Shown here piece by piece: positions 1 to 44,731 of a stretch of 44,731 bases of DNA (positions are counted from its first letter, which is position 1; each line of letters opens with the position of its first letter). Under the pieces are notes generated by a model. That model did not search any database. It worked only from the letters and a program-made list of their open reading frames with translations, and was not told where the DNA came from. A program made the position numbers and the translations under genes. Origin of the DNA: Nitrosomonadales bacterium (lineage in GTDB: Bacteria; Pseudomonadota; Gammaproteobacteria; Burkholderiales; Methylophilaceae); the NCBI GenBank assembly GCA_024642775.1, contig JAHEAL010000004.1, positions 3,663 to 48,393 on the forward strand. Direction: 5' to 3'.

Positions 1-1
1 T

Positions 2-154
2 GTCATCTTAAAACTAGGCCACCTCCCCAAAAAAAAAGAGCCAATTCATTTTGATGGATTTGATATTGAAGTCTTAAGGAGAGATAGCAGGAGACTTTAT
101 CTACTCAGGTTTTCAGTTAACCTGGATAACATTAATCAAGATATATTGAACTAA
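2..154 (+). CDS. CorC/HlyC-family protein, C-terminal end (partial)
   Basis: Only the last 50 residues are in the window; the gene starts upstream. The reading frame gives the end of a transporter-associated CorC_HlyC domain: a GHLP turn, then a GFDIEVL strand, then the D-S-R-R-L-Y-L-L-R stretch typical of the last strands of this FAD-binding-like fold, and a TAA stop. CorC-type proteins carry two CBS domains followed by this domain and are linked to magnesium/cobalt efflux. A corC gene just upstream of lnt is a common proteobacterial arrangement, which supports the call. The CBS domains cannot be checked here. Confidence 0.75.
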   Translation, partial: VILKLGHLPKKKEPIHFDGFDIEVLRRDSRRLYLLRFSVNLDNINQDILN

Positions 155-199
155 ATATATTTATTTACTTCCTATTATTTTAAATCTTAAAAGAATAAA

Positions 200-607
200 A
201 TGAAAAAAATATATTTTATATTGCTTAGTGGCTTATTTAGTTTCAATGTTCTAGCGAACGATGACTTTTCTGTCTCTGAAGCACCTCTAGTTGAGTCTCT
301 TCCAACTAATGAGCTTGAGTTTGTAGACACGATTGGTCTTCTCCGCCCTGATGAAGTATCAAAAATCCTAGGAGAACCAAAAAAAGTAATAAACATTACT
401 CTTGAATCATCGAAAGAAGTTATTGCTTCTTCTTGGTATTACGAAAATATCAATACAGATTATGAAGGTAATTATTATCCAGTAACTGAAATTGATATAG
501 TCGATGGTTATATTGAATCCGTGGTATTCCTAAACTCAACTATGGAAGATATAGCCACAGTTGAAGGTCAAAAATACGAAATTAAAAAACCAGGCAAAGT
601 TTTCTAG
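200..607 (+). CDS. Small secreted protein, possibly SmpA/BamE-like fold
   Basis: This is a 135-residue protein of unknown function. Residues 1-19 form a clear Sec signal peptide (KK, hydrophobic core, V-L-A then N-D). There is no lipobox cysteine. The mature part has an LLRPDEVSKILGEP segment (about 47-60), then a WYY strand (about 78-80) and a late VVFLN strand. That order (x-x-x-EV-x-x-x-LG-x-P, then W-x-Y, then a V-x-F strand) recalls the SmpA/OmlA (BamE) domain, but the similarity is by eye only. It sits between a corC-type gene and lnt, so an envelope role is likely. The start ATG gives an intact signal peptide. Confidence 0.7.
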   Translation: MKKIYFILLSGLFSFNVLANDDFSVSEAPLVESLPTNELEFVDTIGLLRPDEVSKILGEPKKVINITLESSKEVIASSWYYENINTDYEGNYYPVTEIDIVDGYIESVVFLNSTMEDIATVEGQKYEIKKPGKVF

Positions 608-640
608 TTCTTCATAAGGCATTTAGTTTAAAATTACTGA

Positions 641-2104
641 ATGCCTATTTTTAGTAGTCAAGTCCTATATTTTATACTCGGTGCATTATCGATTTTTTCT
701 TTTGCACCATTTAATTTTTATTTTTTGCAGTTTATTATCTTTGTAACATTTTTTTACTTATTAAAAAATTCAAAAAACCTTTACAGATCTAGCCTTTTTT
801 TTGGTTTTGGTTTTTTTTCAACAGGCCTCTACTGGCTCATCCCTTGTATTGTTAATTATGGTGGAGCTTCATGGATGTCAGCAACACTTCTATGTGGAAC
901 TTTTTTTTGCTTTCTAAGCTTATTCTTTATTCCTCTCTCCCTTATAAAAAGATATGGAGCCCTGGCTGCAATTTCTAGCCTAATTTTATTAGAAATTTTA
1001 AGAGAGTACTTTCTGACAGGATTTCCTTGGCTCAGTTTAGGTTTTTCTCAAGTTGATAATATTCTGATAAATAGTTATTTCCCTGTTTTAGGCTCGCATG
1101 GGGTTTCTCTTATTTTGATAGTAATTTCGTATCTAATTTATCAACTGTTGTTTGAAAAAAAATATATAAATCTTCTAACAATTTTTTTAATTATTATTTT
1201 AAATTTTTTAATAAAAATAGCACCATATAAAGACGAATCTTTAGACTCAATCAATATTTCACTACTTCAGGGGAATGTTAGCCAAGCAATTAAATGGGAT
1301 AAGAATGCTATTGATGATCAAGTATTAAAATATACTTCACTTTTGGAAGATGCTGAAGGAACCTTGATCATCTTTCCTGAAACAGCTATACCCTTAACCT
1401 GGGCTAATATGCCTGAGAAATTATCAAAAGTAATTAAAGCAAAAGTCGAGAAAGGTAAGACTATTATCATCGGCTCAATCTTTGAATTAAATAATCAGTA
1501 CCTCAACGGTGCAGCAGTTTTAAGCAATAAAAGTGATGCCTTCTATTTCAAGGAGCATCTTGTTCCTTTCGGCGAGTATTTTCCATTAAGTGACTATCTG
1601 GGCTTTATATATAAAAATATCTTAAATATTCCCTTTTCAAACCTTGCTTCACCTTCGATTAAAAATGACGTATTAAAATATGAGAACATTTTCTATGGAA
1701 TAAATATTTGCTATGAAGATATTTTTAAGCATTCCTATGATCGTTATTTACCAACACCTAATTTCTTTATAAATCTTACAAATGATGCCTGGTACGATAA
1801 ATCACCCGCATCTTATCAGCATGCTCAAATTTCCCAAGCAAGAGCAAAAGAGTTTCATAAACCAATCGTTAGAGCAACTAATACAGGAGTAACTGCATTA
1901 ATTGATAGTCAAGGTAATATTACCGAGTCGCTACCTCAATTTTCAACAGGGATTCTTAATGTAAAATTAAAGCCGAACACATATCAAACGACATTTTCGA
2001 AGCTCGGAGAATTACCTTTGATATCACTTCTGATTTTTTTGATCTTTGCTAATAAATTCCCGTTGTTTGCTTTATTGAAGCGTAAAAAGAAAGTAAAATC
2101 CTAA
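641..2104 (+). CDS. lnt: Apolipoprotein N-acyltransferase
   Basis: Lnt transfers the third acyl chain from a phospholipid to the N-terminal cysteine of lipoproteins in the inner membrane. The 487-residue protein has about six hydrophobic segments in residues 1-195, then a periplasmic nitrilase-like domain, then a final membrane helix near 455-475 and a basic tail. The catalytic triad is visible: Glu247 in FPETAIP, Lys304 in FKEHLVPFGEYFP and Cys357 in INICYED. Length is close to the usual 500 or so. It lies 33 bases after the small secreted gene and follows corC, a frequent pairing. The window also encodes lipoprotein substrates (Sco, MlaA and the orphan lipoprotein at 28.7 kb). Confidence 0.96.
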   Translation: MPIFSSQVLYFILGALSIFSFAPFNFYFLQFIIFVTFFYLLKNSKNLYRSSLFFGFGFFSTGLYWLIPCIVNYGGASWMSATLLCGTFFCFLSLFFIPLSLIKRYGALAAISSLILLEILREYFLTGFPWLSLGFSQVDNILINSYFPVLGSHGVSLILIVISYLIYQLLFEKKYINLLTIFLIIILNFLIKIAPYKDESLDSINISLLQGNVSQAIKWDKNAIDDQVLKYTSLLEDAEGTLIIFPETAIPLTWANMPEKLSKVIKAKVEKGKTIIIGSIFELNNQYLNGAAVLSNKSDAFYFKEHLVPFGEYFPLSDYLGFIYKNILNIPFSNLASPSIKNDVLKYENIFYGINICYEDIFKHSYDRYLPTPNFFINLTNDAWYDKSPASYQHAQISQARAKEFHKPIVRATNTGVTALIDSQGNITESLPQFSTGILNVKLKPNTYQTTFSKLGELPLISLLIFLIFANKFPLFALLKRKKKVKS

Positions 2105-2128
2105 CTTAAATCTAAAAATAGAATAAAC

Positions 2129-3049
2129 ATGACTTTTCAAGAATTAATATTTAATTTACAGCAATTTTGGGCTTCAAAAAACTGCATCATAATTCAGCCT
2201 TACGATCTAGAGGTCGGGGCTGGAACATCACACACAGCCACATTTCTTCGAGCAATCGGTCCTGAGCCATGGCGAGCAGCATATGTGCAGCCAAGCAGAA
2301 GACCTAAAGATGGCAGATATGGAGAAAACCCAAATAGACTTCAACACTATTATCAATTTCAGGTAGTTCTTAAACCAGCACCAGAAAACATAGTGGATTT
2401 ATATATTGAGTCTATCAAGTCGCTTGGTTTTGATTTAAATAAAAATGATATTCGCTTTGTCGAGGATGATTGGGAAAATCCAACACTTGGAGCATGGGGT
2501 TTAGGATGGGAAGTTTGGCTGAACGGAATGGAAATAACCCAGTTTACCTATTTTCAACAAGTTGGCGGCATTGCTTGTAAGCCTATTACGGGAGAAATAA
2601 CCTATGGCCTTGAAAGACTTGCCATGTACATTCAAGGGGTCGATAACGTTTTTGATCTAAAATGGAATGAATCAACAAGTTATGGTGATGTTTTCCTCCA
2701 AAATGAAAAAGAACAAAGCGCCTATAATTTCGAACACAGTAATGTTGATTTTCTTGAGGATGCTTTCAAAAATTATGAAAAACAAGCGGCTCATCTGGTT
2801 GAGAAAAAACTTGCTCTTCCTGCATATGAGCAAGTTCTAAAAGCTGCACATACGTTTAATCTTTTGGATGCCAGAGGAGTAATTAGCGTAACGCAAAGAG
2901 CTGGATACATTGCAAAAATAAGGAATATTTCACGTTTAGTTGCAAATAGTTACCTTGAAAGTCGTGCTAATCTTGGATTTCCTCTAGCTAAAAAAGATCA
3001 TGCGAATGAAATACTAAATACACTAGAAAGAAAAAATGACAGCAAATAA
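2129..3049 (+). CDS. glyQ: Glycyl-tRNA synthetase alpha subunit
   Basis: This is the catalytic alpha subunit of the bacterial alpha2beta2 glycyl-tRNA synthetase, which activates glycine and charges tRNA-Gly in the cytoplasm. The 306-residue length is normal. Near-universal blocks are present: [13 protein letters not shown] near residue 23, [16 protein letters not shown] near 45, [16 protein letters not shown] near 65, and the class II motifs [11 protein letters not shown] and GLERLAMY. The 3' end overlaps glyS by 14 bases in another frame, suggesting translational coupling that keeps the subunits balanced. Confidence 0.98.
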
Positions 3050-5129
3050 CAACACATTGCTTATTGAGTTCTTGTGCGAAGAACTTCCGCCATCCTCTCA
3101 AAAAAAGATTGCCGACACCTTTGCGGCAAAAATATTTGATCAGCTAAAAACAGCGAAATTCACAGATAATTCTGCAAAATTGACCATTTTTTCCACTCCA
3201 AGGCGATTTGGGGTTGCAATTTCTTCAGCTCTTAATCAAAGCCCAAGCGAGGAGCTTGAAATTAAGCTCATGCCAAAAAAAATTGGTTGGGGATCTGATG
3301 AAAAACCAACAAAACCTTTACTGAAAAAATTAGAAAGTCTAAATCTATCAGGATCAGCAAATTCGCTTTCCAACTTTGTCATTAAAGATGAAATACTATT
3401 CATTAAAACCAATTCAGATGGTAAATCTCTGGCTGAATATCTTCAAAATACAGTTCCCCTAATCATAAAAGATTTACCTATTGCTAAGTTAATGTCATAC
3501 CAGTTAGATGACGGATGGAATACAGTTAGTTTTGCAAGGCCTGTGAAAAATATATTATGCCTTCACGGAAATAGTCACATTAATTTGAATATTTTAGGAT
3601 TGTCATCTAATAAATTCACTCTTGGACATCGATTCGAATCAAAAGAAGAGAAAATTGAAATTAATAATGCGTCAGAATATCAAAAACAGCTTTTTGAAGA
3701 GGGTAATGTTATTGCTCAATTTGATAGCAGAAAAAAGATTATCTTGGAACAAATTGATAATATAACAAAGTCATTAACGAAAGGGTCTCATTGCCCAATT
3801 GACGAAGATTTGTTGAATGAGGTGACAACTCTAGTCGAAAAACCAAATGCTCTAGTTGGCAGTTTTGATGAAAAATTTTTGCATATTCCATCCGAATGTT
3901 TAGTTCTCTCAATGAAGAGTAATCAAAAATATTTCCCGATCATGAAAGATGAAAGATTAACCAATCAGTTTATTATCATATCCAACATAAGCCCCAATGA
4001 TGATAAGTTAATCATAGAGGGAAATGAAAAAGTTATATACCCAAGATTAGCTGACGCTGAGTTTTTCTATGAACAAGATAAGAAAAAAACTCTATCACTT
4101 ATGGTTGAAGATTTAAAAAATATCACCTACCATCAAAAACTTGGCTCACTTGAAGATCGTTGTAATAGAGTTACCCAAATATTTGACTACCTGCTTAGCA
4201 ACTCACCCCTGAAAACTAATGAGAATAGTTCAAAACTTGCATTAATGAGCAAAGCTGACTTAAGTTCTTTAATGGTAGGTGAGTTTCCTGAACTTCAGGG
4301 TATCATGGGTAAATACTATGCTACAGATGAAGGACTAAGTCTCTCTTTTGCGGAAGCAATTGAAGATCACTACAAACCAAAGTTCTCTGGAGATTCCCTC
4401 CCAGGAAACGACACCTCTATACTTTTAGCCTTAAGCGATAAATTCACCACTCTTATTGATCTCTTTTCGGTTGGTGAAAAACCATCAGGAGTAAAAGACC
4501 CTTTTGCTCTCAGAAGGTGTGCGATATCGATAATTAGAATTTTAATTGAAAAAGAAATTGATCTGAATTTTATCAAACTAATTGATAACTTTTTTCCAAA
4601 AGAAAAAAAACAAGACAAAGATGATTTGTATGCTTTTATATTTGATCGGCTTGAGAACTTCATCAGAGATAAGGGTTTTGAAACATTAGAGGTCCAATCA
4701 GTTTGTGAAGATCGCCCTTCAATACTCAGTGATATCTTAATAAAAGTGAATGCTATTAGTAAGTTTAAGAATAACAGTAAAAGCCAAAGCCTTGCCCAAT
4801 CTAATAAACGCGTAATTAACATTTTAAAAAAATATGATCAAGAATTAAGTGATGAAATAAATGTCAACATCTTTGAAAATACTTTTGAAAAAGAGTTGTA
4901 TTTCGCGATTGAAAATGTCGATAAATTGAATCAAGATTATCTTGAGAAAAAAAATTATGAAGAATTATTAATGAATCTTGAGAGTCTTTCAGAACCTATA
5001 GATCAATTTTTTGAATCTACAATGATCAATTCTGACAACGAAAAGGTAAAACATAATCGTCACTTATTGCTTTCAAGATTAAATAAGTCAATGAATATAA
5101 TTGCTAATTTATCTGTCCTAGGAACATAA
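3036..5129 (+). CDS. glyS: Glycyl-tRNA synthetase beta subunit
   Basis: This is the beta subunit of the heterotetrameric glycyl-tRNA synthetase, needed for tRNA recognition. At 697 residues it is near the usual 690. It opens with [12 protein letters not shown], the typical beta-subunit start. It contains FSTPRRFGV, the [13 protein letters not shown] block, GHRFES, the HD-like region with [23 protein letters not shown] and KDPFALRR, and a C-terminal anticodon-binding-like helical part. The ATG lies inside the end of glyQ. It is followed by gmhB after only two bases, so glyQ, glyS, gmhB and plsC look like one transcript. Confidence 0.98.
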
Positions 5130-5131
5130 AA

Positions 5132-5671
5132 ATGAAGCTTATTGTTCTTGATCGAGATGGGGTTATTAATGAAGATTCAGCAAATTACATAAAAAATGAA
5201 AATGAGTGGATTCCTATCCCAGGAAGTCTTGAAGCCATAGCATTATTAACTCAAAATAATTTTAAAGTTATCATAGCTACCAACCAGTCGGGTATTGGAA
5301 GAGGTCTATACACCATGGAAGAACTCAATCAAATTCATGAAAAGATGAATAGATTACTTGCCAACATTGGTGGTAGAGTTGATTCAATATTTATCTGCCC
5401 CCATACCGATGAAGATGACTGTATTTGCAGAAAACCAAAATCAGGTCTGTTAGAAGAAATAGAAGCGACCTACAACTTTGATTTAAGTCTGTCCTATGGA
5501 GTTGGAGATTCTTTAAGAGATTTGGAAGCTTTTACCCATATGAGGATGAAGCCTATTTTAGTCAAAACTGGAAATGGGCAGACAACATTAAAAGAAAAAA
5601 AATACCCAAAAAAAACTAAAGTTTTTGTAAATTTATTTGAAGCTGTCAACTTTATTATTTCAAACGAATGA
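5132..5671 (+). CDS. gmhB: D-glycero-beta-D-manno-heptose 1,7-bisphosphate 7-phosphatase
   Basis: GmhB removes the 7-phosphate from heptose bisphosphate on the way to ADP-heptose for the lipopolysaccharide inner core. The 179-residue HAD-family protein has the nucleophile and acid/base Asp7 and Asp9 in LDRDGVIN, the second motif ATNQSGIGRG, and the metal-dependent aspartates in GVGDSLRDLEA. A zinc loop of the form C-P-H-(x5)-C-x-C followed by RKPKSG near residues 90-105 is the GmhB signature that separates it from histidinol-phosphate phosphatase. It is wedged between glyS and plsC; glyS-gmhB-plsC is a known betaproteobacterial order. Implies a Gram-negative outer membrane with heptose-containing LPS. 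Confidence 0.95.
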   Translation: MKLIVLDRDGVINEDSANYIKNENEWIPIPGSLEAIALLTQNNFKVIIATNQSGIGRGLYTMEELNQIHEKMNRLLANIGGRVDSIFICPHTDEDDCICRKPKSGLLEEIEATYNFDLSLSYGVGDSLRDLEAFTHMRMKPILVKTGNGQTTLKEKKYPKKTKVFVNLFEAVNFIISNE

Positions 5672-6375
5672 TTTTTATACGCTCTTTTTTATTTAACTTT
5701 GGAATGATAATTTTTACCATCCCATTTACAATTCTATGTCTTTTTACATTTCCATTTAAACAAAAGTATCGGTATAAATTTATATCTCTTTGGGCAAAGA
5801 TAATGATCAAATGGTTGAGATTTACATGTCATTTATCTTATCAAGTTACTGGAATTGAAAATATACCTAAAAGACCATGCGTTGTTTTTTGCAACCATCA
5901 ATCGGCATGGGAAACCATTGCTTTACAGGCCATTCTGCCTCAACAAGTATGGGTTTTAAAGCGTGAATTATTGTGGATTCCCTTTTTTGGCTGGGGGTTA
6001 TGGCTTACGGCTCCAATTGCAATCAATCGATCATCAGGTAAAAAAGCATTGAAACAAATGGAGACTCAAGGACTAGATAGATTAAAAAAGGGATTCTTTA
6101 TTATTATATTTCCTGAAGGAACCCGCATTGATGTTAATGAAGACAAAAAATATCATGTTGGAGGAAGCTGGCTATCCAAAAAACTATCCAGCCCTATTCT
6201 TCCAATTTCCCATAATGCAGGATACTTTTGGGCAAAAAATAGTTTTCTTAAAAAACCCGGGCAAATAAAGATTAAAATAGGTCCATTGATTGAAACCGAT
6301 CAACTTTCACCAGATGAAATAAATAAAGTAGCAAAAGATTGGATAGATTCGAATGTGGAAAAGATTTCTTACTAA
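5668..6375 (+). CDS. plsC: 1-acyl-sn-glycerol-3-phosphate acyltransferase
   Basis: PlsC acylates lysophosphatidic acid to phosphatidic acid at the inner membrane. The 235-residue protein has a hydrophobic N-terminal segment (residues 5-30) and the acyltransferase blocks: NHQSAWE at 76-82 (the H-x4-D/E motif, here ending in Glu), FPEGTR at 148-153, and the downstream substrate region with PILPISHNAG. The start overlaps the gmhB stop as ATGA, typical of coupled translation. Glu in place of the usual Asp in the first motif is seen in related betaproteobacterial PlsC proteins (recalled, not checked). Confidence 0.95.
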   Translation: MIFIRSFLFNFGMIIFTIPFTILCLFTFPFKQKYRYKFISLWAKIMIKWLRFTCHLSYQVTGIENIPKRPCVVFCNHQSAWETIALQAILPQQVWVLKRELLWIPFFGWGLWLTAPIAINRSSGKKALKQMETQGLDRLKKGFFIIIFPEGTRIDVNEDKKYHVGGSWLSKKLSSPILPISHNAGYFWAKNSFLKKPGQIKIKIGPLIETDQLSPDEINKVAKDWIDSNVEKISY

Positions 6376-7069
6376 AAACAAGACATCTGTAATTGAGGAT
6401 AAAACTATCGTAATTAATTCTGAAATAATTAATTACAAACATATAAAAAAAGAAAAGAAGAATATTAGTCTCAGAATTAATGAATCGGGGTTAACAGTTT
6501 CCTCACCTTTTCATGCATCACAAAACATAATCGAAAGTATCATTCAAAAAAAATCATCTTGGATACTAAAAAATATTAGCCAATACAAAAATAAAAAAAA
6601 TGATATCGAAACAATTTCAAAAATTAATTTAGTAGGTGATGAATTCAATATTATTTTAAGCCATGATCAATCAAGAATTGATCCAATTAATAAAATAATT
6701 TATCTTAAATCAAAAAATAAAGAGGATGAATTGAGAAAATTATTAAAAGACTACGCATTGATTATTTTTAATGATCGCCTAAAAAAATATATCGCTCTTA
6801 CCTCTTTCAAGGTCGAGTCTATGAAGCTTACAAATGCAAAGACTAAATGGGGATCATGCTCATCAAGTAGAGAAATTAGAATGAATTGGCGCCTCGTTTT
6901 AGCAAATATAAATATTATTGATTACGTACTATGCCATGAGCTTGCGCATCTAAGCTATATGAATCATTCAAAGCAATTTTGGGCTGAAGTTGGGCGATTG
7001 ATGCCAGGATATATCAAGTACAAAAAAGAATTAAAAAATCGGTGTTTGGAATTTTATATACTAAATTAA
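6353..7069 (+). CDS. YgjP-type zinc metallopeptidase (DUF45/WLM-like)
   Basis: This is a putative zinc-dependent peptidase of the YgjP/SprT-like group; cellular substrates are not established. The 238-residue protein has the family hallmarks TKWGSCSS at about 164-171, the HELAH zinc motif (His195, Glu196, His199) and the third ligand His205 in MNHS, followed by FW. The N-terminal half is a lysine-rich beta domain. The start overlaps plsC by 23 bases. A later start is not obvious because the next conserved strand begins soon after. The 3' end overlaps the convergent Sco gene by four bases. Confidence 0.88.
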   Translation: MWKRFLTKNKTSVIEDKTIVINSEIINYKHIKKEKKNISLRINESGLTVSSPFHASQNIIESIIQKKSSWILKNISQYKNKKNDIETISKINLVGDEFNIILSHDQSRIDPINKIIYLKSKNKEDELRKLLKDYALIIFNDRLKKYIALTSFKVESMKLTNAKTKWGSCSSSREIRMNWRLVLANINIIDYVLCHELAHLSYMNHSKQFWAEVGRLMPGYIKYKKELKNRCLEFYILN

Positions 7070-7632
7070 AAAAGATTATTAATATCTTCCGCTATCTTCT
7101 CAATATCACTTCCGTAAGGATGTCTTACACGTACTTTTCCATTAGTGTCAATCAAGTAAACCCCTGCCGAATGATCTATAGTGTAATCAGAGCCCTGAGA
7201 AACTTTTTGATAAAACACCTTATATTGATCAGCCACTTTTTTTATTTCCTCTGGAGACCCCGTCAAACCATAGATATTTTCACCGAACTGAGGAATATAG
7301 TCTTTTAAGTTCTCAACCGTATCCCTCTCAGGATCAACACTAATAAAAAGAACCTTAAATTTCTCTGGTCTTTTAAGAAGAAGCTTTACCTGCTTCAATT
7401 CACCTAAGGTTGTAGGGCAAATATCTGGGCAATGTGTAAATCCAAAAAAAACAGCCAGTACATTCCCTTGTAATGACTTAGAATCCAAAATTTCACCAGA
7501 CTGTGATTTTAAAACTAAATTACTATTCAAATTTGCTTGAGTAATATCAGATCCATTAAAATCATGTGTTTGACTTCCACATGATACAAAAATAAGGAAT
7601 AATATGCATACTAATTTTTTAAACATTGGCAA
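7066..7632 (-). CDS. SCO1/SenC/PrrC-family copper chaperone lipoprotein
   Basis: Sco proteins are membrane-anchored thioredoxin-like proteins that deliver copper to the CuA site of cytochrome c oxidase. This 188-residue protein has a hydrophobic leader ending in a lipobox with Cys18 (F-V-S-C). The copper-binding motif CPDICP has Cys68 and Cys72, and the conserved His154 lies in IDHSAGVYL. All three copper ligands are present, so it looks functional. It is anchored to the inner membrane facing the periplasm. It is convergent with the YgjP gene and divergent from ilvE, with 52 bases between start codons. The oxidase genes are not in this window. Confidence 0.93.
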   Translation of the reverse strand: MPMFKKLVCILFLIFVSCGSQTHDFNGSDITQANLNSNLVLKSQSGEILDSKSLQGNVLAVFFGFTHCPDICPTTLGELKQVKLLLKRPEKFKVLFISVDPERDTVENLKDYIPQFGENIYGLTGSPEEIKKVADQYKVFYQKVSQGSDYTIDHSAGVYLIDTNGKVRVRHPYGSDIEKIAEDINNLF

Positions 7633-7684
7633 TATAATTAAGTTAAAGTTTAATTTTGTATTCTAACAAATTTTAGGAATTTAA

Positions 7685-8617
7685 ATGGCTGTAATTCAAT
7701 CTATGTCAGATCGAGATGGTTTAATCTGGTTTGACAACAACATGACTCCTTGGAGAGAAGCAAAAACTCATGTGCTAACACACACATTACATTATGGACT
7801 TGGAGTTTTTGAAGGGGTGCGAGCCTACGAGGCAAAAAAAGGTACTGCTATTTTTAGACTTCAAGATCATACAAATAGGCTATTTAACTCCGCACACATT
7901 ATGAGCATGCCAATGCCATATGATAAAAATATTATTAATGATGCCCACATAGAGAGTGTAAAGCAAAATAATCTTAAATCTGCTTATATAAGACCTATGG
8001 CTTTCTATGGTTCTGAAGCGATGGGTATATCTGCAAAGTCGTTATCAACCCATGTAATTGTTGCAGCCTGGAGCTGGGGTGCATATATGGGACAAGAAGC
8101 ATTAGAAAAAGGTATATCTGTTAAGACATCCTCTTACTCTAGACATCATGTTAACGTAACGATGTGTAAAGCTAAAGCTAATGGAAATTACATGAATTCA
8201 ATACTAGCTCATCAAGAAGCAATAAATGACGGATACAACGAGGCTTTGCTTCTAGATACACAAGGGTTTGTTTCAGAGGGCTCTGGAGAAAACATTTTTA
8301 TTGTTAAAAACGGAAAGCTCATAACACCTTCACTTTCTTCTGCGCTTGAGGGAATTACTAGAGATACTATAATTCAGATTGCTAATCGTAATAACATTGA
8401 TGTAGTTGAAAAAAATATAACAAGAGATGAAATTTATACAGCAGATGAAGCCTTCTTTACTGGAACTGCTGCAGAAGTTACTCCTATAAAAGAGTTAGAT
8501 AGAAGAAAAATTGGTCTAGGCAAACGAGGAGACATAACCGAATTACTTCAAAAAACTTATTTTGAAATAGTCAAAGGCGAAAATAGCCAGTATGGGGACT
8601 GGTTGACCTATGTCTAA
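7685..8617 (+). CDS. ilvE: Branched-chain amino acid aminotransferase
   Basis: IlvE is the PLP enzyme that makes the last step of isoleucine, valine and leucine synthesis. The 310-residue length is normal. The PLP-binding lysine aligns to Lys164 in CKAKANGNY; other family blocks are HYGLGVFEGVRAY (36-48), YIRPMAFYG (101-109), LDTQGFVSEGSGEN and DEAFFTGTAAEVTPI. AGGA seven bases before the ATG supports the start at 7685. The 3' end overlaps the next small zinc-finger gene by eight bases. leuA of the same pathway lies at 36.5-38.1 kb. Confidence 0.97.
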   Translation: MAVIQSMSDRDGLIWFDNNMTPWREAKTHVLTHTLHYGLGVFEGVRAYEAKKGTAIFRLQDHTNRLFNSAHIMSMPMPYDKNIINDAHIESVKQNNLKSAYIRPMAFYGSEAMGISAKSLSTHVIVAAWSWGAYMGQEALEKGISVKTSSYSRHHVNVTMCKAKANGNYMNSILAHQEAINDGYNEALLLDTQGFVSEGSGENIFIVKNGKLITPSLSSALEGITRDTIIQIANRNNIDVVEKNITRDEIYTADEAFFTGTAAEVTPIKELDRRKIGLGKRGDITELLQKTYFEIVKGENSQYGDWLTYV

Positions 8618-8780
8618 AAAAAAGAAGCAGGTAATTTTGGTTAATTCAAAAGACCTCCCTATTTTCTGTCCACCTTCTAACTCATCTGCTTGGGCTATGC
8701 ACCCAAAAGTATTTCTGGACCATCATGGGAAAACACAAGTTTCATGCCCTTATTGTGGTGCAGAGTTCAAAATTACTTAA
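8610..8780 (+). CDS. Small zf-CHCC zinc-finger protein (56 aa)
   Basis: This short gene codes for 56 residues. It has Cys20 in FCPP, an MHPKVFL block with His31, a Gly before TQV, and a C-terminal CPYCG with Cys46 and Cys49. That is the C...H...C-x2-C pattern of the zf-CHCC family, related to the NDUFS6 subunit of respiratory complex I. A copy directly behind ilvE is common in betaproteobacteria (recalled). The ATG overlaps the end of ilvE by eight bases and the TAA overlaps the end of convergent murI by eight bases, so the gene is locked at both ends. The biochemical role in bacteria is not established. Confidence 0.9.
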   Translation: MSKKKKQVILVNSKDLPIFCPPSNSSAWAMHPKVFLDHHGKTQVSCPYCGAEFKIT

Positions 8781-9576
8781 TTTTTATAAAATCAACTGGA
8801 TTAATTTGCTTAACCTCAATCAACTGTTCAAGTTTTTTACTGTAATTTTTGTCTTCTCTGCTATTCATTAAATTTATCTTTGTTGAAAAATTTTCACTTT
8901 TCTCAAAATTTATCCTTTGAAATAGAACATCAACTACAGCATCGCTTGTATCCAAAATTTTGACATGAGCTGGAATTAAGTTTTTAATCAGACTAACAAT
9001 AATTGGGTAATGAGTGCATCCTAATACAAGAACATCAATGTCATCTTCAATAAATTTAGCCATGATAGGTTTTAATTTTTGTATTAGTGCATTTTTAGAT
9101 TTTGGAATTTGTTCTATTAACTCAACCAACCCGTTCCCAGGAATAATAGTAAGGTGATATTCATCACTGACAAAGCGATCAATAAGTGCATTAAATCGAG
9201 AGCTTTTAATGGTTCCTTCAGTTGCCAAGATTCCAATATTTTTAGAAATCGTCATTGCAATCGCAGGCTTTATTCCTGGTTCCATGCAAATAATAGGAAA
9301 GTTAAAATTTTCTCTTAATTTATTTGAGGCACATGCAGTAGCTGTATTACAGGCAATAACAGCTCCATGGATAAAATATTTTTTATTAAGCTCCAAAAAA
9401 ATAGCGTGAACTCTTCTTTCAATAAAGTCTTTAGATTTTGAGCCGTAAGGTACAAATAAATTATCAGCAACATAAATCAGATCACAGTTAATTCCGCGTT
9501 GCAGAATCTTCCTTAGAATGGTTACGCCACCCAATCCAGAGTCAAAAACAATAATAACTGGTGTATCATGTGCCAT
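8773..9576 (-). CDS. murI: Glutamate racemase
   Basis: MurI converts L-glutamate to D-glutamate for peptidoglycan. The 267-residue protein has the family start FDSGLGGVTIL, the YVADNLFVPYG block (35-45), and the two catalytic cysteines: Cys76 in ACNTATA and Cys187 in LGCTHYP. These motifs make the call firm. It is transcribed divergently from the adenosyltransferase gene with 37 bases between starts, and converges on the zinc-finger gene. Confidence 0.97.
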   Translation of the reverse strand: MAHDTPVIIVFDSGLGGVTILRKILQRGINCDLIYVADNLFVPYGSKSKDFIERRVHAIFLELNKKYFIHGAVIACNTATACASNKLRENFNFPIICMEPGIKPAIAMTISKNIGILATEGTIKSSRFNALIDRFVSDEYHLTIIPGNGLVELIEQIPKSKNALIQKLKPIMAKFIEDDIDVLVLGCTHYPIIVSLIKNLIPAHVKILDTSDAVVDVLFQRINFEKSENFSTKINLMNSREDKNYSKKLEQLIEVKQINPVDFIKIK

Positions 9577-9613
9577 AAATTAATATATTATTTTAATAAA
9601 CGAACGAATAATT

Positions 9614-10159
9614 ATGGCAAATAGATTAACACATATTTATACCAAATCTGGAGACGAAGGAGAAACTTCATTAGGTAATGGTCAAAGAGTTTTAAAAACG
9701 TCAATTCGAGTTGAATGCTTAGGAAATATAGATGAATTAAATTCATTTATTGGTTTGATCCTAACTGAAAAATTACCAAAAATTGTTGAAGATATTTTAA
9801 CTGAGGTTCAGCATGACCTTTTCAATATTGGAGGAGAACTATCAATTCCTTCTCACCAAATACTAAATGAACAAAGAATTACTTTTCTTGAAAAAAATCT
9901 AGATCATTTAAATGAAAGTTTAGCGCCCTTAAAGGAATTTATTTTACCCGGAGGTGGAATAAAATCATCTGCTTATGCTCATATCGCCAGGACAATATGC
10001 CGACGATCTGAAAGGAAATGTTTCAATCTAAAAAATACAGAAGATATTAATTCGACGGTTCTTCTATACTTAAACCGCTTATCAGACCTCTTATTTGTTT
10101 TAGCAAGGTATTTAAATCATATGGAAGGTATTTCAGACACTTTCTGGAAAAGAAATTGA
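9614..10159 (+). CDS. PduO-type ATP:cob(I)alamin adenosyltransferase
   Basis: This enzyme attaches adenosyl to cob(I)alamin to form coenzyme B12. The 181-residue protein has the ATP-binding N-terminal motif YTKSGDEGETSLGNG (9-23), the GNIDELNSFIG helix and the C-terminal ARTICRRSERKC helix with the conserved Arg and Glu residues. No adenosylcobalamin-dependent enzyme or B12 biosynthetic gene is in this window. The 3' end overlaps the TTG start of pcnB in a TTGA arrangement. In streamlined marine bacteria a lone adenosyltransferase usually implies use of imported cobalamin, but this is inference. Confidence 0.93.
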   Translation: MANRLTHIYTKSGDEGETSLGNGQRVLKTSIRVECLGNIDELNSFIGLILTEKLPKIVEDILTEVQHDLFNIGGELSIPSHQILNEQRITFLEKNLDHLNESLAPLKEFILPGGGIKSSAYAHIARTICRRSERKCFNLKNTEDINSTVLLYLNRLSDLLFVLARYLNHMEGISDTFWKRN

Positions 10160-11352
10160 ACGAAAAGCGATACCCTTCTTTTGATAAATATATGAATGAT
10201 ATTGATCTCAATTTAATTCCAGATCATGTTTTAAATATCTTAAAAAAATTACAAAAACATCACTTTGAGGCCTATATAGTTGGCGGTTGCATAAGAGACC
10301 TAATCTTAAAGAGAGTCCCAAAAGATTTTGATATTGCAACAAATGCCCATCCAGAAGAAATTACATCTATTTTCAATAACGCCAGAGTAATTGGCAGAAG
10401 GTTTAAAATTGTTCACATAAGGCATCAAAGAGAAATAGTTGAAGTTTCAACCTTTAGAAAAAAGCCCTCCCAAATATCTAAATTAAAAAATGGCGTAGTT
10501 CAAGATAACGAATTTGGATCTATCGAAGAAGATGCTGAACGAAGAGACTTCACCATGAACGCCATCTTCTTTGACCCAATCAATGTTTCTTTTTTTGATC
10601 CTTTTGACGGGCTTTCGGATATTGATAATAAAAAAATTAAATTTATTGGAAATCCTTCTGAAAGGATTAAAGAAGATCCTGCAAGACTATTAAGGGCTAT
10701 CAGATTTCATGCAAAGCTTAAATTTATACTCCCTGTCACTGAAACTGAAATTTTAAATTTCTCTTCTTTAATTGAAACTATTCCATCATCCCGAATTTTT
10801 GACGAAATAATGAAATTTTTCTTAACTGGTCATGCCCAGAACAGCCTTTTGGTTTTAAAAAAACTTAACTTGATAGACTTGTTTTTCCCTCATCTAGAAA
10901 AGCATCAATTCAATAAACATTCGTTATTAGTTTTGGGAATGGCTAATACAGATAAAAGGGTTGAGGAAGATAAAACCGTTAATCCAGGATTCCTAATGGC
11001 AGTTTTACTCTGGGATGCATTTACTGAATCATCGTTTTATAAAAATAATGGCCTTTCCTTGGATGCAAAAATCTCATCTTTTTTTAACGCCAATAAATCA
11101 AGTATATTTATTCATAATAGATTTGTTAAATACATTTCAGATATATGGAGACTACAACCAAGATTTTTAAAAATAAGAACTAAATCAGTATATCGACTTT
11201 CTAATCATCCAAGATTTAGAGCAGCTTATGATTTTTTACTATTAAGGTGCGAATCTAAGGAAGAGAATATAAATGTTGGCAACTGGTGGACATATTGGCA
11301 AACATCTAATGAATCCACGAGGAAGAAATTACTCTCAGATGGAATTAAATAA
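10156..11352 (+). CDS. pcnB: Poly(A) polymerase (class II nucleotidyltransferase), TTG start
   Basis: PcnB adds 3' poly(A) tails that promote RNA decay. The 398-residue protein has the nucleotidyltransferase core IVGGCIRDLILKRVPKDFDIATNA (within about 40-65), the RRDFTMNAIFFDP block with the second metal-ligand region, and KEDPARLLRAIRFHAKL. Length and the extra C-terminal domain favour poly(A) polymerase over a CCA-adding enzyme, though the two families are close. No ATG is available upstream of the core except one at residue 13, so translation probably begins at the TTG overlapping the preceding stop as TTGA. The 3' end shares its last base with folK (TAATG). Confidence 0.87.
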   Translation: MNEKRYPSFDKYMNDIDLNLIPDHVLNILKKLQKHHFEAYIVGGCIRDLILKRVPKDFDIATNAHPEEITSIFNNARVIGRRFKIVHIRHQREIVEVSTFRKKPSQISKLKNGVVQDNEFGSIEEDAERRDFTMNAIFFDPINVSFFDPFDGLSDIDNKKIKFIGNPSERIKEDPARLLRAIRFHAKLKFILPVTETEILNFSSLIETIPSSRIFDEIMKFFLTGHAQNSLLVLKKLNLIDLFFPHLEKHQFNKHSLLVLGMANTDKRVEEDKTVNPGFLMAVLLWDAFTESSFYKNNGLSLDAKISSFFNANKSSIFIHNRFVKYISDIWRLQPRFLKIRTKSVYRLSNHPRFRAAYDFLLLRCESKEENINVGNWWTYWQTSNESTRKKLLSDGIK

Positions 11353-11834
11353 TGAATATTGTTTATCTTGGAATTGGTAGTAACCAATCATCTCCTAAGA
11401 AACAAGTAGAAAGGGCTAATCAATCAATTGATTCTCTCCCTAACACAAAAATCATTTTAAAATCCTCACTCTATGAAACTGATCCGGTAGGCTTCAAAGA
11501 TCAGCCAAAATTTATTAATCAGGTAATATGTATTCTTACAAAGCTAACTGTAGAAGATTTATTAAAACATTGTCAAAAAATTGAACATATGCAAAAAAGA
11601 GTTAGAACCATCATAGACGGACCTCGAACAATTGACATTGATATACTTTTATATAATCAAGAAATTATTAAGACTGATGATTTAGTAGTACCTCACCCGA
11701 GAATGCATGAAAGATCATTTGTAATGTTTCCTCTTAAAGAAATTACAACTACAATAAATATTCCAGGAATAAAAAATATCAACATAATGGTTGATAAACT
11801 AGATAAAAATATTATAAAAAAAATTAATGAGTAA
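11352..11834 (+). CDS. folK: 2-amino-4-hydroxy-6-hydroxymethyldihydropteridine pyrophosphokinase
   Basis: FolK transfers pyrophosphate from ATP to hydroxymethyl-dihydropterin in folate synthesis. The 160-residue length is normal. Visible are the N-terminal LGIGSNQ, the SSLYETDPVGF loop, the FINQV strand, the IDGPRTIDIDILLY signature around residues 94-107, and VPHPRMHERSFV. The ATG overlaps the pcnB stop by one base, and its own 3' end overlaps the deoxynucleoside kinase by eight bases. The order pcnB-folK-kinase-panB is a familiar betaproteobacterial block. Confidence 0.96.
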   Translation: MNIVYLGIGSNQSSPKKQVERANQSIDSLPNTKIILKSSLYETDPVGFKDQPKFINQVICILTKLTVEDLLKHCQKIEHMQKRVRTIIDGPRTIDIDILLYNQEIIKTDDLVVPHPRMHERSFVMFPLKEITTTINIPGIKNINIMVDKLDKNIIKKINE

Positions 11835-12477
11835 CCCGTTTAATAAATATCCCTACATTGTAATTGAGGGTCCAATTGGATCTGGAAAATCAACATTATC
11901 CAGGTTATTGAGTGAAAAATTTGGGTCGCAATTCCTAAAAGAAAAAGCTGATCAAAATCCATTTCTACCTAAATTCTATAAAAATATGGCTCAATATGCA
12001 TTACCTACTCAACTTTTCTTCCTATTTCAGAGAGTTGAACAGATTAAAGAAATAAAGCAAAATGATTTTTTCAAGAAGGGATCGATAGCAGATTTTTTTA
12101 TTTACAAAGATCCTATTTTTGCAAGATTAAATTTAGATGATGAGGAATTTAAACTTTACCGACAAATTTATCAATTTCTTGAAATCAAGGTACCCAAACC
12201 TGACCTGGTTATTTATCTTCAAACCCCAGTCGAATTACTAAAAAAAAGAGTTGATCGGAGAAGTATTGGTTATGAAAAAACCATTAGCACAGAATACTTA
12301 GAAAAAATTGCGGAAGCTTATAGTAATTTTTTCCATTTTAAATATGAGCACAACTTATTGATTGTTAATAATGAAAATTTAGATGTTATTGAAGATCCTG
12401 CAGCATTGAATATGCTCCTTGATAAAATAGATACCATGAAATCAACTCGTGAATTTTTTAATCCAAAAGTATTTTAA
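11827..12477 (+). CDS. Deoxynucleoside kinase (dNK/dGK-dAK family)
   Basis: This kinase phosphorylates deoxynucleosides for salvage; the preferred base cannot be read from sequence. The 216-residue protein has a P-loop IEGPIGSGKST with Lys21, the ADFFIYKDPIFA segment (family D/E-R-S-like region), QTPVELLKKRVDRR with the lid arginines, and the ending typical of the deoxyadenosine/deoxyguanosine kinase group. It lies between folK and panB, the position where betaproteobacteria usually carry this gene. Confidence 0.9.
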   Translation: MSNPFNKYPYIVIEGPIGSGKSTLSRLLSEKFGSQFLKEKADQNPFLPKFYKNMAQYALPTQLFFLFQRVEQIKEIKQNDFFKKGSIADFFIYKDPIFARLNLDDEEFKLYRQIYQFLEIKVPKPDLVIYLQTPVELLKKRVDRRSIGYEKTISTEYLEKIAEAYSNFFHFKYEHNLLIVNNENLDVIEDPAALNMLLDKIDTMKSTREFFNPKVF

Positions 12478-12479
12478 AT

Positions 12480-13172
12480 ATGTCACCTCGATCAACATTT
12501 CTTAGAAAAAAAACTATTAATATATTAAGTTGCTTCGATGCAACCTCGGCTCATATTGCAAAAAAACTCAAATTCCAGGCCATTCTCGTTGGTGACTCAA
12601 TTGGTATCTTATTCAATGGAAATAAAAATACAAAAGAAACAAGCATAGAAACCATAAAATACCACCTAAAAATTATAAAGGGAAATACTGATCTTCCCAT
12701 TATTGTTGACCTACCGGCAGCATGTTTAAGTAATGAAAAGATTGCAGTTAAGTTCGCAAAACAGCTGCTATGTTTAGGAGCAGATTTTATTAAAATTGAA
12801 GGTCATATTGAAATAATCAATTTAATAAAAAAATTAAAATCAAATGGTATCGGACTATGTGGTCATATAGGTAATATGCCCCAGATTGGTGAAAAAAAAT
12901 TATCAGTAAAAGAATATGTTGAGATAGCAAGTCATCTCGAAGATGCTGGCTTAGACTTAATTGTCTTATCAAAAATGACATCAAGTGCAAATCAGGCTGT
13001 TTCTAAAAAATTAAAAATTCCTACTATCGGATACCATAATGATAAATTTTGCAGAGGTAAGGTTGACGTCTTTTATTCTGCAATTGGGTTAATAAATAAA
13101 GATGAGCTCAAGATTAAAGTTAATCCTCATAGCCCGATATTAAAATATATAAAAAAAAATTTTAATAAATGA
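12480..13172 (+). CDS. panB: Divergent ketopantoate hydroxymethyltransferase (PanB-like)
   Basis: PanB makes ketopantoate from alpha-ketoisovalerate for pantothenate. The position directly before panC and panD and the shared framework point to PanB: LVGDSIG (metal Asp39), IVDLPAAC (Asp77), FIKIEG (Lys105, Glu107), CGHIGNMPQ (His129) and KIPTIGYH. It is unusual: 230 residues against about 264, a shortened loop after MPQ, the C-terminal tail missing, and Ser164 (in IVLSKM) where Escherichia coli PanB has its catalytic Glu181 (in LVLECVP). The nearly invariant IGIGAG block reads IGYHND. It may be a fast-evolving but working PanB or a repurposed paralogue. The gene overlaps panC by four bases. 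Confidence 0.75.
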   Translation: MSPRSTFLRKKTINILSCFDATSAHIAKKLKFQAILVGDSIGILFNGNKNTKETSIETIKYHLKIIKGNTDLPIIVDLPAACLSNEKIAVKFAKQLLCLGADFIKIEGHIEIINLIKKLKSNGIGLCGHIGNMPQIGEKKLSVKEYVEIASHLEDAGLDLIVLSKMTSSANQAVSKKLKIPTIGYHNDKFCRGKVDVFYSAIGLINKDELKIKVNPHSPILKYIKKNFNK

Positions 13173-13999
13173 AAATAATAAAAAAATTAGATATTGCTAA
13201 AAATTACTTTTCCTCTCTACAAGAAGTTATTTTTGTCCCAACAATGGGAAATCTTCATGCAGGGCATATTCAGCTTATAAATGTAGCTTTAAAAAAAACT
13301 CCGAATGTTGTTGTTTCAATTTTTGTTAACCCAACACAATTTAATGATCAAAATGACTATATAAATTATCCAAGAACTATTAAATCCGATCTTTCAATTT
13401 TAAAAAATCTCGGAATAAACTCTGTTTTCATACCAAACGAAGAAGAGTTAAATATTTCCAATCAAGAATTTTCAATAACTTTAAATAATCAAGATTTTGG
13501 TTTATGTGAAAAATATAGAGATGGTCACTTTGAAGGAGTTGTAACAATCGTAAGTAAATTATGTAATATTATTAAACCCAAATACCTTGTACTTGGGAAA
13601 AAAGATTACCAGCAACTGCATGTATTACAGAAATATATTCAAAATTTTTGTTATCCAATTAAGGTATTACCTGTAAAAACTGTGCGGGAAAAAAATGGAT
13701 TGGCAATGAGCTCAAGAAATAATTTATTGACCGCATCACAACTTGAGAAAGCATCAGAGCTTTACAAAAATATTTTAGAACTATCAAAACAATGCAGATC
13801 TATAACCAATATTTCAAAAAGTGAAAAAAAATTTACACAAAACCTCATAGCAAAAGATTGGAATATTGAATATTTAACTGTTCGATCCCAAAAAACCCTG
13901 CTCCATCCTAAGAGTTCAGAAAAACACTTAGTAGTAATGATTGCTGCAAAAATTGAAAATATTCGACTAATTGATAATATTGAGTTTTGCATCAACTAA
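13169..13999 (+). CDS. panC: Pantothenate synthetase
   Basis: PanC joins pantoate and beta-alanine using ATP to form pantothenate. The 276-residue protein has FVPTMGNLHAGH (23-33) with the ATP-site histidines 30 and 33, FVNPTQFN, the GKKDYQQL block, and AMSSRNNLL (KMSKS-like). The family usually has NLHEGH; Ala replaces Glu here. The core looks complete. The start overlaps the panB stop as ATGA. PanC and PanD together supply and use beta-alanine in the same operon. Confidence 0.95.
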   Translation: MKIIKKLDIAKNYFSSLQEVIFVPTMGNLHAGHIQLINVALKKTPNVVVSIFVNPTQFNDQNDYINYPRTIKSDLSILKNLGINSVFIPNEEELNISNQEFSITLNNQDFGLCEKYRDGHFEGVVTIVSKLCNIIKPKYLVLGKKDYQQLHVLQKYIQNFCYPIKVLPVKTVREKNGLAMSSRNNLLTASQLEKASELYKNILELSKQCRSITNISKSEKKFTQNLIAKDWNIEYLTVRSQKTLLHPKSSEKHLVVMIAAKIENIRLIDNIEFCIN

Positions 14000-14004
14000 T
14001 ATTC

Positions 14005-14022
14005 AAGTTTATAATACTGTCA
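14005..14022 (+). promoter_or_regulatory. Candidate sigma-70 promoter of panD
   Basis: A perfect TATAAT lies at 14010-14015, in the 48-base gap between panC and panD. A weak -35-like TTGCAT lies 17 bases upstream at 13987-13992, at the end of panC. Expected transcription start is near 14022. This would let panD, and perhaps rsfS and rlmH, be expressed apart from the long upstream operon. Confidence 0.5.
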
Positions 14023-14047
14023 AACCATAATTAGTGATAGTCAGTTT

Positions 14048-14428
14048 ATGTTAAGAAAAATGTTAAAGTCTAAATTGCACAGAGTAACCGTAACTCATTC
14101 AGAGCTTGAATATGAAGGATCTTGTGCTATAGATATTACTTTGCTTAAAGAAGCAAATATTCAGGAATATGAACAAATTGCCATTTATAATATAACCAAC
14201 GGTGAACGTTTTACTACATATGCTATTTCAGCTGAAAAAGATTCTGGGGTTATTTCAATTAATGGTGCTGCTGCCCACAAGGCCAATCCTGGTGACATGT
14301 TAATAATTGCAACTTATGCTGATTATAACGAAATGGAATTAAAAAAATACGCTCCTTCCTTAGTTTACGTAGATAGTAAGAATAAAATCACGATTACAAA
14401 AAATTCAATTGATATTCAAGCCGCATAA
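14048..14428 (+). CDS. panD: Aspartate 1-decarboxylase proenzyme
   Basis: PanD makes beta-alanine from aspartate. It is a self-processing pyruvoyl enzyme. The 126-residue protein opens [16 protein letters not shown] and contains YEGSCAID, with the Gly24-Ser25 cleavage site that yields the pyruvoyl group, at exactly the family position. [11 protein letters not shown] and [12 protein letters not shown] complete the signature. It supplies panC just upstream. Confidence 0.98.
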
Positions 14429-14431
14429 ATT

Positions 14432-14755
14432 TTGACTTCAGGAAAAAAATTAAATCAATACATTGTTGATTCATTAGAGGATATTAAAGCTTTTGATATC
14501 ACAGTTATTGATGTAAGAAAAAAAACAACCATAGCTGACTTTATGATTATCGCTAGCGCAAACTCAAACCGTCAAACCAAAGCCTTAGCAAGACACCTTA
14601 AGGATAAGCTCAAAGAAATTGGTAAAAATATAAATAATATTGAAGGTGATAGCGATGGAGAATGGGTTCTGGTTGACCTAGATGATGTATTGGTTCATAT
14701 TATGCTTCCAACCTCGCGAGCTTATTATAATCTTGAACAATTATGGGCCAGTTAA
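14432..14755 (+). CDS. rsfS: Ribosomal silencing factor, TTG start
   Basis: RsfS binds ribosomal protein uL14 on the large subunit and blocks joining of the subunits when nutrients are scarce. The 107-residue protein matches the family along its length: VIDVRKKTTIADFMIIASANSNRQTKALA, EGDSDGEWVLVDLDDVLVHIM and YYNLEQLW at the end. The only sensible start is TTG at 14432, three bases after the panD stop, giving the expected N-terminal length. It is followed by rlmH, the usual rsfS-rlmH pairing. Confidence 0.95.
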   Translation: MTSGKKLNQYIVDSLEDIKAFDITVIDVRKKTTIADFMIIASANSNRQTKALARHLKDKLKEIGKNINNIEGDSDGEWVLVDLDDVLVHIMLPTSRAYYNLEQLWAS

Positions 14756-14765
14756 CTAAAAAGTA

Positions 14766-15230
14766 TTGTTAATAAAAATTATCAGTATTGGGTCACCACC
14801 CTCGAAAGAGGTTGAAAATATAATTCTTGATTACACTAAAAGACTCACTCCTTTCTCAAAGGTTGAATGGTTAAATACAACCGTAAAGTCCAAAAATAAA
14901 AATATCGACGTCAATAAAGAAATTGAATCGAAAACAATTCTCAACTCAATCAAGCCAGGATCCTATGTCATTGCACTTGATGAAGACGGAGAGTCAATTA
15001 AGTCAAGAAAGTTAGCGTCTTTATTTGAAAAAATAATGCTTCAAACTTCCGAAATTATATTCGTCATAGGAGGTGCTGATGGTTTAGATCAATCCGTATT
15101 AGAAAAATCTAATTATCAACTCAGTCTGTCTTCAATGACATATCCTCATCAAATTGTTAAAATTATTTTAATAGAACAAATATATAGAGCATTCTCTATT
15201 TTAAATAATCAACCATATCATCGTGAATAA
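14766..15230 (+). CDS. rlmH: 23S rRNA (pseudouridine1915-N3)-methyltransferase, TTG start
   Basis: RlmH methylates pseudouridine 1915 in helix 69 of 23S rRNA. The 154-residue SPOUT-family protein has the KIISIG start, ALDEDGESIKSRKLA (about 75-89), the knot loop FVIGGADGL, LSLSSMTYPHQIVKIILIEQIYRA and the NQPYH C-terminal block. The start is TTG. The last eight bases overlap the GTG start of the photolyase gene. Confidence 0.96.
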   Translation: MLIKIISIGSPPSKEVENIILDYTKRLTPFSKVEWLNTTVKSKNKNIDVNKEIESKTILNSIKPGSYVIALDEDGESIKSRKLASLFEKIMLQTSEIIFVIGGADGLDQSVLEKSNYQLSLSSMTYPHQIVKIILIEQIYRAFSILNNQPYHRE

Positions 15231-16653
15231 AATACATAAAAAATCTCTAGTCTGGCTTCGTCGTGATCTGAGGTTACATGACAACACTGCAATTTTTAAT
15301 GCCTCCAATGAAACTAGTCTAGTGACTTTATGTTTTGTTTTTGATAAAAATATTTTGGATCAATTAAATGATCCTGAAGATCGACGAGTGGAGTTTATTA
15401 AGACCATTCTCGATGATATACGCTCAAATCTTAATTCTATACAATCTGACATTTGGATTTTATATGGGGATCCTTTAACTGAAATTCCTAAGCTAGCTTC
15501 AAAAATCAAAGCTGATGCAGTCTATGTGAATCGTGATTATGAAAAGTATGGAGTTCTCAGAGACGAAAAAGTTAAAAGTATTTTAAATGAGGATAATATC
15601 AATTTCTACAGCTTTAAAGATCAAGTTTTATTTGAGGCGGATGAAATACTCACTCAGAAAGAGGCCCCCTATTCGGTTTTTTCACCTTATAGAAATAATC
15701 ATTTATCAAAACTGACCATTACTGGAAGTGGTTACCTTAACTATAATTACAAGAAAATTACTTTTGAAAAGTTTATTTCAGAGAAAAACTATTCCTTGAA
15801 TGATTTAGGTTTTAAAAAAACTAATTTATCATCGATCGCTATTTCAACAAAAGCTGATGATATCCAAAACCAAATTAAAGATTTTAAAACAAGAATTGAT
15901 AAATATGATCGTCTAAGAAACTTTCCAGCAATTAAAGGCGTTTCTTATCTATCAGTTCACAATCGATTTGGAACTATTTCTATACGAGAAATTGCTGATA
16001 TCTGCCTGAATACCATTTCATCAGGATCCAAGTCTTGGCTTAATGAATTAATTTGGAGAGATTTTTATTTTCAGATAATAGGAAATTTTCCTCATGTACA
16101 AGACGGCTTAACCTTTAAAGAACAATACAATAATTTACAATATGAAAACAAATTATCTTTTTTTGATGCTTGGAAAAATGGCATGACCGGTTTCCCAATA
16201 GTCGACTCTGCCATGCGTCAATTAAATCAAACTGGCTTTATGCACAACAGACTTAGGATGATAGTAGCATCATTTTTAACTAAAGATTTACTGATTGATT
16301 GGCGATGGGGAGAGCAATATTTTAAAGATAAATTAATTGATTATGACTTTTCAGCAAATAATGGTGGATGGCAATGGGCAGCATCAGTTGGGTGTGATGC
16401 TCAACCTTGGTTTAGAATTTTTAATCCTTTGTTGCAGTCAAAAAAATTTGACCCAGAGGGCACTTTTATCAAAAAATATATCCCAGAATTGAGCATGTTA
16501 GATAAAAAAACGATTCATGACCCTCATGCCTCTAAAGCAGATAATCCATCAAAAAACTCTTACCCTCACCCAATAATTGACCATTCAATTCAAAGAAAAA
16601 AAGCATTAGAAATGTTTGAAAAAGTTAATAATGTTGTAAAAAAACAACATTGA
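15223..16653 (+). CDS. phrB: Deoxyribodipyrimidine (CPD) photolyase, GTG start
   Basis: Photolyase reverses cyclobutane pyrimidine dimers with blue light using FAD. The 476-residue protein has the N-terminal antenna domain (LVWLRRDLRLHDNTA), the linker, and the FAD domain: LNELIWRDFYFQI, GMTGFPIVDSAMRQL, GFMHNRLRMIVASFL, DFSANNGGWQWAASVGCDAQPWFRIFNP and the DPEGTFIKKYIPEL end. All of the FAD and tryptophan-chain regions look intact. It starts with GTG inside rlmH, so it is likely translated from the same message. It fits an organism of sunlit surface water. Confidence 0.95.
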   Translation: MNKIHKKSLVWLRRDLRLHDNTAIFNASNETSLVTLCFVFDKNILDQLNDPEDRRVEFIKTILDDIRSNLNSIQSDIWILYGDPLTEIPKLASKIKADAVYVNRDYEKYGVLRDEKVKSILNEDNINFYSFKDQVLFEADEILTQKEAPYSVFSPYRNNHLSKLTITGSGYLNYNYKKITFEKFISEKNYSLNDLGFKKTNLSSIAISTKADDIQNQIKDFKTRIDKYDRLRNFPAIKGVSYLSVHNRFGTISIREIADICLNTISSGSKSWLNELIWRDFYFQIIGNFPHVQDGLTFKEQYNNLQYENKLSFFDAWKNGMTGFPIVDSAMRQLNQTGFMHNRLRMIVASFLTKDLLIDWRWGEQYFKDKLIDYDFSANNGGWQWAASVGCDAQPWFRIFNPLLQSKKFDPEGTFIKKYIPELSMLDKKTIHDPHASKADNPSKNSYPHPIIDHSIQRKKALEMFEKVNNVVKKQH

Positions 16654-16674
16654 ACCACTATGTTGTTTTTTTTT
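16638..16674 (+). terminator. Rho-independent terminator after phrB
   Basis: A perfect 10-bp stem, AAAACAACAT (16641-16650) with ATGTTGTTTT (16660-16669), closes a nine-base loop that contains the phrB TGA stop (16651-16653). A run of T follows to 16674. It is the clearest intrinsic terminator in the window and ends the long transcript that begins around 9.6 kb. Confidence 0.85.
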
Positions 16675-16686
16675 CAATCACTACCC

Positions 16687-16707
16687 TGACGAACGTCGAC
16701 TTCGTCA
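16687..16707. repeat. 21-bp inverted repeat upstream of mlaA
   Basis: Arms TGACGAA (16687-16693) and TTCGTCA (16701-16707) are perfect inverted repeats around a seven-base centre CGTCGAC that itself contains the palindrome GTCGAC. It lies between the phrB terminator and the mlaA start. It may be an operator for a dimeric regulator, or a hairpin in the 5' leader. -10-like sequences (TATATT at 16712, GATAAT at 16719) follow it. Confidence 0.6.
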
Positions 16708-16722
16708 ACATTATATTGGATA

Positions 16723-17505
16723 ATGGTAATGATGAAGATGAGTAAATTTATAAATTTTTTAATATCCTTGGCAATTGTTTCATTGCTCGGAGGTTGTGCT
16801 TCAACTAGTAATCCTGATCCTCTGGAATCGATGAACCGTGGTATTTATAAATTCAATACAGCAGTTGATGATGCAGTTATAAAACCAGTCGCAAAGGGAT
16901 ATAAAGCTGTTGCACCAGGTTTTGTTGTGAAAGGTATCAATAATTTCTTTAACAATATTCGAGATGTCATTACCGTAATTAATGATCTTCTTCAATTTAA
17001 ATTTAAACATGCAGTCAACGACGCATCGAGAGTTGCGATAAATTCCACTATTGGTTTACTCGGCTTTGTAGACGTTCATTCATATTCAGGCGGTGAGCGA
17101 AGAAAAGAAGATTTTGGTCAAACTTTAGGTCATTGGGGTTTTGGTACTGGTGCATATGTTGTTTTGCCATTCTTTGGACCTTCTAGCTTAAGAGATGGCT
17201 TTGGTTTGCTTGCTGACACATTATACTTTGATCCAATTAGTTATATTTCTGACGTTAGAACAAGAAACCAAGTAAGGCTAGTTCAATTTACTGACGCCAG
17301 AACTGAATTGCTAAATGCTTCTGATATTTTAGACCAGGCTTCATTAGACCCTTACGCTTTCCAACGAGATGCATATTTACAATATCGTGAGGGCTTGGTA
17401 AATGACTCAACTGAATCTAATGTTAATTATGAGGATGAAAACCTTTTATCAGATGGTTTCGAGCCTTATAAAGATGAAGAGCTGATCTCAGCATCAAACC
17501 AATAA
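16723..17505 (+). CDS. mlaA: MlaA (VacJ) outer-membrane lipoprotein
   Basis: MlaA removes mislocalised phospholipids from the outer leaflet of the outer membrane, passing them to MlaC. The 260-residue protein has a signal peptide ending in LLGGC with lipobox Cys25. It then has DPLESMNRGIYKFN, the family signature, INNFFNNIRDVITVINDLLQFK and the GFGTGAYVVLPFFGPSSLRDG loop. Translation could also begin at Met6 (16738); both keep the lipobox. The rest of the mla system (mlaFEDCB) is not in this window. The region before it holds a terminator and an inverted repeat, so it is probably a single-gene unit. Confidence 0.95.
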   Translation: MVMMKMSKFINFLISLAIVSLLGGCASTSNPDPLESMNRGIYKFNTAVDDAVIKPVAKGYKAVAPGFVVKGINNFFNNIRDVITVINDLLQFKFKHAVNDASRVAINSTIGLLGFVDVHSYSGGERRKEDFGQTLGHWGFGTGAYVVLPFFGPSSLRDGFGLLADTLYFDPISYISDVRTRNQVRLVQFTDARTELLNASDILDQASLDPYAFQRDAYLQYREGLVNDSTESNVNYEDENLLSDGFEPYKDEELISASNQ

Positions 17506-17520
17506 ATTATTCCACAAGCA

Positions 17521-18858
17521 TCAAGAGCCAACGGATAAATTCTTAATTAGAACCGAACCAATATATTTTGAGCTGTTAATGTTAATATCATTGGCTATCA
17601 TCTCAATATCGAGAAGAATTTGTTTCATATTCCCAGCAATACTAATCTCTTCAACAGAGTGATGAACTTTTCCATTCTTAATATAAAAACCAGATGCGCC
17701 TCTAGAAAAGTCACCATTCACCATATTTATCCCATGACCCAATAGCTCGGTAATAAGTAAGCCGCTCTCAATTTGACTAATCATGTCATCAAGAGAAATA
17801 TTATGATGATCAATTATCAAATTATGAGTTCCACCAGCATTACCCGTAGTTTTAAGGTTTAATTTTCTTCCTGAGTATGAAGAGAGTAAGTAGTGCTCTA
17901 GCATTCCTTTATTAATTAATTTATTTTCAAAAACTTCCACTCCCTCATCATCAAAATAAGTAGATGCATGACCTTTAGAAAGAAAGGGGTCTTCAATAAT
18001 ATTTAATTTATCGGAGGCTATTTTTTTCCCCAATGACTCCATTAAAAAAGAATTTTGTCGATATAAATTTCTGCCAGAAATCGCACTCAATAGTGATGAA
18101 ATTAAAACATCAGAAATTGTATTATGAAAAATTACAGGGTAGTTTCCTGTTTTTATTTTTGATGGATTTAATCGATCTCTAGCATTCCTAGCAGCTTGAA
18201 TACCAACTGATGCTCTGTCCTTGAGGTCTTTAAAATCTCTGGCATTAGAATAGTCATAAGATCTTTGCATACTGCCATCTTTACCTGCTATAACTGAACA
18301 AGATAATGAAAATCTTGTGCCTGGAAATCCCCCAATAAATCCATTTGAATTAGCATACACAAAAGTTGAAGAACTCTCACTAAAAGAGGCTCCTTCTGAA
18401 TTGCTAATTAAGGGGTCAAAGTCTAACGCCGATATCTCTGCTTCTTTTGCCAAATCTATAATTTCTTCAAAAGATAGGTCTTGAGGATAAAATATATCAA
18501 CATTTTTCTCGCACTTGGGGTGAAATTTTTTATCAGCCAGCCCAAAATGCTCATCACTTTCGGTGCTGCTAAGCATACTTATAGATTTTTCAACAAGATT
18601 TTCAATAGTCTTTTTGGAAAAGTCTGAAGAAGAGACAATACTCCTTTTTTTATCTTTAAATAAAGTAAGGGTTAAATTTTTATCATTATTTGACTCGATG
18701 GTCTCAGTTTCTTGGTTTCGAACCGATATTGTTTTACCTGAAGATAAACTAATATCTAACTCTGCTTGTTCGGCTCCGTATTTTTTTGACTGATTTAAAA
18801 TATCAATTGATAAATTTTTTAAGTCATCTTGTGAGTACCCAAGAATTTTTGCTTCCAT
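17521..18858 (-). CDS. pmbA: Metalloprotease PmbA/TldE homologue
   Basis: PmbA (TldE) pairs with TldD to cleave unfolded or modified peptides. The 445-residue protein belongs to the TldD/PmbA family: AEQAELDISLSSG at the start, AEISALDFDPLISNSEGASFS, the IFHNTISDVLISSLLSAISG block, KGHASTYFDDEGV, and the C-terminal NMVNGDFSRGASGFYIKNG and SIAGNMKQIL. PmbA lacks the HExxH site of TldD, as here. tldD is not in the window. It is divergent from darP (39 bases between starts), the same neighbour as in Escherichia coli. Confidence 0.94.
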   Translation of the reverse strand: MEAKILGYSQDDLKNLSIDILNQSKKYGAEQAELDISLSSGKTISVRNQETETIESNNDKNLTLTLFKDKKRSIVSSSDFSKKTIENLVEKSISMLSSTESDEHFGLADKKFHPKCEKNVDIFYPQDLSFEEIIDLAKEAEISALDFDPLISNSEGASFSESSSTFVYANSNGFIGGFPGTRFSLSCSVIAGKDGSMQRSYDYSNARDFKDLKDRASVGIQAARNARDRLNPSKIKTGNYPVIFHNTISDVLISSLLSAISGRNLYRQNSFLMESLGKKIASDKLNIIEDPFLSKGHASTYFDDEGVEVFENKLINKGMLEHYLLSSYSGRKLNLKTTGNAGGTHNLIIDHHNISLDDMISQIESGLLITELLGHGINMVNGDFSRGASGFYIKNGKVHHSVEEISIAGNMKQILLDIEMIANDININSSKYIGSVLIKNLSVGS

Positions 18859-18897
18859 TGCTTACCTTTATGTATAAATAATATATGATCCTACCTT

Positions 18898-19392
18898 ATG
18901 GACGAAAATATAAAAAGCAAAACACAATTAAAACAAGAAGCCGATGATATCCAAGAATTAGGTATCGAAATTTCTAAATTACCCGAAAAAAAAATTCTAG
19001 CCCTCTCGCTATCCGAAGATGCAAAGGAAGCTATAATTTTCTATCAAAATATAAAAAAAAATAGCGCAAAAAGGCGACAGGCACAATTTATTGGAAAGGT
19101 TCTGCGTAACCTAGACCTGGAAGATGTAAAAAAAGAACTATTTGAGATTAAGAATACTTCTCTTCTTAGTATAAAAATTCAACATGAGGCTGAGTCTTGG
19201 AGAGAAAAGCTTTTAAGCGACAGTGAGTCACTGAGTCAATTTATTGATACTTTCAGCCCCGATTTGGGCAACCTTAATCAAATCGTATTAAATGCAAAAA
19301 AAGAACTTACCAGCAATAAAAAAGGTAAAAATTATCGGAACCTATATCGACTAATATTAGAAAGTTTAAATAATTCTAAATCTGTACCTTAA
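18898..19392 (+). CDS. darP: Ribosome-associated protein DarP (YjgA, DUF615)
   Basis: DarP binds late 50S ribosomal intermediates and helps their assembly. The 164-residue, mostly helical protein shows the family pattern SKTQLKQEADDIQELGIEISKL, then AKRRQAQFIGKVLRNLD around residues 56-73, and a C-terminal arginine-rich NYRNLYRLI. It lacks the long tail of gammaproteobacterial forms. The 3' end overlaps the convergent PDZ gene by 17 bases. Confidence 0.9.
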   Translation: MDENIKSKTQLKQEADDIQELGIEISKLPEKKILALSLSEDAKEAIIFYQNIKKNSAKRRQAQFIGKVLRNLDLEDVKKELFEIKNTSLLSIKIQHEAESWREKLLSDSESLSQFIDTFSPDLGNLNQIVLNAKKELTSNKKGKNYRNLYRLILESLNNSKSVP

Positions 19393-20110
19393 TTTTTTTG
19401 GTCTCTTCGTTTCTTTTGAATTCAATCTCAACTTCTTTGCCTTTGTTCGCAACTAACTCCTTAATAAAATCCGATGGTTCCGATAATTCAATGTTATTAA
19501 TCTTTAATATAAGGTCTTTTCTCTGTATTCCTGCATTAAATGCAGCGGACTCTTTAATAACAGCAACAACAAATAACCCGCCATCTTTATTTCTCTCATC
19601 GCCCTCTTTGAAGCTTATTAAATGCGTTCCAAATAGAGGTTTAGGAAGTTTCGCCCAAAAAGAAACATAAAAATCATACTTCACATTTGGATCGACCAAA
19701 TCTTCCTCTTGTATAACAATTTCTTCAATCTTGCCCTCGCTGTCCAATTTTTTCTTTTTATAGTTTTCTCTAGCTTTTTTTATGACCGTTGCTCTATTTG
19801 CTTCATTAATTTGACGATCATAAATTAAAGCGGCATCTGCACCGATTTGTTTTCCAAAATCCACCGCCTCTGCAGGAGGCGTGTATACACCGACATAAGA
19901 TGAAAATCCCATTAAGTCATACCCTTCTTCAAGCATCGTGATATTGTCAGTATCTTTATCCCATCCGCGATAAATTTCAGTTTCTACCGATGTTATTTGA
20001 GATTTTAAATTTTTATCACCTTGAATCTGATAATTTTTTTTAAAAAGATTTTCAGCAAATACGTTCGATAAAATGAAGAAAAGAGCAAAGAAGGTTAAAA
20101 TAGATTTCAT
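19376..20110 (-). CDS. Secreted PDZ-domain protein of unknown function
   Basis: This 244-residue protein has a signal peptide cleaved after about Ala19 (V-F-A). The mature part has a domain with MLEEGYDLMGFSSY (near 60-73) and IGADAALIYD, a pattern I recall from uncharacterised proteobacterial secreted proteins. A charged helical spacer rich in K and E (about 105-140) follows. A C-terminal PDZ domain runs from about 165 to 240, with VVAVIKESAAFNAGIQRKDLILKINN. No protease active-site motif is seen, so it is likely a scaffold or an adaptor in the periplasm. It is divergent from mog, with only 27 bases between starts. Confidence 0.85.
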   Translation of the reverse strand: MKSILTFFALFFILSNVFAENLFKKNYQIQGDKNLKSQITSVETEIYRGWDKDTDNITMLEEGYDLMGFSSYVGVYTPPAEAVDFGKQIGADAALIYDRQINEANRATVIKKARENYKKKKLDSEGKIEEIVIQEEDLVDPNVKYDFYVSFWAKLPKPLFGTHLISFKEGDERNKDGGLFVVAVIKESAAFNAGIQRKDLILKINNIELSEPSDFIKELVANKGKEVEIEFKRNEETKKIKVQI

Positions 20111-20137
20111 AATATAATTTTATTTTTTAGGTTAAAC

Positions 20138-20725
20138 ATGACTGACATTAAAACTAATAAAAAATTCATTAAAATTGGATTGGTTTCTATTAGTGATCGA
20201 GCCTCAAAAGGTGTTTATGAGGACAAAGGCATACCAACTTTAAAAAATTGGTGCACCAAAGCCATAAAATCTAACATTGAGTTTAAAGAAACCTTAATCT
20301 CAGACGATTTCGAGCTAATCAAATCAACTCTCATTGAGCTTGTCGATATTGATCATTGCGACTTAATCCTCACAACAGGCGGAACAGGTCCGGCAATAAG
20401 AGACGTCTCACCCGACGCAACTATTTCAATTGCTGATAGAGAGATGCCTGGATTTGGAGAACAAATGAGACAAATTAGCTTACACTTTGTCCCCACGGCA
20501 ATCTTATCAAGACAAACAGCCGTTATTCGCAACAAGTCATTAATCATCAATCTTCCTGGACAACCAAAATCAATTCACCAAACATTGGAAGGCCTTAAAA
20601 ATGAAAACGGTGATTTAATTATTCATGGCATCTTTGCAGCAGTTCCTTACTGTATTGAATTAATCGGTGGTCCCGTATTTGAAACCAATGATGAAGTAGT
20701 TAAATCTTTTAAGCCAAAAAAATGA
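20138..20725 (+). CDS. mog: Molybdopterin adenylyltransferase
   Basis: Mog adenylates molybdopterin before molybdate is inserted. The 195-residue protein has KIGLVSISDRASKGVYEDKGIP (about 11-33), the LILTTGGTGPAIRDVSPDAT substrate motif, EMPGFGEQMRQISL and INLPGQPKSIHQTLEG. This N-terminal form marks Mog rather than MoaB. The gene agrees with the modABC molybdate transporter at 31.5-33.6 kb, and means the cell uses a molybdoenzyme such as formate dehydrogenase (inference). The stop overlaps thiL as ATGA. Confidence 0.93.
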   Translation: MTDIKTNKKFIKIGLVSISDRASKGVYEDKGIPTLKNWCTKAIKSNIEFKETLISDDFELIKSTLIELVDIDHCDLILTTGGTGPAIRDVSPDATISIADREMPGFGEQMRQISLHFVPTAILSRQTAVIRNKSLIINLPGQPKSIHQTLEGLKNENGDLIIHGIFAAVPYCIELIGGPVFETNDEVVKSFKPKK

Positions 20726-21660
20726 ATGAATTCCAATTAATTGAAAAATTTTTCAAACAACCAAAAAAAAATGCAATCTTGGGCATTGGTGACGACGCAG
20801 CGATAATTCCAAAAAATGAAAAAGATTATTTACTCCTTTCCGTAGATACACTCAGCATAGACTCACATTTCACAAAGCAATCAGACCCTTATTACCTGGG
20901 TTGGAAAGCTCTGGCAGTTAACATATCGGATATTGTAGCTATGGGAGGAGTTCCTACCTTCGCCCTATTATCCTTGACTGTAGAAGAGATTAATAAAAAA
21001 TGGTTAAGTAAATTTTCTCAAGGCATAAAGGCTTGTGCTAAAAAATATAATGTAGAGCTCATCGGTGGAGATACCAATAGAGGTTCGATGTCGGTATCAG
21101 TAACCATCATCGGCGATTCACCAAGAAAAAATGTTTTAACCAGAAGTGCTGCAAAGATTAATGATGATATATGGATTAGTGATGAGATTGGTTATGCACA
21201 CCTAGGCTTTGCATTAAGTAAACACGGTCCCACCATGTCAAATTGTTTAAAAAAGAGAGCTTTGCAAGCTTTTTTGAAACCTGAGCCCCCAATGAACTTT
21301 ATTTTAGATAATAAAAAGTATATGCACGCAGCTATTGATATTTCAGATGGTCTAGTATCAGAACTTGAGCATATTACTGTAGAACAAAAATTAGGTGCAA
21401 AAATTGATGTTGATTCAATACCAATGCATAAATGGTTTAAAGAACATAACAATCAAGAATTAGCCTTAACTGGAGGTGAAGACTATCAAATACTTTTCAC
21501 AGCCAATAAAAAAAATCGAAATAAAATCAACAATTCCTTGAAAAAAAATAAATTAAAGGGCGGGGTTATTGGAACTATTACTAACAGCAAAAAAGTTGAG
21601 TTTGAGCATAAAGGTAAGTTAGTGAATTATAAAAAAGGTGGATTCAAACATTTTGGTTAA
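20722..21660 (+). CDS. thiL: Thiamine-monophosphate kinase
   Basis: ThiL phosphorylates thiamine monophosphate to the active diphosphate. The 312-residue protein has NEFQLIEKFF at the start, GIGDDAAII (about 20-28), DTLSIDSHF, WKALAVNISDIVAMGGVP, LIGGDTNRG, DISDGLVSELEHI and LTGGEDYQILF. These are the ATP, magnesium and substrate motifs of the family. The order thiL-pgpA-pncC-recA-recX-alaS is common in proteobacteria. Confidence 0.97.
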   Translation: MNEFQLIEKFFKQPKKNAILGIGDDAAIIPKNEKDYLLLSVDTLSIDSHFTKQSDPYYLGWKALAVNISDIVAMGGVPTFALLSLTVEEINKKWLSKFSQGIKACAKKYNVELIGGDTNRGSMSVSVTIIGDSPRKNVLTRSAAKINDDIWISDEIGYAHLGFALSKHGPTMSNCLKKRALQAFLKPEPPMNFILDNKKYMHAAIDISDGLVSELEHITVEQKLGAKIDVDSIPMHKWFKEHNNQELALTGGEDYQILFTANKKNRNKINNSLKKNKLKGGVIGTITNSKKVEFEHKGKLVNYKKGGFKHFG

Positions 21661-21673
21661 TAGAAAATTCCTA

Positions 21674-22129
21674 ATGAGTAATATTTGGCACTTTATAGCA
21701 CTTGGATTTGGTACTGGATTATCAAAAAAAGGTCCTGGTACTATTGGCACATTGGTAGCATTCTTGTACCTAATACCTTTTCTCAAATTAAGTAATACCT
21801 TACAAATATTTTTATACATATTTTGTTTTATTTTTAGTTATATAAGCACAAATGAGACCATTAAAAATTTAAAAATAAAAGATCCTTCTTGCGTGGTAAT
21901 TGATGAGATTATTGCTTACCTCCTTATCCTGATTATCGTTCCATTAAATTTTCTTACGATTATTCTTTCTTTTGTAATTTTTAGACTACTTGATATTTAT
22001 AAACCCATGCCTATAAATTTTTTTGAGAAAATTCCTGGAGCTGCTGGTGTAATAGCAGATGACGTTGTTGCTGCCATCTTTACAATTTTAATTATTTGGT
22101 CGATAAATTTTTATGTGCCTATCTACTAA
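21674..22129 (+). CDS. pgpA: Phosphatidylglycerophosphatase A
   Basis: PgpA removes phosphate from phosphatidylglycerophosphate to make phosphatidylglycerol at the inner membrane. I chose the ATG at 21674, 13 bases after the thiL stop. The frame is open to a GTG at 21638 that would add 12 residues, but the conserved part starts just after the ATG (FGTGLSKKGPGTIGTL). Further motifs are VVIDEIIAYL, FRLLDIYKPMPI and AAGVIADDVVAAI, giving the acidic metal sites. Four hydrophobic helices fit the family; 151 residues is close to normal. The end overlaps pncC by 17 bases. Confidence 0.93.
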   Translation: MSNIWHFIALGFGTGLSKKGPGTIGTLVAFLYLIPFLKLSNTLQIFLYIFCFIFSYISTNETIKNLKIKDPSCVVIDEIIAYLLILIIVPLNFLTIILSFVIFRLLDIYKPMPINFFEKIPGAAGVIADDVVAAIFTILIIWSINFYVPIY

Positions 22130-22598
22130 ACTCCAATCTGTCATTAGTAAAATAAAAAAAAATGCTTTAAAAATTGTTACAGCTGAATCTTGTACAGGAG
22201 GGCTCCTTTCAAAAATTTTTACTGACATTCCAGGCTCATCCAAATGGTTCGAGTGTGGATTTATAACTTACAGCAATGAATCGAAAATAAAACTTCTTAA
22301 TGTTGATTTTGAATCATTAGAAAAATTTGGTGCCGTTAGCTCACAGGTTGCAAAAGAAATGGCAATTGGCGCATTAAAGAAATCTAATGCCAACTTTTCA
22401 ATTTCAATTACCGGTGTTGCTGGACCTGATGGAGGCACAAAGTCAAAACCCGTCGGAACAGTTTATATTTGTTTTGCTAAAGAAAATATTATTATTAAAG
22501 AATTTCTTTTTAAAACAGATGGTTCAAGGTTGGACGTCCGAGAAAACACTGTGAATTTCATAATAGATGAATTGAATAAGCTTACTTTAAGTAGTTAA
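22113..22598 (+). CDS. pncC: Nicotinamide-nucleotide amidase (CinA C-terminal domain)
   Basis: PncC deamidates nicotinamide mononucleotide to return it to NAD synthesis. The 161-residue protein is the stand-alone CinA C-terminal domain: TAESCTGGLLSKIFTDIPGSSKWF, GFITYSNESKIKLL, GAVSSQVAKEMAIGA and SITGVAGPDGGTKSKPVGTVYI. There is no N-terminal MoCF-like domain, as in most proteobacterial PncC. It starts inside pgpA and ends 58 bases before recA. Confidence 0.95.
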   Translation: MCLSTKLQSVISKIKKNALKIVTAESCTGGLLSKIFTDIPGSSKWFECGFITYSNESKIKLLNVDFESLEKFGAVSSQVAKEMAIGALKKSNANFSISITGVAGPDGGTKSKPVGTVYICFAKENIIIKEFLFKTDGSRLDVRENTVNFIIDELNKLTLSS

Positions 22599-22656
22599 AT
22601 GTGAAATAATTAGTCATTAAATTTAAATACAATCAACATGAAAAGGTTCTAAATAA

Positions 22657-23712
22657 ATGGATGAGAATAAACAAAAAGCTCTAGAAGCAGCTATGGCCCA
22701 AATTGAGAAACAATTTGGCAAAGGCTCTGTTATGAAAATGGATGGAACTGAAGTTGATTCTTCAATTGAAGCCATTTCAACAGGCTCACTTGGCTTAGAT
22801 ATTGCATTAGGTATCGGCGGCTTACCCAAAGGTAGAGTTGTTGAAATTTATGGTCCAGAATCTTCCGGTAAAACATCACTAACCCTTTCTGTCATTGCAG
22901 CTGCTCAAAAAGCTGGAGGTACTGCAGCTTTTATTGACGCTGAACATGCACTTGATACCCAGTATGCTTCAAAGCTGGGTGTTAACTTAACCGATTTATT
23001 AATTTCCCAACCAGATACTGGAGAGCAAGCTTTAGAGATTACTGACATGCTTGTTAGAAGTGGTTCAGTTGATGTGGTTGTCGTTGACTCAGTTGCAGCA
23101 TTAACTCCAAGAGCTGAAATTGAGGGGGATATGGGAGATTCTCATATGGGACTTCAGGCCCGATTAATGTCTCAAGCCTTAAGAAAGCTCACAGGCAACA
23201 TTAAGAAAACAAATACATTAGTTATTTTCATCAATCAAATTAGAATGAAGATTGGTGTAATGTTTGGCAATCCCGAAACTACGACTGGCGGTAATGCTCT
23301 TAAATTTTACTCATCAGTTCGTTTAGACATTCGACGAATTGGTGCGATCAAAAAAGGTGATGAGATTGTTGGAGCAGAAACTCGAGTGAAAGTGGTAAAA
23401 AATAAGGTGGCGCCACCATTTAGACAAGCAGAATTTGATGTATTGTATGGCGAAGGTATTTCATTAGAAGGAGAGATTATTGAGCAAGGAGTTCAACTTA
23501 AACTCATTGATAAAGCCGGGGCATGGTATAGCTACAATGGAGAAAAAATTGGACAAGGTAAAGATAATGTTCGGGAGTTTTTAAAACAAAACCCTGAAAT
23601 ATCGAGGACGCTTGAAGATCAAATTAGAGAGAATGCTAATCTTGCAAATTCGAAAATGATAGTTGAAAATCCTCAAGATTCATCATCAGATGACGAAGAT
23701 GCAAGCGAATGA
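22657..23712 (+). CDS. recA: Recombinase A
   Basis: RecA forms filaments on single-stranded DNA for homologous recombination and repair. The 351-residue protein is near full length. The Walker A motif GPESSGKT spans 66-73, and [27 protein letters not shown], the L2 loop [28 protein letters not shown] and the [18 protein letters not shown] block are intact. The C-terminal tail is acidic (SSDDEDASE), as usual. The 58-base leader holds a -10-like TACAAT at 22628-22633, but I see no LexA-type CTG-N-CAG palindrome. Confidence 0.99.
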
Positions 23713-24151
23713 GTCACTTAAAAATTTAAAAAAAAGAGCACTCTATTATTTAGCAAAGAGAGAATATTCATTTAAAGAATTAATTCAGAAAATCTTGAAA
23801 TATGCTTATGAAATAGGCTTGAGTGAGAAAGAGTGTTTTGTTGTTGTTGAAGAATTGAAAGAAAAAAATTTTCAGTCAGATGAACGGTTTTGTGAATCCT
23901 ATATTAATTCAAAAAAAAACAAATTTGGATCACAACGCATTAGCTTCGATCTTCAACAAAAGGGTGTCGACCAATACCTTATTGATACCTTTATCAGTGA
24001 GTTGAAAATTCATGAGGATAAAATTGCTTCATTAGTATGGAGTAAAAAATATAATAGCCCTCCTGCAAACAAAAATGAGGAAAGCAAACAAATTCGATTT
24101 ATGCAAAGTAGAGGTTTTAGTTTTGAGGTAATAAAGAAAATTATAAGATGA
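23699..24151 (+). CDS. recX: Regulatory protein RecX
   Basis: RecX binds RecA filaments and limits their activity. I place the start at ATG 23699 (150 residues). The frame is open to a TTG at 23663, which would overlap recA by 50 bases. Three-helix repeats are visible: [53 protein letters not shown] and [18 protein letters not shown]. It overlaps the recA end, allowing coupled translation, and its stop overlaps alaS as ATGA. Confidence 0.9.
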
Positions 24152-26763
24152 AAAATTTATCAAGCAATCAAATTAGACAAGCATTTTTAGATTTTTTTAA
24201 TGAAAAAGGTCACACTATAGTTGAATCTAGCAGCCTTGTTCCGCAGAATGATCCTACCTTACTATTTGCAAATGCGGGAATGAATCAATTTAAGGATTTT
24301 TTTCTAGGCAATCAAAAACCAACATTCACAAAAGCTACATCCAGCCAAAAATGTGTTAGAGCGGGTGGAAAACACAATGATCTTGAGAATGTTGGTTACA
24401 CAGCAAGGCATCATACCTTTTTTGAAATGTTGGGTAATTTTAGTTTTGGAGATTACTTTAAAAAAGAAGCTATACAACTGGCATGGGAACTATTGACCGT
24501 TAGATTTAAAATTCCAGAAGAAAAGCTTTTGGTTACCGTCTACCATGAAGATACAGAAGCATATGACATATGGAAGGATGAAATTAAAATCTCTTCGGAC
24601 AGGATCATTAAAATTGGAGATAAATCTGAAAAATATTTTTCAGATAATTTTTGGATGATGGGTGATACAGGCCCATGTGGTCCTTGTAGTGAAATTTTTT
24701 ATGACCATGGAAGTGATATACCTGGGGGAGTTCCTGGGTCACCGGAAGAGGATGGTGATCGTTTTATTGAAATATGGAACTTAGTTTTCATGCAATTTAA
24801 TAGAGATAAAGATGGCAAGATGCATCCATTACCAAAACCATCAGTTGATACGGGAATGGGTCTTGAGAGAATTTCTGCTGTTCTTCAACATGTTCATGCT
24901 AATTATGAAATTGACCTTTTCACAAACCTAATATCTGATGCAAGTAAAATTACTTCTTATGGAGATTTATTACACCCTTCACTGAGAGTTATTTCTGACC
25001 ACATAAGATCAATTGTGTTTTTAATAAATGATGGAGTGATTCCATCTAATGACGGCCGTGGCTATGTTCTCAGAAGAATAATGAGAAGAGCCATACGTCA
25101 TGGATATAAACTTGGAATGAGAAAAGCCTTTTTAAACAAGTTAGCTATCTCCGTCAAAAAAAATATGGGTGACGCATATCCTGATCTAAATCAAAAAATT
25201 GAATTCATTGAATCAACTATTTTTGAAGAAGAAGAAAGATTCTTTGAAACTATCGAAAATGGGATGAATATTCTTGATACTGAATTACTAAAGATTAACA
25301 AACAAAAGGTTTCAGTTCTGAGTGGAAAGATTGCTTTTAAACTGCATGACACTTTTGGATTTCCTGTGGATCTTACTGCCGATATATGTAGGGAGCAAAA
25401 GATTGAAATTAATATGACTGAATTTGATGATGAGATGAAAAACCAAAGAACACAAGCCCGTCAATTTAGTAAATTTAAATCATCTAAAGATATAACCATT
25501 GAAGGAATTGAAACAAAATTTCTTGCCTACGAACATGATTATTTTGAATCAACTATTACCCATATTATTGTGAATGATACGTTTGTTGAGACTTACGATA
25601 AACCAGAACAATGTACACTTGTATTATTAGAAACACCTTTTTATGCTGAGTCTGGGGGTCAAGTTGGTGATACTGGAATTATCTCAAATGATAATTTTAA
25701 TTTTAAAGTTTTGGATACGCAAAAAACACCAAATGGAATTTTATTGCACATTGGTGAATTAATATCAGGAACTTTTGGTATTAACCAAAGAGCTTTATGC
25801 CAGGTTGATCAAGATAGACGAAATGCAATTAAAAGAAATCACTCCGCTACCCACCTTCTTCACAGAGCTCTAAAAACTGTCTTAGGTGATCATATTCAGC
25901 AAAAAGGCTCTCTTGTTGATGAATATAAAACACGTTTTGACTTTTCCCATCCTAAACAGATGACTGATCATGAAATCAAAGAAGTTGAAAATATTGTTAA
26001 TAATGAAATTTTAAATAACCAAATGACTGAAGCACAAGTAATGCCTTTGGAAGATGCTAAAAAAAGTGGAGCAATGATGCTTTTCGGAGAAAAATACGCT
26101 AATGAAGTGCGCGTTCTTACAATAGGTAATAGTAAAGAGTTGTGTGGTGGTACTCATGTTAAGTTCACTGGAGATATTGGACTTTTTAAAATTTCTCAAG
26201 AAAATGGAGTTTCCTCCGGAGTTAGAAGAATTGAAGGCACAACAGGTAAATCAATCATTGACTTAATTAATAGACAAGATAAGTTAATTGATCTAGCTGC
26301 AAAAGAATTAAAGACATCTAAAGATGATATACCAGAAAAATTATCACTCATAACAAATCAACTTAAAGAGAGTGAGAGGATTATTCATCAACTAAAGTTA
26401 AAGATTGCCAATGAATCAAAGAATAGCCTTATTGATCAAGTGCAAATCTTGAATGGGATCAATACTATCATTACTCAGTTAGATAATATCGATGTACCTC
26501 AACTCAAAACCATGATGGATAACCTTAAAGATGGAATTAAGTCAGGGGTAATAATTTTAGCATCGGTCAATAATGGAAAAATAAATATTATAGTTGGTGT
26601 CACAAAAGATATGGTTAATCGTTACCATGCTGGTAAAATAGCATCCTCATTCGCAACAATGGTTGATGGCAAAGGTGGAGGAAAACCGGACATGGCTATG
26701 GCCGGAGGCAGTGACCTTGAAAAATTATCTGATGCGTTAGTTGAAATTAAAAAAATAATATAA
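24148..26763 (+). CDS. alaS: Alanyl-tRNA synthetase
   Basis: AlaS charges tRNA-Ala and edits misacylated serine and glycine. The 871-residue length is standard. It has the class II catalytic domain (SSSLVPQNDPTLLFANAGMNQFKD, RHHTFFEMLGNFSFGDYFK, GDTGPCGPCSEIFYD), the tRNA recognition part, and an editing domain whose zinc site His565, His569, Cys666 and His670 is complete (HSATH and CGGTH). The C-Ala end has GGKGGGKPDMAMAGG. It follows recX by overlap and precedes lysC by two bases. Confidence 0.98.
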   Translation: MKNLSSNQIRQAFLDFFNEKGHTIVESSSLVPQNDPTLLFANAGMNQFKDFFLGNQKPTFTKATSSQKCVRAGGKHNDLENVGYTARHHTFFEMLGNFSFGDYFKKEAIQLAWELLTVRFKIPEEKLLVTVYHEDTEAYDIWKDEIKISSDRIIKIGDKSEKYFSDNFWMMGDTGPCGPCSEIFYDHGSDIPGGVPGSPEEDGDRFIEIWNLVFMQFNRDKDGKMHPLPKPSVDTGMGLERISAVLQHVHANYEIDLFTNLISDASKITSYGDLLHPSLRVISDHIRSIVFLINDGVIPSNDGRGYVLRRIMRRAIRHGYKLGMRKAFLNKLAISVKKNMGDAYPDLNQKIEFIESTIFEEEERFFETIENGMNILDTELLKINKQKVSVLSGKIAFKLHDTFGFPVDLTADICREQKIEINMTEFDDEMKNQRTQARQFSKFKSSKDITIEGIETKFLAYEHDYFESTITHIIVNDTFVETYDKPEQCTLVLLETPFYAESGGQVGDTGIISNDNFNFKVLDTQKTPNGILLHIGELISGTFGINQRALCQVDQDRRNAIKRNHSATHLLHRALKTVLGDHIQQKGSLVDEYKTRFDFSHPKQMTDHEIKEVENIVNNEILNNQMTEAQVMPLEDAKKSGAMMLFGEKYANEVRVLTIGNSKELCGGTHVKFTGDIGLFKISQENGVSSGVRRIEGTTGKSIIDLINRQDKLIDLAAKELKTSKDDIPEKLSLITNQLKESERIIHQLKLKIANESKNSLIDQVQILNGINTIITQLDNIDVPQLKTMMDNLKDGIKSGVIILASVNNGKINIIVGVTKDMVNRYHAGKIASSFATMVDGKGGGKPDMAMAGGSDLEKLSDALVEIKKII

Positions 26764-26765
26764 TT

Positions 26766-27986
26766 ATGAGTTTGATTGTACAAAAATTTGGGGGCACTTC
26801 AGTTGCAAATTCAGAGAGAATTAATGCAGTTGCTGATCGAGTAAAAAAATATGTTGATAACGGACATCAAGTTGTTGTCGTGGTATCGGCAATGTCAGGC
26901 GAAACAAACAAGCTTTTAAAACTAATCAGCGAAGTAAATTCGAAGCCAGATCCCAGGGAATCAGACGTTATCCTTTCTACTGGAGAGCAAGTAACTATTG
27001 GATTGACCGCTTTAGCCATTCAAGAACGAGGTATCAAAGCCAAAAGTTATACTGGATCTCAAGTTAAAATATTAACGGATAATGCACACTCAAAAGCTCG
27101 AATTATTAATATAGGTACCGAGAACATTCAAAAAGATTTAAATAATGGCTTTGTTCTAGTCATAGCTGGATTTCAAGGAGCTGACGAGCAGGGGAATATT
27201 ACAACACTTGGGCGAGGTGGATCGGATACAACAGCAGTTGCCATAGCAGCAGCATTAAATGCTGATGAATGCCAGATATATACTGATGTAGATGGAATTT
27301 ATACAACAGATCCAAGGGTCGTAAAAAATGCAAAAAGATTAAAATCAATTACTTTTGAGGAAATGCTGGAAATGGCCAGTTTAGGTTCAAAAGTTCTTCA
27401 ACTTCGTTCTGTAGAATTCGCAGGGAAGTATAAAGTCAACTTAAGGGTTCTTTCAAGTTTCGAAGAGGAAGGCGAGGGAACAATAATTACTTACGAGGAA
27501 GATCATAAAATGGAAGATCCAATTATATCTGGAATAGCTTTTAATCGGGATGAGGCCAAAGTTACCGTTGAGAGTATCCCAGATACTCCGGGCATAGCTT
27601 ATCAAATCTTAGGACCAATCGCTGATCAAAATATTGACGTTGATATGATTATTCAAAATATTGGTCATGACGGATTAAATGATTTTACTTTTACAGTCAA
27701 TACGACGGAGTTAAATAAAACATTAGATATTTTAGAAGCAATGAAAGAGAAGCTTGGTGCAAAAAAAATTATCGGTGACCCAAAGGTAGCGAAACTCTCT
27801 CTTGTAGGCGTTGGGATGAGATCGCATGTTGGGGTAGCCAGCAAAATGTTTAGAACGCTATCAGAAGAAGGTATTAATATTAGTACAATATCCACTAGTG
27901 AAATAAAGATTTCTATTTTAATTGAAAAAGAATCGTTAGATTCTGCAGTTCAAGCGCTTCATAAAGCATTTAATTTAGATCAATAG
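26766..27986 (+). CDS. lysC: Aspartokinase
   Basis: Aspartokinase phosphorylates aspartate, the first step to lysine, threonine, methionine and diaminopimelate. The 406-residue protein has KFGGTSVANSERI, VVVVSAMSGETNKL, LSTGEQVTIGL, TLGRGGSDTTAVAIAAAL and TDVDGIYTTDPR in the catalytic half. Two ACT domains follow (about 265-400), with VESIPDTPGIAYQIL and LVGVGMRSHVGVASKMFRTL. This length fits a class with an internal start making the beta subunit. Feedback control by lysine or threonine is expected from the family. alaS-lysC is a common pairing. Confidence 0.96.
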   Translation: MSLIVQKFGGTSVANSERINAVADRVKKYVDNGHQVVVVVSAMSGETNKLLKLISEVNSKPDPRESDVILSTGEQVTIGLTALAIQERGIKAKSYTGSQVKILTDNAHSKARIINIGTENIQKDLNNGFVLVIAGFQGADEQGNITTLGRGGSDTTAVAIAAALNADECQIYTDVDGIYTTDPRVVKNAKRLKSITFEEMLEMASLGSKVLQLRSVEFAGKYKVNLRVLSSFEEEGEGTIITYEEDHKMEDPIISGIAFNRDEAKVTVESIPDTPGIAYQILGPIADQNIDVDMIIQNIGHDGLNDFTFTVNTTELNKTLDILEAMKEKLGAKKIIGDPKVAKLSLVGVGMRSHVGVASKMFRTLSEEGINISTISTSEIKISILIEKESLDSAVQALHKAFNLDQ

Positions 27987-28013
27987 CTACTGGGATCTTA
28001 ATAGATTCTAATT

Positions 28014-28026
28014 TATAATACATCAG
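28014..28026 (+). promoter_or_regulatory. -10 element of the tRNA-Ser promoter
   Basis: A perfect TATAAT at 28014-28019 lies 16 bases before the tRNA-Ser 5' end, giving a start near 28026 and a leader of about ten bases. A convincing -35 is not visible. Confidence 0.6.
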
Positions 28027-28035
28027 TTAAAAATA

Positions 28036-28129
28036 GGAGAGCTGGCCGAGTGGTCGAAGGCACTTCCCTGCTAAGGAAGCATACGGGTTTAAGCCTGTAT
28101 CGAGGGTTCGAATCCCTCGCTCTCCGCCA
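28036..28129 (+). tRNA. tRNA-Ser(GCT)
   Basis: The acceptor stem GGAGAGC pairs with GCTCTCC; the discriminator is G and the CCA end is encoded. The anticodon loop CTGCTAA carries GCT between TTCCC and GGAAG stems, which reads AGC/AGU serine codons. The long variable arm and GGTTCGAATCC T-arm fit a class II tRNA. It precedes the DUF1993 gene by only 15 bases. Confidence 0.97.
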
Positions 28130-28144
28130 AATTTGGAGAAAATG

Positions 28145-28654
28145 ATGAAAGAGCCAATGTACGACTTATCTGTTCCAATAATAATAAATATGCTGGAAAA
28201 TCTCTCAAATATTCTCGCCAAAACAGAAAAATTTGCAAGTAAAAGAAAAATTGATAGTGCTGTTTTTGTTGAGAGCAGATTGATTGCCGATATGTTCCCT
28301 CTTTCCAGACAAATACAAATAGGAACAGATATGGTAAGAAAAGGGATTGGAAGGCTAGCTAACAAAAAATTTCCAAATTACAAAGATAATGAAAAAACTT
28401 TAAAGCAACTTCAAAACCGAATTTTAAAAACCGTTAATTATTTAAAGAAAATTAAACCAAATGATCTTAAAGATTCGGCAACCGTAGAAATTGAATTTAA
28501 TATACGTGAAAAAAAATTCTATTTTTCAAATGGAGAAGATTATTTGAAAAGATGGATATTGCCTCATTTTTTCTTTCACATCACAACCACCTACAATATC
28601 TTAAGGATGAATGGCGTAAACTTAGGTAAATGGGACTACACTGGAAAATTTTAA
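28145..28654 (+). CDS. DUF1993 (DinB-superfamily) protein
   Basis: The family has no assigned function, although it is related to DinB/YfiT-like four-helix proteins. I take ATG 28145 as start (169 residues), because GGAG lies six bases upstream; the frame is open to a TTG at 28133. The sequence opens MYDLSVPIIINMLENL and has RLIADMFPLSRQIQIGTDM and FFFHITTTYNILRMNGVNLGK, the end expected of DUF1993. His residues in the last helix could bind metal, but I cannot be sure. It overlaps the next lipoprotein gene by one base (TAATG). Confidence 0.85.
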   Translation: MKEPMYDLSVPIIINMLENLSNILAKTEKFASKRKIDSAVFVESRLIADMFPLSRQIQIGTDMVRKGIGRLANKKFPNYKDNEKTLKQLQNRILKTVNYLKKIKPNDLKDSATVEIEFNIREKKFYFSNGEDYLKRWILPHFFFHITTTYNILRMNGVNLGKWDYTGKF

Positions 28655-29745
28655 TGAAATTTATAAACTATCTTCTGTTTATTTCTATGCTTCTTATTTC
28701 AAGTTGCTCTCAATTTGGACCTGAGTTGATGAAAGCGGGTAGGAATGACTACAATAAAGTTCTTGCACAAACCGATGATGAAGAAACTCTACTGAATCTT
28801 ATAAGACTTCGTTATGCAGATAACCCTGCCTTTTTAAAAGTAAACAGTGTGTCAACCTCCTTTAACTGGAAAGAAGGTTTTGGTATTGATGGTTCTTTAT
28901 TCAGAGGTGATGGAGTCGGAAAAGATAATATAGGAATAAGAGGGAATACTGAATACGTAGAAAAACCGACTATCACCTATTCTCCTTTATCAGGTGCAGA
29001 CTTTGTTAAAAATGTATTAACACCAATAGATCACCAAGTTATCTTATTGCTTACAAGGTCTGGATGGAGTATGGATCGTATCATGAGACTGACCATCAAT
29101 AGAATTAATAATATTAATAATGCCTCAGAGGCATCAGGCCCCACCCCAGCTCAAGCACCAGATTATAAAGAATTTATTAAACTTACAGAGACATTCAGAA
29201 AGCTACAAAAATCATCAAAAATTACTTTAGGTTATCAACTTGATGGTAACCCTGACGACCTTGCTTTGCTAATTAAAAATGATTTTAAAGAAGATGATGA
29301 CGTCAAGTCTCTTTTGAAAGAATTAAAAATTAACAGTAATAATAATATTATTCCGATTACTAATAATTTCTTTGATGGTTCGAAAACGGAAAATATACAA
29401 ATCGAAGCTAGGTCACTGGCGGGAATTTTGTTTTTCTTATCCCATGGAGTAGAAGTCCCTGTAGATGATATTTCAAACGGCAGAGTTACTGTAACAAAAG
29501 ATGGAGAAGGAAATACCTTTGATTGGAATCAGGTTTTAAATGGAATTTTTTCTGTTCATACGTCCAAAGAAGCGCCTAACCAGGCCACCGTTGCAGTTGA
29601 GTACCGAGGAAATTGGTTTTTTATTAAAGATAATGATATGCAAAGCAAATATACATTAATGTTACTGAATCAAATTTCCGCACTCCAATCTGGAAAAATA
29701 GAAAAGGCTGGTCCGATTTTAACTTTACCGGTTTCAAGTAACTAA
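28654..29745 (+). CDS. Uncharacterised lipoprotein
   Basis: This 363-residue protein starts at ATG 28654 (one base overlap, TAATG). The frame is open upstream to 28630, but this start leaves a standard signal peptide ending in the lipobox LISSC with Cys18. The mature region has RNDYNKVLAQTDDEETLLNLIRLRY-ADNPAFLKV, a pattern I recall from a widespread family of unknown proteobacterial lipoproteins, then a repeat-poor region with ADFVKNVLTPI and a late strand-rich part. No enzymatic motif is seen. It is coupled to the DUF1993 gene and followed by the tRNA-Arg pair. Confidence 0.8.
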   Translation: MKFINYLLFISMLLISSCSQFGPELMKAGRNDYNKVLAQTDDEETLLNLIRLRYADNPAFLKVNSVSTSFNWKEGFGIDGSLFRGDGVGKDNIGIRGNTEYVEKPTITYSPLSGADFVKNVLTPIDHQVILLLTRSGWSMDRIMRLTINRINNINNASEASGPTPAQAPDYKEFIKLTETFRKLQKSSKITLGYQLDGNPDDLALLIKNDFKEDDDVKSLLKELKINSNNNIIPITNNFFDGSKTENIQIEARSLAGILFFLSHGVEVPVDDISNGRVTVTKDGEGNTFDWNQVLNGIFSVHTSKEAPNQATVAVEYRGNWFFIKDNDMQSKYTLMLLNQISALQSGKIEKAGPILTLPVSSN

Positions 29746-29770
29746 GCTTAATTAAAAGTTATTTTAAGGA

Positions 29771-29783
29771 TATAATGTCGGTG
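29771..29783 (+). promoter_or_regulatory. -10 element of the tRNA-Arg promoter
   Basis: A perfect TATAAT at 29771-29776, ten bases before the mature tRNA, followed by a GC-rich GTGACGCG start region. A start near 29783 would leave almost no leader. A weak -35-like TTAATT lies 17 bases upstream at 29748-29753. Confidence 0.6.
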
Positions 29784-29785
29784 AC

Positions 29786-29862
29786 GCGCCCGTAGCTCAG
29801 CTGGATAGAGTACTTGGCTACGAACCAAGGGGTCAGGAGTTCGAATCTCTTCGGGCGCGCCA
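29786..29862 (+). tRNA. tRNA-Arg(ACG)
   Basis: A 77-base tRNA with acceptor GCGCCCG / CGGGCGC, G discriminator and encoded CCA. The anticodon loop CTACGAA carries ACG, flanked by CTTGG/CCAAG. After deamination to inosine by TadA it should read CGU, CGC and CGA. The next tRNA is a near-identical copy. Confidence 0.97.
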
Positions 29863-29877
29863 AATTTATCTCCATCG

Positions 29878-29954
29878 GCGCCCGTAGCTCAGCTGGATAG
29901 AGTACTTGGCTTCGAACCAAGTGGTCAGGAGTTCGAATCTCTTCGGGCGCGCCA
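29878..29954 (+). tRNA. tRNA-Arg(TCG), near-copy of the neighbour
   Basis: This 77-base tRNA follows the first by 15 bases. It differs at only two positions: the wobble base (anticodon loop CTTCGAA, so TCG) and one base just after the anticodon stem (CCAAGT instead of CCAAGG). Acceptor, D- and T-arms are identical. The anticodon predicts reading of CGA and CGG. The minus-strand protease stop codon lies one base beyond its CCA end. Confidence 0.96.
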
Positions 29955-29955
29955 A

Positions 29956-30951
29956 TCAAACAACTTCAGGCTCTGCCTCAAAAAAATCAGGATCAATTAA
30001 TTCAATCATTGCTTTTGTTTTATCCATCTCAGACTTATTGCCCTCAGCTTTTAAAATTAGGTAAAGCTGTTCTAATGCATCAAGGTTACGGCTATTCAGT
30101 TGAATTGATTTATTGAAAAACAATTTTGCAAAATCTTTATTAAAATGGGTTTCTGCGAGACCCAAATAAAACCATGCATTTGTATTGTCATCTTCAGACT
30201 GGGTCCACATTTTTGCTATTTCTTTAACCTTGACCCAATTAGAGTCTTGCAAGGGAAGCACAATTTGCATAAAAAAAGGTTTTTCTTCATCAGGCAGTGC
30301 CCAAAAAGGAGGAGTGTCACTTTTAATGTCCTGAATCATAGGTGTTTTTAGGACATCATCAATCCATTCTGTTGGAAGACAATAAAAATAACCCAATCTT
30401 TTTCCGGGGCTTTTAAAGGTAGTAATGCCAATTAAATTAAAATCTAAATCAAAGAGTGCGCCTCCACTCGAGCCAACTGTAAAGCTTGCCGATGTTCGCA
30501 CAATATTCTGCTTATCAAAATCATATAATGCTTTTACCTTACCGTAAGTTGGCAATGGCACAGGATTGTCATTAGGAAATGTTAGTGTAAAAACTTTTTC
30601 TTCATACTTTACTGTGCTAGTTTTACGGACCTTAACAGGCTCTAGAGGCAAATTATCAAACTTCAAAACACATAAATCATGCTCCCAATCAGCATAAAAA
30701 CCAATCGGGCTGTAAGTGTCATGATATTTAACCACATTGACCCCGGTAGCATTTTGAAAAACATGACAATCCGTAACAACATGGTTTTTTTTAACAAGCA
30801 CTCCCGATCCAGTACCTGTAACTCCTTTTTCATAACTAACCCATAACTGAACCATGGATTTATTTAACCCAAAGAGTTCTGACTGAGCAGGATAACCAAA
30901 AGAATTTAAAGATGTTATCGTTAATATTATTAGTATTAATATGTTTTTCAT
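29956..30951 (-). CDS. Secreted trypsin-like serine protease with C-terminal helical repeat
   Basis: This 331-residue protein has a signal peptide (about 1-19) and a chymotrypsin-fold domain. The triad is complete: His63 in VVTDCHVF, Asp92 in EHDLCVLKF and Ser162 in VGSSGGALF. It lacks the PDZ domain of DegP/HtrA. Residues 225-325 are alpha-helical with a tetratricopeptide-like pattern (AWFYLGLAETHFNKDFAKLFFNKSIQL). I would call it a periplasmic protease of the S1 trypsin-like type; substrates are unknown. It ends one base from the tRNA-Arg pair and is divergent from the CDF-like gene (36 bases). Confidence 0.88.
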   Translation of the reverse strand: MKNILILIILTITSLNSFGYPAQSELFGLNKSMVQLWVSYEKGVTGTGSGVLVKKNHVVTDCHVFQNATGVNVVKYHDTYSPIGFYADWEHDLCVLKFDNLPLEPVKVRKTSTVKYEEKVFTLTFPNDNPVPLPTYGKVKALYDFDKQNIVRTSASFTVGSSGGALFDLDFNLIGITTFKSPGKRLGYFYCLPTEWIDDVLKTPMIQDIKSDTPPFWALPDEEKPFFMQIVLPLQDSNWVKVKEIAKMWTQSEDDNTNAWFYLGLAETHFNKDFAKLFFNKSIQLNSRNLDALEQLYLILKAEGNKSEMDKTKAMIELIDPDFFEAEPEVV

Positions 30952-30987
30952 CTTATTAAGATTATAGATATTGAAATAAATTCAATT

Positions 30988-31557
30988 ATGTTAAAAAAAA
31001 ATTACTCAATTCCTTTAGTTATAATTCTCAACTTTTTTTACTTCATATTTGAATACTATTTTGCTAATGAAATAAAATCAATTTCTTTATTTGCGGACAG
31101 TCTTGATTTTTTAGAAGATTCATTGACAAACCTCTTAGCTATTATTGGATTGACCTTAAGTTTTAAATACAGAAAGTTTATTGGATACATAATCTTACTC
31201 GCTTTCATTACCCCCTCGACTTACGCAGTACTCTCTGTATTAGTAAAAATTTATGAAAAAACCATACCAAACTTTCAGATAATGCTTTATTTAGCAATTG
31301 GGGCGCTGTTTATTAACTTAATTTGTACTTTTGTATTGATGGATTATAAAAATTCAAAAAATTTTCTTTTACATGCAACATTTTTATCGGCAAGGAATGA
31401 TTTAATTGGAAATCTCGCTATAATTATTGCTGCTTATACAACATACCGTACTAATAATTTTCTTCCTGATTTGATAGTTGGTATTATTATTTTAATAATC
31501 AATCTTCGTTCAACAAAAATGATTTTCCAAATGATTAAAAAAGACAATGATAATTAG
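30988..31557 (+). CDS. CDF-like membrane protein, first gene of the mod operon
   Basis: This 189-residue protein has five or six membrane helices. It resembles the transmembrane part of cation diffusion facilitator exporters: LFADSLDFLEDSLTNLLA with Asp40 and Asp44 (the D-x3-D of helix 2) and HATFLSARNDLIGNLAIIIAA in helix 5. However the helix-5 site reads S-x3-D (Ser134, Asp138) instead of the usual H-x3-D, and there is no cytoplasmic C-terminal domain. It overlaps modA by 11 bases, so it probably belongs to the molybdate operon. Whether it moves a metal is unknown. Confidence 0.65.
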   Translation: MLKKNYSIPLVIILNFFYFIFEYYFANEIKSISLFADSLDFLEDSLTNLLAIIGLTLSFKYRKFIGYIILLAFITPSTYAVLSVLVKIYEKTIPNFQIMLYLAIGALFINLICTFVLMDYKNSKNFLLHATFLSARNDLIGNLAIIIAAYTTYRTNNFLPDLIVGIIILIINLRSTKMIFQMIKKDNDN

Positions 31558-32260
31558 ATTAATAATCATCCTATTGCTAATACCAGGATTTATCAAAGCT
31601 AATGAAAGTATTAATGTTGCTTATGCCTCAAGCCTTCATCAAGCAATGAAAACCATTATCTATGGTTTTCAAAAAGAAACCAACATCTCAGTAAAATATG
31701 CGAGTGGTTCATCAGGATTGCTAGCAAAACAAATAACCCTTGGTGCACCTTTTGATATTTTTATTTCAGCAAATGATAATTGGATAAATTTTTTAAATAA
31801 AAAAATGAAATCCAATAAGATTTTTTGGGTTTCTAATGGATTGTTACTTATTCATAAAAAAGAGTCGGTGGATTTAAATCGCTTCTTAATGAATCAGAAT
31901 GAAAAGTTTTGTATAGCGGATCCTAAACAGTCTCCTTTGGGGATACATTCTCAAGAAGTATTAAATCACTACAGAATTAATATTCCAAAAAATAATTTGA
32001 TAGTAGTGAAAGATTCCGCAACACTGAAATCATATACTCTCATAGGAGAATGTGATTTCTCGATTAGCTATAGTTCTGATTTAAGCAATTATGCTGAAAA
32101 ATTTAATTACGAGTTTATTGACAACAAAACATTTACTCAAATTCAATACTTCATTACAAATTTATCTAATAGTGAGTTATCAAATAAATTCATAAATTAT
32201 CTACTTGAAAAAAACAATACTCGTGTATTGGAAAACCACGGGTTTATAATAAGAGAATGA
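31547..32260 (+). CDS. modA: Molybdate ABC transporter substrate-binding protein
   Basis: ModA binds molybdate (or tungstate) in the periplasm and hands it to ModBC. The 237-residue protein has a signal peptide and the ModA pattern NVAYASSLHQAMKTIIYGFQKETNISVKYASGSSGLLAKQI, then GAPFDIFISAND, FCIADPKQSPLGIHSQEVL and the late GECDFSISYSSD. The oxyanion-binding serines look present (ASS and GSSG). The start lies in the end of the CDF-like gene, and the stop overlaps modB by four bases. Confidence 0.9.
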   Translation: MIIRLIIILLLIPGFIKANESINVAYASSLHQAMKTIIYGFQKETNISVKYASGSSGLLAKQITLGAPFDIFISANDNWINFLNKKMKSNKIFWVSNGLLLIHKKESVDLNRFLMNQNEKFCIADPKQSPLGIHSQEVLNHYRINIPKNNLIVVKDSATLKSYTLIGECDFSISYSSDLSNYAEKFNYEFIDNKTFTQIQYFITNLSNSELSNKFINYLLEKNNTRVLENHGFIIRE

Positions 32261-32925
32261 TTTTATTAAATAATTATGAATCCGTTGTTTTACTACTCTC
32301 AATTAAAGTTGCAGTGGTATCAACTCTTATGATTATGGGTCCCGCTTTTATTACTGCGCATTTGCTGGCAACAAAAAACTTTTATGGAAAATCTTTTATT
32401 GACAGCCTAATTCACCTCCCCTTAATTCTTCCCCCAGTTGTAATTGGATTTATGCTCTTAATTTTACTTGGAAGAAATAGTATAGTTGGGTCTTTTATCA
32501 ATCAATCATTAAATTTATCCATTTCATTTACTTGGATAGCTGCCGTTGTCGCTTCATCTATTATGGCATTCCCATTATTTGTGAGGGCCATAAGACAATC
32601 AATTGAAGAAATCGATGTAAAGCTTTTAGAAGCCGCAAAAACTCTAGGAGCTTCTAGATTAAAAATATTTTTATCAATAATCCTTCCACTTTCAAAGAAA
32701 GGAATTGTTGTAGGCAGTATATTAAGCTTTGGGAGAAGTCTAGGAGAGTTTGGAGCCACGATTACGTTTGCAGGTAATATTTTTGGTGAAACACAAACTA
32801 TCCCACTCGCTATTTATTCAACATTACAAGAACCCAATAGTGAATTAGCAGCATTTCGCTTAGTTGGAATAAGTATTTTTATATCTTTTGCAGCATTAAT
32901 TATCAGCAATCAAATAACAAAATGA
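32257..32925 (+). CDS. modB: Molybdate ABC transporter permease
   Basis: ModB is the membrane channel of the molybdate importer. The 222-residue protein has about five to six helices. The ABC-coupling EAA loop is EAAKTLGASRLKIFLSIILPLSKKGI (about 128-153). The surrounding SFGRSLGEFGATITFAGNI is typical of ModB/CysT-type permeases. It overlaps modA and modC by four bases each, so subunits are made together. Confidence 0.94.
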   Translation: MILLNNYESVVLLLSIKVAVVSTLMIMGPAFITAHLLATKNFYGKSFIDSLIHLPLILPPVVIGFMLLILLGRNSIVGSFINQSLNLSISFTWIAAVVASSIMAFPLFVRAIRQSIEEIDVKLLEAAKTLGASRLKIFLSIILPLSKKGIVVGSILSFGRSLGEFGATITFAGNIFGETQTIPLAIYSTLQEPNSELAAFRLVGISIFISFAALIISNQITK

Positions 32926-33554
32926 TCAAAGCAAAATTTCTATATCAGAATCTGCAATTTGATATCAGAGCTAATATTAGTTCTAAAGAATCCATAATTG
33001 GTATTTTTGGTAATTCTGGAATAGGAAAATCAACATTCTTAAAAATAATTGCGGGAATAATTAATCCAAATAAAGGTTATATAGAAATAAACAATGAACT
33101 ACTAATTCATTCCGATAAGAATATTGTAATAGCGCCGCACAAAAGAAATATTGGTTTTGCATTTCAGGATGTAAGATTATTTCCACATTTAAATGTGGTA
33201 GATAACATTAAATTTAATCTACATGAAAAGACTAATCTGGATAACATTATCGATCTTCTTGAAATAGATAATATCCTCAAAAGAAATACTAGCTCGCTTT
33301 CAGGAGGAGAGGCTCAAAGAGTTTCTATTGCACGCGCACTGGCAAGAAATCCAAAGATCCTATTATTAGATGAGTCACTTAATGCTATTCATCTTGAACA
33401 AAGAAAACGTATGATAAAAAATATAAAAAAATTAATAATTGAGCAAGAAATATTTACAATACTTGTTAGTCATCAAATTCAGGAGGCGAAAAAATTTGTT
33501 GAATGTTCTTTTGAGCTTAAAGAAACTAAAAAAAATATAATTGAATTTGTATAG
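32922..33554 (+). CDS. modC: Molybdate ABC transporter ATPase (short ModC)
   Basis: ModC powers molybdate import. The 210-residue protein has Walker A GNSGIGKST (30-38), Q-loop Gln82, signature LSGGEAQR (126-133), and Walker B LLLDE with Asp150/Glu151. The D-loop reads SLNAIH instead of the usual SLxALD. It lacks the C-terminal molybdate-binding TOBE region of typical ModC (about 350 residues), so it cannot regulate itself that way. It ends two bases before the convergent tRNA-Lys. Confidence 0.9.
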   Translation: MIKAKFLYQNLQFDIRANISSKESIIGIFGNSGIGKSTFLKIIAGIINPNKGYIEINNELLIHSDKNIVIAPHKRNIGFAFQDVRLFPHLNVVDNIKFNLHEKTNLDNIIDLLEIDNILKRNTSSLSGGEAQRVSIARALARNPKILLLDESLNAIHLEQRKRMIKNIKKLIIEQEIFTILVSHQIQEAKKFVECSFELKETKKNIIEFV

Positions 33555-33556
33555 GA

Positions 33557-33632
33557 TGGTAGGGTGTGCGAGATTCGAACTCGCGACCAACGGATTAAAA
33601 GTCCGCTGCTCTACCAACTGAGCTAACACCCC
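33557..33632 (-). tRNA. tRNA-Lys(TTT)
   Basis: The gene on the minus strand begins GGGGTGT, pairing with ACACCCT (a G-U pair at the end), then an A discriminator and encoded CCA. The loop CTTTTAA gives anticodon TTT; the body closely resembles Escherichia coli tRNA-Lys. It reads AAA and AAG. It shares its strand with ffh, 62 bases upstream. Confidence 0.97.
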
Positions 33633-33648
33633 ATCGATTGAACACAGA

Positions 33649-33677
33649 ATTATGGACTAGAACTGTCATTTGGTCAA
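33649..33677 (-). promoter_or_regulatory. Strong sigma-70 promoter of tRNA-Lys
   Basis: On the minus strand TTGACC (33672-33677) and CATAAT (33649-33654) are separated by exactly 17 bases, each matching five of six consensus positions. Expected start is near 33642, about ten bases before the tRNA. This is the best-formed promoter in the window. Confidence 0.75.
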
Positions 33678-33694
33678 TAAACAACAGGAAGAAA

Positions 33695-35059
33695 TTAGCG
33701 CATTCCTGGAAATTTTCCCGCAAAACCCCTCATCATTTTTGAAAGTCCGCCTTTAGAAAATAATTTCATCATTTTGCGCATTTGTTCATATTGAGTAAGA
33801 AGGCGATTTATATCTTGAACCTTAGTACCAGATCCTTCAGCGATCCTGATTTTCCTTTTCGCCTTAATAATATCCGGTTCTTTTCTTTCTGTTGGTGTCA
33901 TCGAGTTTATAATTGCTTCAATTTGAATTAACGATTTATCACCATCTTCTGGATTAATTTTTTGCTGTGCTTGCCCCATTAATTGAGCTGGCATTTTATC
34001 CATCAAAGCACCAACCCCACCCATTTTTTTCATTTGCATAATTTGATTTTTAAAATCTTCTAAATCAAAATTCTTTCCTGACTGAACCTTTTCTGCTAAT
34101 TTTTGAGCTTCTTTTTGGTCAATATTTTTTTGTGCTTCTTCAACCAACCCAACAATATCACCCATACCTAAAATTCTGGATGCTAATCGATCAGGATAAA
34201 AAGGCTCGATGCCAGTTACTTTTTCACTCAAACCAACATATTTTATAGGTTTTCCTATGATATGTTTTGCAGATAATGCGGCTCCGCCTCTTGAATCCCC
34301 ATCGACTTTAGTTAAGATTATGCCGGTTAATTCTAGAGCATCATTAAATGCTTTAGCAGTATTGACTGCATCTTGCCCTTGCATTGCATCCACAACAAAT
34401 AATGTTTCAGAGGGGTGAAGTTCCTTGTGAAGCGCCTTAATTTCTTTCATCATTTCAATATCAACTGCGGTGCGGCCAGCTGTGTCAAAAATTACGACAT
34501 CATGAAAATGTTTTTTTGCAAAATCTATTGAGGCTTTTGCTATATTTACAGGTTTATCTTTTATCGATGAATCAAAACAATCAATTTTTAAACTCTCAGC
34601 TAAAGTTTTAAGTTGATCAATAGCTGCAGGTCGATATACATCTGCACTCACAAGAAGAACTTTCTTTTTTTGGTCTGATAAAACCTTTGCTAATTTTGCA
34701 GAGGTTGTTGTTTTACCTGATCCCTGAAGTCCGGCCATGAGTATTATTGAGGGTGGTTTACTTGAAAGATTTAATGGAGAGCTTTCAGGACCCATCAATT
34801 CGGTTAATTCATCTTGAACAATTTTTATGATGGCATCACCTGGGGATACAGATTTTAAAACATCGGCACCTAAAGCTCTTTCCTTAACCTTTTCTATAAA
34901 AAATTTAACAACAGGTAATGCTACATCAGCTTCTATAAGAGCAATCCTTACCTCTCGCATTGCATCACTAATGTTCTCTTCTGTAAATCTTGATTGACCC
35001 GTTATTTTGCGTGCAATTGATTGTAACTTATCTGTTAAATTTTCTAACATATCTTCCAA
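33695..35059 (-). CDS. ffh: Signal recognition particle protein Ffh
   Basis: Ffh is the GTPase of the bacterial signal recognition particle; with 4.5S RNA it brings nascent inner-membrane proteins to FtsY. The 454-residue protein has the N domain, the G domain with LMAGLQGSGKTTTSAKLA, FDTAGRTAVD and TKVDGDSRGGAALS, and a methionine-rich M domain ending MMRGFAGKFPGMR. It is divergent from the YpjD-type gene (46 bases between starts), a common pairing. The 4.5S RNA gene is not seen in this window. Confidence 0.98.
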   Translation of the reverse strand: MEDMLENLTDKLQSIARKITGQSRFTEENISDAMREVRIALIEADVALPVVKFFIEKVKERALGADVLKSVSPGDAIIKIVQDELTELMGPESSPLNLSSKPPSIILMAGLQGSGKTTTSAKLAKVLSDQKKKVLLVSADVYRPAAIDQLKTLAESLKIDCFDSSIKDKPVNIAKASIDFAKKHFHDVVIFDTAGRTAVDIEMMKEIKALHKELHPSETLFVVDAMQGQDAVNTAKAFNDALELTGIILTKVDGDSRGGAALSAKHIIGKPIKYVGLSEKVTGIEPFYPDRLASRILGMGDIVGLVEEAQKNIDQKEAQKLAEKVQSGKNFDLEDFKNQIMQMKKMGGVGALMDKMPAQLMGQAQQKINPEDGDKSLIQIEAIINSMTPTERKEPDIIKAKRKIRIAEGSGTKVQDINRLLTQYEQMRKMMKLFSKGGLSKMMRGFAGKFPGMR

Positions 35060-35105
35060 TATCCCCTATAATAGATTAGGTAATTGTAAATCATTCATTT
35101 AGTTT

Positions 35106-35885
35106 ATGTTATATATAACGTCCTACATCCTATCTTTATCCTTTTACATACTTAGCGCTCTGCTGAGTAAGAAATATGAAGGAAAAATACGTACCCCTTT
35201 ATTCATCATAGCTTTTTTTGGTCATTTATCGCTAATTTATAATGATTTTTTTCTAAAGTCTTTCAACTTTGATTTCTCCAATGCTTTAATGATAGTGAGC
35301 GCAATGACAGTATTTTTTTACATCTTATTTAATACCCAGGCAAAAAATAAAGGGCTTGATAAAATTATTGCTATCCCCACTATTCTGATTATTATATTTC
35401 ATGGGATTTTCTCGCAGGAACATTTAATAAGAGATACCGATTCTATTTTTTATTTAGCGCACATTATTATTGCTATCTTGGCTTATGGTTTGTTAACTTA
35501 TTCTGCTATTTTTGCAACTTTTGTCTTATTTCTTGAGGAAGGTCTTCATAAGAAAAAAACTTTAACTAACTTTTCATCCACAAACTCAATCATTGGTATG
35601 GAAAAATTTTTATTCATAATCTTGTGGTCAGGATTTTTACTTTTGTCGATAACAATTTTTACAGGTATATTTTTTTCCAATGAGATTTTCAACACACCCT
35701 TCATATTTAATCATAAAACTTTTTTTGGGATACTTTCATGGATAAGTTATGCATACATCCTATATCAACGAGTAGCAAATGGCATTAGAGGGAAAAAAGC
35801 AGTTTTATTGGTACTTTTGGCATTTTTATTATTAGTATTAGCATATTTTGGAAGCAAATTTGTCTCAGAAATAATACTAAATTAA
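35106..35885 (+). CDS. CcsA/YpjD-type inner-membrane protein
   Basis: This 259-residue protein has seven or eight hydrophobic helices and belongs by pattern to the CcsA/HemX/YpjD group: HIIIAILAYGLLTYSAIFATFVLFLEE, then the late FNHKTFFGILSWISYAYILYQR. Family members take part in cytochrome c heme handling, but the role of the YpjD form beside ffh is not settled. The conserved histidines in the HII and NHKT segments may bind heme. It converges with the HAD gene, overlapping it by four bases. Confidence 0.85.
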   Translation: MLYITSYILSLSFYILSALLSKKYEGKIRTPLFIIAFFGHLSLIYNDFFLKSFNFDFSNALMIVSAMTVFFYILFNTQAKNKGLDKIIAIPTILIIIFHGIFSQEHLIRDTDSIFYLAHIIIAILAYGLLTYSAIFATFVLFLEEGLHKKKTLTNFSSTNSIIGMEKFLFIILWSGFLLLSITIFTGIFFSNEIFNTPFIFNHKTFFGILSWISYAYILYQRVANGIRGKKAVLLVLLAFLLLVLAYFGSKFVSEIILN

Positions 35886-36553
35886 TCTTCAAGTGAGATT
35901 GTTTCCCATAATAGCCTATGAGCCTCATTTTTTAATTTATCATCTGGATTGACACATATTGGATTCGTGACTTTTTTCATTAATGGTAAATCATTATGAG
36001 AATCGGAATAAAAATAACTTTTATCAAAACTTTCTATACTTAATTCTTTTTTTGCAAGCCAATTCTCAAGTCTGGTGACTTTTCCAAACTGAAAGGACGG
36101 GAGCCCTTCCACCTTCCCCGTAAATTGACCTCCAATTTCTTCCGGAATTGTTCCTATTAAATTATCAATACCAAAAAGGTCAGCGATTGGCTTGGTGATA
36201 TAAGAATTAGTAGCCGTGATAATGATACATAAATCATTTTGCCTTAAGTGAGACTTAACCAAATCGATAGATTTATTAGAGATTAATGGCTTAATAATCT
36301 CCTCAACATACTCTTGCCTTATTAAATCTAAATCTTGTCTTTTATTCTCCTTGAGAGGGCGAAATTGAAACTCGCAAAATTCATAAATATCTAGAGTTCC
36401 ATTTTGATATTGTTGGTAAAATATTTCGTTTTGCTTTTCATGTAAATTCTTATCAAGCAAATTTTTTTTAATTAAGAATTTTGACCAGTTGTAATCAGAA
36501 TCCCCTCTGAGTAGGGTGTTGTCTAAATCAAATAAAGCAAGATTCATCTTCAA
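35882..36553 (-). CDS. HAD-IB family phosphatase (SerB-like)
   Basis: This 223-residue protein has [18 protein letters not shown] with nucleophile Asp9 and Asp11, [19 protein letters not shown] as motif II, and [14 protein letters not shown] as motif III/IV. This is the HAD-IB group (phosphoserine phosphatase-like; some members are histidinol-phosphatases). The exact substrate cannot be told. It overlaps leuA by four bases and is the last gene of the pssA-leuA unit. Confidence 0.88.
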
Positions 36554-38085
36554 ACCTGAGGGTGTGCACGTTCTAGTTTTGAGGTAATTTTATTAAGTGC
36601 ATTGATATATGCTTTGGCTGAAGCTGTAATAATATCGGTATCAGAACCTTGTCCATTCACCACTCTTCCATTTTTAGCCAATCTTACAGTAACCTCACCC
36701 TGAGAGTCTGTACCAGAAGTAATGTTATTAACAGAAAACAATAACAATTCGGAACCTGAATTAACTATTTTTTCAATCGCCTTAAATGTTGCATCCACCA
36801 ATCCGCTTCCTTTTGAAGTTTCTTTTTTTTCCACCCCCTCAAAATTAATTACGACCGTTGATTCTGGACTTTTATTTATTGATGACTCCACACTTAGGTC
36901 AATTAATTTATAGTTTTCCTTAATCTCAGAGGAGTATTCATCACTGATCAATGCATGAATATCTTCATCAAATATTTCTGTCTTCTTATCAGCAAGTTCC
37001 TTAAATTTCTCAAACGCCACATTTAAAAGCTGGTCTGAATCAAGATTAATACCTAGAGCCTCTAGTCTACTTTTAAATGCATTTCGTCCTGAAAGTTTAC
37101 CAAGGGATATCTTGTTTGCACCCCAGCCAACATCCTCTGCACGCATTATTTCATATGTTTCCCTATGTTTTAACACGCCATCTTGATGAATCCCAGACTC
37201 ATGAGCAAAAGCATTCGCGCCTACAATAGCCTTGTTTGGTTGAACGTTATAACCTGTAATAGTCGATACAAGCTTTGATGTTGGAACAATAAATTCTGTT
37301 TTAATATTACTGACAAGATCGAAAATATCTTTTCTGGTTTTAACTGACATAACTATTTCTTCTAAACTTGCATTGCCAGCTCGTTCGCCTAATCCATTAA
37401 TTGTACACTCAACTTGCCTGGCACCATTCAAAACTGCTGACAAAGAATTAGCTACCGCCATTCCTAAATCATTGTGGCAATGTGTTGACCATACGACACT
37501 ATTAGAGTTTGGTACCTTTGAAATTAATTGGCTTATTCGCTCACCCCATTGAAAAGGTATTGAGTACCCAACAGTATCTGGGACATTAATTGTTTTAGCG
37601 CCTGCCTTAATTACTGCATCAAATACTTCGACCAAAAAAGGAATTTCAGAACGAACAGCATCCTCAGCAGAAAACTCAACATCATCCGTATACTCCAAAG
37701 CCCAATTAACAGCCTCAACTGCCCTTTCAAGTACTTGGCTTGGAGACATTCTTAACTTGTTCTCCATATGAATTGGGCTTGTCGCGATAAAAGTATGAAT
37801 TCTTCCCTTATTTGCAGGCTTAATGGCAAGTCCAGCCTTGTTAATATCGTTTTGTACCGCCCTAGCTAATGAGCACACAGATGAATTTTCAATTTTACCT
37901 GCTACAGCCTCAATAGCTTTAAAATCACCAGGGCTTGCGGCTGCAAATCCAGCCTCGATAATATCAACACCTAATTTTTCCAATTGAAGAGCAATTCTCA
38001 CTTTCTCTTCTTGTGTCATTGATGCGCCTGGGCTTTGCTCTCCATCTCTGAGGGTTGTATCAAATATAATTAATTTATCTGTCAT
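36550..38085 (-). CDS. leuA: 2-Isopropylmalate synthase
   Basis: LeuA condenses 2-oxoisovalerate and acetyl-CoA, the first committed step to leucine. The 511-residue protein has [17 protein letters not shown] (7-23), the metal-binding [45 protein letters not shown], and a C-terminal LeuA allosteric domain (about 390-505) for leucine feedback. It lies between pssA and the HAD gene, overlapping each by four bases. pssA-leuA is a betaproteobacterial neighbourhood, often just downstream of ilvBHC. Confidence 0.97.
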
Positions 38086-38852
38086 TTTTTCTTTTTGCTT
38101 TTCTCTAACTTAAAATTTTCCTTAAAGAAATTTACATAACCGGAAAATAAATAAATAATTAAGGCTATGAATATTAACTCTGCAGGACTGTGAGACAACA
38201 TTGAAAATGCAAGTACAATTAACAATATTGACACTGAAGGAACACTATTTCGCAAATTAATATCTTTTCCACTGTAATATTTAACATCAGTAACCATTGA
38301 TAAGGCGGCTACTATAATCATAATCCAACCAAACCACTTCATCTGAAAATAATTAAAAAATATATCGTTACCACTTACCCCATTTTCAATACAAACCCAA
38401 ATAAATGCTGCCACTAATGCTGCCGCTGCTGGCGATGGTAACCCATAAAAATATTTTTTTTCAGGAATGTCTAACTTCGTATTAAATCTTGCTAAACGAA
38501 AGCCAGCGCAGGCACAATAAATAAATGCTCCAATCCAACCTATTTTTCCCAATGGCTTTAAGGCCCAAATATACATTACTAAGGCTGGGGCAACACCAAA
38601 AGAAACCATATCCGACAAGCTGTCGTATTCAGCGCCGAATTTACTTTCCGTGTTTGTAAGTCTCGCGACTCTTCCATCCAGACCATCCATTACAAGAGCA
38701 AAAAAAATGCATAAGGCAGCAAATTCAAATTTACCATTCATTGCATTTAATATTGAAAAAAAACCAAAAAATAATGCTGCCGTTGTAAAGAGATTTGGTA
38801 ATAGATAAAAACCTCTTTGGTCTTTATTTTTTTTATTTAAATTATCCATCAT
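38082..38852 (-). CDS. pssA: CDP-diacylglycerol-serine O-phosphatidyltransferase
   Basis: PssA joins CDP-diacylglycerol and serine to phosphatidylserine, the precursor of phosphatidylethanolamine. The 256-residue membrane protein has the CDP-alcohol phosphotransferase motif D-G-x2-A-R-x8-G-x3-D-x3-D at Asp59, Gly60, Ala63, Arg64, Gly73, Asp77 and Asp81, in the first third, and several helices after it. This is the type II form found in betaproteobacteria. It is divergent from tgt with 88 bases between starts. Confidence 0.94.
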
Positions 38853-38883
38853 TTAATTTTATCCTAGTTCATCCCATTTTTCA

Positions 38884-38912
38884 TCGAAATTAATCGGTAT
38901 TACTCTTATAAT
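38884..38912 (+). promoter_or_regulatory. Candidate sigma-70 promoter of tgt
   Basis: TATAAT at 38907-38912 has TCGAAA at 38884-38889 (four of six -35 matches) exactly 17 bases upstream. The start would be near 38919, 22 bases before the tgt ATG. It probably drives tgt and perhaps yajC-secDF. Confidence 0.6.
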
Positions 38913-38925
38913 AGCCGCATTATAA

Positions 38926-40067
<1,142 letters not shown>

Positions 40068-40100
40068 AGAATTTCTTTTTCTAATTAATGCGAGGTTTAA

Positions 40101-40415
40101 ATGATTTCACTAGCTTATGCCAATGACGCAGTAGCACCTGGTGGTTTAATGAGTTTTGTTCCTTTTATCATCATTTTTATTTTATTTTATTTTATGCTCA
40201 TAAGACCTCAAATGCAGCAAGCCAAAGCGCATAAAAAACTTATTTCGGAATTAAAAAAGGGTGATGAAGTTCTGTTGGCGTCTGGAATTTTAGGTATTAT
40301 TCAAAAAGTATCCGAGATATACCTAATAGTAAATATTTCCAACAATACTGAAATCAAAATACAAAGAAACTCCGTACAATCCGTTTTGAGTAAAGGTACG
40401 ATAAAGTCGATCTAA
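40101..40415 (+). CDS. yajC: Sec translocon accessory protein YajC
   Basis: YajC is the small partner of SecD-SecF. The 104-residue protein has one membrane helix (FVPFIIIFILFYFMLIRP, about 19-36) and a cytoplasmic domain with the family pattern QMQQAKAHKKLISELKKGDEVLLASGILG. The ATG has GAGG five bases upstream, one of the clearer ribosome sites here. The stop lies one base before secD. Confidence 0.96.
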   Translation: MISLAYANDAVAPGGLMSFVPFIIIFILFYFMLIRPQMQQAKAHKKLISELKKGDEVLLASGILGIIQKVSEIYLIVNISNNTEIKIQRNSVQSVLSKGTIKSI

Positions 40416-40416
40416 A

Positions 40417-42309
40417 ATGAATCATTATTCTCGTTGGAAAAATTCCGTAATCCTAATAATAATTTTATTGGGTTTCTTTTTTGCTTTGCCAAATATTTTT
40501 GGAGAATCGCCTGCTTTGCAAGTAATGCCAATAAAGTCAGGGGATAAAATTGATCCAATAATTATGTCCCAAGCTGAGAATATCCTTAAAGAAAATAATA
40601 TAGCCACAACAGGCTTAGTTGCTGAAGATACTTATATAAAATTTAAATTGAGTAGCAATGAGGATCAGTTATTAGGAAAGACTTTACTTGAAGAAAAGCT
40701 TGGTCCAAATTTTATTGTTGCCTTAAATCTTTTACCAAACTCACCAAAATGGCTTGAATCAATTGGGGCTCAACCGATGTACCTAGGTTTAGATCTTCGA
40801 GGTGGTGTGCATTTTTTAATGCAGGTAGACCTGACAAAAGTAGAGTCTAAGGAATCATCAAGCAGACTAAGTGAGATAAGAACTAACTTAAGAGAAAATA
40901 ATATTAGGTACTCAAGCATTGAAATTCAAGAAGATGGGATAATAATTAATTTTCCAAATGAAAAAGATTTAAAAATAGCAAAAAATTTAATTACTCAGAA
41001 AAATACTGATTTTGAATTCTCAAAAAGACTTAATTTATCAAGCCAACTCGATGATTTAAAAACTAAAGAAATAATTGATGATTCTTCATACATATTAAAA
41101 GTCAGTTTAAGTGAAAAAAATAAAGAAGATACGGTTAGTTTTGCTATTAAGCAAAATTTAGAAACCTTAAATAATAGAATCAATGAGTTAGGTGTTGCAG
41201 AGCCCATAATTCAACAACAAGGAGAAAATCGTATTGTTGTTCAACTTCCTGGAGTTCAAGATACTGCAAAAGCAAAAGATATAATTGGCAGAACTGCGCT
41301 TCTGGAAATGCGTCTTGTTGATGGAGACGCTCCTCAGTCTCAAATAGATGAAGCAATTAACGGCAAGGTACCTTTAAACAGAGATCTCTTTTATGATCGC
41401 AATGAAAATCCATTGTTATTAAAAAAAGATATTATTCTGACCGGTGAAAATATAAATAATGCAGGTCCTGGTGTTGACAACCAAACTGGCCAATCTATTG
41501 TATCGTTAACCTTGGATAGTAAGGGTGCAAATATTTTTAAAAAAGTAACCAGAGATAATATTGGCAAAAGGATAGCCATCTTATTAATCGAAAAAAATAG
41601 TACTGAAATAATTACAGCTCCAGTTATTAAATCTGAAATTGGTGGTGGAAGAGTACAAATAACAGGAATGAAAAATGCTCAAGAAGCAACAGATGTGTCC
41701 CTTCTTCTTCGAGCAGGCTCTCTTGCAGCCCCAATGGAAATTATTGAAGAGCGTACTGTAGGTCCAAGCATGGGAAAAGAAAATATTGAAAGAGGTGTGC
41801 AGTCAACTTTATGGGGCTTTGTAGCCGTAATAATTCTTATTAGTGTGTATTACATGCTATTTGGTATTTTTTCTTCCATAGCTCTATCAATAAACCTAGT
41901 TCTTCTAATTGCGCTTTTATCAACTCTACAAGCAACATTAACTTTGCCCGGAATTGCTGCTATGGCTCTTACAGTTGGTATGGCTATTGATTCGAATGTA
42001 TTAATTAATGAAAGAATACGTGACGAGATAAGAAATGGTAATACACCACAAGCCAGCATTCATATCGGGTATGAAAAAGCATGGGGGACTATATTAGATT
42101 CCAATATTACCACCCTTATTGCTGGTCTTGCTTTATTTATGTTTGGTACTGGTCCAATCAAAGGATTTGCTGTTGTTCATGTATTAGGAATTTTAACATC
42201 CATGTTTTCTGCAATTATTGTTTCTAGAGCTCTAGTTAATATTTACTATGGCTCAAAAAGAAAAATTGAAAAACTTAATATCGGTGAAATTTATAAGGTA
42301 AACAACTAA
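40417..42309 (+). CDS. secD: Protein translocase subunit SecD
   Basis: SecD uses the proton gradient to help proteins through the Sec channel from the periplasmic side. The 630-residue protein has one N-terminal helix, the P1 periplasmic domain opened by YLGLDLRGGVHFLMQVD (about 123-139), later EERTVGPSMGKENIERGV, and then five C-terminal helices containing LTVGMAIDSNVLINERIRDE with the conserved Asp. The full length is normal. It precedes secF by four bases. Confidence 0.97.
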   Translation: MNHYSRWKNSVILIIILLGFFFALPNIFGESPALQVMPIKSGDKIDPIIMSQAENILKENNIATTGLVAEDTYIKFKLSSNEDQLLGKTLLEEKLGPNFIVALNLLPNSPKWLESIGAQPMYLGLDLRGGVHFLMQVDLTKVESKESSSRLSEIRTNLRENNIRYSSIEIQEDGIIINFPNEKDLKIAKNLITQKNTDFEFSKRLNLSSQLDDLKTKEIIDDSSYILKVSLSEKNKEDTVSFAIKQNLETLNNRINELGVAEPIIQQQGENRIVVQLPGVQDTAKAKDIIGRTALLEMRLVDGDAPQSQIDEAINGKVPLNRDLFYDRNENPLLLKKDIILTGENINNAGPGVDNQTGQSIVSLTLDSKGANIFKKVTRDNIGKRIAILLIEKNSTEIITAPVIKSEIGGGRVQITGMKNAQEATDVSLLLRAGSLAAPMEIIEERTVGPSMGKENIERGVQSTLWGFVAVIILISVYYMLFGIFSSIALSINLVLLIALLSTLQATLTLPGIAAMALTVGMAIDSNVLINERIRDEIRNGNTPQASIHIGYEKAWGTILDSNITTLIAGLALFMFGTGPIKGFAVVHVLGILTSMFSAIIVSRALVNIYYGSKRKIEKLNIGEIYKVNN

Positions 42310-42313
42310 ATTT

Positions 42314-43246
42314 ATGGAATTATTTCGAGTAAAAAATGACATCCCTTTTATGAAATACAGAAAAATTTCTGCTATTGTTTCTATCCTTACCTTTTTATTA
42401 GCTGTTTTCTTTCTTTTAAACAAGGGCCTCAATTATGGCATCGACTTCACTGGTGGAACAATAATTGAAGTTACATACGAAGATAAGGCAGATCTTGATT
42501 TAATTCGATCAGAACTCAACTCAATCAACCTAAATGAAATTCAAGTTCAAAATTTTGGAAACGAAAAAGATGTCTTAATAAGGCTCCCTTTAGACAAAAA
42601 TAATACCATAGCTGAAATATCAGAAAAAGTTAGCACTCAGTTAAGCTTAAGTGGAGAAAGATTTGAGATTAAACGAGTAGAATCTGTTGGGGGGCAGGTT
42701 GGAGAAGAGCTTTTTGAAAATGGAGCGTTAGCTATACTTTTTGTTTGTATAGGAATTATCCTCTATTTATCATTGCGTTTTGAATGGAGGTTTGCCCTTG
42801 CCGCCGTCATAGCAAATATGCATGACGTCATAATAATTCTTGGTTTTTTTGCTTTTTTCCAATGGGAATTTAATTTAACTGTATTAGCAGCCGTTCTTGC
42901 TGTTCTTGGATATTCTGTTAATGAGTCTGTAGTTGTTTTTGATAGAGTTCGAGAAAATTTTAGAAAAATGAGAAGGTCGTCAGTAGCTGAGGTTATGAAT
43001 AATGCAATCACCAGAACTATGTCAAGAACAATCATGACCCACCTATCTACACAAACAGTAGTTATATCAATGTTGATCTTTGGCGGAGAGATACTACATA
43101 ACTTCTCTCTTGCCTTAACTATTGGTATTTTATTTGGGATTTATTCATCAATCATGGTTGGCTGCCCTATGGCACTCTGGCTTGGAACGAATCACTCAAA
43201 CCTTGCAGGTCCACAGGAAATTAAAAAAAATACTAATGAAATTTAA
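42314..43246 (+). CDS. secF: Protein translocase subunit SecF
   Basis: SecF pairs with SecD. The 310-residue protein has a first membrane helix, the GLNYGIDFTGGTIIEVTY periplasmic block (about 38-55), VGGQVGEELFENG, and a C-terminal helix bundle with YSVNESVVVFDRVREN (the conserved Asp) and RTIMTHLSTQTVV. It is in one unit with yajC and secD and is followed after six bases by the CNNM-type gene. Confidence 0.97.
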   Translation: MELFRVKNDIPFMKYRKISAIVSILTFLLAVFFLLNKGLNYGIDFTGGTIIEVTYEDKADLDLIRSELNSINLNEIQVQNFGNEKDVLIRLPLDKNNTIAEISEKVSTQLSLSGERFEIKRVESVGGQVGEELFENGALAILFVCIGIILYLSLRFEWRFALAAVIANMHDVIIILGFFAFFQWEFNLTVLAAVLAVLGYSVNESVVVFDRVRENFRKMRRSSVAEVMNNAITRTMSRTIMTHLSTQTVVISMLIFGGEILHNFSLALTIGILFGIYSSIMVGCPMALWLGTNHSNLAGPQEIKKNTNEI

Positions 43247-43252
43247 AATACT

Positions 43253-44509
43253 TTGACCGATCTTCCTATCTCCTTTCAAATTATTTTTTTATTTATTCTT
43301 CTGTTAATATCAGCTTTTTTTTCGATCGCTGAAACTAGCCTAATGGCAATAAGTCAGCATAAAATTAAACATTTAGAAAAAAAAGGGCATCGATCTGCAA
43401 AGCTGGCTGCATCTTTACTAAAGCAAACTGACAAACTTTTAAGTGTAATCTTAATTTGCAATAATTTTTCAAATGCTGCTGCCGCATCGCTAGTAACAGT
43501 TATATCATTACAATTATTTCAAAATGAAGAAAATATCTTATTAATTTCAACATTATCAGTAACTTTTCTAATAGTAATATTTAGTGAAATTACCCCTAAA
43601 GTTCTTGCCGCTGCTCACTCAGAAAGACTTGCGTTGGCTTGCAGCTTTATTCTATATCCTTTGTTAAAAATATTATATCCACTTGTTATTTTTGTTAACT
43701 TTTTTGTACTATCAATATTGAAGATCTTCAATATAAAGCTTAACTTTAATGAAAAACATTTAATAACGATGGATGAATTAAAAAGTGTCATATCAACTTC
43801 AACCAAATCCATAACTAACAAAAATCAATCAATGTTAATAAATTTTCTTGATTTAGAAAGTGATTCTGTTGATGATGTAATGATCCCTCATACAAATGTT
43901 GAATCAATTTCTCTAGACATAAGCATTGAAGAGATAATGAAAAAACTCTCAACCTTTCATCATGACTTTATTCCAGTAAAAGAGAATGAGCATGGTCCAA
44001 TCACAGGAATATTAAGTATCAGGAAGTTAGTTAAATTCATTAATGATCATGAAAGACTGACTCATGAAAAAATAAAAGACGTAATTGACTCACCCAATTT
44101 TATAGCTTCAGGAACTTCTTTGTATAAACAAATACAATCCTTTCAAGAAAATAAATATAAAATTGGTGTTGTTGTTAATGAACATGGTGACTTCATGGGT
44201 ATAGTTTCTCTTGAGGACATTCTTGAGGAGATTACAGGAGAGTTCAATCATAATTTGCCTTCTAATGAGACAAAGATTATTGAAGATCAATCTGGATGGA
44301 TAATTGAAGGAAGCTGCCCATTAAAGAAAGTAAATAAAGCATTAGGATTAAATTTGTCTTCAAAGAATGCTAGAACAATGAATGGCTTTATCTTAGAATA
44401 TTTTGAAGATATTCCCGAAACCAATACAAGCTTTAAAATAATGAATATAACTTTTGAAATAATAAATGCCCAAAATAAGAGTATAAAAACTCTTAAAATA
44501 TTTAAATAA
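43253..44509 (+). CDS. CNNM/CorC-family transporter (DUF21-CBS-CorC_HlyC), TTG start
   Basis: This 418-residue protein begins at a TTG (MTDLPISFQ), as no ATG precedes the first helix. Order: DUF21 membrane part with three or four helices (about 8-150), containing SAFFSIAETSLMAIS and the EITPKVLAA turn; a CBS pair (about 200-325); and a C-terminal CorC_HlyC domain (from about 335). Relatives export magnesium or cobalt. It resembles the partial protein at the start of the window but includes the membrane part. It follows secF and precedes clpS. Confidence 0.9.
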   Translation: MTDLPISFQIIFLFILLLISAFFSIAETSLMAISQHKIKHLEKKGHRSAKLAASLLKQTDKLLSVILICNNFSNAAAASLVTVISLQLFQNEENILLISTLSVTFLIVIFSEITPKVLAAAHSERLALACSFILYPLLKILYPLVIFVNFFVLSILKIFNIKLNFNEKHLITMDELKSVISTSTKSITNKNQSMLINFLDLESDSVDDVMIPHTNVESISLDISIEEIMKKLSTFHHDFIPVKENEHGPITGILSIRKLVKFINDHERLTHEKIKDVIDSPNFIASGTSLYKQIQSFQENKYKIGVVVNEHGDFMGIVSLEDILEEITGEFNHNLPSNETKIIEDQSGWIIEGSCPLKKVNKALGLNLSSKNARTMNGFILEYFEDIPETNTSFKIMNITFEIINAQNKSIKTLKIFK

Positions 44510-44511
44510 AT

Positions 44512-44731
44512 ATGGCTATTGAAAATCCAAAAATTTTTTCAGATACTGAAAAAAAAATCGAACCTAAGTTACCCAAACTATTCAAAGTAATAGTGCTTAA
44601 CGATGACTACACCCCGATGGAGTTTGTAGTTATGGTTATTAAGCAAATTTTTAATAAGTCGGATGATGAGGCTACTCGAATCATGTTAAAAATTCATAAT
44701 GATGGAATGGCTGTATGTGGAATTTTTACTT
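44512..44731 (+). CDS. clpS: ATP-dependent Clp protease adaptor ClpS (partial, 5' end)
   Basis: The window holds the first 73 residues. The pattern FKVIVLNDDYTPMEFVVMVIKQIF and MLKIHNDGMAVCGIFT is clear ClpS. ClpS hands N-degron substrates to ClpAP; the NDD and the Met of MEFV belong to its binding pocket. The ATG lies two bases after the CNNM-type gene stop. The 3' end, and presumably clpA, lies beyond the window. Confidence 0.93.
   Translation, partial: MAIENPKIFSDTEKKIEPKLPKLFKVIVLNDDYTPMEFVVMVIKQIFNKSDDEATRIMLKIHNDGMAVCGIFT

Follow-up and report, generated by a model that had tools for sequence, protein, structure and literature searches.

A tandem tRNA-Arg(TCG) copy probably stands in for tRNA-Arg(CCG) in two genera of Methylophilaceae with reduced genomes

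A tRNA-Arg with the anticodon I34C35G36 does not decode CGG, and a further tRNA with U34 or C34 is mandatory, according to passages of the survey by Wald and Margalit (2014; PMC4041420). Among the 319 bacteria of that survey, the additional tRNA was U34C35G36 in 24, C34C35G36 in 239 and both in 26. The same passages associate U34C35G36 instead of CCG with low GC content, and report an origin of TCG from ACG by anticodon mutation in two cases, so that the replacement as such is already known. The clade to which our window belongs resembles these cases in that it keeps ACG, has TCG in place of CCG and is low in GC (sampled GC 0.341 in the host genome, 0.353 and 0.366 in two single-contig relatives, G003 and G096). 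It differs from them, as far as the passages of that survey extend, in that the swap can be assigned to a clade inside a single family and that the tandem source gene is still adjacent and evolves in concert with its copy; the present analysis adds this instance and its concerted pattern.

Other described systems share single features with the locus. Reduced genomes of Mollicutes lack CCG, and some have UCG, which is said to help in decoding codons that end in A or G (passages of Nucleic Acids Res. 2013, PMC3711424); in several such species ACG has been replaced by GCG, or is lost, whereas in the present case 35 of 37 genomes with TCG retain ACG and TadA is intact in the host genome. In isoacceptor anticodon shifts, related tRNA genes carry different anticodons with the same amino-acid identity, as do the two genes of the window, which are both called as arginine tRNAs; few such shifts were found in the bacterial set of the study concerned (RNA 2014, PMC3923123), which, judging from its passages, treats mainly eukaryotes and takes its bacteria from the Enterobacteriaceae. 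Birth of tRNA genes by large-scale tandem duplication is described for laboratory populations of Pseudomonas fluorescens (PMC7661048), and tandem duplication altering a bacterial tRNA gene set is common to both cases. A description of the tRNA-Arg pair in OM43 or Methylopumilus was not found in the titles, abstracts and passages of the open-access literature searched.

The window, i.e. the whole stretch of 44,731 nucleotides that was analysed, carries on its forward strand tRNA-Arg(ACG) at 29786..29862 and tRNA-Arg(TCG) at 29878..29954, each of 77 bases and separated by a spacer of 15 bp (29863..29877). Both anticodons and the strand are called by ARAGORN, and both genes match Rfam RF00005, with 63.6 and 67.7 bits compared to a gathering score of 29. 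Base-by-base comparison gives 75 of 77 identical bases; the two differences are the wobble base (index 35, position 34; A at 29820, T at 29912) and the first base past the anticodon stem (index 45, canonical position 44; G at 29830, T at 29922), exactly as an earlier note on this DNA had described. The pair is real and not a chance resemblance, because of this near-identity and because it is found again in syntenic position in other genomes. A near-identical body with an altered anticodon is what defines an isoacceptor anticodon shift by duplication, and CCG genes of equal length, among those listed, differ from the ACG gene of the window at 11–20 of 77 bases. The T44 of the TCG copy would pair with A26 and so lengthen the anticodon stem; ARAGORN draws this extra A26-U44 pair at the stem base.

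A TATAAT box (29771..29776), ending 9 bases 5' of the ACG gene and present in all six printed flanks 5' of that gene, is a likely -10 element for the pair, while a strict sigma-70 promoter scan and a terminator scan around the pair gave no matches. The 15-bp spacer appears too short to hold a promoter of its own, and spacers measure 13–33 bp in the 35 pairs compared; the two genes are presumably transcribed as one unit. Syntenic anchors are tRNA-Ser(GCT) (28036..28129, forward strand) and, on the far side of the pair, tRNA-Lys(TTT) (33557..33632, reverse strand), both called by ARAGORN, together with the aspartate kinase gene lysC (26766..27986, forward strand), from which the genus tree was made. 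Between the tRNA anchors (28133-29745 and 29956-33554) lie genes for a 173-residue protein, a lipoprotein-like protein, a DegP-like protease and mod genes; in the sister genus only a short distance separates the same anchors, which suggests that the surroundings of the tRNA pair in the window are a site of insertion.

LysC of the window is about 87% identical to that of LSUCC0717, LSUCC0665 and KB13, its nearest named relatives, and the window is therefore placed in an OM43-like genome of the Methylophilaceae. This host genome (G000; 1.15 Mb, 46 contigs, 91.6% complete) yields 33 called tRNA genes from 34 Rfam matches, of which those for arginine are ACG, TCG and TCT only. A tRNA-Arg(CCG) gene was found in this 91.6% complete assembly neither among the Rfam matches nor by ARAGORN or pattern search. 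The single-contig relatives G003 (99% complete) and G096 (100%) encode ACG, TCG, TCT and CCT, again without CCG, whereas G124, a single contig of 2.5 Mb, encodes ACG, CCG, TCT and CCT. The C34 tRNAs Arg-CCG, Gly-CCC and Leu-CAG of the four-codon boxes are present in G124 and all three absent from G000, G003 and G096. In G124 a U34 tRNA also exists for Gly and Leu, and none for Arg CGN; Gly-TCC is present in all four genomes. A draft of 1.5 Mb (G128, 98% complete) retains Arg-CCG and Leu-CAG, so that small size alone does not compel the swap. A tRNA fragment without its 5' part in G003 (L296:2450-2521), about 2.2 kb from the intact tRNA-Arg(CCT), is apparently a remnant of that gene, and the end of contig 15 of the host genome (L034) gives an Rfam match with the same score and model range. 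A genomic island is sited beside tRNA-Arg(cct) in passages of PMC10872708, and the fragment is perhaps an attachment-site remnant of this island.

The distribution of the two genes was surveyed with sequence patterns in 187 genomes of Methylophilaceae from 24 genera, comprising the window genus (g1, 31 genomes), a second reduced genus (g31, 16) and 22 others (140). The second genus is presumably the freshwater Methylopumilus type, in view of its small genomes (passages of PMC10872708). The TCG pattern, which fixes part of the D arm and could be escaped by a diverged gene, matched in 27 of 31 genomes of g1, 10 of 16 of g31 and 0 of 140 of the other genera, with named loci such as L111 left out of these counts. 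Conversely, the CCG pattern matched in 132 of the 140 other genomes: 123 of these have listed matches, 122 of which were judged by eye to have tRNA form, that of the 123rd genome (G193) was confirmed by ARAGORN on another stretch, and the last nine rest on the count alone. Two genomes were added beyond the pattern, one by ARAGORN (G050) and one whose gene is truncated where its contig stops, immediately 3' of the anticodon (G153), giving 134 of 140. Pattern and query searches, among them a CCG pattern with a variable gap that proved noisy and was run again with a fixed one, did not find CCG in the remaining six (G112, G135, G139, G162, G167 and G169); in G167, which is 99% complete, the gene may have diverged or may truly be missing.

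Within the two reduced genera the CCG pattern matched in five of 47 genomes. The match in G008 is a tRNA-Arg(CCG) gene on a 3.1-kb contig (L177, contig 122); its appearance is what we take to be Bacteroidota-like, and the contig is probably foreign and mis-binned. Those in G018 and G022 (L178, L179) are not tRNAs, and those in G099 and G103 are 34 and 32 bases long, compared to 29 for the usual genes of the family. TCG and CCG thus nearly exclude each other in Methylophilaceae. This near-complete exclusion supports the proposal of the earlier note that the TCG copy derives from the ACG gene and substitutes for a lost CCG tRNA. The search which that note had suggested, for a CCG tRNA elsewhere in the genome and for TCG in relatives, turned up no CCG in the host genome and found TCG to be common among relatives, which on sequence leaves its proposal standing.

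Both genes of the ACG plus UCG set for the CGN box are encoded in the host genome, the two single-contig relatives and 35 of the 37 TCG genomes; in the other two, TCG lies at a contig end (G107) or alone at the locus (G009). Four genomes of g1 (G004, G005, G012, G023) contain nothing that closely matches the pair, and there the locus is probably unassembled. Two genomes of g31, G102 (L455) and G108 (L460), have the order Ser-GCT, Arg-ACG, Lys-TTT with no TCG in between; pattern and query searches did not find CCG in them, and CGG codons are still used (25 of 24,545 and 21 of 27,545 codons, respectively). The CCG query had no match in a third g31 genome, G100. In G009 (L057) TCG lies between the lipoprotein and protease genes, its 5' flank is the TATAAT flank that elsewhere precedes ACG, and no ACG is present on the stretch. 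In G102 the 80 bases 3' of ACG closely match the flank 3' of TCG in G096-G098, while the corresponding flank in G108 has no counterpart among those printed. In both G102 and G009 one unit is thus missing cleanly, and the retained copy differs, ACG in the former and TCG in the latter. These single-copy loci may reflect either true loss, which in G102 and G009 would look like the outcome of recombination between the copies, or assembly collapse of a tandem repeat. All three are in drafts (G102 81%, G108 87% and G009 69% complete), whereas both copies are present in 12 of 12 genomes with a main contig of about 1.3 Mb (G001, G003, G006, G007, G015, G018, G096, G097, G098, G110, G111 and G014, the last counted because its pair lies on a 1.3-Mb contig), which leans towards collapse. 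Tandem tRNA genes may be collapsed in assemblies from metagenomes, and the locus calls for caution on this point.

We propose, with a probability of roughly 0.86, that the TCG copy arose from a tandem ACG gene and replaced a lost CCG tRNA in an ancestor of both genera, and that the two copies have since evolved in concert under selection on the wobble base. The ancestor of the two reduced, pelagic genera would have carried a tandem copy of tRNA-Arg(ACG), in which a single A-to-T change at the wobble position would have produced tRNA-Arg(UCG). A UCG tRNA reading CGA and CGG would complement ICG, which covers CGU, CGC and CGA and not CGG, and could thereby have made tRNA-Arg(CCG) dispensable. 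Its loss would have accompanied that of the C34 tRNAs Gly-CCC and Leu-CAG, likewise from four-codon boxes, while the genomes shrank and turned AT-rich, and gene conversion or recombination between the neighbours would later have homogenised them, with selection keeping the wobble base different. The order of gain and loss, the decoding range and the part of gene conversion are the inferred elements of this history. After loss of C34, a new gene would have been needed in the Arg box because ICG, its remaining tRNA, cannot read NNG; among the four-codon boxes compared, those of Gly and Leu are additionally served by a U34 tRNA, and hence only Arg required a new gene.

The decoding that this history assumes follows from wobble rules: tRNA-Arg(ACG) is expected to become ICG by the action of TadA and to read CGU, CGC and CGA, and tRNA-Arg(TCG) is expected to cover CGA and CGG, standing in for the CCG tRNA that is missing. 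MnmE is encoded at full length in four of four genomes, and an MnmE-type modification of U34 is possible. Matches to PF08003, considered for a CmoB-type modification of U34, cover only about 110 of 315 positions, at or slightly above the cut-off, in four of four genomes, and were read as another methyltransferase. Codon use was counted in mechanically derived open reading frames of at least 150 residues, in 50–104 kb per genome. CGG is rare but used in the TCG genomes, with 23 of 29,621 codons in the host (in 19 of 94 reading frames), 19 of 17,537 in G003 and 28 of 18,669 in G096.

The TCG tRNA may instead have been selected mainly for CGA, which would be poorly read by ICG and common under AT pressure, with the loss of CCG as a later by-product; we consider this doubtful but quite conceivable, and it is compatible with the rest of the proposed history. 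In its favour, the share of CGA among CGN codons is 0.41 in the host, 0.36 in G003 and 0.34 in G096, compared to 0.07, 0.10 and 0.06 in three CCG-type genomes (G128, G119 and G124), and relative to other boxes CGA stands at 1.05–1.12 in the former and 0.22–0.32 in the latter. However, GC content also differs between these two groups (0.34–0.37 versus 0.44–0.47), and GGA shifts alike despite the presence of a Gly-TCC tRNA, so that base composition alone may explain the CGA share. The comparison of CGA and CGG use that the earlier note had recommended thus bears out a higher CGA share in TCG genomes, but one that is confounded by GC content and by the GGA shift.

Concerted evolution is evident from comparison of the two copies in the 35 TCG genomes with both genes on the fetched stretch (G009 and G107, with TCG only, were left out). 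The copies differ at one position in 15 pairs, two in 17, three in two and four in one, and the wobble base differs in all 35. At T-stem positions 64-65, both copies carry the same haplotype in every pair (26 CT/CT, nine TC/TC, no mixed pair), and this haplotype has undergone four inferred changes in each copy on a protease-plus-lipoprotein marker tree of 26 rows. Some nodes of that tree are open, and gene transfer may have influenced it. Lineage-specific changes are thus shared by both copies, i.e. the ACG and TCG bodies evolve in concert. Homogenisation is incomplete: the copies differ at position 16 in two of the 35 pairs, at position 74 in two and at position 5 in one, and bases 6 and 68 differ in four and three pairs. 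Changes confined to TCG do occur, as T44 is private to this copy in 12 pairs, for which about three G-to-T changes are needed on the marker tree.

Conversion within the genome is our favoured cause of this homogenisation. Homologous recombination that moves the complete pair from strain to strain, or selection acting in parallel on the two bodies, seems rather unlikely as a substitute, albeit compatible with the remainder of the proposed history. The two bodies interact with one and the same ArgRS and EF-Tu, which speaks for parallel selection, and four haplotype changes in both copies would also be expected if the 170-bp cassette were transferred as a whole. Even with such transfer, however, the TC haplotype must have arisen in both copies at least once, and the clean absence of one unit from G102 and from G009 is as expected after recombination between copies, although assembly collapse gives the same result. 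Returning to conversion, we tentatively suggest that the two genes could well form a single unit, in which recombination homogenises the bodies over genus-level time while selection protects one wobble nucleotide in each copy.

The earlier note had taken the duplication to be recent, in which case the near-identity of the pair would simply reflect youth in the lineage of the window. The mere two differences in 77 bases agree with this, and identical tandem ACG/ACG duplicates do occur in another family, beside tRNA-Ser(GCT) (L058). However, the pair is common to two genera whose LysC proteins are only about 74% identical, with spacers of 13–33 bp and strongly diverged flanks; a recent origin would need duplication, and after it the identical A-to-T change, several times independently. 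The gene order in g31 is lysC, Ser-GCT, Arg-ACG, Arg-TCG, Lys-TTT, ffh, while in g1 genes have been inserted on both sides of the pair. In the LysC tree g1 and g31 form one clade (support 99/95), apart from the Methylotenera-type rows, and the swap is therefore old; a single origin of the pair before the split of g1 and g31 is the simplest assumption. The 13 kb of one g1-like row of this tree (L111) do not include an Arg pair, which may be located farther away, as the pair of G018 is from lysC. A recent duplication is accordingly very improbable, and the near-identity is better explained by concerted evolution.

The host genome encodes a TadA of full length (NF008113, 169.5 bits at a cut-off of 150) with HAE and PCVMC motifs, which we take to be those of TadA. 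That the TCG copy relaxes the need for TadA editing, as the earlier note had supposed, or replaces it, as in some Mollicutes with TCG and without ACG (passages of PMC3711424), has next to nothing to recommend it beyond the TCG-only locus of G009, a 69% complete draft and the one caveat here, since neither tadA nor the ACG gene is lost or degenerate in the host and ACG is kept in 35 of the 37 TCG genomes.

Outside the family, an order-wide search of 399 genomes with the TCG pattern gave matches in 79, by eye mostly not tRNAs; ARAGORN calls tRNA-Arg(TCG) at 10 of the 12 places fetched, and tRNA-like matches occur in a few other genera. In one of these (g42, family f19; 1.6–2.1 Mb; L411-L415, L425), five genomes encode TCG and give no CCG match of tRNA form, one has CCG and no TCG match (G426) and one has neither by the patterns used (G483), which makes a second, independent swap likely from the sequences. 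In G204 of this genus the TCG body clearly differs from the adjoining ACG body, and its source may be another gene. Both TCG and CCG are called by ARAGORN in G255, G268, G433 and G535, and hence the two can coexist. A 79-base tRNA-Arg(TCG) of very different sequence in G525 (L421:1245-1323), clustered with Lys, His and Asn tRNAs, possibly stems from a mobile element.

The pair thus represents a family-resolved tRNA swap during genome streamlining in which the source gene still adjoins its derivative. It accounts for the difference between Arg and the other boxes, where loss of C34 needs no new gene, by the inability of inosine to read CGG. Near-identical neighbours that are forced to differ at one base also offer a natural test of the rate of conversion between tandem genes in bacteria. 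If the two genes do form a single recombining unit, recombination that deletes one entire copy, of which G102 and G009 are possible examples with opposite outcomes, would deprive part of the CGN box of its normal reader, and the lineage would be held by a one-base difference under constant test.
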